Assembly: GCF_014397005.1 (NCBI RefSeq)
Contig: NZ_JACGWS010000005.1
Span: 62,001-126,000, forward strand
Reading direction: 5' to 3'
Origin: Kordia aestuariivivens
GTDB lineage: Bacteria; Bacteroidota; Bacteroidia; Flavobacteriales; Flavobacteriaceae
DNA: 64,000 nucleotides
In this document: in pieces, positions 1 to 64,000 of the stretch
How the letters are laid out: every line of letters begins with the position of its first letter
Numbering within the stretch: position 1 is the first letter of the stretch
Program-made: the position numbers and the translations under genes
The notes under the pieces: generated by a model
Database searches by the model: none
Told to the model about the DNA's origin: nothing
What the model saw: only the letters and a program-made list of their open reading frames with translations

Positions 1-467
1 ACAGCTATTTCACGAAATTGGTCGTAAAAACTGTAAATCGTACGCATTACCGTGACATGTTGTTTGAAAACCTCTTGCCGAATGCGCCCAATAGTGTTGC
101 GTTAGAAACGGGAAAAGAAGATTTAACCGAAAATAGAGGAATTGTCGCTTTGCAAGAATTAGACAAAATTGTCAAAGAACGCGGTGGAAAATTGACGGTA
201 GTTTTAATTCCTCAGAATTATTTCTTCTCCAAGAAAAATCCACACATTCATGATGAATTAAAAGATAAACTTCAAGAAGTCATCAATGGTGATAATAGTT
301 ACAAAGCCATTAAAAGACAATTAACAACTTTCCATATAGATTACTTAGACCCAATGCCTGTATTGGACGAATCTTCTTATTTTGATGAAGATGCTCACTG
401 GAACAAAAAAGGGCATAAGCAAGTAGGTGAGGCGTTGGCGAAGCATATTAAAGCGATGCAAGAGTAG
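1..467 (+). CDS. SGNH/GDSL-type hydrolase, C-terminal part
   Basis: This is the 3' end of a gene that starts before the window; the reading frame is open from base 3. About 155 residues are visible. Near the C-terminus is an Asp-x-x-His motif (DEDAHWNKKGH), typical of the catalytic Asp/His block of SGNH esterases, including the AlgJ/AlgX and DltD-like proteins that often accompany MBOAT acyltransferases. The mid-part, with VVLIPQNYFF, looks like the beta strand and loop of the same fold. The N-terminal Ser block lies outside the window, so substrate and localisation cannot be judged. Acyl transfer or esterase action on an envelope polysaccharide is a family-based inference. Confidence 0.7.
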   Translation, partial: SYFTKLVVKTVNRTHYRDMLFENLLPNAPNSVALETGKEDLTENRGIVALQELDKIVKERGGKLTVVLIPQNYFFSKKNPHIHDELKDKLQEVINGDNSYKAIKRQLTTFHIDYLDPMPVLDESSYFDEDAHWNKKGHKQVGEALAKHIKAMQE

Positions 468-502
468 CTTCATAACAACGTTTATTAGAAAGTATTAAAA
501 CC

Positions 503-536
503 AAAAAAACCGATCAAATTTTGATCGGTTTTTTGT
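503..536. terminator. Bidirectional intrinsic terminator
   Basis: A hairpin of CCGATCAAA and TTTGATCGG is flanked by an A-run on the left and a T-run on the right. It can end the hydrolase transcript on the plus strand and tRNA-Tyr read from the minus strand. Confidence 0.75.
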
Positions 537-540
537 TTCG

Positions 541-622
<82 letters not shown>

Positions 623-786
623 AACACGTACGATTTGTTTTTAAATCGGTTGCAAATATACTATTGTTTTTGAACCATGCAAATAAAAAATATACGTTTT
701 TTTAAGTAAAAAAGTAACTTGCTGAAAATCAGATTTTGAAATGTTGAATTAATGAATGTTAAATTTTAAATTAAAAAATAATTTCA

Positions 787-817
787 CCTAATACCTAATA
801 CCTAATACCTAATACCC
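787..817. repeat. Heptamer tandem repeat (CCTAATA)n, about 4 copies
   Basis: Four consecutive CCTAATA units lie just 3' of the stop codon of the TlpA-like gene. The same heptamer recurs at 24638-24686, also beside a minus-strand stop codon. Confidence 0.9.
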
Positions 818-823
818 GAAAAA

Positions 824-1978
824 CTACTTTCCAAGCAACTCTTTAATCTTCGCTTCTAATTGAGCGCCACGTAAATTCTTTGCTACAATCTCTCCTTTTT
901 CATTCAAAATAAAAGTTGAAGGAATAGAGCGAACATTATAACTACGTGCAATTCCGTCTTTAAAACCAGCTAAATTTGAAACTTGGTGCCAAGGCAATCC
1001 ATCTTGTTCAATAGCGCGAATCCAATCTTCTCTTGCATTTCTCTGATTTACACGACCATCTAAAGAAACACCAATAATTTCCAATCCATCAGCATGATAC
1101 TTATTGTAGATTTTCACCACATTCGGATTCTCTTTACGGCAAGGTCCACACCAAGCTGCCCAAAAATCAATAACGGTTACTTTTCCTTTAATATCATTCA
1201 AAGAAATCGTTTTTCCTTCCGGATTTGGCGCTGAAAAGTTTGTGGCAACTGAACCAACTGAAGCTCTTAATAATTCAGTAATTTTAATAAATAAATCTTC
1301 CGAAACTTTGGCTTTTTTCATGTCATTCGGAAGTCCATCATAAAATACTTTAGCTTTTGGCGCAGTTGTCAATTTGTTTCTCAACAAACGATTCACGATT
1401 AACACAGAAATATAGGATGTAGGATGCTTTTTTACATAGTCTTCCTGGTAGGTAAGTCCTTCTTTTTGTAAATCAGACATCTGCTTTCGAGCAATTACAA
1501 CAGAATCGGTCAATTTTAACTTTATGAATTCTCCATAACGTTCCCTAGCTTTAATAATCTTAGCGCTTAATATTCTAGAACCTGAAATAAAATCAGTATA
1601 TTCTTGGTTGTGCTTACCGCCAGATACTTTTGATTGCGACAAGCTGTCTTTATAGGCTTCAACTTTTACATCACCTTCTTCTAAAATAACAGAAAAACTT
1701 CCTTGAGCACCATTTACAAACACATAGCCCATTTGTGGATACTCAACTTCTCCAGTAAATATAAACTTGCCATTTTGTACAATTGCAGTATCTTTTGGTA
1801 CTGGTTTTCCATTTTCATTATGAACTTTTAAAAATGCACGAACACCGTCAGGAGTACCGATAATAGTTGTTTCTACTGCAAATTTTTGAGGTTTACTTTC
1901 TGTTTCCGCACAGGAAGTAAATAGTAACATACTAGCAATACATGCGATTAAAAATACTTTTTTCACGTTTGTATACAT
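824..1978 (-). CDS. TlpA-like thioredoxin-fold lipoprotein (DUF4369 + redoxin)
   Basis: A 384-residue lipoprotein with a signal peptide ending in the lipobox LFTSC (Cys23). Residues about 35-130 resemble the DUF4369 domain that precedes thioredoxin folds in Bacteroidota. Residues about 240-384 are a TlpA/ResA-type thioredoxin domain with WCGPC at 276-280 and the cis-Pro segment SIPSTF. Such proteins sit in the periplasm and reduce or exchange disulfides, for example during cytochrome maturation or stress; the actual partner is not shown here. The gene is monocistronic. A TAAATTTG -7-like element lies upstream at 2010-2017. The family is clear; the physiological role is inferred. Confidence 0.88.
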   Translation of the reverse strand: MYTNVKKVFLIACIASMLLFTSCAETESKPQKFAVETTIIGTPDGVRAFLKVHNENGKPVPKDTAIVQNGKFIFTGEVEYPQMGYVFVNGAQGSFSVILEEGDVKVEAYKDSLSQSKVSGGKHNQEYTDFISGSRILSAKIIKARERYGEFIKLKLTDSVVIARKQMSDLQKEGLTYQEDYVKKHPTSYISVLIVNRLLRNKLTTAPKAKVFYDGLPNDMKKAKVSEDLFIKITELLRASVGSVATNFSAPNPEGKTISLNDIKGKVTVIDFWAAWCGPCRKENPNVVKIYNKYHADGLEIIGVSLDGRVNQRNAREDWIRAIEQDGLPWHQVSNLAGFKDGIARSYNVRSIPSTFILNEKGEIVAKNLRGAQLEAKIKELLGK

Positions 1979-2009
1979 TTTATATTGAATAATTTAATTG
2001 TTAAACGCG

Positions 2010-2017
2010 CAAATTTA
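2010..2017 (-). promoter_or_regulatory. Candidate -7 element of the TlpA-like gene
   Basis: On the minus strand the sequence reads TAAATTTG, matching the Bacteroidota TAnnTTTG -7 consensus, 33 bp upstream of the start codon. No clear -33 TTTG is present at standard spacing. Confidence 0.4.
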
Positions 2018-2046
2018 ACCAAATGTGTAGAATTTCCCTAGTAAAA

Positions 2047-2520
2047 TTAAAATTGATAACGGACACCTAATGCCAAGTCCATATCAAGGTCATCATTGAA
2101 TCCTTTCTCAAAGCCAAATTCAGGTCGTATGTCCAATGAAAGTTGCAGTGGGAAATCAAAATTATACTCAATTCCAACATCACCAGCGAAGAATGCATAA
2201 AAACCGTCATTCGTAGCATTTCGGTTGCTATTCCAACTTCCAATTCCGCCACCAGCACCAGCATACCAATTAAATCCTCCATCAATATTCCAAACCCATT
2301 GATACAATCCTGTAAGCCTATATGCATCATAATCGTCATTATCTTTCCAGCCTAAATCGAGTTCCAATCTATTAGTGTCGCCTAATGCACGTTGATACGA
2401 AATTTCGGTTCCAAATCCGTTATTTCCTCCAATTCTTAAACCGATGGCATTCTCTGCAATCTGTTGTGCAGAAGCCAAATATCCTAAAAATAAAATACTT
2501 AAAATAACTAACTTTTTCAT
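2047..2520 (-). CDS. Small outer-membrane beta-barrel protein
   Basis: A 157-residue secreted protein with an N-terminal signal peptide ending around LASAQQ. The rest alternates polar and aromatic residues in strands joined by Asn/Asp/Gly-rich turns and ends in the aromatic C-terminus RYQF, as in outer-membrane barrels. Its size suggests an eight-stranded barrel. There is no enzymatic motif. It is divergent from the FAD/Fe-S oxidoreductase and upstream of the TlpA-like gene on the same strand, but separated from it. Function is unknown; structural or small-solute roles are typical of such proteins. Confidence 0.75.
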   Translation of the reverse strand: MKKLVILSILFLGYLASAQQIAENAIGLRIGGNNGFGTEISYQRALGDTNRLELDLGWKDNDDYDAYRLTGLYQWVWNIDGGFNWYAGAGGGIGSWNSNRNATNDGFYAFFAGDVGIEYNFDFPLQLSLDIRPEFGFEKGFNDDLDMDLALGVRYQF

Positions 2521-2623
2521 CTGTTTATGTTTTAAAATTACAGTCTTGTTAATTCTTGTATTATAACTAAAAAAATAAGTTTATATTGCTGAAAAATTTA
2601 CAAAAAGCACTCAAATCAGTAGG

Positions 2624-5542
2624 ATGAAAGCGAAATTGGAAGAATTGAAGCAGGTCTTTGCAGGTACTATTTTTTATGACGATTTACACAGAATTTTATA
2701 CGCTACTGATGCTTCCGTATATCGCAAATTACCGTTAGCTGTTGCGTATCCTAAAAATAGTGACGATCTAAAAACGTTGATAAATTTTGCTGCTAAACAC
2801 AATACTTCCTTAATTCCGAGGACTGCAGGAACTTCTTTAGCTGGACAATGTGTTGGTGAAGGTATTGTAGTGGATGTTTCTAAACACTTTACTCGAATTT
2901 TAGATATCAATGAAACGGCAAAAACGGTCACTGTTCAATCTGGCGTTGTCCGCGATGAATTAAATGCGTATTTAAAAACCTTTAATTTATTTTTTGGACC
3001 AAACACATCAACGTCCAATCGGTGTATGATTGGTGGAATGGTCGGAAACAACTCATCTGGAACGACTTCGATTCAATATGGCGTAACGCGTGATAAAATT
3101 GTTTCAATGGATGTGTTACTTTCCGATGGATCGGAAGTTACTTTTGGAGAAATTACCACAGAAGAATTTCATCAAAAACGTGCGTTAACGACCCTTGAAG
3201 GCGCTATTTATCAAAAAATATACGAAATGCTGATTGATAAAAACAATCAAGCGAGAATACGAATTGAATTCCCAAAAGCGACCATTCATAGAAGAAATAC
3301 AGGCTACGCCATTGACGAATTGCTCAATGCTGAACCTTTTACGAAAGATGGCGAACGCTTTAATATGTGCAAACTACTTTCTGGAAGTGAAGGAACCTTA
3401 GCGTTTACGACTAAAATTACATTACAATTAGACGAATTGCCACCAACACATCATTGTGTAGTTGCAGCACACTATGAAAGCATTGAAGCTTGTTTACAGT
3501 CGGTTTCACTCACAATGCAACATAATTTGTATACCTGTGAAATGATGGATAAAATCATTTTAGATTGTACAAAGTCAAATCTGGCGCAAGCCAAAAATAG
3601 ATTTTTCGTAAAAGGCGATCCACAAGCGATTTTACTACTAGAATTACGATCAACCAACATAGAAGACTTAGAAAAACAAACCGCTGATTTATTGGCTTCT
3701 TTAAAGAAAGAAGGAAAAAGTTACCATTATCCAATCTTAAAAGGTGACGATATTTCTAAAGCAATGGAATTGCGAAAAGCAGGTTTAGGTTTATTGGGAA
3801 ATATTATTGGCGATAAAAAAGCCGTGGCGTGTATTGAAGATACTGCAGTTGCGTTGGAAGATTTATCAAATTACATTGCGGAGTTTTCTGAATTGATGGC
3901 GAAGTACGAGCAAAAAGCAGTGTATTATGCGCATGCAGGCGCAGGAGAATTGCATTTGCGTCCAATTTTGAATCTAAAGAAGAAAGAAGATGTTGTATTA
4001 TTTCGAAAAATAACGCGTGATGTTGCCAAATTGGTCAAAAAATATAAAGGTTCATTCAGTGGTGAGCACGGCGATGGAATTGTCCGTGCGGAATTTATTC
4101 CAATCATGATAGGTGAGAAGAACTATGAATTACTAAAAGATGTCAAAAGCGTATTTGATCCAAAAAATATCTTCAATCCAGGGAAAATCGTAGATGCAGC
4201 CAAGATGGATACGTCTTTGCGCTACGAAATCGATCGGGAAGAACCTGAAATAGAAACCATATTTGACTTTTCGGACAGTGAAGGAATCTTGCGAGCAGCT
4301 GAAAAATGTAATGGTTCGGGCGATTGTAGAAAACCTGCTTCCTTTTCAGGAACGATGTGCCCAAGTTACAGAGCTACAAAAAACGAGAAAGATACCACAC
4401 GCGCAAGAGCAAATGCATTGCGTGAATTTTTGACACAATCCGAGAAAGAAAACAAATTTGATCACACAGAATTAAAGGAAGTTTTTGACTTGTGTTTGAG
4501 CTGTAAAGCCTGCGCAAGCGAATGTCCAAGTAATGTAGATGTTGCCGCTTTAAAAGCAGAATTTTTACATCAATATTACAAATCGAACAAGCCCACTTTT
4601 CGTGATAAAGCGTTTGCATTTTCAACGAAATCAAACAAATTGGCAAGTAAGTTCCCGGGACTTTCAAACTTTGTAAAAACCAATAGTTTTACCTCAAAAA
4701 TCATCAAAAATAAACTTGGCGTTGCCGCTGAACGTACATTGCCAATTAATTCAAGTAAAACTTTAGATAAAATAATTCAAAAAACTTTAAATCAATTAAA
4801 TATAAATAGTTCAAAAGCTAAAAAAGTATATCTTTTTAGTGATGAATTTACCAACTATTTAGAATCTGATATTGGACAAGATGCGTTAATCGTTTTATCG
4901 GAACTTGGATATGAAATCAAGCATATTCCACATGAGGAAAGCGGACGCACCTTCATTTCAAAAGGTTTCCTAAAGGAAGCTAAAAAAGCAGCAAACGCAA
5001 ATGTGAATCTGTTTAAAGATATTTTGAATGAAAATGCTGTTTTAGTCGGAATTGAGCCTTCAGCAATTCTCACTTTTCGCGATGAATATATTCGTTTGGC
5101 AGACGATAAAGAAGCCGCAAAGCAAATTGCGAAGTATGTATATTTAATTGAAGAATTTTTAGCTGCTGAAATTCAAGCGGGCGAAATCACTTCGGAATCG
5201 TTTACACAAGAAGAAAAAAACGTTAAAATTCATGTGCATTGTTACCAAAAAGCACTGTCGAATCAGAAATGTACGTTTGACATTTTGAATCTTCCCAAAA
5301 ACTACAAACCAACCATTATTGCTTCTGGTTGCTGTGGAATGGCAGGTTCATTCGGATACGAAAAAGAACATTACGAAGTTAGCATGAATGTTGGCGAACA
5401 ATCACTGTTTCCTGCAGTTAGAGCAGCAGAAGTAAATGCAATCATTGCTGCAAATGGCACAAGTTGTAGACATCAAATTAAAGATGGAACACAAAAAGAA
5501 GCGTTGCATCCGATTACGGTTTTGAGACACGCTTTGCTTTAG
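2624..5542 (+). CDS. FAD-binding / Fe-S oxidoreductase (D-lactate dehydrogenase or glycolate oxidase type, YdiJ-like)
   Basis: A 972-residue fusion protein. The N-terminal half is a PCMH-type FAD-binding domain, with the glycine-rich stretches PRTAGTSLAGQ and GGMVGNNSSGT, followed by an FAD-linked oxidase C-terminal domain containing YAHAGAGELHLRP. Then come ferredoxin-like Cys clusters around residues 565-585 (CNGSGDC) and 625-640 (CLSCKACASECPS). At the C-terminus is a CCG-type domain with ASGCCGMAGSFG. This order matches the large one-chain 2-hydroxyacid dehydrogenases (E. coli YdiJ and FAD/Fe-S D-lactate dehydrogenases). It likely oxidises D-2-hydroxyacids and passes electrons to the quinone pool. 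The exact substrate cannot be read from the sequence. Confidence 0.88.
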   Translation: MKAKLEELKQVFAGTIFYDDLHRILYATDASVYRKLPLAVAYPKNSDDLKTLINFAAKHNTSLIPRTAGTSLAGQCVGEGIVVDVSKHFTRILDINETAKTVTVQSGVVRDELNAYLKTFNLFFGPNTSTSNRCMIGGMVGNNSSGTTSIQYGVTRDKIVSMDVLLSDGSEVTFGEITTEEFHQKRALTTLEGAIYQKIYEMLIDKNNQARIRIEFPKATIHRRNTGYAIDELLNAEPFTKDGERFNMCKLLSGSEGTLAFTTKITLQLDELPPTHHCVVAAHYESIEACLQSVSLTMQHNLYTCEMMDKIILDCTKSNLAQAKNRFFVKGDPQAILLLELRSTNIEDLEKQTADLLASLKKEGKSYHYPILKGDDISKAMELRKAGLGLLGNIIGDKKAVACIEDTAVALEDLSNYIAEFSELMAKYEQKAVYYAHAGAGELHLRPILNLKKKEDVVLFRKITRDVAKLVKKYKGSFSGEHGDGIVRAEFIPIMIGEKNYELLKDVKSVFDPKNIFNPGKIVDAAKMDTSLRYEIDREEPEIETIFDFSDSEGILRAAEKCNGSGDCRKPASFSGTMCPSYRATKNEKDTTRARANALREFLTQSEKENKFDHTELKEVFDLCLSCKACASECPSNVDVAALKAEFLHQYYKSNKPTFRDKAFAFSTKSNKLASKFPGLSNFVKTNSFTSKIIKNKLGVAAERTLPINSSKTLDKIIQKTLNQLNINSSKAKKVYLFSDEFTNYLESDIGQDALIVLSELGYEIKHIPHEESGRTFISKGFLKEAKKAANANVNLFKDILNENAVLVGIEPSAILTFRDEYIRLADDKEAAKQIAKYVYLIEEFLAAEIQAGEITSESFTQEEKNVKIHVHCYQKALSNQKCTFDILNLPKNYKPTIIASGCCGMAGSFGYEKEHYEVSMNVGEQSLFPAVRAAEVNAIIAANGTSCRHQIKDGTQKEALHPITVLRHALL

Positions 5543-5660
5543 ACGTGCTTCGCTCTTGGAACGCTTTGCTTTTAGACTAGTTCCCGCGTAGGCGGGAATC
5601 TTTTAGAACGCTTCGCTTTTAGACTTGCTTCGCTTTTTGTACATTAGACTTCTTAGTCGT
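5543..5660. repeat. Degenerate GCTTCGCTTTTAGAC intergenic repeat with GC-rich hairpin
   Basis: Right after the oxidoreductase stop codon, variants of GCTTYGCTTTTAGAC occur about four times. Between them is the perfect hairpin TTCCCGC-GTAG-GCGGGAA (5581-5598). Pieces recur elsewhere: ttagacttcttag at 5644-5656 and 31395-31407, and the inverse of GCTTCGCTTTTA at 39616-39630. This looks like a dispersed intergenic repeat of the genome. The hairpin could also act in mRNA 3'-end formation. Confidence 0.6.
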
Positions 5661-5796
5661 CAAGCTGAACTTGATTCAACTTCTCATCATGCTTCGACAA
5701 TTTCAGTATTAAGAGTATTTCTCGATACAATTTTTCTTCATTTCATTCCAAAAAATCACTCGAAATGACGATTGTGATTGAATTTAAAATATTTTT
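5661..5796. other. Intergenic stretch without a gene
   Basis: No open frame with coding character is seen. The stretch contains fragments such as CAAGCTGAACTTGATT and the inverted pair TCATTTC / CACTCGAAATGA, resembling intergenic repeats common in flavobacterial genomes. Confidence 0.5.
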
Positions 5797-5846
5797 CTAA
5801 CAATCTAACAATCTAACAATCTAACAATCTAACAATCTAAACAATC
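5797..5846. repeat. Octamer tandem repeat (CTAACAAT)n, 5 copies
   Basis: Five perfect CTAACAAT units are followed by a degenerate sixth. They end about 30 bp from the stop codon of the minus-strand lipoprotein gene at 5875. Confidence 0.9.
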
Positions 5847-5874
5847 CAAGAAGTCCAAAAATCTAAGTAAGTCT

Positions 5875-6714
5875 TTAATTAACCAAATACGAAGTCAATT
5901 CTTCAACATTCGTCCCTGAACCACTCGTAGGAATCCCTAGATTGATATTGAACGTTTGTAAAAGTGCTACGGTTGTTGGGTTTAACGTAAAACGAATTTC
6001 TGATTCCGCTTTTAATAATCCAACATTTGGACCGTAATATGCACGTGTAGTCAATACATCTTGCGGATCAAGAATAGAAAATGTTGTAGGATTTCCTAAT
6101 ATATCAACAGACGTACTCACGCTTAGTTCCAGTTTTAAATCCACCACTTCAACATCAGAGAATGATTCGCCATTTACGGTAAAACTCGCCAAGCGTTCAA
6201 TTTTCTCTGAACTTAAACTGTATGCAATTGTAATTGGAAATCCTTGAAGATCTTGCGTAAACATATCTGAAGAGGAGAAAAGAGTTGTATTATCTGCAAC
6301 ACTTGAATCATATAAAACAGCGCCTTCAAAAGGAATGGCGGCAATGCCTAAATCAATTGGAAAATCCAAACTTCCATTCAGTGTAAGCGCAGTTCCTTGC
6401 TCAGTAAGTGTTCCATTTGCTAACAAAGTACTCATTGAGCCACTTGCAATATTATTCGCGTTTACGTCTAACATAAATGTATCTCCGCTTCTTGAAGCGA
6501 CATACAATGAATCTTCTGCTGTAGTAACAGCATTTGCATTATCAGTAATCGAGACATCGTAATTCCAGTAATTATTTACACTCGCAGGAAAATAATTTGC
6601 AGGCAATACAGGTGTTTCTAATCCGTCATCCGTAGTTGCGGGGTCATCACTACTTCCACACGAAGTAAGTAGTGTCAGTATGCAAATTCCAAAAGCTTTA
6701 GCTATGTTTTTCAT
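5875..6714 (-). CDS. Uncharacterised lipoprotein
   Basis: A 279-residue protein with a lipoprotein signal peptide (LTLLTSC, then GSSDDP), a common flavobacterial form of exported lipoprotein with an acidic linker after the Cys. The mature part (about 35-279) is rich in Thr, Ser, Asn and hydrophobic strands and looks like an all-beta domain. I recognise no catalytic motif. It is transcribed alone, divergent from aroC. Surface exposure is possible because the S-D-D after the Cys resembles a Bacteroidota lipoprotein export signal, but this is inference. Confidence 0.7.
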   Translation of the reverse strand: MKNIAKAFGICILTLLTSCGSSDDPATTDDGLETPVLPANYFPASVNNYWNYDVSITDNANAVTTAEDSLYVASRSGDTFMLDVNANNIASGSMSTLLANGTLTEQGTALTLNGSLDFPIDLGIAAIPFEGAVLYDSSVADNTTLFSSSDMFTQDLQGFPITIAYSLSSEKIERLASFTVNGESFSDVEVVDLKLELSVSTSVDILGNPTTFSILDPQDVLTTRAYYGPNVGLLKAESEIRFTLNPTTVALLQTFNINLGIPTSGSGTNVEELTSYLVN

Positions 6715-7035
6715 CAGTAGTATTTAAAGTCGTCAAATTAAGTGCTTCCTACGACATATACAATACTTTACAGGATGTTTTTTTGAAAAAGAAGGAGTTC
6801 AAACACTAATTTTATGGACGATCAAAACCATTTTTATTTTTCGTTTTTTCACGAAATCTTATTTCACAAGACAAATAAATCGCAAACGACAAAATTTGAT
6901 GAAAAATAGTGTGAAGCTTAGTTGCTTGAATGTTACCAATTTATCAATAGAAATGGTCAAATGTTAAGTAAATTTCACCCATTTGTTGGGTTTTTGAATC
7001 TGTTAGATTAAATTTACAATTGTTAAAAATAGGCT
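6715..7035. other. Divergent intergenic region, no gene seen
   Basis: This 321-bp AT-rich spacer separates the lipoprotein gene from aroC and should hold both promoters. A TAAATTTA element near 7010 is one mismatch from TAnnTTTG and could serve aroC. A 31-codon open frame at 6814-6909 lacks support. Confidence 0.5.
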
Positions 7036-8097
7036 ATGGCAGGAAATACCTTTGGATCAGTATTCAAATTGACCACTTTTGGAGAATCGCATGGAGCAGC
7101 AATTGGCGGAATTATTGACGGTTGTCCAGCAGGATTAGAATTAAATATGGAAATGATTCAGGAGGAAATGAATCGTAGAAAACCAGGACAATCTGCCATT
7201 GTTACGCAACGGAAAGAACCAGATGCGGTTGTTTTTTACTCGGGAATCTTTGAAGGAAAAACAACAGGCGTTCCTATTGGATTCGCTATTCACAACACTA
7301 ATCAGAAATCACACGATTATTCACATATTAAAGAAACCTATCGTCCATCGCATGCAGATTATGTGTACGATCAGAAGTACGGACATCGCGATTATAGAGG
7401 CGGCGGAAGAAGTTCGGCTCGCGAAACAGCATCTAGAGTGGTGGCTGGCGCAATTGCAAAACAATTTCTTTCAGGTATTAAAATTAATGCGTTTGTATCA
7501 TCGGTAGGAGCGATTTCTTTAGACATTCCATATCAAGAATTAGATTTTACGTTAACAGAAAGCAATCCTGTGCGTTGCCCAGATCCAGCGAAAGCTGCAG
7601 AAATGGAGGCAAAAATTAGAGAAATTCGTAAAGAAGGTGATACTATTGGCGGAACCATTACGTGTGTTTTGCAAAATGTCCCTGTCGGATTGGGAGAACC
7701 CGTTTTTGATAAATTACACGCCGAACTCGGAAAAGCCATGTTATCCATCAATGCCGTAAAAGGTTTTGAATACGGAAGCGGATTTGAAGGTTCCAAAATG
7801 AAAGGAAGCGAACACAATGATATTTTCAACGCAGACGGAACGACAAAAAGTAACCTTTCTGGCGGAATTCAAGGTGGAATCAGCAACGGAATGGATATTT
7901 ATTTCAGCGTAGCTTTCAAACCTGTGGCAACCATTATGCAAAAACAAGATACCATCAACAAAGATGGAAATATTGTGGAAATGACAGGAAAAGGGCGTCA
8001 TGATCCGTGTGTTGTGCCAAGAGCCGTTCCTATCGTAGAAGCTATGGCAGCATTGGTCTTAGCGGATTATTACTTATTAAACAAAACCATCAAATAA
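7036..8097 (+). CDS. aroC: Chorismate synthase
   Basis: A 353-residue protein covering the whole family length. It converts 5-enolpyruvylshikimate-3-phosphate to chorismate with reduced FMN, the last step of the shikimate pathway. The three signature regions are present: GESHG (residues 16-20), RPSHADY with [16 protein letters not shown] (about 108-135), and the C-terminal [15 protein letters not shown]. The start is set by the conserved [17 protein letters not shown]-terminus. Its stop overlaps the next gene's ATG by one base (TAATG), so translation is probably coupled. aroB lies separately at 34.3 kb. Confidence 0.97.
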
Positions 8098-8603
8098 TGA
8101 GTGTAAAAGACTTTTTCGTAGCTGTTGTTAAAATATTCGCCATATACATTCTCATTGAAGGAATTATTCCGGTTATATCAAATATTATTTATTTTAATCA
8201 AATAGATGACGCAACGTTTCTATTTGGCTTTATTGGGGTCATTTTACTCTTTTTTGCAATTGTGTATTTGATGCTTGCATTCGCAGCAAAAATTGTAAGC
8301 TTTTTACGATTAGATAAAGGGTTTGAAGCAACACAATTCGATTTTTCTAAAACAGATAGCAATTACATTGTAGAAATAGTCATTGCAATGATGGGTGTTT
8401 ATCTCTTATTTACTACAATTCCCTACATATTACAAGATGGTTACACACTATTAAAAAGTAACGTAAACAGTTATAGTTTTGCTTTTAAAAGTCCTGAAGT
8501 ACTTAAACAAAACTTATATAACAATTTATTATATATCTTAGTTGGAATAATTATTCTATTTTTAAGGAAACCAATTGCAAATATATTTACTTCAAAATCA
8601 TAA
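8097..8603 (+). CDS. Uncharacterised four-helix membrane protein
   Basis: A 168-residue protein. The ATG at 8097 is chosen because it overlaps the aroC stop as TAATG and begins [11 protein letters not shown]. Four hydrophobic segments are visible, about residues 8-32, 40-66, 92-114 and 145-163, separated by short polar loops. There are no conserved catalytic residues that I recognise. It is probably co-transcribed with aroC and lies 36 bp before the symporter gene. Function unknown. Confidence 0.65.
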   Translation: MSVKDFFVAVVKIFAIYILIEGIIPVISNIIYFNQIDDATFLFGFIGVILLFFAIVYLMLAFAAKIVSFLRLDKGFEATQFDFSKTDSNYIVEIVIAMMGVYLLFTTIPYILQDGYTLLKSNVNSYSFAFKSPEVLKQNLYNNLLYILVGIIILFLRKPIANIFTSKS

Positions 8604-8639
8604 CAAACTCACGTTTCACAAACGAATCACTTAGCATAT

Positions 8640-9947
8640 ATGAAAAAAATGGCACTACACTGGAAAATTATTTTAGGAATGGTTTTAGGAGTCCTTGTCG
8701 GATTGCTCATGACTACTTTTGATGGAGGAAAAGAAATTGTTCAAGATTGGATAAAACCTTTCGGAAAAATGTTTATCAACTGTCTTAAAATGATTGCTAT
8801 TCCTTTAATTCTTGCAGCATTGATAAAAGGTGTTTCAGATTTAAGAGATATTTCTAAGCTCTCAAAAATGGGCGGAAGAACCATTGGTGTTTATATCATT
8901 ACTACTGTTATTGCAGTAACTATTGGTTTAATGCTTGTAAATATTGTCCAACCAGGAAAAGCGATTTCAAAAGAAACGCGAACAGAAATGATTGAAAATT
9001 ATAGTGGAGACACTACAAAATATAAAGAAACTGCAAAAGATCAGAAAAATGCTGGTCCATTAAAAGCGTTAGAAGATTTGGTGCCAGAAAACCTTTTTAA
9101 AGCGGCAACGGACAATGGAAATATGCTACAAATCATATTCTTTGCTATATTCTTTGGAGTTAGTTTGATCTTAATTCCAGAAGAAAAAGGAAAAACCGTT
9201 AAAAGCTTTTTTGATGGTTTCAATGAAGTCATCCTCAAAATGGTCGATTTAATTATGCTTGCAGCACCTTACGGAGTATTTGCATTGTTAGCAGCAATTG
9301 TTGTAGAATCGCCCAGTATAGACTTATTTATCGCACTTAGTTGGTATGCAATAACCGTTGTTGGTGGTTTGTTGTTGATGATATGTATTTACATTACAAT
9401 CGTGTATGTTTTTACAAAAAAATCACCAAGATTCTTTCTTGATGGAATTTCTCCAGCACAATTATTAGCATTCTCTACAAGTTCTAGTGCCGCAACTTTA
9501 CCAGTTACTATGGAACGTGTTACAGAACATTTAGGTGTAGAAGAAGAAGTATCAAGTTTTGTGTTGCCAATTGGAGCAACCATTAACATGGATGGAACAA
9601 GTTTATACCAAGCAGTAGCAGCAGTATTTATTGCACAAGCTTTTGGTATGGAATTAGATTTTGCAACGCAATTAGGAATTATAGCAACAGCTACATTGGC
9701 TTCCATTGGAAGTGCCGCGGTTCCTGGTGCTGGAATGGTAATGTTAGTAGGAGTTTTAGGATATGCTGGAATTCCAGAAGCTGGATTGGCATTAATATTT
9801 GCAGTAGACAGACCTTTAGATATGTGTAGAACTGTTGTAAATGTTACTGGAGATGCTACAGTTTCTATGGTTGTGGCCAAATCTGTTGGGAAATTGGGCG
9901 AACCAAAACCTAAAAATTGGGACGATAATTACGAAGCCGTAAAATAA
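8640..9947 (+). CDS. Dicarboxylate/amino acid:cation symporter (DAACS family)
   Basis: A 435-residue inner-membrane transporter of the GltP/DctA/Glt(Ph) family. Family marks are the serine-rich re-entrant hairpin STSSSAATLPVT, the NMDGTSLYQAVAAVFIAQ segment (NMDGT motif), the second hairpin SIGSAAVPGAGMV, and the substrate-site VDRPLDMCRTVVNVTGD. The Asp and Arg/Cys placement in the last motif fits acidic substrates (glutamate, aspartate or C4-dicarboxylates); which one cannot be said. Coupling to Na+ or H+ is family knowledge. A longer polar insertion (about residues 105-140, rich in Lys, Thr and Glu) follows helix 3. Confidence 0.92.
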   Translation: MKKMALHWKIILGMVLGVLVGLLMTTFDGGKEIVQDWIKPFGKMFINCLKMIAIPLILAALIKGVSDLRDISKLSKMGGRTIGVYIITTVIAVTIGLMLVNIVQPGKAISKETRTEMIENYSGDTTKYKETAKDQKNAGPLKALEDLVPENLFKAATDNGNMLQIIFFAIFFGVSLILIPEEKGKTVKSFFDGFNEVILKMVDLIMLAAPYGVFALLAAIVVESPSIDLFIALSWYAITVVGGLLLMICIYITIVYVFTKKSPRFFLDGISPAQLLAFSTSSSAATLPVTMERVTEHLGVEEEVSSFVLPIGATINMDGTSLYQAVAAVFIAQAFGMELDFATQLGIIATATLASIGSAAVPGAGMVMLVGVLGYAGIPEAGLALIFAVDRPLDMCRTVVNVTGDATVSMVVAKSVGKLGEPKPKNWDDNYEAVK

Positions 9948-10014
9948 TTCTGTAAAAATCAACTATTTTATATAAATTTAAAAGATCAAATAAACCAACC
10001 AAAATATAACCTCA

Positions 10015-11046
10015 ATGAATATCTGTTTCTTAATGTATCCTTGGGAAGAAATCGACCCAGAAAACGATACAAGTCTAGCTTTAATCAAAGAATGTGTAAA
10101 AAGAGGACATGGCGCTGCAATTTGTACGCCTTCTAACTTAACCATTCGTGATAGCGTAACCAATGCTTTTTGTACTGTAATTAGTAGAATGGATAAAGTG
10201 CCAAGCACATTAAAAGCATTTTATGGAAAAGCAGTATTGCGTGAAGAAATGCTTCCGTTAGCTGGTTTTGATGTCATATTCATGAGAGCAAACCCGCCAT
10301 TAGATCCAATTATGTTAAACTTTTTGGATTCTGTGAAAGATGATGTATTCATTGTAAACTCGCTTCAAGGAATGCGAGAAGCAAATAATAAATTATACAC
10401 AGCGGCTTTTGGTGATGCGCATAGCAACATTATTCCAAATACACATGTATCAAAAAATAAAGATTATTTAGTTGAACAAATTAAAGAATCGAAAGCTGAT
10501 AAAATGATTCTAAAACCATTAAACGGTTTTGGAGGTTCAGGAGTAATTCTGATTGAAAAATCAGCCATGAATAACATTAAATCATTATTAGATTTTTACA
10601 TTACGAGTGGCGATGGTTCATCTAACTACGTAATTCTTCAAGATTATATAGAAGGTGCTGATCAAGGAGACGTTCGAATTTTATTACTAAATGGCGAACC
10701 GATAGGAGCAATGCGTCGAATCCCTGGAAATGACGATCACCGATCGAATGTAAGTGCCGGCGGAACAATAGCAAAACATACGTTAACCAAAGAAGAAAAA
10801 GCATTGTGCAAACAAATTGGTCCAAAATTAGTCAATGATGGATTGTATTTTGTTGGAATTGATGTGATTGGCGGAAAACTCGTAGAAGTAAATGTAATGT
10901 CGCCAGGAGGAATTACATACATTAACAAAGTTTACAAAGCAAAACTACAAGAAAAGGTAATTGACTTTGTTGAAAGTAAAGTAACGGACAAACTACAAGC
11001 ATTTGACAGACGCGTTCGACTGCGCAAAACGGTAGACGAAGCTTAA
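10015..11046 (+). CDS. gshB: ATP-grasp protein, glutathione synthetase-like
   Basis: A 343-residue protein similar over its whole length to prokaryotic glutathione synthetase: N-terminal MNICFLMYPWEEIDPENDTS, the central MRANPPLD motif, and an ATP-grasp domain (about 125-310) with LKPLNGFGGSGV (phosphate loop), GDVRILLLNGEPIGAMRR and the metal site VEVNVMSPGG. It should ligate an amino acid to a gamma-glutamyl or similar peptide with ATP. No gshA-like glutamate-cysteine ligase is seen in the window, and the downstream genes are amide- and peptide-hydrolysing enzymes, so the true substrate may differ from glutathione. It is the first gene of a five-gene operon. Confidence 0.82.
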   Translation: MNICFLMYPWEEIDPENDTSLALIKECVKRGHGAAICTPSNLTIRDSVTNAFCTVISRMDKVPSTLKAFYGKAVLREEMLPLAGFDVIFMRANPPLDPIMLNFLDSVKDDVFIVNSLQGMREANNKLYTAAFGDAHSNIIPNTHVSKNKDYLVEQIKESKADKMILKPLNGFGGSGVILIEKSAMNNIKSLLDFYITSGDGSSNYVILQDYIEGADQGDVRILLLNGEPIGAMRRIPGNDDHRSNVSAGGTIAKHTLTKEEKALCKQIGPKLVNDGLYFVGIDVIGGKLVEVNVMSPGGITYINKVYKAKLQEKVIDFVESKVTDKLQAFDRRVRLRKTVDEA

Positions 11047-11870
11047 TGAATATTCAATTAACGAATCCAATAGTATCAACAGATTGGTTGCACGAAAATC
11101 TTCATGCAACCAATCTTGTTATTTTAAACGGAACCATTCCGAAAGTGGTCAATGCTTCTTCGCAAGCAGAAACTCAGCAAATTCCCAACACACGCTTTTT
11201 TGATATTAAAAAAGTTTTTAGCGAACTAAATGCGCCATTTCCCAATACAATGGTAAGCGTTGCAACATTTACACAAGAAGCACAGAAACTCGGAATCAAT
11301 CATGATAGTGCCATTGTTGTGTATGACGAGTTAGGAATCTATTCGGCTCCGAGAGTTTGGTACATGTTTAAATCAATGGGATTTGACAATATAGCGGTTT
11401 TAAATGGTGGGTTTCCTTTATGGAAAGAAGCTGGATTTTCTTCTGAGGCTAAAAAAACATACATTGGAAATCGAGGTAATTTTCAAGGAAAAGATCGTTT
11501 GGATTTGTTTAGAAACTTTGACAGAATGCTTCAAGAGGTTCAAAATAAGTCAAGCTTAATTTTGGACGCGCGATCAGAAGCACGATTTACAGGAAAAGTA
11601 CCAGAACCGCGTGTAGGTTTGCGTAGCGGACAGATTCCGACTTCAAAAAATCTTCCATACACGGAACTTTTAGTAAGCAATCAATTCAAATCGAAAGCAG
11701 CACTAAAAGCAATTTTTGAATTGCTTCAAACTGAAGAATCACACTTTGTATTTTCATGTGGCACAGGAATTACCGCGTGTATTTTGGCGTTAGCCGCTGA
11801 ATATGTAGGGTATAAAGAATATGCAGTTTACGATGGTTCATGGACAGAATGGGGGAATTTATACAGGTAA
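11046..11870 (+). CDS. Sulfurtransferase, two rhodanese domains (3-mercaptopyruvate type)
   Basis: A 274-residue tandem-rhodanese protein. The first domain (about 1-130) is the inactive partner, and the second (about 145-274) carries the catalytic Cys in SCGTGITA, close to the CGSGVTA loop of mercaptopyruvate sulfurtransferases rather than the thiosulfate-type loop. RSEARFTG, GQIPTSKN and DGSWTEWG are standard for the family. It moves sulfane sulfur to thiols such as cysteine, glutathione or thioredoxin. Its ATG overlaps the stop of the ATP-grasp gene by one base (TAATG), a strong sign of co-translation, and suggests thiol chemistry in this operon. Confidence 0.88.
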   Translation: MNIQLTNPIVSTDWLHENLHATNLVILNGTIPKVVNASSQAETQQIPNTRFFDIKKVFSELNAPFPNTMVSVATFTQEAQKLGINHDSAIVVYDELGIYSAPRVWYMFKSMGFDNIAVLNGGFPLWKEAGFSSEAKKTYIGNRGNFQGKDRLDLFRNFDRMLQEVQNKSSLILDARSEARFTGKVPEPRVGLRSGQIPTSKNLPYTELLVSNQFKSKAALKAIFELLQTEESHFVFSCGTGITACILALAAEYVGYKEYAVYDGSWTEWGNLYR

Positions 11871-11878
11871 AATAATCG

Positions 11879-12313
11879 ATGAAAGTATCAAATCTTACAG
11901 AAACTAGCAAAGAGAAAATTCTAGATGAACCTCTAAAAGAAGAAGTCCTAGCTGTGCATGTTGAATTAGAAACACTAAAACTCGCACGCAAAGGAATATT
12001 GAAAGATGCTGCTGTTTTAGGAACAATTGCAATTATTGTGATCTTAGTTGGATTGTATGCGCAATCAGTAGAATGGACTGAATTTCCTATATTTCAAGCA
12101 ACAATTGCAGCTGGTGGAATTTTATTAGCAATCGCATTTCGACCGCTACAACACTATAAAAAACAGTTGGCTGCTGCCGAAGAAAAACAAAAAGACTTGG
12201 AAACGATCTTAAAAAAAGATAATTTAGAGTATAAAGCCGATGTTCGTATCACGCGCGATGTAAAAGGCGTATTTGATATTAAAAAAAGTATTAAACTATT
12301 TACGATTAAATAA
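11879..12313 (+). CDS. Uncharacterised two-helix membrane protein
   Basis: A 144-residue protein with a charged N-terminal helix (1-40), two adjacent transmembrane segments (about 42-62 and 72-88), then a Lys/Glu-rich coiled stretch and a C-terminal tail of about 35 residues. There is no known domain that I recognise. It sits 8 bp after the sulfurtransferase and 9 bp before the amidohydrolase, so it belongs to the operon. It may anchor the operon products at the membrane, but that is speculation. Confidence 0.65.
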   Translation: MKVSNLTETSKEKILDEPLKEEVLAVHVELETLKLARKGILKDAAVLGTIAIIVILVGLYAQSVEWTEFPIFQATIAAGGILLAIAFRPLQHYKKQLAAAEEKQKDLETILKKDNLEYKADVRITRDVKGVFDIKKSIKLFTIK

Positions 12314-12322
12314 GTTGTAGAC

Positions 12323-13150
12323 ATGGAAAAACTAACCATAGCGCAAATCATTGCAAAAATTCAAAACGAAGAACTATTTGAAGCAGTTTCATCAGAGTAT
12401 TCTTTTACAATAAAAATTGACGCGTATGTTCCGTATGCATGCGGCGCTGTACACGACGGACATCAGTTTAGACGTGAACTTTGGGAAAACTGTATGCATA
12501 CCGAATATGATCGTTGGTTTGAAGAAGATCCGGCAACGAAAGAAATGGTACAATCGCATCCAATAGTAATAGCTGGAATGGATTCACGTTTTGAGTACGA
12601 CTTAAATCGTGCGCCCGAAAGTGCTATTTACGAAGACGCATGGGGAAAACAATTATGGCACAATCCGCTTCCTGAAGCAATGAAGCAAAAGAGTTTGGAT
12701 AAACATACAAATTTCTACAAAGTAGTGCATGCATTGATTGAAAAACTAGAAGAAAAATTTGGTGTGTGTGTTGTATACGATATGCATTCATACAACTGGA
12801 AACGTTGGGATAGAGAAGTGCCAACCTTCAATTTTGGAACAGCAAATGTAGACAATGAGCGTTTTGGTGAAACCATCGAAGACTGGCGCAGCATGTTGTC
12901 CGAAATCAAATTGCCAAACGGAATTGCGTCCACATCAAAAATTAACGATACATTTCAAGGGAATGGGTATTTTTTAAAATTCATTACACAGCATTTTAGC
13001 AATACTTTAGTTTTGGCAACTGAAGTAAAAAAGATATATTGCGACGAAATTAATCAGATCATGTTTCCGGAAGTTGTTGCAGCCTTAGAACACGCATTAA
13101 AAGTGCTTGTACCAATGCATGCAGATAAATTCTACGCAGAATATAAATAA
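12323..13150 (+). CDS. N-formylglutamate amidohydrolase-like enzyme
   Basis: A 275-residue protein resembling the FGase (HutG-type) family, zinc-dependent amidohydrolases of the phosphorylase/carboxypeptidase fold. Visible marks are CGAVHDGHQFRREL, AGMDSRFEYDLNRAPE with its Asp/Asn/Arg, the DMHSYN motif with a metal-type His, and a Glu in LATEVKKIYCDE near the end. True HutG works in histidine breakdown, but no hut gene is nearby. The operon setting with an ATP-grasp ligase and a QEGLA peptidase suggests another N-acyl or peptide amide substrate. Confidence 0.78.
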   Translation: MEKLTIAQIIAKIQNEELFEAVSSEYSFTIKIDAYVPYACGAVHDGHQFRRELWENCMHTEYDRWFEEDPATKEMVQSHPIVIAGMDSRFEYDLNRAPESAIYEDAWGKQLWHNPLPEAMKQKSLDKHTNFYKVVHALIEKLEEKFGVCVVYDMHSYNWKRWDREVPTFNFGTANVDNERFGETIEDWRSMLSEIKLPNGIASTSKINDTFQGNGYFLKFITQHFSNTLVLATEVKKIYCDEINQIMFPEVVAALEHALKVLVPMHADKFYAEYK

Positions 13151-13164
13151 GAAGAATTGTACGA

Positions 13165-14322
13165 ATGAATGATATTAATGTAGCGAGCAAAGTGCTTTTT
13201 GAAATAGACAATAACATAAACGACGTCGTAAAAAAGATCGAGTTGTTGAGTTATGTCAATCCTATAAACATAGAAGAAGAGAAAGAAAAATTCTTCAAAT
13301 CAAAATACTTAACAGATCCAAAATTTAAGTATCCTGAAATTGATTTTGATCGTTTTCAATTGCATAGAACACTTATTTCACAACCAGTAGAGCTGATTGA
13401 AAACGAATATACTAGAGAGTTGTATGAAGATACAATATATGCGTATTCAGGACTGGTACAATGCATTCAAACCATTGGAACGAAACGAAAATTTTATTAT
13501 AATAGTTTGCGTTCGTTTGGTACGCCAACAGAACAAGATGTAGAAAATGCAAAGTTCATTTTGCATTTTGAAGAAGAAGACGCTTCAGAAGCACAATTTC
13601 AACCAAAATATTCTCCTAAAGAAACGGAAGCACTTTTCCGCGAATATTCAAAACAATACGATTTTTCATATCAAATAAAATTTTCAAAAGATATGAGCGC
13701 AATTGCCATGGTGTTAAACAACATCAAAACGCTCGTTATCAATGAAAATCATACGTTTTCAGATAATGAAATTGCAGTGTTAACCAATCATGAAATTGGC
13801 GTGCACATGGTGACAACAATGAACGGATTGTTGCATCCGCTAAAAATATTCTCCAACGGATTTCCAAATTATGAAGAAACACAAGAAGGTTTGGCGGTTT
13901 TTTCAGAATATATGAGCAATAATTTGACCGTAAAACGTTTGAAAGAATTGGCGTATAGAGTTATTGCAGTTGACAGTTTGGCAAAAGGATATTCGTTTTC
14001 GACAACCTTTCGGAAGTTTGTCAACACCTATGATTTAGATAAAGAAACGGCGTTTAATATTTCGGTTCGCGCGCATCGTGGTGGTGGATTTACCAAAGAT
14101 TATTTATACTTATCTGGATTGAAAAAAATCTATGATTACTATAAATCGGGTAAAGACATGAATCCGTTATTGCGTGGAAAAATTTCGTTAGATTATTTAG
14201 ACAATATTGAATCCTTAGCAAAAAATGGTTGTGCTTTAGATTCCAAACACATTACAGATTCTTACAAGGAAAACAAAAATACTAACAAAACAGTTGATTT
14301 TATTTTAGAGAATTTGAAGTAA
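13165..14322 (+). CDS. QEGLA-motif zinc peptidase (DUF1704, 'flavohemoglobin expression-modulating')
   Basis: A 385-residue protein of the DUF1704 family. It has the gluzincin-like NHEIGVHMVT (HExxxH-type, about residues 210-219) and the name-giving ETQEGLAVFSEY (about 242-253), the likely third ligand region. The family includes the eukaryotic tubulin tyrosine carboxypeptidase MATCAP, so carboxypeptidase activity is a reasonable expectation. The 'flavohemoglobin' name is historical and says little about mechanism. It is the last gene of the operon, 14 bp after the amidohydrolase. Substrate unknown. Confidence 0.82.
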   Translation: MNDINVASKVLFEIDNNINDVVKKIELLSYVNPINIEEEKEKFFKSKYLTDPKFKYPEIDFDRFQLHRTLISQPVELIENEYTRELYEDTIYAYSGLVQCIQTIGTKRKFYYNSLRSFGTPTEQDVENAKFILHFEEEDASEAQFQPKYSPKETEALFREYSKQYDFSYQIKFSKDMSAIAMVLNNIKTLVINENHTFSDNEIAVLTNHEIGVHMVTTMNGLLHPLKIFSNGFPNYEETQEGLAVFSEYMSNNLTVKRLKELAYRVIAVDSLAKGYSFSTTFRKFVNTYDLDKETAFNISVRAHRGGGFTKDYLYLSGLKKIYDYYKSGKDMNPLLRGKISLDYLDNIESLAKNGCALDSKHITDSYKENKNTNKTVDFILENLK

Positions 14323-14353
14323 CAATATTCAAACAATTCATACGTATAGATAT

Positions 14354-16150
14354 ATGAAGATTGTTTATCTTGTTAATCTCTTATTTCAAAACTACTACAT
14401 GTTGAATGTCAAACAGTATTTCTGTTCTCCAATTTTCAAAATCCTTATTCTATTTTTTTATCTCTGCACAATTTCTAGTGCATTTTCGCAAACAGATTCG
14501 TTGGCTACAAAGTCGTATGATGAACTTACGAAGCTTTATGTTCAAAATATAGGTAAAAATCCAGCAACTGCACTTGTATACATGCAAAAAGCTCATGAAG
14601 TCGCAAAGCAAACTAATGATACAGCTGAAATTGCAAGAACATTTTATGGATTAGCATACTGTAATTTTTATTTGACGAATAATTCAAAAACATTACAGTA
14701 TGTAGAGAAAGCCATTCCTTTATTATTAAAAGAAGAGGAGAAAAATGGTGTAATGCTTTATCAATGCTTTAATTTAAAAGGAATGGTGTTTACTGATATG
14801 GGTGAAAATTCAAAAGCACTCAATTCACATATAATGGCTAAAGAATACGCCAAGAAAAATAGAAATATTAGAAATGAAATTATAACGGCTTCAAATATTG
14901 CATTTATAAAAAAAATGCATAAAAATTATACAGAGGCTATCAAAATTTTCAAAGAAAGCTTAGCTGTTTTAGAGAAATCTAACATTGATGATGAAACAAA
15001 ATTATCTTATGAACTTTCATTATATGTGAATATCGCTGATACGTATTTGCGTATGAAAGAAACAACAGGTGAAGATTATATTAAAGAAGCTCGGTATTAC
15101 AGTAATTTGGGTTTGCGAAAATGCTCAAAAACTACACATACAATTGTATATTATAATTTATTACTGACCGAAATTGTTATTCGTTTTGAAGAAGGTATAT
15201 ATCAAGAAAGCATAACATTAGCAGAAGAAGTTGTTACGTATGCTAAAGAAGATAATAATGAAGCTACGTTATGCAACGCCTATTTTTATATAGGAAAAAG
15301 TTATGCAAAACTCAAAAAATACCAGCAAGCGATTACGTATTTAGAAATGGTTGATAGTCTAATACAAAAATCTGAAAAGAGCTATTCTAATGAAAGACAA
15401 CTCAATAGAATACTAGCCGTTTGTTATACAGCTATTGGCGAAATAGAAAAAGGACAAGCGCGTTTGGAACGCTATATAGGACTATTTGATCAAGAAAGAG
15501 TTGATGATGTCAAAGTAATGAATGAAGTATATGTTAAAAATGATATTCCTGAATTGATATCAGAATTAGAGGAATTAAAAAAAATTATACTTGCAACGGA
15601 AAAGAAAAAACAACAACTATATTTTATTGCAGGAATATTAACTGTTTTATTAATTTTTAGTATTGGATGGTATCGAAAAAAAGTAAAAAAAGTAAAAAAA
15701 CACGTTTCAGATGTATTAAAAAAGGTTGCTGAATTAGAAAAAATACAAGTGCAGGAAAAAAATAAAACATCTACTATTTCAGAAAAAGTAACTGACCAAA
15801 AAGCAGCTTTGATTCTTGAAAAGCTTAAAAAATTTGAAGAAAAAGAAGAATACCTATCGATCGATTGCAGCTTGAGTTATGTTGCGGATAAACTACAATC
15901 TAATACATCCTATATTTCGAATGTGATTAATAATTACAAACATAAAACCTTCAAGGCATATATAACCGAATTACGAATTAATGCTGCATTGATACGCTTG
16001 AAAAATGATGATAAATTGCGTTCGTACACCATACAAGCCATTGCCGAAGAATTTGGGTTTAAACGCCAAGAAACGTTCTCAAAAGCATTTAAACAAGAAA
16101 CGGGAATTTATCCTTCTCAATACCTAAAAAAGCTTCGTGAAAAGGAATAA
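14354..16150 (+). CDS. TPR sensor/regulator with C-terminal AraC-type HTH
   Basis: A 598-residue protein: a signal or anchor segment (ILFFYLCTISSAFSQT), TPR repeats over about residues 60-400, one transmembrane helix (about 420-438, LYFIAGILTVLLIFSIGWY), a coiled linker, and an AraC-family DNA-binding domain (about 495-598, with SYVADKLQSNTSYISNVIN and YTIQAIAEEFGFKRQETFSKAFK). This layout is common in flavobacteria for membrane-anchored regulators that read a periplasmic signal. An internal ATG at 14399 (MLNVKQYF) would give a cleaner signal sequence and may be the true start. It lies 97 bp upstream of a leader-GG peptide gene, which is a plausible target. Confidence 0.8.
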   Translation: MKIVYLVNLLFQNYYMLNVKQYFCSPIFKILILFFYLCTISSAFSQTDSLATKSYDELTKLYVQNIGKNPATALVYMQKAHEVAKQTNDTAEIARTFYGLAYCNFYLTNNSKTLQYVEKAIPLLLKEEEKNGVMLYQCFNLKGMVFTDMGENSKALNSHIMAKEYAKKNRNIRNEIITASNIAFIKKMHKNYTEAIKIFKESLAVLEKSNIDDETKLSYELSLYVNIADTYLRMKETTGEDYIKEARYYSNLGLRKCSKTTHTIVYYNLLLTEIVIRFEEGIYQESITLAEEVVTYAKEDNNEATLCNAYFYIGKSYAKLKKYQQAITYLEMVDSLIQKSEKSYSNERQLNRILAVCYTAIGEIEKGQARLERYIGLFDQERVDDVKVMNEVYVKNDIPELISELEELKKIILATEKKKQQLYFIAGILTVLLIFSIGWYRKKVKKVKKHVSDVLKKVAELEKIQVQEKNKTSTISEKVTDQKAALILEKLKKFEEKEEYLSIDCSLSYVADKLQSNTSYISNVINNYKHKTFKAYITELRINAALIRLKNDDKLRSYTIQAIAEEFGFKRQETFSKAFKQETGIYPSQYLKKLREKE

Positions 16151-16200
16151 AACAATTGATAGTTTATGAACTGTCAATGCATAAACTTTCGTAGCAATGT

Positions 16201-16236
16201 GTTTTAATGTTACTTTGTTCACAGTAACATTAAAAC
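16201..16236. promoter_or_regulatory. Perfect 14-bp inverted repeat upstream of the peptide gene
   Basis: GTTTTAATGTTACT (16201-16214) and AGTAACATTAAAAC (16223-16236) are perfect reverse complements around an 8-bp spacer, ending 11 bp before the ATG of the peptide precursor. There is no T-run after it, so an operator or a 5'-UTR hairpin is more likely than a terminator. Confidence 0.7.
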
Positions 16237-16247
16237 TCAAATAAATT

Positions 16248-16520
16248 ATGAAAAAACAAAATTTTAAATTATTAAAACTTAAAAAACATAAAGTTTCTAA
16301 ATTAAACATGCTAAATAAATATGGAGGCGCAGATACTGAAACTGAAACTACTGGTGCAGGAACTACGTTTTATCCAACAATGGCAAGTTGTTATGAAACA
16401 GAGGAAATATGCGAAACAATACATGTAGGAAGCTGTGTTACAGTTGATACCACTAAAACTATAGGAAACAACTCTTTTGGGGAATCTTGCAATGGGCTCA
16501 ACACAGGCGTAGGTTGTTAA
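16248..16520 (+). CDS. Leader-GG natural-product (RiPP-like) peptide precursor
   Basis: A 90-residue peptide. The N-terminal 27 residues are a Lys/Leu-rich leader (LLKLKKHKVSKLN) ending in a double glycine (26-27). The rest is a Thr/Ser-rich region with five Cys and a C-terminal VGC. This resembles the Bacteroidota 'class I lanthipeptide' precursor leaders, where Ser/Thr and Cys would form thioether rings. No LanB, LanC or peptidase transporter is adjacent, so modification, if any, happens in trans. It lies between the TPR/AraC regulator and a terminator hairpin. Similar leader at 53226-53474. Confidence 0.7.
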   Translation: MKKQNFKLLKLKKHKVSKLNMLNKYGGADTETETTGAGTTFYPTMASCYETEEICETIHVGSCVTVDTTKTIGNNSFGESCNGLNTGVGC

Positions 16521-16533
16521 AATTTTCAGACTA

Positions 16534-16587
16534 AAATAAAAGCAGTTAACTTTATACTTTTCGTATAGCGTTAACTGCTTTTTTATG
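16534..16587. terminator. Bidirectional terminator, repeated element copy A
   Basis: The 13-bp arms AAAAGCAGTTAAC and GTTAACTGCTTTT flank an inner TATAC/GTATA stem, with A- and T-runs outside. It lies between the peptide gene (+) and the PKD protein gene (-), serving both. A near-copy with compensatory changes is at 19845-19902. Confidence 0.85.
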
Positions 16588-16630
16588 ATGTATATTTGAA
16601 TCGTTTATTTTGGATGCGATTCTTACAAAG

Positions 16631-19546
16631 TTATCGCTTTAAGGTAAAGTGTCCTTTATACGACAATCCATTGCTGGGGCGTTCTACCAAAAACCAATAA
16701 TCGGATGATGGCATTTGCTTTCCATTGTAAGTTCCGTCCCAACCTTGTGATTCTGGTTTTAGAATTTTTAATAATTTTCCATATCTATTAAATATATAAA
16801 TACGTAAATCTAGTTCATACTCTGAAGAAATTATTTGCCAAAAATCATTGAATCCATCGCTATTTGGTGTGAAAAACCCAGGGTAGAATAGTAGGCTTAC
16901 TTCTTGACTTACCACACCACAACCATTTTTATCTCTTACATAAACGGTTAGATTTCCAGCTAATAGATTCATGAAAATTGGGCTGTCTTGATAGTTGAAT
17001 CCATCAATAGAATATTCGTAATCACCAATTCCTTCCGCAATAATCTCAACTTGATTGCTATTAAATGTCCAATCTTGAATGATGACATCGGTTATGACAG
17101 CTTCATCTGACTCTATAACGCGTATGGTTTGTGTATTACTACAACTTACAGCTGGCGATGAAGCATAATTAGTGGTGACAGTTACTGTGTAAATTCCCGG
17201 TTCGGTTACCGTAATTGATGTTGTCGTTTCTCCTGTTGACCACAAATATTCGTCAAAACCTCCATCCGCACTAATGGTCACACTTTCGTTCGTACATAAG
17301 TACGATATCATTTCGCTTGTGTCAACATTAGGAACATCTTTAACTTCTATAAAAAACGAAGTCGTATCAAAGCAAGTTGGTTCTACATCATTTTCGATGC
17401 GAACAAAAATTTCTTGTGGGTTAGTATCGTTAGAGAAATTCGTAGAAATTTCATTTGTATCTGCATCAGCATCTACTTGTGACGTATAATATTTAATAGA
17501 GAATGCGCCAGTTTGCCCATTTGCAATGAATACATCTTGAACACTTAAATCAAATAACTCAGTACCATCATTACTAACATCATCACACACAATTAAATCG
17601 TTTACAGCATTTGCCACATATTGTGTTTGTAATATGAATGTGAAATCAGTCACCACAAAACAGGTTGAGTTTTGACTGTTTTCTTTTCGAGCAAAAATGG
17701 TTTGCGTGGCATTTTGAATTGTATAATTTGCAGATAATCTGTTTGTGTCAAGATCCGCATCGGCCATCGTTTCATAATAATATACATCAAAATCTGAAGC
17801 ATTTTGAGCGCCTAAAACTTGACTTGTAAATTGAGATAAACTTACAGATTCTTGCGTATCATTAAAAGTATCACAAATACTGATATCAGCAATAGTTTCT
17901 GGAACTGGACTCAAGTTTATAATGAACCTAAAACTACTTATAGCATAACAGTTTGGATTATCAATGTTGAATACTTTTACAAATATTTCCTGATTATTAT
18001 TTGAACTGGTATAATTTGTTGGTAATACATTCGTATCATTTACTGCATCATCCATGGTTTCGTAATAGCTAACATCAAAATTGCTTCCTATCGGTTGTCC
18101 TAATAACGCTTCTGCATCTTTAGTACTTAAATCTAGCGTTTCGCTGCCATCATTGGAAACATCATCACACACAATAACATCTGCAATTGAATTTGCAATT
18201 GGAAGATCATAAATTGTAACTGTGCTCGTTCGGGTTATGGATTGTGTTGGCGAATTTACGGTAACACTTATCATATAAACTCCAGGAGAAGCATAGGTAT
18301 GTGTAGGATTTTCTAGGGTAGACGTTGTAGAATCTCCAAAATCCCATAAAACGGAAACAAGTGTTTCGTTCGCATTAACCGTGAATGCTGTTGCATCTCC
18401 GAAACAAGTTTCAGTAGTCTGAATTCCAACGTTTAAAAATGATTGTATAAATGGAGGAAGTCCTTGTTTGCACATTCTGCCATTCAAATCAACAGCTTGA
18501 TTTACATAGTTACAGGCAACTCCGTCAGCTTCTGGATCGTTTATTGCGCCCATAAAAGTTCTGTCTGGACGCGCATAATAAATTTTTCCATCGGTAGCCA
18601 ATTGCAGTGCTCCACGTTCTTGAGTTTCAGAATGAATTAAGACTCTTGAAGCTTGAACATCTGCGGCAGACAACGTAAATTGAAATAAGGATGTTGATCC
18701 ATTAGAAACGCCACCAGTAGAAACATATAGCTTTTCTGAGCTCGCTGAAAATTCAGCGCAATATGGCCTACCATTTGTTTGTAATTGCTCTATTTCTGGA
18801 CTTACGATTCCTGATGTATTCTCAAAACGATGCATACAAACATGATTTAAAATTTGATTGCAATTGACAATTTTTTGTGAGTCAGGCGAAATTTTTAAAT
18901 ATCCTCTTCCGTCCGAACTAGAACAACTTGGATACGACGATGTAACTGAAACCGTATTAATTCCTGAATCTGTTATTCTATAAGCATGGTATGTATTAAA
19001 AGTAGTTTCATTTCCTGTTAGTCCTGCGTATGCAATAACCCAATATCCATTTCCGTCATCATTTATGGCAGCTATTTTCTCTGCGCTTTTTCGTAATAAT
19101 TCTATATTTTTTTGTCCAGCAACGATATCACCAGTCCCGCCATTCAGCGTAAGATCAACAACACTATAAAAAAGACCTCCATCACTTGCATTATGATTCA
19201 CACTAAAAATATAATATCGAGTGGTATCATTTGGGAAAGGCACAATAATACCAGATTGAGAGCTTGAAGGATTCCCTTGCAATCCTGTTCCGTTTGGCAT
19301 AATATTGTGGTTTACGTCCCAAACAGTAATTCCGTCCGTATAAAATAGGAGTTGTCCTGAAGAATCTGAGATTGTTGCACAACCTTCAAGAGTATCAATT
19401 TGTCCATCAGTAATTGCAACAGGTGTTCCGCTATTAAAATCTAAACCCGCATTTTCCCCAAAATACCAGATGTTGGCTTCGCCTTGTGAAAAACAAAAAG
19501 TACTACTTAATACAATACAGGCAAACAGGATAATTTTATACTTCAT
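16631..19546 (-). CDS. T9SS type B cargo: large secreted PKD-domain protein
   Basis: A 971-residue secreted protein with a signal peptide ending near STFCFSQ. Residues about 25-370 form a repetitive-strand region seen in flavobacterial 'gliding motility-associated' cargo proteins. A PKD domain follows (about 378-445, with WDFGDSTTS and HTYASPGVY), then three repeats of about 95 residues, each starting with a DxxVCDD or DISICD motif and containing YYETMxDA or similar. The last ~85 residues are the type B sorting domain (GFFTPNSDGFND, FNRYGKLL, GWDGTYNGK, SSDYWF). It is exported through the type IX system and probably anchored or released at the surface. Ligand unknown. Adhesion is an inference. 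Confidence 0.88.
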   Translation of the reverse strand: MKYKIILFACIVLSSTFCFSQGEANIWYFGENAGLDFNSGTPVAITDGQIDTLEGCATISDSSGQLLFYTDGITVWDVNHNIMPNGTGLQGNPSSSQSGIIVPFPNDTTRYYIFSVNHNASDGGLFYSVVDLTLNGGTGDIVAGQKNIELLRKSAEKIAAINDDGNGYWVIAYAGLTGNETTFNTYHAYRITDSGINTVSVTSSYPSCSSSDGRGYLKISPDSQKIVNCNQILNHVCMHRFENTSGIVSPEIEQLQTNGRPYCAEFSASSEKLYVSTGGVSNGSTSLFQFTLSAADVQASRVLIHSETQERGALQLATDGKIYYARPDRTFMGAINDPEADGVACNYVNQAVDLNGRMCKQGLPPFIQSFLNVGIQTTETCFGDATAFTVNANETLVSVLWDFGDSTTSTLENPTHTYASPGVYMISVTVNSPTQSITRTSTVTIYDLPIANSIADVIVCDDVSNDGSETLDLSTKDAEALLGQPIGSNFDVSYYETMDDAVNDTNVLPTNYTSSNNNQEIFVKVFNIDNPNCYAISSFRFIINLSPVPETIADISICDTFNDTQESVSLSQFTSQVLGAQNASDFDVYYYETMADADLDTNRLSANYTIQNATQTIFARKENSQNSTCFVVTDFTFILQTQYVANAVNDLIVCDDVSNDGTELFDLSVQDVFIANGQTGAFSIKYYTSQVDADADTNEISTNFSNDTNPQEIFVRIENDVEPTCFDTTSFFIEVKDVPNVDTSEMISYLCTNESVTISADGGFDEYLWSTGETTTSITVTEPGIYTVTVTTNYASSPAVSCSNTQTIRVIESDEAVITDVIIQDWTFNSNQVEIIAEGIGDYEYSIDGFNYQDSPIFMNLLAGNLTVYVRDKNGCGVVSQEVSLLFYPGFFTPNSDGFNDFWQIISSEYELDLRIYIFNRYGKLLKILKPESQGWDGTYNGKQMPSSDYWFLVERPSNGLSYKGHFTLKR

Positions 19547-19844
19547 ATTAATAATTTAAAAATAAATTTTGTGGGTTACTACAAAAGATTTTAAGGCGGG
19601 GGAATGTAAATTTAATTGTTTTTTTGCAAAAATCTATTCTTACAGTGCTATTAAGTTTACAAGAAACTTCAAAATAATCGTAAAATTTGGAAGAATTACG
19701 ATCTAAAACATCAAAAAACGAAAGTATGAATGTTATAGGTAGATTATAGTGAAGATTAAAAATTCATGAAATTTGTATCAATACAGATTTATATATGAAT
19801 ATGATCGCCCATGAATCAGGTGTAATTTGTGAACTATTTTATTA
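19547..19844. other. Intergenic region upstream of the PKD protein gene
   Basis: An AT-rich spacer with no open frame of coding character. It should contain the promoter of the minus-strand PKD protein gene; no strong TAnnTTTG with a matching -33 element was found. Confidence 0.4.
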
Positions 19845-19902
19845 AAAAATAAAAGCAGTTGACTTTGTACTTTTTGTATAGCGTCAACTGCTTTTTTACT
19901 GA
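19845..19902. terminator. Terminator, repeated element copy B
   Basis: The arms AAAAGCAGTTGAC (19851-19863) and GTCAACTGCTTTT (19883-19895) end the minus-strand FG-GAP protein transcript. Compared with copy A, paired A/T positions became G/C on both arms, so the stem is kept. Confidence 0.8.
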
Positions 19903-19924
19903 ACTATTTTTCTAAAAGATAATA

Positions 19925-22735
19925 CTATTTTTTTATAATTTTAAATATACTATTATTAGCAATTTTTAAAATATAAAAACCTTTAGAGAGCTTCGAAAAG
20001 TCAATTTCACCATCTTTTTGAACAATTCCTTTTGTAATTAATTTTCCTTCTAAACTGTAAATAGAAAAACTAGCTTCAGAGTTAAGTCCGCTAACTTTTA
20101 ACATATTTGAAACTGGATTCGGAAATGCTTTCATGTCAATATGTATAGCTTCTTCAAATAACAAATCTTGTTGCGCATTCGCTCTTGATACGGGACTGTT
20201 TTTTTCTAGAACAACCATTGTATTTGTAATATTATCACAATTATAAATACCTTCTTTAATTTGTAGGTTTCCAGAGCTATTTTCATAATATCTATAAATC
20301 AATCCGTACTGAAAAGAAATAACTAATTCTTCCGTATCATCATTATTAAAATCTCCAACTGCTAGTGCTTTTACTGATTGATTATGATTATAGAAAGGGC
20401 CGTTGATATTGGCTGTAAGCACTCCTGAAACATTTTCTTTATATCTCCAAATTGTATCATCGTCAAGAGCAATAATTAACTCATCTTTCATGTCATCATC
20501 AAAATCTCCAGCTTTTATATTTAGAGCATTGCTGGCACTAGCATAAACTGTTTCGTTTGTAACCGACAAAGTTCCGCCTATATTTTCTTCTTTATACCTT
20601 TTAATTACTCCATGATCATAAAGTAGTATCAATTCTTCATTCTCGTCACCATCAAAATCTCCAGATTCTAGTGCTGTAACGAATTGGTTTGGAATGTAAT
20701 TTATAGGATGTAATATAGGAGCTAAATCCCCAGGAGTGTTCACTCTGTATCTTCTAATTGAACCATCATCAAAGGCGACTATAAGCTCATCTTTTCCATT
20801 ATTATTAAAATCTAACGCTTTCATAGCTTGTATAGTTCTACTCGTATTTGAGTAAAAAGTTTCAATAAGTGTCAAATCTCCGCTTAAATCTTCTTCATAT
20901 CTGCGAATTTCTCCGTTATCCAGCGCGACAATAAGTTCGTCTTTACCGTTATCGTTAAAGTCTCCACTTTCAAGCGTGAGTGTTAATACTCCATCGTCGT
21001 AAATTCGTTCGCTTGTAGTCAGTCTTCCATCAGTATTCTCGGTGTATCTGTAAATGTTTCCGTATTCAAATGAAATAATTGCTTCATCATCTCCATCACC
21101 ACTAAAATCTCCAGAAACCATCTGATAACTTTCTTGTTCGTGTATGTAAAAGTTATCTACTCTAACTAACTTATCACCAGCAGGAACATCATCTTGATGA
21201 AAAGCACTAATTAATTTATTTTCAAAAGAAACAATTAACTTATCGTTTGTGTATTGCGTTCCTGGGAAGTTTCCGTTTATGGCATCTCTGTTTAAATACA
21301 GAGCAAGATCGTAAAATTGTTGTACTGCCAAACTCGCTGGATCTTGTATAATACCATAAGCCATACCATCAATCATTTTATTAAGTCTATCAATATCTGT
21401 TGGGAGTAATGTTGTTTTTAAATTATTCTTTGAAACAATAAGACTTCTTAGTATTTGTGCTCCAATCACGGCACTAGTACCTAAATCACCAGGATCGTAA
21501 TCACTAGATTCCCTATGATATTTAGCAACTTTGAAATCGGTAGTCAATCTTGTTTGGCTTAATTCTCCATAATAAGAATCAGCCGGTAAGTCTACAAAGA
21601 ATGGTTCAAAAGTGGTATTCTCCAAGCCATTAATTGTACCATTGTAGTCAATTAAATGATTGATGCTAGCAATCACTTTTTTCCTTGCATTAGCTTTCAG
21701 CGTTGGATCACTTAACCTCCGGTATAGTTGTGCTATGCCTTCAATCATAATACCATGATAATCTAATTCTGAATCGTGCCATCTTTCATAGGCATCGTAT
21801 ACTCTTGGATTTACATTTGGAAGAGCAGTTTCCGTATAGCTTCTATCTCTTCCAAAACTTTTCCATGAACCATCTACTTGAAATCCTTCATTCCATGCAT
21901 ATGTACTAGACCAATCTTGCGCATAGTGCCATTGTGTAGAAGTATTTACATCTGATCGCAATGGATGTCCTACATTCAATAATTCACTTCCCTTATTTAC
22001 TAAAAAATCTTTACTTGCTTGGTCATTGTAGGCATCTATGTGCTTGCTTAAAGCCATAAAAGCGGTAGCGGTTAAATTAAAATATTGATTATTATACTCA
22101 GGATATGCGAGAAGTTCATTTTTTGCTTGTAGAATGCGATCTTCAAACTCAGTTTCCGAGATAGGCATTATGGGCTCATTAGGATTATTATAACAAACAG
22201 TTTTTAAAAATTTTCGAGCATCAAGATATGCCTCTAAAGCAATACCTGTTGTTAACGCATTCACTATATCCGTACTTGTAGTGTTTGAACCAAAACCTCC
22301 GTGAGATAAGTTACAAGGGTTTGGTATTACAGACCCTGCATAGCATTGTTCTCCAAGTAATAATTCAAAATAGTCTTTAAAAAATTCTAAGTGGTCATCT
22401 TTTTTATCTTCATCTCCTATATTTTCAAAGTAATAATAAAATAAAATATGTGATTGTACTCTTCTAGCATAATAAACATTAGGGTTTCCACCATCTAAAT
22501 TATCATTTTCAAGCTCAGCAAGACGATAAGTCATTAAGTTTTCAATATGGCTGACTACTAAATCATTGTTAATTGTAAAAATTGCTGGGTCATCAGGGCT
22601 TAAAAGACTATATCTTAGTTCGACATCTAAGGCATCTATAGTTGAACTTGGAATTACATGAATTTCATTAATTACTTGCGCTTTTATCGTGAATGCACAC
22701 AATAGTAAAAAAATAATAAATAGTGTTTTTTTCAT
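19925..22735 (-). CDS. T9SS type A cargo: secreted protein with six FG-GAP/VCBS-like repeats
   Basis: A 936-residue secreted protein with a signal peptide ending at IKAQ. Residues about 25-520 are mostly helical and may form a toroid-like domain (many Trp and Tyr, for example WHYAQDWSSTYAWNEGF), which I cannot assign. Residues about 540-850 hold six repeats of about 50 residues, each with a calcium-loop-like motif such as GDFSGDGDDEAI, GDFNDNGKDELI or GDFDGDENEELI, as in FG-GAP/VCBS propellers. The last ~75 residues are the type A sorting domain (FPNPVSNMLKVSG, SKGFYILKI, C-terminal Lys-Lys). It is exported by the type IX system. An enzyme acting on polysaccharide is possible but not shown. 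Confidence 0.85.
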   Translation of the reverse strand: MKKTLFIIFLLLCAFTIKAQVINEIHVIPSSTIDALDVELRYSLLSPDDPAIFTINNDLVVSHIENLMTYRLAELENDNLDGGNPNVYYARRVQSHILFYYYFENIGDEDKKDDHLEFFKDYFELLLGEQCYAGSVIPNPCNLSHGGFGSNTTSTDIVNALTTGIALEAYLDARKFLKTVCYNNPNEPIMPISETEFEDRILQAKNELLAYPEYNNQYFNLTATAFMALSKHIDAYNDQASKDFLVNKGSELLNVGHPLRSDVNTSTQWHYAQDWSSTYAWNEGFQVDGSWKSFGRDRSYTETALPNVNPRVYDAYERWHDSELDYHGIMIEGIAQLYRRLSDPTLKANARKKVIASINHLIDYNGTINGLENTTFEPFFVDLPADSYYGELSQTRLTTDFKVAKYHRESSDYDPGDLGTSAVIGAQILRSLIVSKNNLKTTLLPTDIDRLNKMIDGMAYGIIQDPASLAVQQFYDLALYLNRDAINGNFPGTQYTNDKLIVSFENKLISAFHQDDVPAGDKLVRVDNFYIHEQESYQMVSGDFSGDGDDEAIISFEYGNIYRYTENTDGRLTTSERIYDDGVLTLTLESGDFNDNGKDELIVALDNGEIRRYEEDLSGDLTLIETFYSNTSRTIQAMKALDFNNNGKDELIVAFDDGSIRRYRVNTPGDLAPILHPINYIPNQFVTALESGDFDGDENEELILLYDHGVIKRYKEENIGGTLSVTNETVYASASNALNIKAGDFDDDMKDELIIALDDDTIWRYKENVSGVLTANINGPFYNHNQSVKALAVGDFNNDDTEELVISFQYGLIYRYYENSSGNLQIKEGIYNCDNITNTMVVLEKNSPVSRANAQQDLLFEEAIHIDMKAFPNPVSNMLKVSGLNSEASFSIYSLEGKLITKGIVQKDGEIDFSKLSKGFYILKIANNSIFKIIKK

Positions 22736-22912
22736 GGGTTTATATATTTTTGGTTAATTATTATTCGCGCAAATATTAAATTAAATTTATACTTAACATT
22801 GCGTTTCTCTCAAGTAAAGCTGTAGTTGCAGTACTTATGAAGTAAAAATAAGTGAATACTTATATTTTTCCTAAAGATTTCCTATCTTAAACCTCTAAAA
22901 ACACACGTATAA

Positions 22913-23773
22913 ATGTCATATTGGGCAATCGGAATCATCATTTTTATCATCGTTTATATTCTTGCGAATGTAGCCTTATACTTTCTGCAAGAACGTTTTA
23001 TTTTTAAAGCGGAAAAGTTGCCGAGCGATTTTAAGTTCGATTATGAAAATCAACTCTTTGATGAATATAATATAGAAGTCGATCCTGGCGTAAATATCAA
23101 CGGAATTCACTTTAAAGTGAAAAATCCAAAAGGTGTAGTTTTATACCTAAAAGGAAACTCTAGAAGCATTAAAGGTTGGGGAAAGTTTGCGGTAGACTTT
23201 ACACGACACGGTTTTGATGTATTAATGGTAGATTACCGTGGATATGGTAAAAGCACAGGAAAACGCACGGAAGCAGGAATTAAGAGGGATTTACAATATG
23301 TGTACGATCGATTAAAAGACCAAGTAGATGAACGATTCATCACGCTTTATGGAAGATCGTTAGGATCTGGTTTTGCAACGAAATTAGCATCAAATAACAA
23401 TCCTCGACTGCTCATCCTCGACGCGCCATATTACAGTGTCAAACACATTACAAAACGTTTTTTACCCATCATGCCAATGGCGTTAATCTTACGATTTCCA
23501 GTAAAAACTTATCGTTGGATTGAATATGTAAAATGTCCGATCAAAATCATTCATGGAACAAGTGATAAGCTCATTCCATTCAAAACAAGCGTAAAGCTTT
23601 CTAAAATTAATCCGAATTGGACACGTTTATATCCTGTGATCGATGGCGGACACAATAATATGCATACATATCCGCAATATCATCGCTTCCTAGAAGAAAT
23701 ATTACACTCAGAATTGCCTAAAGAAATAGATCCGCAAACCTCAAGTCTAAACTTCAGAAGAAAAAAGGAGTAA
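22913..23773 (+). CDS. Membrane-anchored alpha/beta hydrolase (first of a pair)
   Basis: A 286-residue protein with an N-terminal transmembrane helix (about 4-26) and an alpha/beta-hydrolase domain of the BEM46/S33-like type. The nucleophile elbow is GRSLGSG, the Asp region HGTSDKLIPF and the His DGGHNNMHTY. The substrate of this broad esterase/peptidase-like family cannot be told. The downstream paralogue starts directly after the stop codon, with an AAGGAG sequence just before it, so the two are co-translated. A tandem duplication is likely. Confidence 0.85.
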   Translation: MSYWAIGIIIFIIVYILANVALYFLQERFIFKAEKLPSDFKFDYENQLFDEYNIEVDPGVNINGIHFKVKNPKGVVLYLKGNSRSIKGWGKFAVDFTRHGFDVLMVDYRGYGKSTGKRTEAGIKRDLQYVYDRLKDQVDERFITLYGRSLGSGFATKLASNNNPRLLILDAPYYSVKHITKRFLPIMPMALILRFPVKTYRWIEYVKCPIKIIHGTSDKLIPFKTSVKLSKINPNWTRLYPVIDGGHNNMHTYPQYHRFLEEILHSELPKEIDPQTSSLNFRRKKE

Positions 23774-24583
23774 ATGAAGTATCTAAAATATCTAAAATTT
23801 GCAGGTATTGCGATCATTATAGTATATTTGTTCACTACAATGATGCTACTCAATTTTCAAGAACAACTTATATTTCGCAGCGAATCTTTGCCACAAGATC
23901 ACGTATACACTTCCGAAGTTCCTTTTGAAGAATTATTCTTAAAAGCTTCTGATGGCGCAGTATTAAATGGATTGCACTACAAACAGGCAAATCCGAAAGG
24001 AGTGTTATTATACTTTCATGGAAATGCACAAACACTTGAATATTGGGGAAAATGGGCAGAAGAACTTTCTGGTCGGTATCAATACGATGTCGTCATTATG
24101 GATTATCGCGGATATGGTAAAAGTAGTGGTAAACGCAGTCACAAAGCGATGCTTGCGGACGGTTTGTTATTTTATGACTATTGTCAAACGAAATTTTCTG
24201 CAACTCAAATCACGATCTTTGGTCGTTCACTTGGTGGTGCGTTTGCAACGCATGTAGTTAAAGAACGCTCCGTTAAATTATTACTATTAGAATCTACATT
24301 TACGAGTGTATATGACATTGCGAGCAAAAGTTTCTGGTTTTTACCCTTAAAATGGTTGTTGCAATATCCTTTTCAGAACAATGAAAACATTCAGCAGATT
24401 TCCATCCCAACGTACATCATTCATGGAACAAAAGATATGGTTGTTCCTTATGAACACGGACAAAAACTCTATAAAAAGTCGGGTAGTGGTACTAAAAAAA
24501 TCTATACCATAGAAGGTGCGTTGCACAACAACTTAGTCACGTATCCTGAATATTTTCAAGCATTGGATGAGATTTTGAAGTAG
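23774..24583 (+). CDS. Membrane-anchored alpha/beta hydrolase (second of a pair)
   Basis: A 269-residue paralogue of the preceding gene with the same layout: an N-terminal transmembrane segment (about 8-26), the FQEQLIFRSESLPQ segment also seen in its partner (LQERFIFKAEKLPS), the elbow GRSLGGA, the Asp motif HGTKDMVVPY and the His in EGALHNNLVTYPE. The start is set by the adjacent stop and the AAGGAG ribosome-binding sequence. Hydrolase fold is certain, substrate unknown. Confidence 0.85.
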   Translation: MKYLKYLKFAGIAIIIVYLFTTMMLLNFQEQLIFRSESLPQDHVYTSEVPFEELFLKASDGAVLNGLHYKQANPKGVLLYFHGNAQTLEYWGKWAEELSGRYQYDVVIMDYRGYGKSSGKRSHKAMLADGLLFYDYCQTKFSATQITIFGRSLGGAFATHVVKERSVKLLLLESTFTSVYDIASKSFWFLPLKWLLQYPFQNNENIQQISIPTYIIHGTKDMVVPYEHGQKLYKKSGSGTKKIYTIEGALHNNLVTYPEYFQALDEILK

Positions 24584-24637
24584 CTTTTGAAATTATAAAT
24601 GTAAGATGCTAAATTTTAAATGTAAAAGTAAAACTTA

Positions 24638-24686
24638 CCTAATACCTAATACCTAATACCTAATACCTAATACCTAATACCTAATC
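24638..24686. repeat. Heptamer tandem repeat (CCTAATA)n, about 7 copies
   Basis: About seven CCTAATA units end 2 bp before the stop codon of the TerC gene. They are preceded by AAATTTTAAAT, which also precedes the copy at 787-817. Confidence 0.92.
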
Positions 24687-24687
24687 C

Positions 24688-25479
24688 TTAAGCCGTTTTC
24701 CGCTTCGCCATCCGCAAATTCAAAAATTCTACCATTAACGAGAAGGCAATAGCGAAATACAAATATCCTTTAGGAATTGCGCCCACAGATTGTCCAAACA
24801 CTTTTAAATGTGAAATATGCGCCGATTCTGCAATCAGCATAAATCCGATCAAAATTAAAAATGACAATCCTAAAATCTGAATTGAAGGATTCTGGTTTAC
24901 AAAATTCCCCACAGGATTTGCAAACAACATCATAATAATCACTGAAACAACTACGGCGATCACCATAACAACTAACGCGTCTGTTGGATTTTCAGAAATT
25001 CCATTCGTCATTCCGATTGCTGTCAAAATTGAATCAAAAGAAAACACAATATTAATCATGGTAATCTGCACGATTGCTTTGGTCAATGTTGTAGAACGAT
25101 GACTTTTTACTTCGCGTTCGTCATGCTCACGATCGACAACTTTTTCATGGATTTCTTTGGTACTTTTATACAAAAGAAAAAGTCCGCCTGCAAACAATAT
25201 CAAGGCTTGCCAGCTGATTCCACCAGAAATCCAACTTTTATTAAGATGCCAAAAAGGTGCTTTCATCGCTACCAAGAATGAAATCCCAAAAAGCAGCACA
25301 ATCCGCATCACCATTGCCAAAACCAAGCCAATATTAGTCGCTTGCTTGCGAAGTTTATCAGGTAACTTTCCTGCGGCAATAGAAATAAAAATAATATTAT
25401 CAATACCTAAAACAATTTCTAACAAGGTCAGCGTAATAATGGCTGCCCAAACATCGGGATTTGCGAAAATTTCGAACAT
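24688..25479 (-). CDS. TerC family integral membrane protein
   Basis: A 263-residue protein with about seven hydrophobic segments. The TerC hallmark is the first helix ITLTLLEIVLGIDNIIFISI, with its acidic residues in the membrane, and the paired NIVFSFDSILTAIGMT later on. The TerC family is linked to metal ion (for example manganese) efflux and metalation of exported proteins, and to tellurite resistance in plasmids; here it is a chromosomal housekeeping form. It follows a small lipoprotein gene with one base between stop and start, so the two are one operon. Confidence 0.9.
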   Translation of the reverse strand: MFEIFANPDVWAAIITLTLLEIVLGIDNIIFISIAAGKLPDKLRKQATNIGLVLAMVMRIVLLFGISFLVAMKAPFWHLNKSWISGGISWQALILFAGGLFLLYKSTKEIHEKVVDREHDEREVKSHRSTTLTKAIVQITMINIVFSFDSILTAIGMTNGISENPTDALVVMVIAVVVSVIIMMLFANPVGNFVNQNPSIQILGLSFLILIGFMLIAESAHISHLKVFGQSVGAIPKGYLYFAIAFSLMVEFLNLRMAKRKTA

Positions 25480-25480
25480 A

Positions 25481-25858
25481 CTACTTTATTTTTTTAACGG
25501 TTCCACGTTTTTTTGTTGATTGATCTTCTAACAATGAATATTCAAGCAAATATGAATCTTCTTTCGTAGAAATAATCTTCATCTGAATAGGCTTGCTATC
25601 TGCAAAATCAATAGGATGGAGCTTTCTGCCTATAAACTCACAATCGGTCACCCAACGAATGGTAAACGTATCAATCTTATTATCATAATAATCAATGCTT
25701 AAGCTATCTGTACGTATAGATTTCCCTGTTTTGGTTTCTCCATTAATTTCGTATGTAAATTCAAAAGTTCCTATTTGGAAGTCTTTACAATTTTGTTCTA
25801 CGTTATAACATGAAGTTGTCAATATTAAGATGCAAATACTAAAAATGAAGTTTTTCAC
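25481..25858 (-). CDS. Small lipoprotein upstream of TerC
   Basis: About 125 residues if started at the GTG at 25858 (VKNFIFSICILILTTSC), which gives a normal lipoprotein signal peptide. The longer frame to 25891 adds an unlikely MYLHSHLNYTF extension. The lipobox is LTTSC. The mature part has conserved-looking Cys residues (NCKDF, TDCEF) and beta-strand character. Some databases name relatives of this protein 'DNA topoisomerase IV', which has no basis in the sequence. The link to TerC suggests an envelope function. Unknown. Confidence 0.65.
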   Translation of the reverse strand: MKNFIFSICILILTTSCYNVEQNCKDFQIGTFEFTYEINGETKTGKSIRTDSLSIDYYDNKIDTFTIRWVTDCEFIGRKLHPIDFADSKPIQMKIISTKEDSYLLEYSLLEDQSTKKRGTVKKIK

Positions 25859-25928
25859 GAATGTGTAGTTTAGGTGTGAATGTAAATACAAAGAAACTAA
25901 AAATTAAGATTGCTGGAAAGGAATGCGC

Positions 25929-26348
25929 TTATTTTTGATATGCTTCAAAAGTTCCGTCGGTGTAAAAAATAACAATCTTGTCAATTATTTTCCCGTTCTC
26001 CGGAATGGTGGATGCAACTTTTTCACCCAAAGGAAATGATTGTTGAATTGATTGCTGTTCAATTTTTGGACGCGAAGTTGAAGTTGGAGTACTTACATTT
26101 TCTGCGGAAGTAATTTTTGGAAAACTTCCTTTTCCATTCATTAACCAATACAATTCTACCTCTGGAAAATTCCCTAAAATCTTCATGATAAATTCCAAAC
26201 TTGGCTTATTTCTACCAGATAAAATATGTGAAATACTAGAGCGCTGTACCGCTAACTTATCGGCAAATGCAGACGCCGAAAGTCCGTAATATTCAATGAC
26301 TTTTTTTAATCTTTTTGAAAAATCGGTAGTGTTTATCATTGTAAACAA
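25929..26348 (-). CDS. XRE-family helix-turn-helix regulator
   Basis: A 139-residue protein with an N-terminal Cro/CI-type HTH (about 8-65; ASAFADKLAVQRSSISHILSGRNKPS is a typical helix 2-turn-helix 3 and following stretch), a Pro/Ser/Thr-rich linker (about 80-105) and a short C-terminal tail. It is divergent from the M14 peptidase gene. The intergenic region carries repeated GTTTACAA motifs overlapping both promoters, so it probably represses itself and controls the peptidase gene. Effector unknown. Confidence 0.85.
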   Translation of the reverse strand: MFTMINTTDFSKRLKKVIEYYGLSASAFADKLAVQRSSISHILSGRNKPSLEFIMKILGNFPEVELYWLMNGKGSFPKITSAENVSTPTSTSRPKIEQQSIQQSFPLGEKVASTIPENGKIIDKIVIFYTDGTFEAYQK

Positions 26349-26382
26349 TTGTTAGCGTGTAATTGTGTTTACAAAAGTAAAT
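26338..26382 (-). promoter_or_regulatory. Candidate XRE operators overlapping its own promoter
   Basis: Two GTTTACAA-type sites: TTGTAAACAATTGTTAGC at 26338-26355, which covers the start codon, and GTGTTTACAAAAG at 26365-26377. The second overlaps the -7 element TACTTTTG. Confidence 0.55.
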
Positions 26383-26403
26383 AGATTGTGCAAAGCAACC
26401 AAA
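26372..26403 (-). promoter_or_regulatory. Promoter of the XRE gene (TTTG-N20-TACTTTTG)
   Basis: On the minus strand, TTTG is followed after 20 bp by TACTTTTG, an exact match to the Bacteroidota -33/-7 consensus. Confidence 0.6.
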
Positions 26404-26553
26404 TAAACTTTGTTAATTCATTGCTAACGGTTATAAATTACTTTAAGTAATGTTGTTTAAAATATTGAAATACAGATATTTAATACATAAAATGTTTAAT
26501 TACTATTATCTACTACATCTTTGTGTGCTTGCATGGCTCATAATAATGGATAC

Positions 26554-26629
26554 TTGTTTACAATAATAAACACACTTGTAACATAAGCATGTTTACAATT
26601 GTAAAATAAACAATGTTTACATTTGTAAT
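26554..26629 (+). promoter_or_regulatory. Operator array and promoter of the M14 peptidase gene
   Basis: Three GTTTACAA sites: GTTTACAATAATAAACAC (26555-26572), the perfect palindrome TTTACAATTGTAAA (26592-26605), and GTTTACATTTGTAATC (26615-26630). The last contains TACATTTG (26618-26625), a TAnnTTTG -7 element 23 bp before the ATG. Confidence 0.6.
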
Positions 26630-26647
26630 CTGTAATCAGAACAATTT

Positions 26648-27787
26648 ATGTACACACATCACTTATCAAATTGGTATCGCACACATTTTGAAGCAACTTT
26701 ACACGGTCGTTACATCACGCTCGAACATATATCTTCCCTATTGGAAAAACTGCCAAAAAAATTCAATCTAACACAAATTGGAGTTTCAGTTTTAGAGCGC
26801 CCTATTCATTCCCTAACAATCGGAAATGGAACGAAAAAAATATTGATGTGGTCACAAATGCACGGAAACGAATCCACAACTACGAAAGCCGTTTTTGATT
26901 TAATAAACTTTTTAAATGAACCTTCAGCTGTTGCAGAAACTATTTTAAGCAACTGTACAATCTGTATCATTCCGATGTTAAATCCGGATGGAGCTGCAGC
27001 GTATACACGTATAAATGCGAATGAAATTGACTTAAATCGAGATGCGCAAGTGCGTTCACAACCAGAAAGTGTGGTATTAAGAACTATATATAATGAGTTT
27101 CAACCTGACTTTTGCTTCAATCTTCATGGGCAACGAACGATATTTAGTGCTGGAAATTTTGATAAATCGGCGATAGTGTCTTTTTTAACGCCTTCGGAAG
27201 ACGCAGCGAGATCAATTACTCTAAATCGTCAGAAAAGCATGGAAATCATTGTTAAAATGAACGAAATGCTGCAAAAACTCATCCCAAATCATGTAGGAAG
27301 GTATGATGATGGTTTCAATCTGAATTGTGTTGGCGATACGTTTCAATCACTTGGAACACCAACTATTTTATTTGAAGCTGGGCATTTCCCTGATGATTAC
27401 CATCGTGAAAAAACACGAGAATTGATTTTTTATGCAATGATCGATGCAATTCAATATATTGCTTCCAATGAAATTAAAGGAAGGTTTACAGACGCTTATT
27501 TTGAAATTCCTGAGAATGAAAAACTACATTATGACCTTGTGCTAAAAAACGTTCAAACGGACCAAAATGAAACTTTTGATCTTGGCGTGATGTACGAAGA
27601 AATCCTAAATAATGGCAAAATTGACTTTGAACCGTACATTGAAGACAAAAAAATGCTAAAAAAATCGTTCGCACACAAAATAATTGATTTTCAGGAGCCA
27701 ATCGCTCAGACCTATATATTTCAATCGTTTTCGTTGGATGTTGACGTTATGGAATATTTAAGAAAATTCAATAAAATTGACAATTAG
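26648..27787 (+). CDS. M14-family zinc carboxypeptidase
   Basis: A 379-residue protein. The zinc site is MHGNES (His-x-x-Glu, about residues 75-80), followed by DLNRDAQV with the substrate-binding Asn-Arg, and a later His in FNLHGQRT; the catalytic Glu is probably in TILFEAGHFP. There is no signal peptide, so the enzyme should act in the cytoplasm. This branch of the family often removes C-terminal amino acids from short peptides or murein peptides. The C-terminal ~100 residues form an extra domain that I do not recognise. Its promoter is covered by GTTTACAA motifs shared with the divergent XRE regulator. Confidence 0.85.
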   Translation: MYTHHLSNWYRTHFEATLHGRYITLEHISSLLEKLPKKFNLTQIGVSVLERPIHSLTIGNGTKKILMWSQMHGNESTTTKAVFDLINFLNEPSAVAETILSNCTICIIPMLNPDGAAAYTRINANEIDLNRDAQVRSQPESVVLRTIYNEFQPDFCFNLHGQRTIFSAGNFDKSAIVSFLTPSEDAARSITLNRQKSMEIIVKMNEMLQKLIPNHVGRYDDGFNLNCVGDTFQSLGTPTILFEAGHFPDDYHREKTRELIFYAMIDAIQYIASNEIKGRFTDAYFEIPENEKLHYDLVLKNVQTDQNETFDLGVMYEEILNNGKIDFEPYIEDKKMLKKSFAHKIIDFQEPIAQTYIFQSFSLDVDVMEYLRKFNKIDN

Positions 27788-27844
27788 TTAACATATCTTA
27801 TGTTGTTTTATGCATTATTATTCGATTTTTTTTGTTTTTTTTGC

Positions 27845-27873
27845 ATTATCTTTAAAAAATAATATAAGATAAT
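27845..27873. promoter_or_regulatory. Inverted repeat directly before the Lrp gene
   Basis: ATTATCTT (27845-27852) and AAGATAAT (27866-27873) form a perfect 8-bp inverted repeat that ends one base before the ATG. Lrp-type regulators often bind such sites upstream of their own gene, so autoregulation is plausible. Confidence 0.45.
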
Positions 27874-27874
27874 C

Positions 27875-28354
27875 ATGGCAAAATTTAGGTTAGATGAAGT
27901 AGATCATCAGATATTAGACATGTTGATTGAGAATACTAGAATTCCATTTACAGACATCGCAAAAAAATTATTAATTTCTGCAGGAACGGTTCACGTTCGT
28001 GTGAAAAAATTAGAAGAAGCTGGAATCATTAAAGGTTCTTCCTTAACGTTAGACTATCAAAAATTAGGATATTCATTTATCGCGTATGTGGGTATTTTCT
28101 TGGAAAAAACCTCGCAAACCAAATTTGTGTTAAACAGAATACATGAAATTCCATATATCACGGTAGCTCATATTACGACAGGAAAATTTAATATCTTCTG
28201 TAAAGTACGTGCAAAACATACCAAACATGCCAAAGACATCATTTTTATGATTGATGATATTGAAGGTGTATCGCGTACAGAAACAATGATTTCACTAGAA
28301 GAAAGTATCAACGATAAAAACCGTTTGATGCACTCAATCTTTAATGATTTATAA
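27875..28354 (+). CDS. Lrp/AsnC family transcriptional regulator
   Basis: A 159-residue protein with an N-terminal winged HTH (about 5-50; IPFTDIAKKLLISAGTVHVR) and a C-terminal RAM domain (about 70-150) that binds small ligands, usually amino acids. Length and motif order fit the family. It is probably self-regulated through the inverted repeat in front of it. It is followed by a terminator and then the 77-bp tandem repeat. Which amino acid it senses cannot be told; alanine or other branched signals are possible. Confidence 0.92.
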   Translation: MAKFRLDEVDHQILDMLIENTRIPFTDIAKKLLISAGTVHVRVKKLEEAGIIKGSSLTLDYQKLGYSFIAYVGIFLEKTSQTKFVLNRIHEIPYITVAHITTGKFNIFCKVRAKHTKHAKDIIFMIDDIEGVSRTETMISLEESINDKNRLMHSIFNDL

Positions 28355-28375
28355 AAAGACAACGAAATAATAGCA

Positions 28376-28411
28376 TAAACCCTTGCGCTTTTCGTGTAAG
28401 GGTTTTTTTAT
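28376..28411. terminator. Intrinsic terminator of the Lrp gene
   Basis: AAACCCTT and AAGGGTTT arms around a short loop are followed by a run of seven T. Confidence 0.8.
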
Positions 28412-28419
28412 TAGTGAAA

Positions 28420-28697
28420 CTTAATTTGTAGCAGTCTGAAAGACGAACTAGAAATTATTAGTTGAACTAATCCTGATGAAAATCAGGATCTTATGACTTA
28501 ATTTGTAGCAGTCTGAAAGACGAACTAGAAATTATTAGTTGAACTAATCCTGATGAAAATCAGGATCTTATGACTTAATTTGTAGAAGTCTGAAAGACGA
28601 ACTATAAATTACTAGTTGAACTAATCCTGATGAAAATCAGGATCTTATGACTTAATTTGTAGCAGTCTGAAAGACGAACTATAAATTATTAATTAAG
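28420..28697. repeat. 77-bp tandem repeat, 3.6 copies, with conserved hairpins
   Basis: Units start at 28420, 28497, 28574 and 28651 (partial), exactly 77 bp apart, and differ at only a few positions. Each full unit has the perfect hairpin ATCCTGAT-GAAA-ATCAGGAT, the near-palindrome ATTAGT-TGA-ACTAAT and a small GTC-TGAAA-GAC hairpin. It has no open frame. It fills the space between the lrp terminator and ppc. Confidence 0.95.
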
Positions 28698-28778
28698 CGA
28701 ATCCATTTAAAAATTAGAATCTAAGGTTTTAAACCTTTCATTTGAATAAACATCTTTTAATACCAAAATACCAAACTT

Positions 28779-31364
28779 ATGTCTCGCAAGCCAAAACTAG
28801 AGCGTTTTCAAGAAAATATATCTTCTAAATATCAAATTTACAACAGTATTTTTATGACGTTGCCTTTTGATGAAATCTCCAATACAGGTGTGTTATTGCC
28901 TTTATTTAGTGAGATTTGTGAAAAAGGGTACGCAATTGACAAAAATCCAACAGAAATTGTAGACAAATTTTTTGAACGTTATGTAGAAGATAAAGACGAA
29001 AAGGAAAAAACTAATTTGCTCTTTCGATTTATTCAATATATTGAACGTCAGGTAGTTTTATTTGATGCGGTAGAAGATGCTTCGTTTCCAATTGTGAATA
29101 ATATGGATGGACGAGGAACGTTGCGAAATATAAAGGAAGAAGCAGAAGAAAAAGGCAAACTAGACGCATTAAAAATTCATTTAAAGCGCTTTAAAATTCG
29201 CCCTGTATTGACGGCGCATCCAACGCAGTTCTATCCTGGGCAGGTTTTAGGAATCATTACGGATCTCGCGGAAGCGATTGAAAAAAATGATTTATTATCC
29301 ATTAAAAAATTATTAGCGCAATTAGGAAAAACTCCTTTCTTTAAAAAAGAAAAACCAACACCTTATGACGAAGCAGTGAGTTTAATTTGGTATTTGGAGA
29401 ACGTTTTCTATCATGCGGCAAGTAAAATATACAATTACATTCAGCAAAATATATTTAAGGACGAGGAAATTGACAACCAAGTTATTGATTTAGGCTTTTG
29501 GCCAGGTGGTGATCGTGATGGAAATCCTTTTGTAACGACTGAAATCACACTAAAAGTAGCCGAACGTTTGCGGAGTACGATTTTGTTAAATTATCATCGC
29601 GACATTCGTAAACTTAAGCGTAGACTTACATTTGATGGTGTAGAGAAGCGTTTGGCGCGATTGGAAACGATGTTCTACAAGAACGTGTATTTGCGAAAAG
29701 AAGATGGAATGTTGTCGTTAGATGAGTTTGAAAAAGAACTGAAAGCGATCAGGCATGTGGTTGTTACAGATCATAAGTCCTTATTCTGTGCGGAGATTGA
29801 TGATTTAATTAATAAAGTAAAGCTTTTTGGATATCACTTTGCGATGTTAGACATTCGTCAAGATTCACGTGTGCATCAAGGTGTATTTGAAAACATTGTG
29901 AGTACTATGAAAACTAAAGGAACTGCTTTGTTTTCAGGAAGCTACATAAATGTAACCGAAGAAGAAAAAATAAAATTACTTTCAGAAGTAACCCAAGTTA
30001 TTCAGCCTGAATATTTTGAGGATGAAATTACAAATTCAACAATTTCGTCTATTTATGCAATGAAAACCATTCAAGCTCGTAATGGTGAACGCGGCGCAAA
30101 TCGATATATAATCAGTAACAATCAATCGGCATTACATGTTATGGAAGCATTTACCATGTTGCGTTTGTGCGATTGGAAACAACCAAATGTTGACGTTTCG
30201 CCATTATTTGAAACGGTTCCTGATTTGCAAGCAGCGCAAGCAGTCATGCGAACTTTATATGAAAATGAAGCGTATGCAGCGCATTTAAAAGCACGTGACA
30301 ACAAACAATACATAATGTTAGGTTTCTCTGATGGAACGAAAGATGGTGGCTATTTAATGGCAAACTGGAGTATTTTTAAAGCAAAAGAAGAACTCACAGC
30401 AGTTTCTCGTGAATATGGCATTAAAGTAATCTTCTTTGATGGTAGAGGCGGACCGCCAGCACGTGGAGGCGGAAAAACACACCAATTCTATGCGTCTTTA
30501 GGAAGTACGGTTGAAGATGAAGAAATTCAATTAACAGTGCAAGGACAAACAATTAGTTCAAACTTTGGAACCTTGGATTCGTGTCAATACAACTTAGAGC
30601 AATTGTTGAGTTCAGGAATCTCAAACGAAATATTTTCAAACACTACTGCAGAATTTTCACAAGATGATAAAAAGACCATGGAAGCACTTGCTTCGGTAAG
30701 TTATGACACGTATGTTGCCTTTAAAAAGCATCCGATGTTTTTACCGTATTTGGAGCGAATGAGTACGTTGAAATATTATGCAAAGACCAATATTGGAAGT
30801 CGTCCATCAAAACGTTCTAAGTCTAAAGAGTTCAATTTCTCAGACTTACGTGCCATTCCGTTTGTAGGAAGTTGGAGTCAACTCAAGCAAAATGTTCCAG
30901 GATTTTATGGTGTTGGAACTGCGCTAGAAGAGATGGAGAAAAAAGGAGAATTTGATCAAGTATTAACATTATATAAAAACTCTGCATTTTTCCGCACATT
31001 ACTTGAAAACAGTATGATGAGCTTAACGAAGTCTTTCTTTAAGTTAACCGCATATATGAAACAAAATGAGGAGTTTGGAGAATTTTGGAGCATCATTTTT
31101 GAAGAGTATGAACGTACAAAAGCAATGTTACTAAAAGTAACTGGCTATGATGAATTAATGCAAAATCAGCCCGCTGGAAAAGCGTCAATTCATGCGCGTG
31201 AAAAGATTGTTTTACCGTTGTTAACGATTCAACAATTTGCATTGCGCAAAATACAAGAATTACAAAAAGATCCAGAAGCAAATGAAGCCGAACTAAAAGT
31301 ATATGAAAAAATGGTGACACGTTCGTTGTTTGGAAACATTAACGCGAGTCGAAATTCAGCGTAG
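28779..31364 (+). CDS. ppc: Phosphoenolpyruvate carboxylase
   Basis: An 861-residue protein with the full set of PEPC signatures: VLTAHPTQ with the catalytic His, FWPGGDRDGNPFVT, the DGRGGPPARGGGKT loop, FGTLDSCQYN and NIGSRPSKR. It carboxylates PEP to oxaloacetate to refill the TCA cycle. Length is close to other Bacteroidota PEPCs and slightly shorter than the E. coli enzyme. It ends with NINASRNSA, close to the usual catalytic C-terminus. It is transcribed alone, downstream of the tandem repeat. Allosteric control by aspartate or acetyl-CoA is family knowledge. Confidence 0.97.
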   Translation: MSRKPKLERFQENISSKYQIYNSIFMTLPFDEISNTGVLLPLFSEICEKGYAIDKNPTEIVDKFFERYVEDKDEKEKTNLLFRFIQYIERQVVLFDAVEDASFPIVNNMDGRGTLRNIKEEAEEKGKLDALKIHLKRFKIRPVLTAHPTQFYPGQVLGIITDLAEAIEKNDLLSIKKLLAQLGKTPFFKKEKPTPYDEAVSLIWYLENVFYHAASKIYNYIQQNIFKDEEIDNQVIDLGFWPGGDRDGNPFVTTEITLKVAERLRSTILLNYHRDIRKLKRRLTFDGVEKRLARLETMFYKNVYLRKEDGMLSLDEFEKELKAIRHVVVTDHKSLFCAEIDDLINKVKLFGYHFAMLDIRQDSRVHQGVFENIVSTMKTKGTALFSGSYINVTEEEKIKLLSEVTQVIQPEYFEDEITNSTISSIYAMKTIQARNGERGANRYIISNNQSALHVMEAFTMLRLCDWKQPNVDVSPLFETVPDLQAAQAVMRTLYENEAYAAHLKARDNKQYIMLGFSDGTKDGGYLMANWSIFKAKEELTAVSREYGIKVIFFDGRGGPPARGGGKTHQFYASLGSTVEDEEIQLTVQGQTISSNFGTLDSCQYNLEQLLSSGISNEIFSNTTAEFSQDDKKTMEALASVSYDTYVAFKKHPMFLPYLERMSTLKYYAKTNIGSRPSKRSKSKEFNFSDLRAIPFVGSWSQLKQNVPGFYGVGTALEEMEKKGEFDQVLTLYKNSAFFRTLLENSMMSLTKSFFKLTAYMKQNEEFGEFWSIIFEEYERTKAMLLKVTGYDELMQNQPAGKASIHAREKIVLPLLTIQQFALRKIQELQKDPEANEAELKVYEKMVTRSLFGNINASRNSA

Positions 31365-31434
31365 CTTCGACAAGCTCAGCTACCGCTTTGAATGTTAGAC
31401 TTCTTAGAAGTTTAAAAAAGGAGATTATACACTA
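31365..31434. repeat. Dispersed intergenic repeat fragment after ppc
   Basis: It contains GCTTCGACAAGCTCAG and ttagacttcttag, shared with the intergenic repeat at 5.5-5.7 kb. No gene. Confidence 0.5.
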
Positions 31435-31484
31435 TAAAAAAAACATTCAGGCTTACTTTAATACAGTTAATCTGAATGTTTTTA
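31435..31484. terminator. Bidirectional terminator between ppc and the peptide genes
   Basis: AAAAACATTCAG and CTGAATGTTTTT arms with A- and T-runs on the outside. It serves ppc (+) and the twin peptide genes (-). Confidence 0.7.
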
Positions 31485-31515
31485 TGTTGCAGCATACTGT
31501 TATAAACAAGAGTGA

Positions 31516-31641
31516 TTATACGTCACCTTCATTTGTAACAGTACCTAAGTTAGTAATAGGTACATCTTCACTTCCGTTATTTCCTCCAATAATTTTTATT
31601 GTTGTAACATTTGGCAATTGAAATTTTTTAAATTTTTCCAT
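31516..31641 (-). CDS. 41-residue leader-GG peptide (twin 2)
   Basis: Translation of the minus strand from 31641 gives a peptide starting MEKFKKFQLPNVTT, then IKIIGG and a short acidic tail ending NLGTVTNEGDV. It is nearly identical to the twin at 31705-31830; only residues about 15-28 and the last residue differ. The same 18-bp sequence precedes both start codons. The Lys/Phe-rich leader with a double Gly (residues 19-20) resembles leader-GG natural-product precursors of Bacteroidota. It has no Cys. It lies downstream of the AraC regulator on the same strand. The two-copy conservation argues it is real. Confidence 0.62.
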   Translation of the reverse strand: MEKFKKFQLPNVTTIKIIGGNNGSEDVPITNLGTVTNEGDV

Positions 31642-31704
31642 AATTGATATGATTTTAAAATTAATTAAATAGTATTAAAGCTTATTTCGTTAAAATAGGA
31701 GTGA

Positions 31705-31830
31705 TTATGCGTCACCTTCATTTGTAACAGTACCTAAGTTAGTAATAGGCCCTTCTTCATCTTCTCCATTGCCTCCAATTATTCTTACTGTTGTAACATT
31801 TGGCAATTGAAATTTTTTAAATTTTTCCAT
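31705..31830 (-). CDS. 41-residue leader-GG peptide (twin 1)
   Basis: Minus strand, 41 residues: MEKFKKFQLPNVTT, VRIIGG, then an acidic NGEDEEGP and the tail ITNLGTVTNEGDA. Positions 189 bp apart in the twin align over the whole gene plus upstream bases. The change between twins is concentrated in the residues just around and after the double Gly, while leader and tail stay fixed. I recognise no modifying enzyme next to it. It may be a signal, bacteriocin-like or modified peptide; nothing more can be said from the sequence. Confidence 0.62.
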   Translation of the reverse strand: MEKFKKFQLPNVTTVRIIGGNGEDEEGPITNLGTVTNEGDA

Positions 31831-31981
31831 AATTGATATGATTTTAAAAGTTAATAATAACTCAATAGTAGTGAAAATGCGAAGTTGATGCTAATAAAGC
31901 CTACCACAATTCCTTGAATTGTAGTAAGTTAATCTCTTTGCCTTTTGGTGAAAATGGTTAGATTATTGACGATTAAATAAT

Positions 31982-32845
31982 CTAATACGCTGAACTCCGA
32001 AAACTTGAAGGAGTTCGTTGTGTTTTTTGCTTGAATAATCTTGAAAAATAGGAGTAATCCTCGAATCCGAGTCGATTTGCAATTTCATTTACAGCTAATT
32101 CAGGTGTTAATAATAATCGTTTTGCTTCCAAAATAATTCTGTCTGTAATGACTGTTGTTGCTGTTTTTTGTAATGTTTCTTTGCAGATTCGATTCAAATG
32201 TTTCAATGTAATATTTAATCTACTAGCATAAAAAGAAGGTTTTTTTTCATACTTATAAAATTGTTCAAGGAGTTCTTCAAAGCTGCGTAAAATAGTATGA
32301 TATCGCTTGACTTGTAATTGTGTAGGTGTAATGTAGTGACGTGATAGTTCAATATAAATTAAATCTAATAAATTTAAAATTGAATGTTCATTGAAAAGTT
32401 TTCGTGAAGTATATTCAGCAAGAATCATTTCAAAAAATGAAGTAATAGTTTGTGTTTGTGGTGCGTTCAAACGTAATTTAGGTGTGTTGTAAGTGGAATA
32501 GTAAAACGGATAATCGTTTATTTGCTTATGTCTGAAATGTACATTGTAAAATTCTTTCGAATGAAATAAAATAAAGCCATCAATATCTTTTGATAAATTC
32601 CAATGATGCATTTGTCCGGGTTGTAATACAAATACGCTTCCTGCGTTAATTTCATAGGTATTAAAATCGACAATATGTGTTCCTGTTCCTTTTGTAAATA
32701 GGACAACTAAATGAAAATCATGTATGTGTGGTTTTTCAATAAACGGATGTGTGCGCAAATGCTCTTCAAACCGATTGCAATATAAGTGTTTGCTTGGTTT
32801 GTCTTCTTTAAATTGTGAAATATTGTAAACAGGTAATAATTTCAT
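31982..32845 (-). CDS. AraC family transcriptional regulator (cupin + HTH)
   Basis: A 287-residue protein with an N-terminal cupin sensor domain (about 20-150, with PHIHDFHLVV and LQPGQMHHW) and a C-terminal AraC double HTH (about 185-285, with YASRLNITLKHLNRICKE and AVNEIANRLGFEDYSYFSRLFKQKT). It acts in the cytoplasm, probably binding a small ligand. It stands 151 bp upstream of the twin peptide genes on the same strand and divergent from the DUF983 gene, so either may be its target. Confidence 0.88.
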   Translation of the reverse strand: MKLLPVYNISQFKEDKPSKHLYCNRFEEHLRTHPFIEKPHIHDFHLVVLFTKGTGTHIVDFNTYEINAGSVFVLQPGQMHHWNLSKDIDGFILFHSKEFYNVHFRHKQINDYPFYYSTYNTPKLRLNAPQTQTITSFFEMILAEYTSRKLFNEHSILNLLDLIYIELSRHYITPTQLQVKRYHTILRSFEELLEQFYKYEKKPSFYASRLNITLKHLNRICKETLQKTATTVITDRIILEAKRLLLTPELAVNEIANRLGFEDYSYFSRLFKQKTQRTPSSFRSSAY

Positions 32846-32914
32846 TTCTTTGTAAATGTCTTTTTTGTGCTATAAAAAGTGAAAATACAAACTTTATTCG
32901 ATTTGATTGGTTTC

Positions 32915-32922
32915 TAACTTTG
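32915..32922 (+). promoter_or_regulatory. Candidate -7 element of the DUF983 gene
   Basis: TAACTTTG matches TAnnTTTG and ends 16 bp before the ATG. No -33 TTTG is present at standard spacing. Confidence 0.4.
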
Positions 32923-32938
32923 TATTAAAATAAAAAAC

Positions 32939-33292
32939 ATGGGAAATACACTTCAAAATATCTATCAAGGAACGTGTCCTAGTTGTAATAAAGGGAAGAT
33001 TTTTAAGAAAAAAGGATTGTTATATAAACTACGAATGCCAAAAATGCACGCGCATTGTAGCGTTTGTAAGTATAAATTTGAAAAAGAGCCGGGTTATTTT
33101 TTTGGTGCAATGTATGTCAGTTATATGTTAACCATTGCAGGAGCAGTTGGTTTGTTTATAATGCTTTCGTATATCGTTGGAATTGGAGATAATTTTCAAA
33201 TTTTCTTGATGATTGCTGCTGCTATGATTGGCTTGTCTTTTTTTAACATGCGAATTTCCAGAACAATATGGATTCATTTGTTTAAAACGTGA
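32939..33292 (+). CDS. DUF983 family small membrane protein
   Basis: A 117-residue protein with an N-terminal zinc-ribbon-like part (CPSCNKGKIF and HCSVCKYKF, two Cys-x-x-Cys pairs), the family phrase EPGYFFGAMYVSY, and two transmembrane helices (about 58-80 and 85-103). DUF983 proteins are widespread in Alphaproteobacteria and Bacteroidota and have no agreed function. The DinB-like gene begins 88 bp downstream. Confidence 0.85.
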   Translation: MGNTLQNIYQGTCPSCNKGKIFKKKGLLYKLRMPKMHAHCSVCKYKFEKEPGYFFGAMYVSYMLTIAGAVGLFIMLSYIVGIGDNFQIFLMIAAAMIGLSFFNMRISRTIWIHLFKT

Positions 33293-33380
33293 ATTTCTTA
33301 CGACTAATGTGACGTTACAAATTTTTTCAAATGATGAAATAATAGTATCTTCATCACGCAAAAAAACTAAAAAACTACAC

Positions 33381-33893
33381 ATGATACCATTTCCAGAACC
33401 TACAGAGTACAATCCGTATTATAGTCAATACGTTCAACATTTAAAAGGAGAAGATGTATTAGATGCGCTTGAAAAAGGTGTGACAAGTATCAATGACCTA
33501 ATGACTTCCTTAACAGAAGAAAAGTTGCGAAGTGCGTATGCAGAAGGAAAATGGACAATAAAAGAAGTGTTGCAACACATTATGGATACCGAACGTATCT
33601 TTTGCAATAGAGCATTACGCTTTGCGCGAAATGACAAAACTGAATTGCCTGGTTTTGAACAAGATGATTATGTTCCATTTTCGGATGCTAATGAGCGCAA
33701 TAGCATGGAAATGTTACGCGAATACAATGCAATTCGTCAAGCAACAATTACGATGTTTCAAGGGTTTTCTGATGACATGTTTGCTAGAGTAGGTGTTGCA
33801 AGCGGAAGCAATATGTCTGTTCGTGCTATTGCACACGTTGTCACAGGTCATGAGCGACATCATGTACGTGTCATAAAAGAACGCTATCTGTAA
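33381..33893 (+). CDS. DinB-like four-helix metalloprotein
   Basis: A 170-residue protein starting at the ATG in MIPFPEPTEYNPYY; the longer open frame upstream overlaps DUF983 and is unlikely. It has the three-His metal site of the DinB/YfiT group: QHIMDTER (first His in helix 2) and GHERHHVRVIKERYL near the C-terminus. Members may be thiol-dependent transferases or hydrolases using bacillithiol or mycothiol in other phyla; the role here is unknown. Its stop codon directly abuts the stop codon of the minus-strand gene that follows. Confidence 0.82.
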   Translation: MIPFPEPTEYNPYYSQYVQHLKGEDVLDALEKGVTSINDLMTSLTEEKLRSAYAEGKWTIKEVLQHIMDTERIFCNRALRFARNDKTELPGFEQDDYVPFSDANERNSMEMLREYNAIRQATITMFQGFSDDMFARVGVASGSNMSVRAIAHVVTGHERHHVRVIKERYL

Positions 33894-34175
33894 TTACTCT
33901 TCCGACAGATCACTAATAATATCTGGCGTAGGCGCAATTTCGTCTAAATCGTCAGAATCACTATCTATATTCGCCATAGAATAGTGTAATTTGCTACTGA
34001 CTTTTACCAAATAAATGGTATCGTTTGTTTTTACTTCAACAGCTTCAATAGTATTGTTATGGTGATCGTCAAAAGTAATAATATCGCGATCTCTATAACC
34101 GCCAGGATAGCGCTCTTGTAGGAGCAATAAGAGTTCTGGCGTCACTTTCTTATAATCTATGATTGCTTTTTTCAT
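33894..34175 (-). CDS. Small acidic protein of unknown function
   Basis: A 93-residue protein, probably cytoplasmic. The N-terminal part (KKAIIDYKKVTPELLLLLQERYPGG) suggests a helix followed by beta strands. The C-terminal 25 residues are very acidic (DSDSDDLDE). Flavobacteria have similar short proteins, as far as I recall. It meets the DinB-like gene stop to stop with no base between. No known motif. Confidence 0.6.
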   Translation of the reverse strand: MKKAIIDYKKVTPELLLLLQERYPGGYRDRDIITFDDHHNNTIEAVEVKTNDTIYLVKVSSKLHYSMANIDSDSDDLDEIAPTPDIISDLSEE

Positions 34176-34309
34176 AGGAATAATCGTTTAAAATTAATAC
34201 TACGGTCATAGGTAAATAGTGGGAATCACTTATTAATTAGTCTATACTAAAAGTACAACTATTTTTTTTGAAAAGAAAGCATTAATGTCACCTTAATGTC
34301 TTTTTAAGG

Positions 34310-35377
34310 TTATGCGTTGTAGAAATTGAAAGCATCTATGATAATAGTATTGGGTACAATTTTATCTAAAACTGGCGTTCCGATGTCACTCAATAGTACA
34401 AAATTGATGTTTCCGTGAGAGTTTTTCTTATCGTATTTCATTAACTCGATAATAGCTTCATAGTCCGTATGGTTCAATTCAACTTTTCCATACATATTGA
34501 GCATTACACGTTTAATCTCAGCTAATTTTTCTGTTGAAAAGCCTTCTTGTTGGCTGGAAATATAACTTGCAAGCACCATTCCGACTGCAATAGCTTCTCC
34601 GTGTAACAACGCTTCTTTTGTTTCGTGTGTTAACAAATACGATTCAATTGCGTGACCAAGTGTGTGTCCAAAATTTAAAATTTTGCGCATTCCTTGTTCT
34701 TTTGGATCTTCAGTGACTACTGTGTTTTTAATTTGAACTGATTCGTAGATCAAATCGTCTAAATCTTCAATTGTAAAATTAGCAAGATCAATCATCTTTT
34801 TCCAATATGCTTCATCATAGATCAATCCGTGTTTTAACATTTCTGCCAAACCGCTGCGCATTTGATTCGCTGGTAACGTATTTAAAAAAGAAGTATCAAT
34901 CAAAACCATTTCGGGAATATTAATCACACCAATCTGATTCTTCAAAGTGCCTAAATCAACTCCTGTTTTTCCGCCAACAGAAGCGTCAACCATTGCTAAC
35001 AAAGAAGTTGGAACGTTAATATATGAAATTCCACGTTTAAAAGTAGAAGCCACAAATCCACCAAGATCCGTCACAACACCGCCACCAACATTGATTAATA
35101 AACTCTTTCGGTCAGCATCTAACTCAGAAAGTACATTCCAAACTCCAGTACATGTTTCAATATTTTTATGAATTTCACCAGAAGGAATTTCTATAATCTC
35201 AATAGCGAGTTCAGTAGGCAAATTGCCCATAAAACTAGGTAAACAATGCGTATGTGTATCCGAATCTACCAAAACAAAAATCTTTGAGTAATTTGAATTG
35301 CTTAGGTGTTCGTGAAGTTTTGTGTAACAATTTGTATTGAAATGAACGAAATAATTCGTTGCTTGAATAGAATTCAT
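34310..35377 (-). CDS. aroB: 3-Dehydroquinate synthase
   Basis: A 355-residue NAD- and zinc-dependent enzyme that closes DAHP to 3-dehydroquinate, the second step of the shikimate pathway. The NAD-binding GGGVVTDLGGFVASTFKRG, the VDASVGGKTGVDLG loop, and the metal ligand regions RSGLAEMLKHGLIYD and NFGHTLGHAIE, with HGEAIAVGMV, are all present. Length is normal. It is divergent from proline dehydrogenase and not linked to aroC. Confidence 0.96.
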   Translation of the reverse strand: MNSIQATNYFVHFNTNCYTKLHEHLSNSNYSKIFVLVDSDTHTHCLPSFMGNLPTELAIEIIEIPSGEIHKNIETCTGVWNVLSELDADRKSLLINVGGGVVTDLGGFVASTFKRGISYINVPTSLLAMVDASVGGKTGVDLGTLKNQIGVINIPEMVLIDTSFLNTLPANQMRSGLAEMLKHGLIYDEAYWKKMIDLANFTIEDLDDLIYESVQIKNTVVTEDPKEQGMRKILNFGHTLGHAIESYLLTHETKEALLHGEAIAVGMVLASYISSQQEGFSTEKLAEIKRVMLNMYGKVELNHTDYEAIIELMKYDKKNSHGNINFVLLSDIGTPVLDKIVPNTIIIDAFNFYNA

Positions 35378-35448
35378 AGACTAAAAAAAAACTTTTAATA
35401 GTCACAAAATAAAGCCTTTTTTAAACAATAAAATAATAATTCAATAAC

Positions 35449-35456
35449 TATATTTG
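35449..35456 (+). promoter_or_regulatory. Candidate -7 element of the proline dehydrogenase gene
   Basis: TATATTTG matches TAnnTTTG, 19 bp before the ATG. Confidence 0.45.
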
Positions 35457-35475
35457 TGAAAGTAATTCTTTATAA

Positions 35476-36642
35476 ATGGATCCTATTTTTAATAATACTG
35501 AGAACGCTTTTGCTTTAAAAACAGATTCTCAACTAGAAAGAGCTTATTTTTTATTCAAGCTCATTGCCAATCAACCGCTAGTCCGTATTGGAACAGCCGT
35601 CACAAACTTCGCAATAAAAGCGCATTTGCCTGTAGAAAGTCTAATTAGAGCTACTGTTTTCGATCATTTTTGTGGAGGAACTTCGGAAGAAGAATGCATT
35701 CCAGTAGTAGATAAAATGTTTGAAAAAGGTGTTTGCAGTGTTTTAGACTATTCAGTAGAAGGAAAAGAAGAAGAAGCACAGTTTGATGCAACGCTGGAAA
35801 AAATCTTGAAAATTTTAAATTTTGTAAAGGAAAAACAAGCAATTCCATTTGCTGTTTTTAAACCTACTGGATTTGGTCGAATTGATTTGTATGAAAAAGT
35901 TGGAAACGATGAAACTTTAACAACGGATGAACAAGCAGAATGGAATCGTGTATTGACACGGTTTGACACGGTTTGTAAAAAAGCACACGAAATGGACGTT
36001 GCATTATTAATTGATGGCGAAGAAAGCTGGATGCAAGATGCTGCAGATGAAATTGTCGCTGATATGATGCGAAAATATAATAAAGAGAAACCAATTGTTT
36101 ACAATACACTTCAAATGTATCGTTGGGATCGATTGGATTACTTAAAACAATTGCATATTGATGCCAAAGCACAAGGTTTCCACATTGGAATGAAATTAGT
36201 GCGTGGTGCCTACATGGAAAAAGAAAACAGAAGAGCAATAGCACAAGGATATACTTCCCCTATATGTATATCAAAACAAGCTACAGATGAGAATTTTGAT
36301 GCTGGAGTTGTTTACATGCTTGAAAACTTAGATTGTATGGCTGTTTTTGCCGGAACACACAACGAAGAAAGTTCGTATAAAGTTGCAGAAATCATGAAAG
36401 CGAAGCAAGTAGCGAACAGTGATTCGCGTGTTTGGTTTGGTCAGTTATACGGAATGAGCGATCATATCAGTTTTAACTTGGCAAAAGAAGGATATAACGT
36501 AGCAAAATACTTACCTTTTGGACCTGTAAGAGATGTAATGCCTTACTTGATACGAAGAGCAGAGGAAAATACGTCAGTTGCAGGACAAACATCGAGAGAG
36601 TTAAGTTTATTAAAACAAGAAAAGAAAAGAAGGAAATTGTAA
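35476..36642 (+). CDS. Proline dehydrogenase
   Basis: A 388-residue monofunctional ProDH (not fused to P5C dehydrogenase, unlike enteric PutA). It is an FAD TIM barrel that oxidises proline to pyrroline-5-carboxylate and feeds the quinone pool. Conserved stretches are FKPTGFGRIDLYEKVG, MKLVRGAYMEKENRRA, GTHNEES, QLYGMSDHISFNLA, and KYLPFGPVRDVMPYLIRRAEENTS, which includes the substrate-binding Arg pair. No P5C dehydrogenase is next to it. Confidence 0.94.
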   Translation: MDPIFNNTENAFALKTDSQLERAYFLFKLIANQPLVRIGTAVTNFAIKAHLPVESLIRATVFDHFCGGTSEEECIPVVDKMFEKGVCSVLDYSVEGKEEEAQFDATLEKILKILNFVKEKQAIPFAVFKPTGFGRIDLYEKVGNDETLTTDEQAEWNRVLTRFDTVCKKAHEMDVALLIDGEESWMQDAADEIVADMMRKYNKEKPIVYNTLQMYRWDRLDYLKQLHIDAKAQGFHIGMKLVRGAYMEKENRRAIAQGYTSPICISKQATDENFDAGVVYMLENLDCMAVFAGTHNEESSYKVAEIMKAKQVANSDSRVWFGQLYGMSDHISFNLAKEGYNVAKYLPFGPVRDVMPYLIRRAEENTSVAGQTSRELSLLKQEKKRRKL

Positions 36643-36691
36643 ATTATAATTCCCTTTACAAAACGAATAAAACAACCTAAAGAACCCATCT

Positions 36692-39538
36692 ATGAGAATC
36701 AATAAATTTACAATATTGCTTCTTGCATTATTTATTGTTGTCACATATTCATGTAAACAAAACGAAAATAATACAACTGAAGAAGAAACTTCCTTTTCTC
36801 TTGAATATGAGAAATTTACTTTAGATAATGGACTTGAGGTTGTTTTGCATGAAGATCATTCAGATCCAATAGTCGCCGTTGCAACGTTAATGCATGTTGG
36901 TTCTAATAGAGAAAAACCCGGAAAAACAGGATTTGCGCACTTCTTTGAGCACATGGCGTTTAATGATTCTGAAAATGTACCAAGAGGTTCTAACCGAAAA
37001 GTAATTCCAGAATGGGGCGGAACCCGAAATGGATCAACTTCATCAGACGCAACAATTTATTATGAAGTCGTACCTAAAGATGCATTTGAAAAAATTTTAT
37101 GGATCGATTCAGACAGATTGGGTTACATGATCAACACGGTAACCACAGAAGCATTAGAACGTGAAAAACAAGTTGTAAAGAATGAAAAACGACAGAATTA
37201 CGATAATGTTCCTTATGGTTTTACTTTCGAAATTATTCGTGCAAACTTATATCCTAAAGAGCATCCGTACAATTGGGCAGTTATTGGTTCGCTTCCCGAT
37301 TTACAAGCAGCAACTTTAGAAGATGTAACAGAATTCTATAATACATATTACGGTCCAAATAATGCAACCTTAGTAATTGCTGGAGATATTGATCTTGAAG
37401 AAACTAAAAAAGCCGTTAAGAAATGGTTTGGCGAAATTAAACGAGGAAATGAAGTTGCAAAGTTGAAACCAATGCCTGTAACATTACCCGAAACAAAATC
37501 ATTATACTTTGAAGATAATTTTGCAAAACTTCCTGAACTTCGTTTGGTATATCCAACAGTAGAAATGTTTCATGAAGACCAATATGCATTAGATATTTTG
37601 GGGCAAATGTTAAGCGGAAGCAAAAAATCGCCTTTATACAGAGAAGTAGTTACTGCTAAAAAACTAGCGCCGCGTGTTTCTTCATTCAATACGAGTAATG
37701 AATTGGCAGGCGAATTTACATTTAGAGTTCGTGCAAATGCTGGAACTAATTTAAACACTGTAAAAGCTGCACTTGAAGAAGGATTGAAGAATTTTGAAGC
37801 TAATTTTGATGAAGCGCAATTGGTTCGTATCAAAGCTAAGCAAGAAGTTGAGTTGTATAACGGAACAGAATCTGTTGTGAATAAAGCGTTTGTTTTGGCT
37901 AATGGAAATGTATTTGCCAACGATCCTGCATACGTTATTAAAGAAGCTGCTTTTACAAACAAAGTAACGAAGGAAGATGTAATTCGTGTTTACAATAAAT
38001 ATATTAAAGGAAAAAATTACATCATGACTTCGTTTGTGCCAAAAGGACAAACGGATCTTGCGATGGAAAATGCTGTAAAAGCAGAAGTGTATCAAGAAGA
38101 AATTGTGCAAGGAAAAGCAAACGAAGAAGTTGGGCAAGGAGCAGAGGCGCAGTATGAAAAAACGGTTACAAAACATGATCGTTCTGAGCCTAAATTTGGC
38201 GAATTGCCATTGTTCAAATCGCCAGAAGTTTGGAAAGGTACATTGGCCAACGGAATTAATGTGTATGGAATTGAAAATAATGAAGTTCCATTAGTTTCTT
38301 TTTCAATTACGATTGATGGCGGACATTATTTAGATCCAAAAGACAAAGCTGGATTGGCAAAACTTTTAGGAGATTTAATGATGGAAGGAACTAAATTTAA
38401 AACTTCTTCAGAATTAGAAGAAGCCATTGAAATGTTGGGCGCTACCATAGATATAAGAAGCGGTGATGAAGGTATGTATGTATCTGGAAATTGTTTGGCG
38501 AAGAACTTTGACAAAACAATCAAATTGGTAGAAGAAATTGTGTTACATCCACGTTGGGATAAGTCTGAATTTGAGCGACTTAAAAGTTCACTATTGACTA
38601 ATTTGAAAGGAAGAGAAGCGAATCCAAGGACAATTGCGTATCAATCTTTTCGAAAATTAATTTATGGAGACAATCATATTTTAGGAACTCCATCTATCGG
38701 AGTTACTGAAACGATCAATAATATTTCTTTAGACGATTTAAAACAGTTTTATACTGATAATATTTCAGCAAGCGTTGCCAATATTCATGTTGCTGGCGCA
38801 GTTGGCGAAACCACTGTTTTAGCATCGTTGGATGGTTTGGGTAAAAACTGGAAATCTACAGAAGTAAAAATTCCTTCTTATACATTACCAAAGCAAGATA
38901 AAGCAGGGAAAATATTTTTCATTGATTTCCCTGGCGCAAAACAATCTGTGATTTACTCAGGAAAATTAGCATTATCAGAATCTGATCCGATGTATAATAA
39001 TTTAGACTATACCAATCAAATTCTTGGAGGCGGATCAAGCGGACGTTTGTTTCAAACTTTACGCATAGAAAAAGGATATACGTATGGCGCATATTCTTAC
39101 TTGCAAAATTTAGAAGAAAAAGCACCTTTTGTGGTGCAAACCAGTGTTCGAGCGAATGCTACATTGCCTTCTTTGAAAATTATAAAAGGGTTAATGAGTA
39201 ATTATTCTAAAGATTTTAGTGAAGAAGAAGTTACAATTACGAAAAATAAAATTTTAAAAAGTAGCGCGAAAGATTACGAGGAACTTGGAGATAAATTACG
39301 AATCCTTACGCAAATTAGTAAATATAATAAAGAGTTCAATTATCTTGAAAACGAGCAAAAAGAACTTGTGGATATGAGTTTAGAAGATTTTCAAAATATA
39401 ATTAAAACACATATTCAAGAAGATGATATGTTTTATTTAGTGGTTGGCGACAAAGAAACACAGGTAGAAGAAATAAATAAGTTTGGTAAAGGTGAAGCAA
39501 TCGAGTTGGATATTTACGGGAACTTAAAAAAGGAATAA
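36692..39538 (+). CDS. M16 family metallopeptidase, lipoprotein
   Basis: A 948-residue protein with a lipoprotein signal (VVTYSC, Cys20) and the inverted zinc motif HFFEH (82-86), followed by a downstream Glu in ALEREKQVVKNEK. A second, inactive M16 domain forms the C-terminal half, so this is a two-domain clam-shell peptidase of the pitrilysin/PqqL type. It probably sits in the periplasm and degrades short peptides. It starts 49 bp after proline dehydrogenase and may be a separate unit. A second, more distant copy is at 53731-56706. Confidence 0.92.
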   Translation: MRINKFTILLLALFIVVTYSCKQNENNTTEEETSFSLEYEKFTLDNGLEVVLHEDHSDPIVAVATLMHVGSNREKPGKTGFAHFFEHMAFNDSENVPRGSNRKVIPEWGGTRNGSTSSDATIYYEVVPKDAFEKILWIDSDRLGYMINTVTTEALEREKQVVKNEKRQNYDNVPYGFTFEIIRANLYPKEHPYNWAVIGSLPDLQAATLEDVTEFYNTYYGPNNATLVIAGDIDLEETKKAVKKWFGEIKRGNEVAKLKPMPVTLPETKSLYFEDNFAKLPELRLVYPTVEMFHEDQYALDILGQMLSGSKKSPLYREVVTAKKLAPRVSSFNTSNELAGEFTFRVRANAGTNLNTVKAALEEGLKNFEANFDEAQLVRIKAKQEVELYNGTESVVNKAFVLANGNVFANDPAYVIKEAAFTNKVTKEDVIRVYNKYIKGKNYIMTSFVPKGQTDLAMENAVKAEVYQEEIVQGKANEEVGQGAEAQYEKTVTKHDRSEPKFGELPLFKSPEVWKGTLANGINVYGIENNEVPLVSFSITIDGGHYLDPKDKAGLAKLLGDLMMEGTKFKTSSELEEAIEMLGATIDIRSGDEGMYVSGNCLAKNFDKTIKLVEEIVLHPRWDKSEFERLKSSLLTNLKGREANPRTIAYQSFRKLIYGDNHILGTPSIGVTETINNISLDDLKQFYTDNISASVANIHVAGAVGETTVLASLDGLGKNWKSTEVKIPSYTLPKQDKAGKIFFIDFPGAKQSVIYSGKLALSESDPMYNNLDYTNQILGGGSSGRLFQTLRIEKGYTYGAYSYLQNLEEKAPFVVQTSVRANATLPSLKIIKGLMSNYSKDFSEEEVTITKNKILKSSAKDYEELGDKLRILTQISKYNKEFNYLENEQKELVDMSLEDFQNIIKTHIQEDDMFYLVVGDKETQVEEINKFGKGEAIELDIYGNLKKE

Positions 39539-39615
39539 TCCAGCGTTAAATTATAAATTTTAAGGCGATAACGTATAAGTTTCACTTTCAGTTAGTTAGT
39601 CTTTATTCTATTATC

Positions 39616-39637
39616 TAAAAGCGAAGCGGTCTAATGT
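39616..39637. repeat. Dispersed intergenic repeat fragment
   Basis: The inverse complement contains GCTTCGCTTTTA and ACATTAGAC, shared with the 5.5-5.7 kb repeat. It lies between two convergent genes. Confidence 0.45.
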
Positions 39638-39651
39638 CAACAACAAGTGTT

Positions 39652-40035
39652 TTAGTCAATCCTTTTAATCGTCTGAATTCGGGCAGTACTATCGCAATTA
39701 TGCACAGTAAGTTCAATTTCTTTATTGCGAAGCATTCCTTCAATAATGTACAATTTACAAGAATCGACTTTGATTTTACTTCTTGAGAAATCAACATCTC
39801 CATACCTGAGAATGTTTGAAATTTCGGCAGTGTCAATTTCTTTATTATCAATCAATTGGCGAATTTCAGGAGAAAAGTGACGTTCTTTCAATCGAATATT
39901 TTTCAAAGTACGTGCATTTGGAAAATAATCAAACTCACATTTTACACCACGTCCACGAATTAAAAATGCAAAAATCACCAAACCAATGGCTACACCACCT
40001 AAATAAAATCCTGTACGTCTTAAAAGACTGCTCAT
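39652..40035 (-). CDS. DUF4258 family membrane-anchored protein
   Basis: A 127-residue protein with one N-terminal transmembrane helix (about 10-27, FYLGGVAIGLVIFAFLI) and a soluble domain of the DUF4258 type (about 45-120, with FSPEIRQLIDNKEI and LYIIEGMLRNKEIELTV). DUF4258 is a small barrel-like fold of unclear function. Three bases separate it from the stop codon of ald upstream, so it belongs to the ald operon. Confidence 0.75.
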   Translation of the reverse strand: MSSLLRRTGFYLGGVAIGLVIFAFLIRGRGVKCEFDYFPNARTLKNIRLKERHFSPEIRQLIDNKEIDTAEISNILRYGDVDFSRSKIKVDSCKLYIIEGMLRNKEIELTVHNCDSTARIQTIKRID

Positions 40036-40038
40036 CTG

Positions 40039-41238
40039 CTAAAAAACTAATAAATTAATATCTCTATATGGAAGATCAAACCAATCTGCTACTGATTTAT
40101 TGGTTAAAACTCCGTGGTAAAAGTACAACCCATTTTTCAATCCTTTATCAAAACGTAACGAATTTTCTAATCCGCCATCATCCGCAATTTTTAGTAAATA
40201 TGGAGTAAACATATTACTGATTGATACTGAAGCGGTTCTGGAATATCTAGCTGGAATATTTGGCACACAATAATGAATAACGCCATGTTTTTTAAACGTT
40301 GGTTTATCGTGTGAAGTAATTTCACTTGTTTCAATACAACCGCCCATATCGATGCTGACATCAATAATGACGGCCCCTTTTTTCATGTGACTGACCATGC
40401 TTTCTGTAACTAAAATAGGAGATCTATTTTTTCCGCGCACAGCGCCAATTAAAACATCGCAACGTTTTAACGCTTTTAATAAATTTTTTGGCTGTATGGT
40501 TGATGTATATACAGGTTGTCCTAAATTGATCTGAATGCAGCGAAGTTTTGTGATGGAATTATCAAAAACTTTAATATTTGCACCCAATCCTAATGCGGAA
40601 CGTGCAGCAAATTCTCCAACCGTTCCTGCACCGACAATGACAACTTCCGCAGGTGGAACGCCGCTAATATTTCCAAGCATCAATCCGTTTCCGTTATTGA
40701 CATTTGCCATTAATTCGGAAGCAATTAAAATGGAGGCAGTTCCGGCAATTTCACTTAAGGAACGTACTGCTGGATACGTGCCATCTTCATCACGAATGTA
40801 TTCAAAGGCGAGTGCGGTCACACGTTTACTAGCTAATACTTCAAAATATTTTTTAGAACGTGTTTTTATCTGTAAAGCTGAAATTAAAATCGTTTGCGGA
40901 TTCAATAATTGAAGTTCTTCAATTGTTGGCGGTTCCACTTTTAAAATAATAGGGCAGGAGAACACCTTTCGTGTGTCATTAGTAATTTCTGCGCCAGCTT
41001 CTGTATAATCTTTATCTGAAAAATTAGCTTCTTTTCCGGCGCAACTTTCAATCAAAACACGATGTCCGTGTGCTATAATTGCAGCAACGGCATCTGGTGT
41101 TAAGCAAACTCGTTTCTCTTGAAACGAAGTTTCTTTAGGAATTCCAATAAATAATTCTTGCTTGTGTTTTGAAATTTCGAGTGTTTCCTCTTGTGGAAGT
41201 AATTGTTGTTTGGTAAAAGGAGATAAAGATTCCGGCAT
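40039..41238 (-). CDS. ald: Alanine dehydrogenase
   Basis: A 399-residue NAD-dependent enzyme interconverting L-alanine and pyruvate plus ammonia. The N-terminal IGIPKETSFQEKRVCLTPDAV and the Rossmann GAGTVGEFAARSALGLGA are typical, as is VIIDVSIDMGGCIETS near the active site. The N-terminal ~25-residue extension before IGIPKE makes it longer than the ~370-residue Bacillus enzyme. In many flavobacteria porX, tsaE and ald are close neighbours; here three lipoprotein/membrane modules separate tsaE and ald. Confidence 0.9.
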   Translation of the reverse strand: MPESLSPFTKQQLLPQEETLEISKHKQELFIGIPKETSFQEKRVCLTPDAVAAIIAHGHRVLIESCAGKEANFSDKDYTEAGAEITNDTRKVFSCPIILKVEPPTIEELQLLNPQTILISALQIKTRSKKYFEVLASKRVTALAFEYIRDEDGTYPAVRSLSEIAGTASILIASELMANVNNGNGLMLGNISGVPPAEVVIVGAGTVGEFAARSALGLGANIKVFDNSITKLRCIQINLGQPVYTSTIQPKNLLKALKRCDVLIGAVRGKNRSPILVTESMVSHMKKGAVIIDVSIDMGGCIETSEITSHDKPTFKKHGVIHYCVPNIPARYSRTASVSISNMFTPYLLKIADDGGLENSLRFDKGLKNGLYFYHGVLTNKSVADWFDLPYRDINLLVF

Positions 41239-41295
41239 GAGGCATTATTATTGATTAAAACATGAAGTTACAAATAAAAATGAAGTAATAAAATA

Positions 41296-41823
41296 CTATT
41301 TATTGGCTTCTTCCATTTCTTGTTCTTTTCGTTCATACTCCGCAAGCTCTGCATCTATTTTTTTGAGATCAATACCATAAACATATTTATCAAAGAGTTT
41401 GATTCTAATTAAATATACGATGGGAACTATGATCATCATCACGGGAAGTACATAGTATATTTCAACCTCATCGACTGATTGTATATCGTCATTTATTATG
41501 CTTGTTAATTGAAATATATACATTGCTATTGGGATCAAGATTACATGATACCACCAATCTTTACAAGTTATAAACCAGAGGATTAAAAATATTAGAGGCA
41601 TTAGTTTTGACATTATCCAATACGCCGAAGTTTGTACGCTTTCGTAATAAGAGCTATCATAAGTAAATAAAGAAGTTTCCCAAACTTTTACATCAGGGAA
41701 ACTTTCATATGAATAATATATTATAGGTGATATAGCAATAATAAGAGCTATCAAACTACCCATTAGGAGGCGTTTTGATGTTTTTCTTAACTTTTTCTTC
41801 TGTTTCGTATGGGTTGTCTTCAT
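41296..41823 (-). CDS. Four-helix membrane protein, module 1
   Basis: About 175 residues from the ATG at 41823 (MKTTHTKQKK); another ATG at 41763 (MGSLIALII) overlaps the lipoprotein stop by a few bases and may be the true start. Four transmembrane segments: about 20-40, 75-92, 95-115 and 127-148. Paralogues in modules 2 and 3 share the WWYHVILIPIAM motif, LILWF(I/L)TC before it, and the Lys/Glu-rich tail GIDLKKIDAELAEYERKE. There is no enzymatic motif. Its 5' part overlaps the lipoprotein gene in the +1 frame. Function unknown; a two-gene unit with the lipoprotein is likely. Confidence 0.7.
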   Translation of the reverse strand: MKTTHTKQKKKLRKTSKRLLMGSLIALIIAISPIIYYSYESFPDVKVWETSLFTYDSSYYESVQTSAYWIMSKLMPLIFLILWFITCKDWWYHVILIPIAMYIFQLTSIINDDIQSVDEVEIYYVLPVMMIIVPIVYLIRIKLFDKYVYGIDLKKIDAELAEYERKEQEMEEANK

Positions 41824-41905
41824 CAGCAATACTGTCTGGGTTACAAGATACAAATAATATTGTTGATATGGCTGCTAATAGGTAAAGGTAGAATTTAGTT
41901 TTCAT
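41756..41905 (-). CDS. Small lipoprotein, module 1 (49 residues)
   Basis: Reading the minus strand from 41905 gives a 49-residue protein: MKTKFYLYLLAAIST, lipobox ILFVSC (Cys21), then NPDSIADEDNPYETE and a short Lys-rich end. Two near-copies exist in modules 2 and 3, all with the same NPDSIADEDNPY after the lipidated Cys. Its 3' part overlaps the membrane protein gene out of frame. The three-fold conservation in this frame shows it is a true gene despite its size. Function unknown. Confidence 0.75.
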   Translation of the reverse strand: MKTKFYLYLLAAISTILFVSCNPDSIADEDNPYETEEKVKKNIKTPPNG

Positions 41906-41938
41906 CTGATAATTGGGTTATTTAGTTTAACGATGAAG

Positions 41939-41997
41939 CAAACTTATTGAATAACCAACTAATTATCAGAAAATTAGCATAATATATTTTCTACGTA
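41939..41997 (-). promoter_or_regulatory. Promoter region of module 1: TAAGTTTG and CTACGTA box
   Basis: On the minus strand, TAAGTTTG (41939-41946) matches the -7 consensus. A conserved CTACGTA box (41991-41997), in the context ATATTTTCTACGTA, lies 44 bp further upstream. Modules 2 and 3 have the same pair at the same distance. Confidence 0.6.
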
Positions 41998-42087
41998 CTT
42001 TTGTTAGATTTGGGTCAATCGAACAAAAGCCGTAGAATTTATAATTTTTTGTATTTATTTCGTAAGTATTTTCGCGAATATACAGAT

Positions 42088-42645
42088 TTATTTTATTTCA
42101 TTTACATTTTGAGCCTCTTTTTCTTTACGATCGTATTCATCGAGTTCAGCTTCAATTTTCTTTAAATCAATTCCTAATACTAACTTTTCAAATAATTTTA
42201 CTCTAATTAAATATACTATGGGTGTGATGATCATTAATATTGGAATCAACCAGTATATTTCAATTTCATCAACCTTCAAAGTATTTTTATAAAGTGCATT
42301 CGCTAATTGAAATGCATACATGGCAATTGGCACTAAAATTATGTGATACCACCAATGTTTACAGGTTAAAAACCATAGTATTAATAGTAACAATGGAATA
42401 ATTTTGCTTAAATACATCCAAAATGAAATGTATAAATCTTGATATCCATTACTTGTAATGGTAAACCAACTAGTCTTCCATATATCTCCATCAGGAGAAT
42501 ATTCATATAAATAATATAAAAATGGAGAAAGAAATATCAATAAGATGATTAAGGTGTCAATAAGTAATTTCTTTCTAACCGACGTTTCCTCTTGTGATTT
42601 CTCTTTTATCAACTCCTTGTTCTGTTTCGTATGGGTTGTCTTCAT
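42088..42645 (-). CDS. Four-helix membrane protein, module 2
   Basis: About 185 residues from the ATG at 42645 (MKTTHTKQNKELIKEK). The layout matches module 1: a charged N-terminus, four transmembrane helices, the ILWFLTC-KHWWYHIILVPIAM segment and the tail GIDLKKIEAELDEYDRKEKE. Unlike module 1, there is no ATG, GTG or TTG near the lipoprotein stop, so the gene must start inside the lipoprotein gene, in the +1 frame (about 70 bp overlap), or be reached by frameshifting. Unknown function. Confidence 0.7.
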   Translation of the reverse strand: MKTTHTKQNKELIKEKSQEETSVRKKLLIDTLIILLIFLSPFLYYLYEYSPDGDIWKTSWFTITSNGYQDLYISFWMYLSKIIPLLLLILWFLTCKHWWYHIILVPIAMYAFQLANALYKNTLKVDEIEIYWLIPILMIITPIVYLIRVKLFEKLVLGIDLKKIEAELDEYDRKEKEAQNVNEIK

Positions 42646-42727
42646 CAGCAATGCTATCTGGATTACAAGATACAAATAATATTGTTGATACGGCTGCTAA
42701 TAGGTAAAGGTAGAATTTAGTTTTCAT
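42575..42727 (-). CDS. Small lipoprotein, module 2 (50 residues)
   Basis: Minus strand from 42727: MKTKFYLYLLAAVST, ILFVSC (Cys21), NPDSIADEDNPYETE, then QGVDKREITRGNVG. The first 36 residues are nearly identical to module 1. Only the C-terminal part, which overlaps the membrane protein frame, has diverged. Confidence 0.75.
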   Translation of the reverse strand: MKTKFYLYLLAAVSTILFVSCNPDSIADEDNPYETEQGVDKREITRGNVG

Positions 42728-42757
42728 TTGTTTAGATTATTTAGTTTAACGATGGGT

Positions 42758-42816
42758 CAAACTTATTGAATAACCAAATGTTACCTTCAAAAAGAGCATA
42801 ATATATTTTCTACGTA
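42758..42816 (-). promoter_or_regulatory. Promoter region of module 2: TAAGTTTG and CTACGTA box
   Basis: TAAGTTTG (minus strand, 42758-42765) with a TTTTTG -33 candidate 22 bp upstream, and CTACGTA at 42810-42816, 44 bp from the -7 element. Confidence 0.6.
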
Positions 42817-42892
42817 TTTTTGTTGGTTTTATTAAAAACTAACGCAATGTATAGAAAATAGGATATCTTGTATTTCAATGAACTTTTATTAT

Positions 42893-43486
42893 TTATTCTT
42901 GAGCGCCTGATATATTTTGTTGCTCTCGCTCTTTTCGGTCGTATTCCTCTAATTCAGCATCTATCTTTTTTAAGTCAATACCATATACTAATTTATCCAT
43001 CAATTTTATTCTGATAAAATAAACAAAAGGTATAACAATCATCATTATGGGAATCAACCAATAAATTTCCACAACATCTAATATACTAGATTTATCATTT
43101 ATTGCTCCAAATAACTGAAAAGCAAACATAAACATAGGAATCAAAATTACGTGATACCACCACTTATTACAAGTCAAAAACCATAATATCATTAATAATA
43201 GAGGTATGGCTTTATTCATACTTGCCCAAACCAATACTCTAACATTTTTATAATTCGTATCTGTTATAGTAAAAAATGATGTTTCCCAAATATTAGTATC
43301 TTTCGGTACATACTCATATAATTGAAACAAATATGGAGTAATCGCTATAAGTAGTGCTACAATTGTATTTACTACAATTTTTGATTGAAACCTAGATTTT
43401 CTATTGGTATTAGTCTTCCCCAGGAATTTTGATATCTTTCTTATCGATTTTTTCTTCGGTTTGGTATGGGTTATCTTCGTCTGCAA
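42893..43486 (-). CDS. Four-helix membrane protein, module 3
   Basis: About 197 residues if started at the TTG at 43486; an alternative TTG is at 43510. No ATG is available before the first transmembrane helix. It shares ILWFLTCNKWWYHVILIPMFM and the GIDLKKIDAELEEYDRKE tail with the other two modules. The region before helix 1 (PKKKSIRKISKF) is positively charged, suggesting an inside N-terminus. The lack of a good start codon makes this module the best evidence that the membrane protein is translated by coupling or frameshifting from the lipoprotein. Confidence 0.68.
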   Translation of the reverse strand: MQTKITHTKPKKKSIRKISKFLGKTNTNRKSRFQSKIVVNTIVALLIAITPYLFQLYEYVPKDTNIWETSFFTITDTNYKNVRVLVWASMNKAIPLLLMILWFLTCNKWWYHVILIPMFMFAFQLFGAINDKSSILDVVEIYWLIPIMMIVIPFVYFIRIKLMDKLVYGIDLKKIDAELEEYDRKEREQQNISGAQE

Positions 43487-43562
43487 TGCTATCTGGGTTA
43501 CAAGACACAAATGTTACTGATGCTAATACGACTGCTGCGAATAAATAATTTCTTAATTTCAT
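43410..43562 (-). CDS. Small lipoprotein, module 3 (50 residues)
   Basis: Minus strand from 43562: MKLRNYLFAAVVLAS, lipobox VTFVSC (Cys21), NPDSIADEDNPYQTE, then EKIDKKDIKIPGED. The signal peptide has diverged from modules 1 and 2 but the lipobox and the following 12 residues are kept, which suggests selection on the mature N-terminus. It is the first of the three modules in transcription order after tsaE. Confidence 0.75.
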   Translation of the reverse strand: MKLRNYLFAAVVLASVTFVSCNPDSIADEDNPYQTEEKIDKKDIKIPGED

Positions 43563-43591
43563 TTTGTTTAGGTTTTAGTTTTACGATGACG

Positions 43592-43650
43592 CAAACATAT
43601 CTATTAAACAAATGATTTTCAGGAAATTACCATATTTTATTTTCTACGTA
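43592..43650 (-). promoter_or_regulatory. Promoter region of module 3: TATGTTTG and CTACGTA box
   Basis: TATGTTTG (minus strand, 43592-43599) matches TAnnTTTG. CTACGTA at 43644-43650 is again 44 bp upstream. Confidence 0.6.
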
Positions 43651-43775
43651 TTTTTATCATTTTTTTACTTTTTGTTATCTATAAGAATTTTCTATCAAGA
43701 TACAGTAAAAGTCATTAATTTGTCAGTCTTTTGGGTTTATTTTCAGGTTATAGTTTTTGTTTTTCGCTAAAGTGT

Positions 43776-44183
43776 TCAATTTTTTAGATGAATTGAGCGT
43801 AATTGTTCATTTATCTTTTTAATGTGCACTTTTGTAATTTCATTAGGCAATAGGTTTTTAATGCGTTCTGGCCATTCTATGAAGCACCAAGCGTCACTAT
43901 ATAAGTAATCTTCAATGCCAATATCATACGCTTCTATTTCATCTTCAATTCGGTAACAATCAAAATGATATATGATTGCGTCAGCAGAACGATATTCATT
44001 TACAATTGAGAATGTTGGACTATTTGTAAGCTCGGTAATGCCTAATTGCTTTGCTAATACTTTGATTAAAGTTGTTTTTCCAACACCCATTTCTCCATGA
44101 AAAGCAATAATTTTATATTTCGATGCTGCAAGAATGCCTGCTGCTATTGCTTCTATTTCAGAAAGATTATATTCTCTTTGCAC
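43776..44183 (-). CDS. tsaE: tRNA threonylcarbamoyladenosine biosynthesis ATPase TsaE
   Basis: A 135-residue P-loop protein with Walker A GEMGVGKTTLIK (about residues 30-41) and the family phrase FSIVNEYRS, then DCYRIEDEIEAYDIGIEDYL and FIEWPERI. TsaE works with TsaB and TsaD in making t6A37 in tRNAs that read ANN codons. It is downstream of porX on the same strand, 92 bp away. Normal length. Confidence 0.94.
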   Translation of the reverse strand: MQREYNLSEIEAIAAGILAASKYKIIAFHGEMGVGKTTLIKVLAKQLGITELTNSPTFSIVNEYRSADAIIYHFDCYRIEDEIEAYDIGIEDYLYSDAWCFIEWPERIKNLLPNEITKVHIKKINEQLRSIHLKN

Positions 44184-44275
44184 TACTATTTAATTTTTAA
44201 CACAATACACAAATTTACTGTTTTTTCAAATACTAAAAGAAATGAAAAGCAATTATACGTCAGTTTCAGGTATTT

Positions 44276-45823
44276 CTACTTGGGTAACATTACTGCAAAC
44301 GGTATAATCATTTCCTCCAACGAAACGCCACCATGCTGGTACGTATTTCTAAAATAACTCACATAATGATTGTAATTATTCGGATACGCAAAAAATAAAT
44401 CTGTCTTTGCAAAAATAAACGAACTACTCATGTTAATGGAAGGCAAATGAATTGTGCTAGGATCTTTTGCTGCCAACACATCTTTTTGCTCGTACGTCAA
44501 ACTTCTTCCAGTTTTATAACGCAAGTTCAAACTTGTATTCTTATCGCCAACTACTTTAGATGGATGTTTTACGTTGATAGTTCCGTGATCAGTCGTGATA
44601 ATCAATTTAAATCCTAAACGTTGCGATTGTTGAATGATATCTAACAACGGAGAATTTTTAAACCAACTCAGCGTCAGTGAACGATATGCTTTGTCGTCTG
44701 AAGCCAATTCTTTTACAACATCCATTTCGGTTTTAGCGTGTGAGAGCATGTCTACGAAGTTATAAACCACAACTGTAAGGTCATTGTCTTTTTGCGATTT
44801 AAAGTTGTCTGCGAGCTTCTTTCCGCCTTTTAAGCTGGTTATTTTGTGATATTCATGCTTAATGTTTAACCCTAAACGCTTCAATTGTGCTTTTAAGAAA
44901 TCATTTTCATGCAAATTCTTTCCGCCTTCATCAGTATCATTCTTCCAATACTCGGGATGTAGTTTTTCCATGTCGGAAGGCATTAATCCTGAAAAAATAG
45001 CATTTCTAGCATACTGTGTCGCGGTTGGCAGAATACTCACAAAAGGAACTTCTTTTTCTTTTTTATAATGTGTATTTAAAACAGGTTCAAAAGCTCTCCA
45101 TTGATCGTAGCGTAAATTATCAACTACAACTAATAAAGTTGGTTGTGCTTTGCTAATTTCTGGAGCAATGAGTTCTCTGAACAATGTGTGCGACATAATT
45201 GGCGCATCATCATTTCCGAACCAATCAGGATAATTCTTATCAATAAACTTTCCAAACTGAACGTTGGCTTCTGTCTTTTGCGATTCCAAAATCTCAAACA
45301 TGCCAGTATCTTCAATATCTTCCAATTGCAATTCCCAATAGATTAATTTTTGATACAACTCAATCCATTCCTCAATCGAATTTACCATTGCCATATCCAT
45401 CGCAATCTTTCTGAATTCTTGCTGATAATTAGAAGTTGTCTTTTCAGAAATCAATCGCGAATGGTCCAAATTCTTCTTCAAACTCAATAAAATCTGGTTT
45501 GGATTCACAGGTTTTATCAAATAATCTGCAATCTTGGAGCCAATAGCTTCTTCCATGATATATTCTTCTTCACTCTTTGTAATCATGACGACAGGAAGAT
45601 TATTCTGTTTTTCTTTCAGCTCAGCTAAGGTTTCCAAACCTGTTAGGCCTGGCATATTTTCATCCAACAAAACAATATCAAAATTTTGCTCGTCTATGAT
45701 TTCTATAGCTTCCGTACCGCTAGTGCACGTTGTTACTTCGTAGTTTTTCTTCTCTAAAAAGAGAATATGTGGTTTTAATAAATCAATTTCATCATCAACC
45801 CAAAGAATCTTGAATGCACTCAT
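44276..45823 (-). CDS. porX: PorX, T9SS response regulator with PglZ domain
   Basis: A 515-residue protein: receiver domain (1-120) with the phosphoacceptor Asp54 in VLLDENMPG, the conserved Thr in MITKS and Lys in IKP; a helical linker; and a PglZ/alkaline phosphatase-like domain (about 210-515) with metal-site-like VVDNLRYDQWRAF and TTDHGTINVKHPSKVVGDK. In Porphyromonas and Flavobacterium PorX, paired with the PorY kinase, controls type IX secretion genes, and its PglZ domain acts on nucleotides in published work on homologues. Its presence fits the two T9SS cargo proteins of this window. porY is not in the window. Confidence 0.93.
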   Translation of the reverse strand: MSAFKILWVDDEIDLLKPHILFLEKKNYEVTTCTSGTEAIEIIDEQNFDIVLLDENMPGLTGLETLAELKEKQNNLPVVMITKSEEEYIMEEAIGSKIADYLIKPVNPNQILLSLKKNLDHSRLISEKTTSNYQQEFRKIAMDMAMVNSIEEWIELYQKLIYWELQLEDIEDTGMFEILESQKTEANVQFGKFIDKNYPDWFGNDDAPIMSHTLFRELIAPEISKAQPTLLVVVDNLRYDQWRAFEPVLNTHYKKEKEVPFVSILPTATQYARNAIFSGLMPSDMEKLHPEYWKNDTDEGGKNLHENDFLKAQLKRLGLNIKHEYHKITSLKGGKKLADNFKSQKDNDLTVVVYNFVDMLSHAKTEMDVVKELASDDKAYRSLTLSWFKNSPLLDIIQQSQRLGFKLIITTDHGTINVKHPSKVVGDKNTSLNLRYKTGRSLTYEQKDVLAAKDPSTIHLPSINMSSSFIFAKTDLFFAYPNNYNHYVSYFRNTYQHGGVSLEEMIIPFAVMLPK

Positions 45824-45912
45824 GTATGTCTTTATTTGTAAATTGTTAGTAAGGTATCTTGTAATGTACTTATATTTGTGCTTATTCTAAAAAAAGTATA
45901 AAAAATTACACA

Positions 45913-47142
45913 TTGAATACTAGAAATAAGCTTAAAATCTTAAACGACCCAATTTACGGATTTATTACAATTCCCAATCCGCTCATTTTTGATCTTATAG
46001 AGCATAAGTATTTTCAGCGCTTGCGCAGAATTACACAAATGGGCATGTCATACTTGGTATATCCAGGCGCACATCACACACGTTTTCATCATGCGTTGGG
46101 TTGTATGCACTTAATGCAAAAAGCAATTCAAGTCCTTTGTTTTAAAGGTGTTGAAATTTCGGAAGATGAAAAGCAGGCCTTGTTAATTGCCATCTTATTA
46201 CACGATATTGGCCACGGACCTTTCTCGCATGCTATGGAACATAGTATTGTAAATAGTGTGCATCATGAAGAGATTTCATTGTTGTTGATGGAACAATTAA
46301 ACACAGAATTTAACGGAAGTTTAACGCTTGCCATCGAAATATTCAAAGGAAACTACCCAAGAAAATTCATGTATCAGTTAATATCTGGTCAAATTGACAT
46401 GGATAGAGCCGATTATTTAAAGCGTGATAGTTTCTATACAGGAGTTGCGGAAGGAAATATCAATTCGGAACGCATCATTACAATGTTAAGTGTAGTGAAT
46501 GATGAATTAGTCATAGAAGAAAAAGGAATCTATTCGGTGGAAAAATTTCTGGTTGCCAGACGCCTAATGTATTGGCAAGTATATTTGCATAAAACGAGTC
46601 TGGTAGCAGAACAATTGCTCATTCGTGTGCTCAAAAGAGCAAAAGAGTTAACGCTTCAAGGAACGCAACTAAAGGCAAGTGCGGCATTATCTTTTTTCAT
46701 TCAAAATGAAATCTCTATTGAAGATTTTAATCACGAAGTATTAGATAGATTTGCGAAGTTGGACGATTACGACATCATTTCAGCCATGAAAGAGTGGATG
46801 AACGAAGACGATTTTATATTATCGAATTTATGTGAAATGATCATCAATCGTGATTTATTAAAAATTAAAATCAAAAACAAAAAGATTTCAGATAATAAGC
46901 TCCAAAGTGAGACACAAAACTTGATGAAAAAATACAGCATTTCGGAAGCGGAAGCAGCGTATTTTGTATTCTCAGGCGAAATCTCAAATCAAGCATACAA
47001 AACCACAAGTCAGAACATAAATATCTTAATGAAGTCAGGAAAAGTTCAGGATGTTGTCAAGGCTTCGGATCAATTGAACCTAAAAGCATTATCTAAAACG
47101 GTAACAAAATATTATATATGTTACCCAAAAGACAAACTTTAG
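45913..47142 (+). CDS. HD-domain phosphohydrolase
   Basis: A 409-residue protein with an HD domain (about 50-180): RFHHALGCMHLMQK, LLHDIGHGPFSHAMEH (the His-Asp pair) and ISGQIDMDRADYLKRDS. This type is close to dNTPase/SpoT-like HD hydrolases whose substrate is not known in most cases. The start is a TTG at 45913; no ATG is found nearby, and the N-terminus NKLKILNDPIYGFI fits the family there. The stop is 24 bp before the lpxD ATG, so it may be the first gene of the lipid A operon. Confidence 0.85.
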   Translation: MNTRNKLKILNDPIYGFITIPNPLIFDLIEHKYFQRLRRITQMGMSYLVYPGAHHTRFHHALGCMHLMQKAIQVLCFKGVEISEDEKQALLIAILLHDIGHGPFSHAMEHSIVNSVHHEEISLLLMEQLNTEFNGSLTLAIEIFKGNYPRKFMYQLISGQIDMDRADYLKRDSFYTGVAEGNINSERIITMLSVVNDELVIEEKGIYSVEKFLVARRLMYWQVYLHKTSLVAEQLLIRVLKRAKELTLQGTQLKASAALSFFIQNEISIEDFNHEVLDRFAKLDDYDIISAMKEWMNEDDFILSNLCEMIINRDLLKIKIKNKKISDNKLQSETQNLMKKYSISEAEAAYFVFSGEISNQAYKTTSQNINILMKSGKVQDVVKASDQLNLKALSKTVTKYYICYPKDKL

Positions 47143-47153
47143 GAGTTTTTTTA

Positions 47154-47161
47154 TACTTTTG
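47154..47161 (+). promoter_or_regulatory. Possible internal promoter before lpxD
   Basis: TACTTTTG matches TAnnTTTG and ends 5 bp before the lpxD ATG, so a transcript from it would be leaderless or nearly so. It has no clear -33 element. Confidence 0.3.
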
Positions 47162-47166
47162 CGGGA

Positions 47167-48195
47167 ATGAAGTTTACAGCGACACAAATAGCGGGTATTT
47201 TAGAAGGAGATATCATAGGTGATCCAAACACTGAAGTATCCACACTTTCTAAAATAGAAGAAGGCATAGAAGGTTCTTTGACTTTTTTGGCTAATCCTAA
47301 ATATACTCAGTATATATATAGTACGCGTGCATCCATAACTATTGTGAATAATGACTTTGAAGCTGAAGAAGAATTATTTACTACATTAATCAAAGTTGAT
47401 GATGCGTATAAATCATTTTCTAAACTCTTAGAATACTACGATAAAGCAAAACGAAATAAAGTTGGAATTGAACAGCCTACTTTTATTTCGGAATCGGCTA
47501 AGTATGGGAAAGAACTCTACTTTGGAGCGTTTTCATACATGGGCGACAATGTAAAAATTGGCGATCATGTAAAAGTATATCCAAATGCGTATATTGGCGA
47601 TAATGTTACCATTGGAAACAATGTGGTTATTTTCGCTGGCGCTAAAATTTACTCGGATTCAGTCATTGGTGATAACTGTGTCATTCATAGTGGCGTTATT
47701 GTTGGTGCTGACGGATTTGGCTTTGCGCCGAATAAAAAAGGTGAATATCACAAAGTTCCGCAAATAGGAAATGTAATTATAGAAGACAATGTTGACATTG
47801 GTGCTGGAACAACTATTGACAGAGCAACTTTAGGATCAACCATCATAAGAAAAGGAGTAAAGCTTGACAATCAAATTCAAATTGCACACAATGTTGAAAT
47901 TGGTAAAAACACAGTCATCGCAGCGCAAACCGGAATTGCAGGTTCTGCCAAAATTGGCGAAAACTGTATGATTGGCGGACAAGTTGGAATTGTTGGACAC
48001 ATTACCATTGGTGATAATGTCAAAATTCAAGCACAATCAGGAATTGGAAGAAATGTAAAAGATGGAGAAACATTACAAGGTTCACCAGCTTTAAACTATG
48101 GAGATTACAACAAATCGTATGTATACTTCAAAAACCTTCCTAAAATAGCAAAAACTATCAATCAAATCGAAAAAAAAATAAACAACAATGAGTGA
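47167..48195 (+). CDS. lpxD: UDP-3-O-acylglucosamine N-acyltransferase
   Basis: A 342-residue left-handed beta-helix enzyme adding the second (N-linked) acyl chain in lipid A synthesis. The N-terminal uridine-binding domain (1-110) is followed by many hexapeptide repeats ([20 protein letters not shown] and similar), the [13 protein letters not shown] loop, the catalytic-type His in [10 protein letters not shown], and a C-terminal helix. It overlaps lpxC/fabZ by 8 bases. Normal length. Confidence 0.95.
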
Positions 48196-49609
48196 AATTA
48201 TTGTTAAACAAACAACCATCGCCAAAGAAGTATCTCTAAAAGGCGTAGGATTACACACAGGAAAAGAAGTATTACTAACTTTTAAACCTGCACCAGAAAA
48301 TCATGGATATGCATTCATGCGAGTTGATTTGGAAGGAAGTCCAATCATTGAAGCGGATGCAAACTATGTTGTCAATACACAGCGTGGAACTGTTTTAGAA
48401 AAAAGAGGTGTCAGAATTCAAACTTGCGAACACGTATTAGCTGCGTTAGTTGGTTTGGAAATTGATAACGTTCTCATTGAAATGAACGAATCTGAACCGC
48501 CAATAATGGATGGTTCGGCAAAATTTTTCTTAGAAGCCATAGAAGAAGCTGGAATTGTAGAACAAAATGAACCAAGAGAAGAATACATTGTAAAAGATGT
48601 CATTTCTTATATTGATGATGAAACTGGAAGTGAAATTACAATCATTCCATCAGATGAATATCAAGTAACAACCATGGTTGACTTTGGCACAAAAGTGCTT
48701 GGAACTCAAAACGCGACCTTAAAACATATTTCTGACTTCAAAAAAGATATTGCAAGTTCAAGAACATTTAGCTTCTTGCATGAACTCGAAATGCTATTAG
48801 AACATGGTTTAATAAAAGGTGGCGATCTTAACAACGCTATTGTATATGTTGATAAAGAACTATCACCAGAAACAATGGACAAACTAAGAGTTGCTTTTGG
48901 TAAAGATGACATTGCGGTAAAACCAAATGGAATTCTTGACAACCTTACCTTACATCATCCAAACGAAGCTGCACGTCACAAATTGCTAGATGTTATTGGC
49001 GATTTAGCTTTAGTTGGAACTCGCATTCGCGGAAAAGTAATCGCAAACAAACCAGGACACTTTGTAAACACACAATTTGCAAAAAAACTGTCCAAAATCA
49101 TAAAAATAGAAAAGCGCAACAAAGTGCCAACATACGATTTGCATCAAACTCCATTAATGGATATCAATCAAATCATGACGATGTTGCCACACAGACCACC
49201 ATTTTTACTCATCGATAAAATATTAGAATTATCTGATAGTCATGTGGTTGGTGTAAAAAATGTAACGATGAACGAACCGTTTTTCGTTGGTCACTTTCCA
49301 GGAGCGCCCGTAATGCCAGGTGTATTGCAAGTAGAAGCAATGGCGCAAACAGGAGGAATCTTAGTACTAAGTACGGTTCCAGATCCAGAAAACTACCTTA
49401 CCTTTTTCATGAAAATTGACAAAGTAAAATTCAAGCAAAAAGTAGTTCCGGGTGATACATTAATCTTCAAAGCAGACTTAATAACGCCAATTCGTAGAGG
49501 GATTTGCCACATGCAAGCGTATGCATATGCAAATGGTAAATTAGTAGCCGAAGCAGAATTAATGGCGCAAATTGCTAGGAAAAAAGAAGAAGACATTGTA
49601 AAAAAGTAG
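48188..49609 (+). CDS. lpxC/fabZ: Bifunctional UDP-3-O-acyl-GlcNAc deacetylase / 3-hydroxyacyl-ACP dehydratase
   Basis: A 473-residue fusion, the usual form in Bacteroidota. LpxC part (about 1-305): zinc ligands in TCEHVLAAL and [18 protein letters not shown], with the phrase [13 protein letters not shown]. FabZ part (about 320-473): [12 protein letters not shown], and [20 protein letters not shown] with its catalytic His and Glu. LpxC catalyses the committed step of lipid A synthesis; FabZ dehydrates 3-hydroxyacyl-ACP, so both use the same acyl pool. The start codon lies inside the lpxD 3' end. Confidence 0.96.
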
Positions 49610-49666
49610 CATAGTGATTTCACTATGATCAAAAATTAAACAGTAGAAATAACTAAAATATAGTAG

Positions 49667-50452
49667 ATGAATCAACCTTTAGCATATGTTCATCCAGGTG
49701 CCAAAATTGCAAAAAATGTGGTTGTAGAACCTTTTACAACTATCCATAACAATGTAATTATTGGTGAAGGAACTTGGATTGGCTCAAACGTAACCATCAT
49801 GGAAGGTGCAAGAATCGGTAAAAACTGCAACATCTTTCCAGGTTCGGTAATATCAGCGCCACCACAAGATTTAAAATACCAAGGAGAAGACACCATTGCA
49901 GAAATAGGTGATAACACTACCATACGCGAATGTGTAACCATTAACAAAGGTACCACCGATCGTATGAAAACAAAAATTGGTAAAAACTGCCTTATCATGG
50001 CGTATTGCCACATTGCACACGATTGTATTGTTGGTGATAACTGTATATTTTCGAATAACAGTACATTAGCTGGACACATTACTGTGGGCGATCATGTAAT
50101 TTTAGCAGGAATGACTGCGGTACATCAATTTTGTTCCATTGGAAATCATGCGTTTGTTACAGGTGGATCATTAGTTCGTAAAGATGTGCCACCATACGTA
50201 AAAGCTGCTCGTGAACCTTTATCATACGTAGGAATCAACTCTGTTGGATTGCGTAGACGAGGTTTTACAACAGAAAAAATAAGAGAGATTCAAAACATCT
50301 TTAGAATACTATATCAAAAAAATTACAACAATACGCAAGCTGCAGAAATCATAGAAGCAGAAATGGAAGCCACTACAGAGCGCGATGAAATATTACAATT
50401 TATCAAAAACTCACACAGAGGTATCATGAAAGGGTATATTGCTTCAAACTAA
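49667..50452 (+). CDS. lpxA: UDP-N-acetylglucosamine acyltransferase
   Basis: A 261-residue beta-helix enzyme, the first acyltransferase of lipid A synthesis. Hexapeptide repeats run over residues 8-190. The catalytic His lies in CHIAHDCIVGDNC, and the acyl-ruler region includes LAGMTAVHQFCSIGN. The C-terminal helical part has LRRRGFTTEKIREIQNIFRILY. It follows fabZ by 57 bp. Confidence 0.95.
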   Translation: MNQPLAYVHPGAKIAKNVVVEPFTTIHNNVIIGEGTWIGSNVTIMEGARIGKNCNIFPGSVISAPPQDLKYQGEDTIAEIGDNTTIRECVTINKGTTDRMKTKIGKNCLIMAYCHIAHDCIVGDNCIFSNNSTLAGHITVGDHVILAGMTAVHQFCSIGNHAFVTGGSLVRKDVPPYVKAAREPLSYVGINSVGLRRRGFTTEKIREIQNIFRILYQKNYNNTQAAEIIEAEMEATTERDEILQFIKNSHRGIMKGYIASN

Positions 50453-50468
50453 AATAAAACAATAATCA

Positions 50469-51035
50469 ATGGCATCAACATCAGACATTAGAAAAGGATT
50501 GTGTATTCGTTACAATCACGATATATTCAAAATCATAGAATTTTTACACGTAAAACCAGGAAAAGGACCTGCATTTGTTCGTACAAAATTAAGAAGTGTA
50601 ACCACAGGAAAAGTAATTGACAATACATTTTCAGCGGGACATAAAATTGACGACGTTCGTGTAGAAACTCACAAATTTCAGTATCTATACAATGATGGTG
50701 ATACATTTCACTTCATGAATACTGGTGATTACAATCAGATCACATTACAAAAAACAACCTTAGATGCTCCAGATTTATTAAAAGAAGGAGAAGTCGTAAC
50801 AATTTTGATTAACTCTGAAGACAATGCGCCATTATCAGTAGATATGCCTGCAAGTGTTATCTTAGAAGTTACACATACAGAACCAGGAGTGAAAGGAAAT
50901 ACAGCAACAAATGCTACAAAACCTGCAACTGTTGAAACTGGCGCACGTATCAATGTTCCTTTATTCATCAATGAAGGTGATAAAATTAAAGTTGAAACAG
51001 AAAAAGGTTCCTACATGGAACGTATAAAAGAATAA
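50469..51035 (+). CDS. efp: Elongation factor P
   Basis: A 188-residue protein with three OB/KOW-type barrels. The conserved loop VKPGKGPAFVRTKLR places the usually modified lysine at residue 32. The C-terminal GNTATNATKPATVETGARINVPLFINEGDKIKV is a standard EF-P signature. It relieves ribosome stalling at polyproline stretches. It is embedded in the lipid A gene cluster, as is usual in flavobacteria, and is followed by a terminator. Confidence 0.96.
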   Translation: MASTSDIRKGLCIRYNHDIFKIIEFLHVKPGKGPAFVRTKLRSVTTGKVIDNTFSAGHKIDDVRVETHKFQYLYNDGDTFHFMNTGDYNQITLQKTTLDAPDLLKEGEVVTILINSEDNAPLSVDMPASVILEVTHTEPGVKGNTATNATKPATVETGARINVPLFINEGDKIKVETEKGSYMERIKE

Positions 51036-51039
51036 CAAT

Positions 51040-51072
51040 TCTAAAAGCTCAATTCGTTGGGCTTTTTTTAAT
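51040..51072 (+). terminator. Intrinsic terminator after efp
   Basis: AAAGCTCAA-TTCG-TTGGGCTTT stem with a following run of T. Confidence 0.8.
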
Positions 51073-51108
51073 TTTATTCCTTCTGAATTAATTTAAAAAA
51101 ACGAATAC

Positions 51109-52053
51109 ATGAAATTCCCTAGAATACACACACTAAAAGAAATTGCTGCAATCATACAAACGTCGTATGTTGGTGATGATTCATTTCCAGTACATGGAAT
51201 GAATGAAATTCATGTGGTAGAAGCTGGCGATATTGTATTTGTTGATCATCCAAAATACTATGACAAAGCTTTAGAATCTAAAGCAACCATTGTATTAATT
51301 AATAAAGAAGTTGAGTGTCCAGAAGGCAAAGCATTATTAATTTCAGATGATCCATTCAGAGATTTCAATACGCTAACCGATCATTTCAGACCATTTATAA
51401 GTGCTTCGGCATCCATTGCACCATCGGCTACGATTGGAGAACGCACTGTAATTCAGCCAAATTGTTTTGTTGGGAATAATGTTACGATTGGAAACGATTG
51501 TATCATTCATGCAAATGTGGCAATATATGACAATGCTGTCATTGGAAACAATGTAATCATTCACTCAGGAACAGTTTTAGGAGCAGATGCTTTCTATTAC
51601 AAAAAACGTCCTGAAGGATTTGATAAATTACGTTCTGGTGGACGTGTTGTGTTAGAAGACAATGTAGATTTAGGTTCATTATGTACCATTGATAAAGGTG
51701 TTACAGGTGATACAACCATAAAAGAAGGAACCAAAATTGACAATCAAGTGCATGTTGGTCACGATACTGTAATTGGCAGAAAATGTTTAATTGCTTCGCA
51801 AACAGGAATTGCAGGTTGTGTGATCATTGAAGATGAAGTTACCATTTGGGGACAAGTCGGAATTACAAGTGGAATCACGATAGGAGCAAAGACAGTAATC
51901 TCAGCACAATCAGGCGTAAGCAAAGGTTTGGAAGGTGGAAAAAGCTACTTTGGAACACCAGCAGATGATTTCAGAAAAAAATACAAAGAAATTGCATCAA
52001 TTCGCCAAATACCAGAATTGATCGAACGAATAAAAAACTTAGAAAACAAATAG
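51109..52053 (+). CDS. LpxD-like acyltransferase paralogue
   Basis: A 314-residue left-handed beta-helix protein with the LpxD-like N-terminal domain and hexapeptide repeats (GNNVTIGNDCIIHANVAIYDNAVIGNN). The GTVLGADAFYYKKRPEGF loop differs from GADGFGF of true LpxD, and the His motif is VHVGHDTVIG. It is probably an acyltransferase for another sugar nucleotide or lipid A variant. It is conserved between efp and sucD in flavobacteria, as I recall. Substrate not assignable. Confidence 0.85.
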   Translation: MKFPRIHTLKEIAAIIQTSYVGDDSFPVHGMNEIHVVEAGDIVFVDHPKYYDKALESKATIVLINKEVECPEGKALLISDDPFRDFNTLTDHFRPFISASASIAPSATIGERTVIQPNCFVGNNVTIGNDCIIHANVAIYDNAVIGNNVIIHSGTVLGADAFYYKKRPEGFDKLRSGGRVVLEDNVDLGSLCTIDKGVTGDTTIKEGTKIDNQVHVGHDTVIGRKCLIASQTGIAGCVIIEDEVTIWGQVGITSGITIGAKTVISAQSGVSKGLEGGKSYFGTPADDFRKKYKEIASIRQIPELIERIKNLENK

Positions 52054-52120
52054 TTTAGAGCATTCAAAAGTATTTACAGATAAAACTCAAAAAATACTTT
52101 ATAAATACTTTATAAAAAAC

Positions 52121-52128
52121 TATTTTTG
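52121..52128 (+). promoter_or_regulatory. Candidate -7 element of sucD
   Basis: TATTTTTG matches TAnnTTTG and lies 24 bp before the sucD ATG, downstream of a direct repeat of ATACTTTATAA. Confidence 0.4.
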
Positions 52129-52151
52129 TGCAGCCAAAAAACAAATATCAA

Positions 52152-53024
52152 ATGAGCGTTTTAGTAAACAAAGATTCAAAAATAATTGTTCAAGGATTTA
52201 CAGGAAGTGAAGGAACATTTCATGCAGGTCAAATGATTGAGTACGGAACTAATGTAGTTGGTGGTGTAACGCCAGGAAAAGGTGGACAAACACACTTAGA
52301 CAAACCAGTTTTTAATACAGTTGCTGAAGCTGTTGAAAAAGTTGGAGCTGATACAACGATCATTTTTGTACCGCCAGCATTTGCTGCAGATGCAATAATG
52401 GAAGCTGCGGAAGCAGGAATCAAAGTAATCATTACAATTACTGAAGGAATTCCAATTGCAGACATGACAAAAGTTGCTGCATATATCAGTAACAAAGAAT
52501 GTCGTTTAATTGGACCTAATTGCCCAGGAGTAATTACGCCAGGAGAAGCAAAAGTTGGAATCATGCCAGGATTTGTTTTCAAAGAAGGAAAAGTTGGAAT
52601 TGTTTCTAAATCAGGAACATTAACATACGAAGCTGCGGATCAAGTAGTAAAACAAGGATTAGGAATCACAACTGCTATTGGTATTGGTGGAGATCCAATC
52701 ATTGGAACAACTACAAAAGAAGCGGTTGAATTATTAATCAACGATCCAGCTACCGAATGTGTAGTGATGATTGGAGAAATCGGAGGTCAATTAGAAGCGG
52801 ATGCGGCTAAATGGTACAAAGCAAGCGGAAGTAAAAAACCAGTAGTTGGTTTCATCGCAGGAGAAACGGCACCAGCAGGACGTACAATGGGTCATGCAGG
52901 AGCAATTGTTGGTGGAGCTGATGATACAGCAGAAGCTAAAAAAGCAATCATGCGCGAATGTGGAATTCACGTAGTAAACTCTCCAGCAGAAATTGGAAAA
53001 AAAGTAGCAGAAGTAATGGCATAA
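52152..53024 (+). CDS. sucD: Succinyl-CoA synthetase, alpha subunit
   Basis: A 290-residue protein started at the ATG in [15 protein letters not shown]. The CoA-binding [16 protein letters not shown], the [21 protein letters not shown] region, and the phospho-His loop [17 protein letters not shown] are all present. It makes succinate and a nucleoside triphosphate from succinyl-CoA in the TCA cycle together with SucC, whose gene is not in the window. It is followed by a strong terminator. Confidence 0.96.
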
Positions 53025-53044
53025 TTACTTCGTTCTAAATATAT

Positions 53045-53084
53045 AAAGCGCAGTATCATTCAAATGGTACTGCGCTTTTTTTTG
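53045..53084 (+). terminator. Intrinsic terminator after sucD
   Basis: AAAGCGCAGTA and TACTGCGCTTT arms with a long T-run. Confidence 0.9.
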
Positions 53085-53225
53085 TATAAAAAAATCAATG
53101 TTTACAAAGGTTTAGCACGCTTTTTTTAGTACTTAAGATTTATGAATTCAGAGTAGATTTTCTTTCAGGGTATGTTTTGATTGTATAGTTTTAGATCGAT
53201 TATTAACTATATAACCCTTGAAATT

Positions 53226-53474
53226 ATGAAAAAAAAGAATTTACTAAGCTTATCGCTTAACAAAAAATCAATCTCAAATTTAAGAACGCAAAATTCAGTT
53301 ATAGGAGGATTCAAAACAGAATCTTGTATTCCTTTAGGAATTTGTTGCCCAACACATGATGCTAACTGTCCAGGTCCATCAGCAGATGGAACTTGTGGAA
53401 ACACTACTACTGGAACAGGAACTGGCTTGGAATGCGGTCCAACAATTTCGTGTCCAGGCGCTGGAATTTGTTAA
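53226..53474 (+). CDS. Leader-GG Cys-rich peptide precursor (class I lanthipeptide-like)
   Basis: An 82-residue peptide started at the ATG at 53226. Leader: KKKNLLSLSLNKKSISNL, with the LNKKSISNL motif that in Bacteroidota marks class I lanthipeptide leaders, ending in IGG (27-28). The core has eight Cys among Thr, Gly and Pro (LGICCPTHD, GTCGNTTTGTGTG). No modification or export gene lies within the window around it. It ends in a terminator hairpin. Similar leader and GG position to 16248-16520. Confidence 0.75.
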   Translation: MKKKNLLSLSLNKKSISNLRTQNSVIGGFKTESCIPLGICCPTHDANCPGPSADGTCGNTTTGTGTGLECGPTISCPGAGIC

Positions 53475-53498
53475 CATTAAATAAATCATGAAAAAAAG

Positions 53499-53530
53499 TA
53501 AAAAGTGGGCTTAGGCTCACTTTTTTTAAT
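53499..53530 (+). terminator. Intrinsic terminator after the peptide gene
   Basis: AAAGTGGGC-TTA-GGCTCACTTT stem with a run of T. Confidence 0.75.
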
Positions 53531-53619
53531 AGCTGTCAATTTTGATTAATAAAACACCAAAATTCATCAAGTAAAGAATTTAACATCTTATTGAAAACAT
53601 AATATTTATAGCTAGCATA

Positions 53620-53629
53620 CTGTATACAG
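53620..53629. promoter_or_regulatory. 10-bp palindrome CTGTATACAG
   Basis: A perfect palindrome about 100 bp upstream of the M16 gene; possible operator. Confidence 0.3.
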
Positions 53630-53645
53630 CATGAACTAAATAAAT

Positions 53646-53697
53646 GTTAAAAAATTATGATTATTATAATTACACATATAATAATCATAATTTTAAC
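53646..53697. promoter_or_regulatory. Long AT-rich hairpin upstream of the second M16 gene
   Basis: An 18-bp perfect core, TATAATAATCATAATTTT against its inverse, extends to 21 pairs with a two-base bulge. The loop is 8 nt. It ends 33 bp before the ATG. Confidence 0.75.
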
Positions 53698-53730
53698 GTT
53701 TAAATACTACAAACTAATCAAAAAATTATA

Positions 53731-56706
53731 ATGAAAAGATTCAAACTACTGCTACTATTCGTAGGTGCACTTGCGATTTTCGGCTGTAAAGAAACCGGCG
53801 ATACAACTGCTTCTAAAGAAGTAAAAGTAACGCAACAGAAAGATGCAAATGGTCTTTCGTACGAAACCGTATCAAACGATCCAACCGGATTGCGTTTGTA
53901 TACACTAGATAACGGACTCAAAGTTTATCTAAGTCAAAACAGTGACGAACCAAAAATACAAACCTACATTGCGGTAAGAGCAGGTTCTAACTACGATCCA
54001 AAAGAAACTACTGGTTTAGCACACTACTTAGAGCACATGGTTTTCAAAGGAACTGATGAAGTTGGTACTATTGACTGGGAAAAAGAAAAAGTATACTTAG
54101 ATCAAATCTCTGATTTATATGAACAGCATAAAGCAGAAACAGATCCTGAAAAAAAGAAAGCACTGTACAAAAAAATTGACGAAGTATCTTTAGAAGCTTC
54201 CAATTATAGTGTTGCCAATGAATATGATAAAATGGTTGGTTCTTTAGGTGCAACAGGTACAAACGCCTATACGTGGTTTGAGCAAACAGTGTATACGAAT
54301 AAAATACCTGCAAACGAATTAGATAAATGGCTAACGCTTGAAAATGAGCGTTTCAGTCAATTAGTATTGCGTTTATTTCATACAGAATTAGAAGCAGTAT
54401 TTGAAGAATTCAACAGAACACAAGATAGTGATGGAAGAAAAGCACTCTATGCAATGTTAGATGGTTTATTTCCAAATCATCCATACGGACAACAAAATAC
54501 GATTGGTACTGCTGAGCACTTGAAAAATCCTTCGATGATAGCAATTCACAACTACTTTGACAAATACTATGTGCCAAACAATATGGCAATGGTATTAGTT
54601 GGTGATTTCGATTTTGAAGAAACGATTCAAAAAGTAAATAACACATTTGGTAAAATGGAGAAAAAAGAAGTGGTGCATCCAACATTACCAAAAGAAGAGG
54701 CAATCACGTCTCCAGTTGTAAAAGAAGTATTAGGACCAACGTCTGAATCAATATCAATAGCATTTCGTACCAGTGGAGTAAACACAGAGGATGAAAAGCT
54801 TGTAACCTTAGTAGATATGATTCTTTCTAACGGAAATGCAGGTTTAATCGACTTAAACTTAAATCAAAAGCAACTTGTACAATACGCAGGATGTTCTCCA
54901 ACATTTTTAAATGATTATGGCTACCATAGATTATATGGAGCGCCTAAAGCTGGACAAACATTAGATGACGTGAAAAACTTACTCTTAGAACAAGTTGAAA
55001 AACTTAAAAAAGGAGAATTTGAAGAATGGATGATTGAAGCGGTTATCAACGATTTAAAACTGAGTCAAACAAGACAATACGAAAGTAGTACAGCATTGGC
55101 AGATGCGTATGTAAATGCGTTTATTCATCATGAAGATTGGGCTAACAAAGTAAAATTCTTAGAAGATTTACGTAAAATATCAAAACAAGAAGTAGTAGAC
55201 TTTGCTAACAAACACTACAAAGACAACTATGTCGTAACGTACAAACGTAAAGGAACTGATAATTCAATCGTAAAAGTTGAAAATCCAGGAATTACGCCTG
55301 TAAACTTAAACAGAGATAAAAGTTCAGAATTCATCAAAGCCTTCAACGCAACAGAAGCTGCGTCTTTACAGCCTAAATATGTTGATTTCCAATCAGAGAT
55401 TAAAGAAACAAAACTTTCTAATGGAATCAAGGTTTCATACATTGACAATGAGCAAAATGACTTATTTGATATGAATATCATCTTTGACATGGGAAGTGAT
55501 AATAACAAAAAACTTGGTTTAGGAGTTGGGTTAATGGAATACTTAGGAACTGATAAATATTCTCCTGAAGAATTAAAGAAAGAATTCTACAAGCTAGGAA
55601 TTAGCTATTACGTAAGTACTGGTGCTGAAAAATCGTATGTTGGTTTAAATGGACTAAAAGAAAACTTACCAGAAGGATTAGAGTTATTATCACACTTGTG
55701 GAATAATGCGGTGCCAAATCAGGAAGCGTATGATAAATATGTGGCGCAAATCATTAAAGGAAGACAAGACACGAAAACACGAAAAGGAAGCATCTTACAA
55801 AGAGGTTTAATGAACTATGCAAAATATGGCGAAAACTCTCGTTTGCGTAACATATACAGCAATAGTGAATTAAATGGAATGAATCCGCAAGAACTTGTTG
55901 ACTTGGTAAAAGATTTCAAAAACTTTGACCAACGTATATTCTACTTCGGAAAAGATATTGATGCGGCAGTTGCAGCATTAAACGAACATCACAAAGTTGC
56001 GAATGAACTAAAAGAATATCCAGAAGCAATCAAATATGTAGAGCAAGAAACTGGCGGAAATGTATTCTTCGTTGATTACGATATGGTACAAGCTGAAATG
56101 ATGTTCTTGGCAAAAGGAAGTCCTTTCAAAGCTGAAAACATGGCAGCTTCTACAGTATTTAATACGTATTTTGGAAGTGGTTTATCATCAATTGTATTCC
56201 AAGAAATTAGAGAATCTAAATCATTAGCTTACTCAGCATACTCATATTACAGTCAAGCTTCAGACAAAGAAGATTCTAACTATGTAATGGCGTATATTGG
56301 AACACAAGCAAACAAAATGCCGCAAGCAGTAGAGGCAATGATGAACTTAATGAACGATATGCCAGAAGCTGAAAAGCAATTTGAAGCAGCAAAAGAAGCG
56401 ACTTTGAAAAAACTAGCAGCACAGCGTATCACAAAATCAAACATTTTCTGGACGTACGAAAGACTTCAAAAACTTGGAATTGATAAAGATCACAGAGAAG
56501 AAATGTACAAAGCTATTGAGAAAATGACGCTCGCTGACTTAAAAGGGTTCTTTGACGAAAACATCAAAGGTGAACAATACAATGTAATGGTGATTGGAAA
56601 CAAAAAAGATGTAGACATGGATGCCTTAGCAAAACTTGGTAAAATTCAAGAAATGGACATCGATTATCTTTTCAATTACGAAAAAGCAAAAGAAATCAAA
56701 CAATAA
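53731..56706 (+). CDS. M16 family metallopeptidase, lipoprotein (second copy)
   Basis: A 991-residue two-domain peptidase with a lipoprotein signal (ALAIFGC, Cys19) and the zinc motif HYLEH (98-102). The following Glu is in LEAVFEEFNRTQDSDGRKA. It differs from the copy at 36.7 kb by a long insertion after the HxxEH helix (KEKVYLDQISDLYEQHKAET and onward). It is probably periplasmic and acts on peptides. It is preceded by a long hairpin and followed by a bidirectional terminator shared with the S9 peptidase gene. Confidence 0.92.
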   Translation: MKRFKLLLLFVGALAIFGCKETGDTTASKEVKVTQQKDANGLSYETVSNDPTGLRLYTLDNGLKVYLSQNSDEPKIQTYIAVRAGSNYDPKETTGLAHYLEHMVFKGTDEVGTIDWEKEKVYLDQISDLYEQHKAETDPEKKKALYKKIDEVSLEASNYSVANEYDKMVGSLGATGTNAYTWFEQTVYTNKIPANELDKWLTLENERFSQLVLRLFHTELEAVFEEFNRTQDSDGRKALYAMLDGLFPNHPYGQQNTIGTAEHLKNPSMIAIHNYFDKYYVPNNMAMVLVGDFDFEETIQKVNNTFGKMEKKEVVHPTLPKEEAITSPVVKEVLGPTSESISIAFRTSGVNTEDEKLVTLVDMILSNGNAGLIDLNLNQKQLVQYAGCSPTFLNDYGYHRLYGAPKAGQTLDDVKNLLLEQVEKLKKGEFEEWMIEAVINDLKLSQTRQYESSTALADAYVNAFIHHEDWANKVKFLEDLRKISKQEVVDFANKHYKDNYVVTYKRKGTDNSIVKVENPGITPVNLNRDKSSEFIKAFNATEAASLQPKYVDFQSEIKETKLSNGIKVSYIDNEQNDLFDMNIIFDMGSDNNKKLGLGVGLMEYLGTDKYSPEELKKEFYKLGISYYVSTGAEKSYVGLNGLKENLPEGLELLSHLWNNAVPNQEAYDKYVAQIIKGRQDTKTRKGSILQRGLMNYAKYGENSRLRNIYSNSELNGMNPQELVDLVKDFKNFDQRIFYFGKDIDAAVAALNEHHKVANELKEYPEAIKYVEQETGGNVFFVDYDMVQAEMMFLAKGSPFKAENMAASTVFNTYFGSGLSSIVFQEIRESKSLAYSAYSYYSQASDKEDSNYVMAYIGTQANKMPQAVEAMMNLMNDMPEAEKQFEAAKEATLKKLAAQRITKSNIFWTYERLQKLGIDKDHREEMYKAIEKMTLADLKGFFDENIKGEQYNVMVIGNKKDVDMDALAKLGKIQEMDIDYLFNYEKAKEIKQ

Positions 56707-56722
56707 AAAGAAAATCAAACAA

Positions 56723-56757
56723 TAAAAAAGCGCTTCTCTCGAAGCGCTTTTTTTATA
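56723..56757. terminator. Bidirectional terminator between M16 and S9 peptidase genes
   Basis: AAAAAAGCGCTTC-TCTC-GAAGCGCTTTTTTT serves the two convergent genes. Confidence 0.9.
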
Positions 56758-56759
56758 TA

Positions 56760-58685
56760 TTATCCTTTAACTTTCGTAGTCATGTTTTTATTCAAAAACT
56801 CAATCATTGAATTATAAAAATCAAATCGATTCTCTTGATTTCTAAATCCGTGACCTTCATTCTCTTTTAACATATATTCTACGGTAATTCCATTCTCTTT
56901 CAAAGCAGCTACCATTTGATCAGATTCTGCTTGAACCACACGCGGATCATTAGCACCTTGCGCAATAAACAATGAAGCTTTAATCTTATCTACATGAAAT
57001 ACTGGGCTATTTGCCTTCATCATAATGCTATCTTTCGTATTAGGATCGCCCACCATTTCATATAACATTTTCTTATAAGGTTCCCAATATGGAGGAATCG
57101 TTTCCATAAACGTAAACAGATTTGATACGCCTACATAATCAACAGCAGCAGCATACAAATCAGGTGTATTTGTAATTCCAGCTAATGTTGCATAACCTCC
57201 ATAACTTCCACCATAAATAGCAATACGATCTTCATCTGCAATACCTTCTTTAATAAGCCACTTTACGCCATCAGTAATATCGTTTTGCATTTCTTGTCCC
57301 CATTTTTTAAATGAACTTTGCCAGAATTGTTTCCCGTAACCTGTAGATCCTCTAAAATTCATTTGTAAAACTGCATAACCTCTATTGGCTAAAAATTGCA
57401 CTTCTGGGTTGAATCCCCAATTATCACGAGCCCAAGGACCGCCATGTGGATTCACAACTACTGGTAAATTTTCTGCTTTCACACCAACAGGTAACGTTAA
57501 ATATCCATGAATTGTCATGCCATCTCTAGAAGTGTAGGTGATAGGTTTCATATCTGCCATATGATCAGAATTAATCCAAGGACTTAAATCTGCCATATGT
57601 TTTAAAGTGCCAGTGTTTTTATCATAAAAATGATAAGCACCTCTCGTTTTATCATTTCCTGCATATATTAAAAACTTATCTTCATCTTTATTGCTAGAAG
57701 TAATATAATATTGATTGTCTTCTCCAAGTTTTTCCTCTAACATCTTAAAAAGTTTCTCAGCTTCTGCATCTAAAAACTTTCTATTCAGTTTTGCTCTTGT
57801 ATAATTAATAAACGTTGGTACTTTTCTTTTTGAAGAATATGAAATACCATCCACATCCACTTCGCTATCCATAAAAATTTCTTCAATTTCTTTATTTGCT
57901 TTCAAATCGTACTTTACAATAGCGGCTTTATCTCTGCCTAAATTAGAAGCGGCATACACAACATCGCCATTATCAAAATCGAAAAATTGTGGAGTTAAGG
58001 TTTGTTTAAAATCGGTAGTAATAACTTCTGTAAAAGGGTCAGCTTCTGTAGCTCTGTACATAATTGTATTATCAACACCATTGGTTACATAGGCTAAGCG
58101 CAACTTTCCATCGTGATCTGTTTGCCAACCTGTAATATTTCCAGGGTTTTCATAAAGTAAGGTTAATGCTCCAGAATTGATATCCAATCGATATGGATCA
58201 AAAACTTGCGGAATTCTTTTATTCAAGCCAATAATCATTTCATCTTGATTATCTTCAAGCGCATCAATAATTTGAGAGCGTACACCATCAAAAGGTGTTA
58301 AATCTTTTTCGTTGGTTCCATCTTTATTTACAGCAAAAAGGTGAAAATTTTCATTTCCGCCTTCATCTCTAATAAATACTAAACGATCGTCATTTGCCCA
58401 AAAATACCCAGAAAGGTCACGATCTTCAACACTTGTAACTCTTGTTACAGCATCGCTATCAAATTTTCGGACATGAATATTCATTCTATCTTTATAAGGA
58501 GCTAAATACGCAATATATTCACCATTTGGAGATAAGCTGAAGGATCTTTTTTCAGAATTTTTAAAGAAATCTTTAACTGAAATTTTTGGCGCTTGTTGCT
58601 TTTCTGCAAGCTCAGGCACTTTTTTGGTTTCCTCTTTGCATGCCATAAAAAGCAGTATAAAGGAAAAAAGCAGTAGTTTTTTCAT
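56760..58685 (-). CDS. S9 family prolyl oligopeptidase-like lipoprotein
   Basis: A 641-residue protein with a lipoprotein signal (LLFMAC, Cys16), a beta-propeller (about 40-380) and an alpha/beta-hydrolase domain with the nucleophile in YGGSYGGYATLAG, Asp in GANDPRVVQAESD and His in NEGHGFRNQ. It is a dipeptidyl- or acylaminoacyl-peptidase-type enzyme that cuts short peptides, placed in the periplasm by its lipid anchor. It is divergent from fabG. Confidence 0.93.
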   Translation of the reverse strand: MKKLLLFSFILLFMACKEETKKVPELAEKQQAPKISVKDFFKNSEKRSFSLSPNGEYIAYLAPYKDRMNIHVRKFDSDAVTRVTSVEDRDLSGYFWANDDRLVFIRDEGGNENFHLFAVNKDGTNEKDLTPFDGVRSQIIDALEDNQDEMIIGLNKRIPQVFDPYRLDINSGALTLLYENPGNITGWQTDHDGKLRLAYVTNGVDNTIMYRATEADPFTEVITTDFKQTLTPQFFDFDNGDVVYAASNLGRDKAAIVKYDLKANKEIEEIFMDSEVDVDGISYSSKRKVPTFINYTRAKLNRKFLDAEAEKLFKMLEEKLGEDNQYYITSSNKDEDKFLIYAGNDKTRGAYHFYDKNTGTLKHMADLSPWINSDHMADMKPITYTSRDGMTIHGYLTLPVGVKAENLPVVVNPHGGPWARDNWGFNPEVQFLANRGYAVLQMNFRGSTGYGKQFWQSSFKKWGQEMQNDITDGVKWLIKEGIADEDRIAIYGGSYGGYATLAGITNTPDLYAAAVDYVGVSNLFTFMETIPPYWEPYKKMLYEMVGDPNTKDSIMMKANSPVFHVDKIKASLFIAQGANDPRVVQAESDQMVAALKENGITVEYMLKENEGHGFRNQENRFDFYNSMIEFLNKNMTTKVKG

Positions 58686-58871
58686 AATTTTGTTTTTTGT
58701 TAGATATCCTTATATGACGAATAAAAAAAAATGTTGTTACAGTTTTTCCATGCATTTTTGTAAATTCGATAAAATCTCCCAGTTTTTTTTGATACATTTA
58801 TAATCAACTTATCATTAGATAGTTATTACAAATAGAAGTTGTTTTTTTCTAAATAATCATAAAACATCTTA

Positions 58872-58901
58872 TTGTCAACCTAACTATTCTAACTATATTT
58901 G
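58872..58901 (+). promoter_or_regulatory. Promoter of fabG operon (TTG-N19-TATATTTG)
   Basis: TTG (58872-58874) and TATATTTG (58894-58901) are separated by 19 bp, a very good Bacteroidota promoter, 27 bp upstream of the fabG ATG. Confidence 0.65.
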
Positions 58902-58927
58902 AATTAAATAAATCAACCATAATACGA

Positions 58928-59674
58928 ATGAAATTACTAGAAGGCAAAACAGCTATCATTACTGGCGCGAGTAGAGGAATAGGAAAAGGAATCGCGCAAG
59001 TATTTGCAGCTCATGGGGCAAATGTAGCATTTACATACAGTTCATCTGTTGAAGCTGCTAACGAACTAGAAAAAGAATTAAACGAATTAGGCGTAAAAGC
59101 AAAAGGATACAAAAGTAACGCTGCAGACTATCAACAATCACAAGATTTGGCAGCGGAAGTATTAAAAGAGTTTGGCTCGATTGATGTATTAATCAATAAT
59201 GCAGGAATCACAAAAGACAATCTTTTAATGCGAATCTCAGAAGAAGATTTTGACAAAGTAATCGAAGTCAACTTAAAATCTGTCTTCAATATGACCAAAG
59301 CAGTTCAACGTACCATGTTGAAACAACGTAAAGGTTCTATCATTAACATGAGTTCTGTTGTTGGTGTAAAAGGAAATGCCGGACAAACCAACTATGCAGC
59401 CTCAAAAGCAGGAATGATTGGATTCTCAAAATCAGTTGCCTTAGAATTAGGTTCAAGAAACATTCGCAGTAATGTAATTGCACCAGGTTTTATAGAAACT
59501 GAAATGACAGGGAAACTTCCAGAAGATGTCGTAAAAGGTTGGAGAGATGCTATTCCATTAAAAAGAGGTGGAACTCCTGAAGATGTAGCAAATGTATGTG
59601 TTTTCCTTGCGAGTGATATGTCAGCTTATGTCACAGGACAAGTATTGAACGTTGACGGTGGAATGTTGACATAA
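58928..59674 (+). CDS. fabG: 3-Oxoacyl-ACP reductase
   Basis: A 248-residue short-chain dehydrogenase with TGASRGIGKGIA (NADPH site), NNAG, the catalytic Ser in NMSSVVGVKGNAG, and Tyr/Lys in YAASK. The C-terminal VTGQVLNVDGGM is typical of FabG. It reduces 3-oxoacyl-ACP in fatty acid elongation. It leads an operon with genes of secreted and membrane proteins. Confidence 0.94.
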   Translation: MKLLEGKTAIITGASRGIGKGIAQVFAAHGANVAFTYSSSVEAANELEKELNELGVKAKGYKSNAADYQQSQDLAAEVLKEFGSIDVLINNAGITKDNLLMRISEEDFDKVIEVNLKSVFNMTKAVQRTMLKQRKGSIINMSSVVGVKGNAGQTNYAASKAGMIGFSKSVALELGSRNIRSNVIAPGFIETEMTGKLPEDVVKGWRDAIPLKRGGTPEDVANVCVFLASDMSAYVTGQVLNVDGGMLT

Positions 59675-59688
59675 CTAAATAATAACGT

Positions 59689-60225
59689 ATGAAAAAAGCA
59701 TTTTTATTAATGGCAGTATTTATGCTGTCATTTGGAGCGTTAAACGCTCAAAACTGGGAAAAGTATAAAGCGGAAGACTTATCATTTATTGCATACTACC
59801 CACAAGAACCAGAACGTACTGTGCAAAAAGTGAACACTGCTGTTGGCGAGTTAGACATGCACATGATTATGCACGCACCAGCTTCGGGTGATGACAACGC
59901 GGTATATTCCGTAATTCGATCTGATTACCCAGAAGAGCAATTTACAAATGCTGACGAAGAATACAATGCAACGGTACTTGATGGCGCTGTAAATGGAGCT
60001 GTATCAAACGTACAAGGAAAGTTAGAATTTGATAACAAAGTAAAATTTAACGGATATCCGGGAAGAAGCATCAAAATTGCTATTCAAGGTGGATTTATAT
60101 ATATCAATGCATATCTAGTTGAAAATTCAATGTTTATTACACAAGTAATTTGTTTAACTGCAAATGATGAAAACCCAAGTATTAAACGTTTCTTAGACTC
60201 TTTTGAAATCATAAAAACAAAATAA
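59689..60225 (+). CDS. Secreted protein of unknown function
   Basis: A 178-residue protein with a signal peptide ending at GALNAQ. The mature part starts NWEKYKAEDLSFIAYYPQEPE and is likely an alpha/beta domain (about 25-178) of the kind that begins with a 'YYP..P' strand. No catalytic motif. It lies 14 bp after fabG and ends exactly where the next gene begins. Confidence 0.7.
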   Translation: MKKAFLLMAVFMLSFGALNAQNWEKYKAEDLSFIAYYPQEPERTVQKVNTAVGELDMHMIMHAPASGDDNAVYSVIRSDYPEEQFTNADEEYNATVLDGAVNGAVSNVQGKLEFDNKVKFNGYPGRSIKIAIQGGFIYINAYLVENSMFITQVICLTANDENPSIKRFLDSFEIIKTK

Positions 60226-61200
60226 ATGAAAAAGACGGCTTTACTATCTCTAAGTTTTTTCCTTTTTTTCAGTACAATTGTAATTGCTCAAGCACGTATA
60301 GGAAGCTTTCTAATTTATGGAAAACATAAAAATTTAAGTAAAAAATCATTAGAAAAATTTGCGAATTCTCCAGTAACCTATTTTATCTTTGAGGAAAGCG
60401 ACAAATATACAAAAGAGGATTATGAAAAATTATTGAAGCAAGTTTGGAAATTCACCCCTTATAAAATAATCCAAGATAAAGATATCGATAACACCATTTT
60501 TAAAGAAGGAACATCTTATGCAAGATTTCGTAATTATATAGTTTACAGTCAAGGAATATCAACGAGAGCAACATCATCGTATCATTATTTAGACTTTTCC
60601 GTTATTACTAAAATTACAAAAGATAAAATTAAGAAGGGAAAAAGAATTTTTGATTGGAGAGCGGATCGTGTTGGAGCCATTTACTTTACTGCTGATATTC
60701 CTTTGCGACGACAAGTAGTATCAGGTCAAGATTCTCTTAGCGGCGATTTGATGAATTACAGATTGGGTTATTTGAAAAATTACTTACAGTTTGTCAATAG
60801 TAGTTTTGAAAAAAAAGAAAGCTTTGATACTTTTGATGATTACATCAATAAGGAAAAAATAGGAGTTCTTAAAAATAAAACGCTGTATTTTTCACAAAAT
60901 TTTATTTACTCGTACTCGGGTAAAAAAGTTGCAAAAGCAAAAAAACAAATCACAGAAGAAGAACTATTTATAGATTATCAGCATAAATATGAGGTTATTC
61001 CTGATGCAGAATTAAACGAAAAAATTCTGAACGATGAGGACTTTTACTATTTAGTCTATCATCAAAATGCATTTATAAAAGTACTATCTATCATAAATAG
61101 TAAAACAGGAGAGGTAATATATTCTAAATCGAAAATGATGTCATATAACTTGAAGCCTAAAGATTTAAAAGAAATCTCTAAAAAAATATCTAAATACTAA
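60226..61200 (+). CDS. Secreted protein of unknown function, Lys/Tyr-rich
   Basis: A 324-residue protein with a signal peptide ending near VIAQA. It is rich in Lys, Tyr, Phe and Asp. I find no family. Its ATG is the very next codon after the stop of the upstream gene, so the two are translationally coupled. It is followed 3 bp later by the VWA gene, which begins with TTG. Confidence 0.7.
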   Translation: MKKTALLSLSFFLFFSTIVIAQARIGSFLIYGKHKNLSKKSLEKFANSPVTYFIFEESDKYTKEDYEKLLKQVWKFTPYKIIQDKDIDNTIFKEGTSYARFRNYIVYSQGISTRATSSYHYLDFSVITKITKDKIKKGKRIFDWRADRVGAIYFTADIPLRRQVVSGQDSLSGDLMNYRLGYLKNYLQFVNSSFEKKESFDTFDDYINKEKIGVLKNKTLYFSQNFIYSYSGKKVAKAKKQITEEELFIDYQHKYEVIPDAELNEKILNDEDFYYLVYHQNAFIKVLSIINSKTGEVIYSKSKMMSYNLKPKDLKEISKKISKY

Positions 61201-61203
61201 CTA

Positions 61204-63240
61204 TTGCAAACTACAATCATTGTATATATCTGTATAGCAGTATTCATATCAGCGCTTGTCGCGATATTTCATTACTACTACAAAACGAAAAAACGCACTA
61301 AAAAATTAGTGCTTTTTTCGTTTTTAAGATTTTTAAGCCTATTTGCCTTATTACTCTTAATCATCAATCCAAAATTTAAACAAAAAAGTTACTACGAAGA
61401 AAAACCAATCCTAACAATTGCGGTTGATAATTCTTCTTCAGTTACCGAATTGGGCTATGATGCAAAAGTCCTAGAAATACTAAATGCCTTAAAAAACTCA
61501 AAACTACTTCAAGATAAATTTGAAATAGATACGTATACATTCGCAAGAGAACTAAAAGAAAGTGACTCTGTAAACTTCTCTGGGCATCAAACAAACATTA
61601 GCAAAGCGCTAAAAGACATCAACAATCTTTACAAAGATGCGATTGCGCCAACACTATTAATAACAGACGGAAATCAAACTTATGGGAATGATTACCAATT
61701 TCTTTCCTCAAAAATAAAACAACCAATATTTCCTGTCATTGCAGGTGATACAATAACATACATTGATCTTAAAATTGATCAGCTTAACGCGAATAAATAC
61801 GCATACCTAAAAAATAAATTTCCAGTAGAAGTAATTGCGACGTATACCGGAAATGAAACGATTCAGACAAACTTAGTCCTAACTTCCGATGGAAAACGCT
61901 TGGCGAGTAAAGAATTGACATTTTCGCCAACGGACAATTCAAAAGTTGTCAACCTAACTATTTCAGCAACAAAAATTGGTGTACAAACATTGCGCGCAAC
62001 GCTGACACCATTAAACACTGAAAAAAACAAACAAAACAACACACGCTACTTTGCAGTGGAAGTCATTGATCAAAAAGTAAAAATTGCGTTAATTGCTGAT
62101 ATGATTCATCCAGATTTAGGAGCGTTAAAAAAGAGTTTAGAAAGTAACGAACTGCGAAGTGTAGATATTTTAAAACCCAATGAAGCTTCAAGTAAACTAA
62201 ATGACTATCAACTAGTTATTCTCTATCAACCAACGAGAAAATTCACGGAAGTATATGAAAATGTAAATCGATTAGAAAAAAATACACTGACCATTACAGG
62301 AACACAAACCGATTGGAATTTCTTAAATGATGTACAAACTAACTTCTACAAAGATGATTTGGACGAAACGGAAGAAGTACAGGGGAAATTAAACACCAAC
62401 TATACAAACTTTCTAATTGAAAATATTGACTTTTCAGACTATCCACCATTACAAAATGCTTTTGGCGAAGTAGAATTTAATACGGCTCATGAAATCATTC
62501 TATCGCAAGTAATTTCGGGTGTTTCAACCAATGGCGCATTATTAGCAACGTATACAAACGATACCAAACGAGCTGCAATACTTGCAGGTGAAGATATCTG
62601 GAAATGGCGCGCGCACAGTTTCTTGGCGCAAGAAAACTTTATAGAATTTGATACATTTCTGGGGAAACTAATACAATACTTAGCTTCCAGTAAAAAACGA
62701 GAACGCTTAACCGTTGGTTACGAATCGTTTTACTATGGAAATCGTGAAATTCAACTCACAGCACAATATTTCAATCCTTCCTATGAATTTGATGCGAATG
62801 CAAACCTAACAGCGATCATCAAAAACAAAGACACCGAAAAAGTAACCACATATCCAATGTTGCTAAATGCCGGGTTTTACACTGTTGATTTAAACAACTT
62901 GCCGCCAGCATCGTATAATTTTACAGTACGAGCAGAAGGGAAAAATAGCAGCAAATCGGGAAGTTTTAAAATACTAGAATTCGATATTGAAAAGCAATTT
63001 TTAAATGCCGATACGAAACGATTGCAAGCCATTGCTGCAAAATCAAACGGAAAGGCATTTCATATCAATAACGACTCACAAGCGATTATTTCTGAACTAA
63101 TAAACGATCAACGCTTCAAAACCATTGAGAAAAGTAACGAAAAGGTCGTATCTTTGATAGATTGGAAATATCTACTCGCATTAATTGCAATTAGTCTTGC
63201 ATTAGAGTGGTTTCTACGAAAATATTACGGACTCATTTAA
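61204..63240 (+). CDS. VWA-domain membrane protein
   Basis: A 678-residue protein with two N-terminal transmembrane helices (about 5-25 and 36-56), a von Willebrand A domain (about 68-200) with the MIDAS motif TIAVDNSSSV, and a long beta-rich extracytoplasmic part that could resemble a glutamine-amidotransferase-like or CARDB-type domain (about 205-640). A transmembrane helix ends the protein (about 655-672). The start is a TTG (MQTTIIVYI), which fits a membrane-anchored N-terminus. Such proteins often belong to MoxR/VWA-type envelope clusters; none is seen here. Confidence 0.78.
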   Translation: MQTTIIVYICIAVFISALVAIFHYYYKTKKRTKKLVLFSFLRFLSLFALLLLIINPKFKQKSYYEEKPILTIAVDNSSSVTELGYDAKVLEILNALKNSKLLQDKFEIDTYTFARELKESDSVNFSGHQTNISKALKDINNLYKDAIAPTLLITDGNQTYGNDYQFLSSKIKQPIFPVIAGDTITYIDLKIDQLNANKYAYLKNKFPVEVIATYTGNETIQTNLVLTSDGKRLASKELTFSPTDNSKVVNLTISATKIGVQTLRATLTPLNTEKNKQNNTRYFAVEVIDQKVKIALIADMIHPDLGALKKSLESNELRSVDILKPNEASSKLNDYQLVILYQPTRKFTEVYENVNRLEKNTLTITGTQTDWNFLNDVQTNFYKDDLDETEEVQGKLNTNYTNFLIENIDFSDYPPLQNAFGEVEFNTAHEIILSQVISGVSTNGALLATYTNDTKRAAILAGEDIWKWRAHSFLAQENFIEFDTFLGKLIQYLASSKKRERLTVGYESFYYGNREIQLTAQYFNPSYEFDANANLTAIIKNKDTEKVTTYPMLLNAGFYTVDLNNLPPASYNFTVRAEGKNSSKSGSFKILEFDIEKQFLNADTKRLQAIAAKSNGKAFHINNDSQAIISELINDQRFKTIEKSNEKVVSLIDWKYLLALIAISLALEWFLRKYYGLI

Positions 63241-63257
63241 TAAAAACAAATAACAAG

Positions 63258-64000
63258 ATGGATAAATTACCAAAAATTGGAATACCAATACTAATTGTAG
63301 TCATTGGATTAATTATACTAATAGCAAAATCAGCAGTAACTATTGGCTCAGGAGAAAGAGGAGTATTATATAAGTGGATTGGTGGAGTAGAAACTGAAGA
63401 AGCGCCTTTAGGAGAAGGATTTCAAATTGTAGCACCTTGGAATCAAGTATTCAAATACAATGTAAGACAACAAGAATTATTTGAAGAAAAAATGGCTGTA
63501 TTATCTTCAAATGGATTAGAAATTAGATTAGACGCATCTGTATTATATCAAGCAACAACTGCTACCGTAGCATTATTGCACCAAACTAGAGGAGAAAATT
63601 ATGAAGATGACGTAATTAAACCAGCGGTTAGATCTGCAACAAGAAGTGTAGTTGGTAGGTATACGCCAGAACAATTATATTCTACAAAACGTGATGCAAT
63701 TCAGACAGAAATTTTTGAAGAAACCAAAAAAATTCTAGAGCCACAATACATTCAATTAAATGCTGTACTAGTTAGAGATGTAACATTACCTCCGACAATT
63801 AAGGAAGCAATTGAGCGTAAACTAAAACAAGAGCAAGAATCATTAGAATATGAATTCAGATTAGTAACTGCGGCAAAAGAAGCTGAAAAAGTAATCATTG
63901 AAGCGCAAGGTAAAGCAGATGCCAACAAAATATTAAGCGCATCTTTAACAGATAAAATTCTACAAGACAAAGGAATAGAAGCAACATTAAAATTATCAGA
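63258..64000 (+). CDS. Prohibitin / band 7 (SPFH) protein, 5' part
   Basis: The gene starts at the ATG at 63258 and runs off the window (about 247 residues visible). An N-terminal membrane segment (about 7-27, GIPILIVVIGLIILIAKSAV) is followed by an SPFH domain with GERGVLYKWIGGVE, VRQQELFEEKMAVLSS and VRDVTLPPTIKEAIERKLKQEQE. It then enters a coiled coil (LVTAAKEAEKVIIEAQGKADANK). Prohibitin-like proteins form ring assemblies at the membrane and scaffold proteases. It is the last visible gene of the fabG operon. Confidence 0.9.
   Translation, partial: MDKLPKIGIPILIVVIGLIILIAKSAVTIGSGERGVLYKWIGGVETEEAPLGEGFQIVAPWNQVFKYNVRQQELFEEKMAVLSSNGLEIRLDASVLYQATTATVALLHQTRGENYEDDVIKPAVRSATRSVVGRYTPEQLYSTKRDAIQTEIFEETKKILEPQYIQLNAVLVRDVTLPPTIKEAIERKLKQEQESLEYEFRLVTAAKEAEKVIIEAQGKADANKILSASLTDKILQDKGIEATLKLS

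Follow-up and report, generated by a model that had tools for sequence, protein, structure and literature searches.

Tandem, overlapping lipoprotein and membrane-protein genes in Kordia: a possible exported peptide with a cognate partner in the membrane

Three tandem copies of a two-gene unit lie on the minus strand of Kordia aestuariivivens, at positions 41296-43562 of the window (the whole 64,000-nucleotide stretch of contig NZ_JACGWS010000005.1 that was analysed), bounded by tsaE and ald. Each copy consists of a gene for a lipoprotein of 49-50 amino acids (lip) which overlaps, in the +1 frame, the gene for a four-helix membrane protein (mem). We propose that the unit encodes an exported peptide together with a cognate membrane partner, and that the two genes are inherited as one specificity cassette; we give this reading about an even chance of being right. 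The modules are numbered here in order of transcription: the first adjoins tsaE and is transcribed first (module 3 of the original prediction), and the third is that prediction's module 1. The features are as follows.

44276..45823, minus strand: response regulator with PglZ domain, farther upstream (Pfam Response_reg 7.7e-26, PglZ 1.3e-24)
43776..44183, minus strand: tsaE, upstream neighbour (Pfam TsaE 3.6e-37)
43592..43599, minus strand: promoter-like motif TAnnTTTG of the first module (motif scan of Kordia modules)
43410..43562, minus strand: first-module lip, 50 aa, lipobox FVSC, C-terminal peptide KIDKKDIKIPGED (ORF and alignment)
42893..43486, minus strand: first-module mem, likeliest start TTG 43486, other in-frame TTG 43510 (comparison of 11 Kordia genomes)
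43410..43486, minus strand: first-module lip/mem overlap, 77 nt if the start is TTG 43486
42758..42765, minus strand: promoter-like motif TAnnTTTG of the second module (motif scan)
42575..42727, minus strand: second-module lip, 50 aa (ORF)
42088..42645, minus strand: second-module mem from internal ATG 42645 (ATG at lip +82 in 11/11 Kordia genomes)
41939..41946, minus strand: promoter-like motif TAnnTTTG of the third module (motif scan)
41756..41905, minus strand: third-module lip, 49 aa (ORF)
41296..41823, minus strand: third-module mem from internal ATG 41823 (ORF, Kordia comparison, AlphaFold2 model)
40039..41238, minus strand: ald (alanine dehydrogenase), downstream neighbour (Pfam AlaDh_PNT_C 5.3e-61)

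Counted from the first TTG, the mem reading frames of the first, second and third modules run 43510-42893, 42675-42088 and 41853-41296. The TAnnTTTG motif, presumably the Bacteroidetes -7 element, was found 36-44 nt 5' of the lip ATG in 33/33 Kordia modules, and the response regulator is one that we take to be porX-like. The outline given in the original prediction was confirmed, namely three two-gene units flanked by tsaE and ald, lip products of 49-50 residues with the lipobox FVSC followed by NPDSIADEDNPY in all three, a mem frame at +1 relative to lip in each unit, and a WWYH motif in all three mem products. Its remark that no system with such a layout was known was not contradicted when open PMC papers were searched for the locus, for Bacteroidota peptide systems and for overlapping genes.

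An identical three-unit layout and phase was observed in 11/11 Kordia genomes (33/33 modules), more than chance would give. In the wider family, mem was found in 275 of the 397 Flavobacteriaceae genomes sampled, about two thirds. The order tsaE, lip, mem, ald was kept at 63/80 loci in one set, picked from the best-scoring places of the family-genome mem search, and at 75/80 in a second, the best 80 of 441; both sets consist of best matches, with some genomes common to the two. Outside the overlap mem evolves as a protein, with a pN/pS of 0.37 in the helix part in Kordia, 0.10-0.11 in Aequorivita (14 of 16 loci) and 0.10 in Arenibacter (10 loci), the latter samples being drawn from the best 80 of 441. 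No claim of positive selection is made for Kordia mem, where pS is 0.6-0.7. Hypervariable modules were seen in Kordia only, of the three genera tested; this restriction, and the conservation of mem in Aequorivita and Arenibacter, count against the reading proposed here.

The relation between the two genes was examined in 169 unique lip-mem pairs, which remained of 215 after removal of duplicates, of pairs lacking the helix-1 proline pattern and of mem frames that were 960 nt long or longer. The genes are separate in 66 pairs, with phases divided 24/21/21, and overlap in 103, all of them at +1; because separate pairs occur in mixed phases and overlapping ones in a single phase, mem appears to be an independent gene that starts inside lip. 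Translation from inside lip, one of two routes originally suggested, is supported by this comparison, since an ATG within lip was found by script in 91/103 overlapping pairs. Ten of the remaining 12 are the first Kordia module and two (L185 and L190) are a cut-off artefact; the latter belong to the second Aequorivita module, and their printed products contain M. Similarly, 10/66 separate pairs have no scripted ATG, at least two of which (L120 and L132) are such artefacts. Separate genes with an ATG for mem in relatives had been named in advance as grounds for abandoning the idea: they occur in many genera, and not in Kordia and the other genera with overlapping pairs.

The overlap itself may be a by-product of genome compaction, left by one old deletion and without a role of its own. 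Loci of one layout group together on the mem tree (168 rows, one dropped from the 169), with 4 changes needed as against 52 with shuffled labels, so that a single origin is possible, and the mem start lies exactly at -59 from the lip stop in 45/91 pairs, as inheritance predicts. The overlap has, however, been retained across many genera despite divergence of lip and mem, though this is still compatible with compaction. We consider this explanation a serious contender, somewhat short of even; it agrees with the peptide-partner reading in everything except a role for the overlap. In the second Aequorivita module, judged by substitution patterns, both frames are constrained in the overlap: the lip-synonymous difference is 0.075 there vs 0.248 before it, and the difference at mem third positions is 0.062 vs 0.412 after it (17 and 18 rows, including one Flavobacteriaceae MAG, L222, and one other genome, L102). 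No such dual constraint was observed where the genes overlap in the clade without the lipobox Cys (lip positions 0.36, 0.26 and 0.41), or in the C-terminus of Kordia lip. Constraint on synonymous sites in the overlap of Kordia does not demonstrate dual coding, as lip codons 1-15, which lie beyond the shared stretch, are likewise conserved (synonymous change of 0.12-0.25 vs 0.40 in ald).

The lip products would be short exported precursors. By pattern, FVSC provides a lipoprotein signal (a signal peptidase II substrate) in 33/33 Kordia lips, and the lipobox Cys is absent from 15/103 unique overlapping and 5/66 separate pairs. The LES signal for surface lipoproteins is described in PMC5080379 as a QKDDE- or SDDFE-like motif at +2 to +6 after the Cys; by eye, CNPDSIADEDNPY has one acidic residue at +2 to +6 and an acidic run at +8 to +10, and does not match it. 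If the lip peptide sits at the cell surface, it would have to find a way to a partner in the inner membrane, which counts against the proposal. In relatives, tandem repeats of the lip C-terminal peptide were found in 27/207 unique candidate precursors (15 with a 12-aa period), a figure that is not a rate among true precursors because the candidates include chance reading frames. None of the repeat precursors lies in an overlap locus, and some consist of little beyond a signal-peptide-like start and the repeats. Amplification of lip was also seen, one genome carrying six consecutive lip genes.

In Kordia, variation in the C-terminal peptide of lip goes hand in hand with variation in the mem helices and does not track species; the variable stretch is flanked by an invariant leader on one side and a conserved tail on the other. 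Mean nucleotide identity of the cassette is 0.67 (0.54-0.93), whereas promoter and leader together reach 0.93 and ald 0.84 (165 pairs), and cassettes cross species boundaries. Distances between lip C-termini followed those of mem windows outside the shared DNA, with partial Mantel values of up to 0.73 in the first module and up to 0.64 in the second; they did not follow ald (0.11, 0.02, 0.26), and in the third module the lip-mem correlation was weak (-0.41 to 0.40). The first-module correlation spans nearly all of mem, with its maximum (0.79) in shared DNA and its lowest value (0.25) in a window of the outer loop that joins helices 1 and 2, a place for which contact, taken simply, would predict a high correlation. 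Correlation between lip and mem does not in any case demonstrate contact, since the two genes are neighbours with DNA in common, and linkage alone could give it.

Linked hypervariability between conserved flanks, in tandem modules, would also be expected of a polymorphic toxin-immunity system, in which the exported lipopeptide harms related cells, mem shields the producer and arms races vary the cassette. The amplification of lip fits this scenario, as does a diverged lip-mem pair of K. jejudonensis on a short contig that also bears a reading frame which is Rhs-like by eye, and the logic parallels that of the Myxococcus SitA lipoprotein toxins (PMC5562445). However, the location of the pair, flanked by tsaE and ald at most of the loci retrieved, and the presence of mem in so many family genomes are unlike sporadic toxin loci; mem is conserved in Aequorivita and Arenibacter; and the mature lip is only ~30 aa long, with no toxin domain in Pfam or NCBIfam and no PADLOC match. 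We judge toxin-immunity rather improbable, at perhaps one chance in a few.

A further scenario has lip serving mem as a small accessory subunit, in a complex involved in transport or envelope homeostasis; the conserved 5' half of lip would reflect high expression, and its C-terminus would be a loosely constrained tail. Frequent pairing of lip with mem, stable synteny and the conservation of mem outside Kordia are in line with this, and the low synonymous change in lip codons 1-15 is like that of highly expressed genes; a loosely constrained tail, however, accounts poorly for tandem repetition of the C-terminal peptide among the candidate precursors and for cassettes that cross species boundaries. 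We hold it to be unlikely, slightly more so than toxin-immunity.

As originally stated, the mem frame of the first module has no ATG before helix 1. This was the case in 11/11 Kordia species; the codon at lip +82 is ACG, and ATG in the other two modules (42645 and 41823, both within lip). Its recurrence in 11 species excludes, in practice, a sequencing error as the cause. The accompanying statement that no start codon of any kind follows the lip stop holds only as far as helix 1, which itself contains a TTG, at lip +232; ATGs follow farther on. Two in-frame TTGs within the first-module lip (43510 and 43486) had been overlooked. The TTG at lip +76 (43486 in the first module) is present in 33/33 Kordia modules, and in the first it is preceded by A at -6, -12 and -13; according to PMC6847099, mRNAs in these bacteria have no Shine-Dalgarno sequences, and adenines of such kind favour initiation in F. 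johnsoniae. TTG 43486 is thus the likeliest candidate for the start of the ATG-less mem.

The other route originally suggested, +1 ribosomal frameshifting to yield a lipoprotein-membrane fusion, can draw on the uniform +1 phase of the overlapping pairs, the missing first-module ATG and ACGGGTAG at the third-module lip stop (kept in 7/11 Kordia genomes), but a fusion is unlikely and frameshifting retains hardly any chance, given the 66/169 unique pairs that are separate genes (56 with their own ATG by script), the lip-internal ATG in most overlapping pairs, and a mem N-terminus with 9 K/R and no acidic residue in 20, which, because it is so strongly basic, is probably cytoplasmic and wrong for a lipidated periplasmic end. 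A shift site was sought in the module alignments, and no conserved nucleotides were found in the ATG-less first module after lip codon 36, near the lip stop; the pairing that marks programmed +1 frameshifting, a frame with no start of its own plus a conserved shift site, was not seen.

The four-helix architecture originally ascribed to mem is borne out by the AlphaFold2 model of the third-module protein, which has four long helices and a C-terminal helix (17-43, 65-88, 93-113, 121-150 and 155-176, numbered from TTG 41829); the structure alignment included 59 of the 80 loci of the second set and the three window mems. Searched by sequence profile, neither mem nor lip has a usable relative in Pfam, NCBIfam, PADLOC, PHROGs or PDB, and Foldseek against PDB gave no match at E<=0.001. 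A hit to prolipoprotein diacylglyceryl transferase (NCBIfam, 0.0013) was set aside, as it scored 18 bits against a cut-off of 547. In two genomes, among the matches listed, the mem domain heads LytS-type histidine kinases; one such fusion (L045) has a Pfam His_kinase match of 2.6e-14, and two more were recognised by eye in L252. These fusions are a hint that the mem domain may have a sensor role. Their occurrence in just two genomes among the matches listed, the lack of an output domain in stand-alone mem and the empty Foldseek result count against the peptide-partner reading. The three window mems have no kinase, His_kinase or HATPase domain in Pfam.

In the reading that we prefer, the last 12-14 residues of lip, exported here as a lipoprotein, would be the working peptide, and mem would be a separate gene with its own internal start in the +1 frame of lip, at ATG in the second and third modules and most likely at TTG 43486 in the first. 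In Kordia, the C-terminal part of lip would join with the helices of mem in a single variable specificity cassette, swapped by recombination between the invariant promoter/leader and the conserved mem tail, so that three modules would give three specificities; the overlap would hold peptide and partner together. The peptide would presumably bind mem, which would more likely sense it than protect against it. A bolder version, which we regard as unlikely, is a system for peptide recognition in Gram-negative bacteria: the same nucleotides, read in two frames, would encode both the peptide that sets specificity and the beginning of the receptor for it, so that alleles would be inherited or exchanged only as one unit, the three units would form a triple identity code for each Kordia species, and the signals could be read by LytS-type kinases that share the sensor domain.

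These findings give an anatomy, a precursor for export whose C-terminal peptide is repeated or variable plus a four-helix partner, to a family present in so much of the Flavobacteriaceae without a usable Pfam or NCBIfam model. If the peptide acts on its own mem and not on that of another allele, the locus would amount to a Bacteroidota system for recognising peptides. The overlap of two frames, which is long and conserved and has one copy that is ATG-less throughout Kordia, is moreover a natural test of non-ATG internal initiation.

Several known systems resemble the locus in part. Enterococcal sex pheromones are cut from lipoprotein signal peptides; a lipoprotein precursor may likewise be the peptide source here, but the repeated or variable peptide of lip is its C-terminus and not its signal peptide. 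The SitA/SitI systems have immunity partners and tandem cassettes. Lip-mem loci share with them a polymorphic lipoprotein with a partner, in tandem units, SitA being a group of polymorphic lipoprotein toxins acting between relatives in Myxococcus (PMC5562445, PMC8546572); unlike SitA, lip is ~50 aa long and without a toxin domain, and the pair is widespread in one family. The mem domain corresponds to the N-terminal part of the LytS-type kinases mentioned above, whereas mem itself has just a short tail beyond its fourth helix. In agr quorum sensing, the AgrD peptide is paired with the AgrC receptor, and S. aureus carries different agr groups. The lip-mem locus differs from agr in that no recognised processing protease lies alongside, the stand-alone partner has no kinase or other output domain (Pfam), lip has a Sec/lipoprotein-type signal, the genes overlap in another frame and the host is Gram-negative; the likeness is one of layout. 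It consists of a short precursor, with export predicted by signal-peptide pattern, adjoining a membrane protein, of apparently allelic cassettes in which conserved flanks enclose a peptide and a membrane part of its partner that are both variable, and of a membrane domain with kinase-linked relatives.

The locus holds three tandem units between tsaE and ald, as the original prediction had it, all on the minus strand. Each module pairs lip, a short lipoprotein gene, with mem, a gene for a four-helix membrane protein that overlaps the 3' half of lip:

First module (module 3 of the original prediction): lip 43562-43410, mem ORF 43510-42893, minus strand
Second module: lip 42727-42575, mem ORF 42675-42088, minus strand
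Third module (module 1 of the original prediction): lip 41905-41756, mem ORF 41853-41296, minus strand

The lipobox FVSC followed by NPDSIADEDNPY was recovered in every one of the three lips, as was the +1 position of the mem frame relative to lip in all three modules. The neighbors identified by Pfam are TsaE, alanine dehydrogenase (ald) and a response regulator with a PglZ domain, which we take to be porX. A mem search of the window's genome at E<=10 found no additional full copy: its six hits were the three modules themselves, a fragment of the first, and two weak matches.

Three copies stand at the same place in 11/11 Kordia genomes. In all 33 of their modules lip is 49-53 aa long, the mem frame is +1, opening 31 or 49 nt past the lip ATG, and TTG codons are found at lip +52 and +76. 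The second and third modules have an ATG at lip +82 (22/22); the first-module mem, earlier noted to be without an ATG, indeed carries ACG at this position in 11/11 genomes, with no ATG ahead of the first helix in any. As read off the consensus, the first-module TTG +76 has A at -6, -12 and -13, and G at -3, so that A-3 is absent; TTG +52 is without any of A-3, A-6 and A-12/-13, and the second-module ATG +82 has, of these adenines, A-12 only. According to passages of PMC6847099, initiation in Flavobacterium johnsoniae is reportedly favored by A at -3 and at -12/-13, and A-6 is named for E. coli. We infer TTG 43486 (lip +76) to be the likeliest first-module mem start. The T that an Ile codon supplies to this TTG is not strong evidence alone: ATT is likewise found in 11/11 Kordia genomes at 7 of the 38 conserved Ile columns of ald and tsaE. 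The leader ahead of each lip (CATCGTTAAACTAA or CATCGTAAAACTAA; window 41905-43600, minus strand, and relatives) is nearly invariant in Kordia.

The mem profile matched 275 of 397 sampled family genomes at E<=0.001. Eight of 296 genomes in a phylum sample matched, all carrying the same family code; this sample also includes same-family genomes with no match. Among 80 family loci chosen from the best matches, profile searches found lip in 77, tsaE in 75, ald in 69 and all four genes in 63; among the best 80 of 441 loci, with genomes partly common to both sets, the four occur together in 75. The 169 unique lip-mem pairs comprise 103 overlapping ones, every overlap being +1, and 66 separate ones in mixed phases (24/21/21). 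An ATG was found in 91 of the overlapping pairs, and in 45 of these it precedes the end of the lip stop by exactly 59 nt. A mem-core tree (168 sequences, quick method, 58/165 inner branches open) requires 4 changes between the two layouts; shuffled labels require 52.3 on average. The clustered layout and the separate pairs together argue that the overlap is widely inherited, possibly from one single origin, and that mem does not rely on a frameshift from lip, the fusion route that had originally been proposed as one of two alternatives.

Constraint on both reading frames was examined in Aequorivita and near kin (18 rows for the second module, 17 for the first). In the second module, lip codon positions differ by 0.061, 0.053 and 0.136 within the overlap and by 0.084, 0.033 and 0.222 upstream of it, with mem positions past the overlap at 0.126, 0.039 and 0.412; the lip-synonymous difference falls from 0.248 before the overlap to 0.075 inside. 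In the first module it shows no drop (0.177 vs 0.184), and mem third positions stand at 0.158 vs 0.451. No two-frame constraint was seen in the overlap of a clade with Cys-less lip. In Kordia, synonymous sites of lip codons 1-36 are conserved within and outside the overlap (0.03-0.25 vs 0.40 in ald), and past codon 36 divergence is strong at all three codon positions (0.30-0.52).

This variable stretch (the cassette) begins at lip codon 37 and ends near the fourth mem helix. In 165 comparisons of one module between two Kordia species, its nucleotide identity averaged 0.67 (0.54-0.93); the means were 0.93 for promoter and lip leader, 0.78 for the tail of mem and 0.84 for ald (range 0.81-0.89). 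In the closest species pair (L040/L041, ald 0.889), the third-module cassettes are 0.93 identical and those of the second module 0.49-0.69, adjoining a leader at 0.97; L039/L043 (ald 0.815) has a second-module cassette at 0.92, with windows of its other cassettes at 0.50-0.84. Judged by these identities, the two cases show cassette exchange. The cassette is nearer than ald in only 3/165 pairs, one barely (0.825 vs 0.822). Nearest neighbors are mostly from the same module (0.74-0.96 in mem windows, 0.37 in the last; chance 0.31); a close pair across modules occurs once (L036 third vs L043 first, helix part 0.21 different). The helix part of Kordia mem has a pN/pS of 0.37 in all three modules and the tail 0.16-0.21 (ald 0.07, tsaE 0.16); the values for mem, ald and tsaE are 0.10-0.11, 0.06 and 0.27 in Aequorivita, and 0.10, 0.04 and 0.17 in Arenibacter.

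Distances at the lip C-terminus track mem windows and not ald (for ald 0.11, 0.02, 0.26). In partial Mantel tests given ald, the first module gave 0.25-0.79 for mem windows as far as column 188 and the second 0.16-0.69 as far as column 164, with values of about 0 beyond in both; the third gave -0.41 to 0.40. The peak falls in the stretch whose DNA is common to both genes; maxima elsewhere are 0.73 (first) and 0.64 (second module). The lowest first-module value before the tail (0.25) lies at the outer loop past helix 1, a value that argues against simple contact between the peptide and this loop.

By eye, a motif [IV]DKxKIxxPxxG recurs at the lip C-terminus; 71/207 candidate precursors fit a stricter form, and it is often repeated where lip and mem are separate genes. 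Internal tandem repeats occur in 27/207 unique candidate precursors (e.g., Arenibacter, Cellulophaga), with a 12-aa period in 15; none of the 27 is in an overlap locus. Two Sinomicrobium loci, L171 (= L080) and L193, have no lip by profile; their frame upstream of mem has a signal-peptide-like start, then six or three 14-aa units containing IDKFQKPPKHG. The corresponding frame of S. weinanense (L168) has the same kind of start, with a 15-aa unit repeated four times. One genome (L089:1196-2347) carries a run of six nearly identical lips ahead of one mem, and Robertkochia marina seven lips by profile search. The lipobox cysteine is absent by pattern search from 15/103 overlapping and 5/66 separate unique pairs. 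A Cys-less group (L131, L135, L140, L146-L149, L151-L155) shows by eye an A-x-A-like site, and its product is perhaps a secreted peptide instead of a lipoprotein. Kordia jejudonensis has a fourth, diverged lip-mem pair with the same +1 overlap (L044:3756-4357); its contig of 5.6 kb also carries a frame that by eye looks Rhs-like (226-996).

AlphaFold2 (62 sequences) predicts mem as four long helices and a C-terminal helix (mean pLDDT 81.4, pTM 0.54). By the positive-inside rule its N-terminus would lie inside, since the first 20 residues hold 9 K+R and the three loops 1, 1 and 0. By eye, two mem-related domains share one protein of ~320-430 aa in L078, L087, L107 and L168; the first three proteins are divergent from tsaE, as are mem-related domains in several loci. 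A mem-like domain heads a LytS-type histidine kinase in Kordia TARA_039 (L045:2573-3679; His_kinase 2.6e-14) and, by eye, each of two in tandem in genome G106 (L252); cytidine-deaminase-like and pyruvate dehydrogenase E1-like genes flank the kinase genes in both (by eye). With the kinase membrane domain as query, 204/299 family genomes matched, and the matches listed were mostly mem genes, which supports homology of the two domains.

A search of open PMC papers on the locus, peptide systems of the phylum and overlapping genes found no description of the lip-mem pair. In the working that we propose, lip, predicted to be exported, would act through its C-terminal peptide, with inner-membrane mem as the partner; the overlap ties peptide and mem start to the same DNA, an arrangement that may have been selected or simply inherited. 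Immunity is the less probable role for mem: the wide occurrence of the pair in the family, its stable position there and the presence of the same domain at the head of kinases favor sensing of the peptide, short of certainty.
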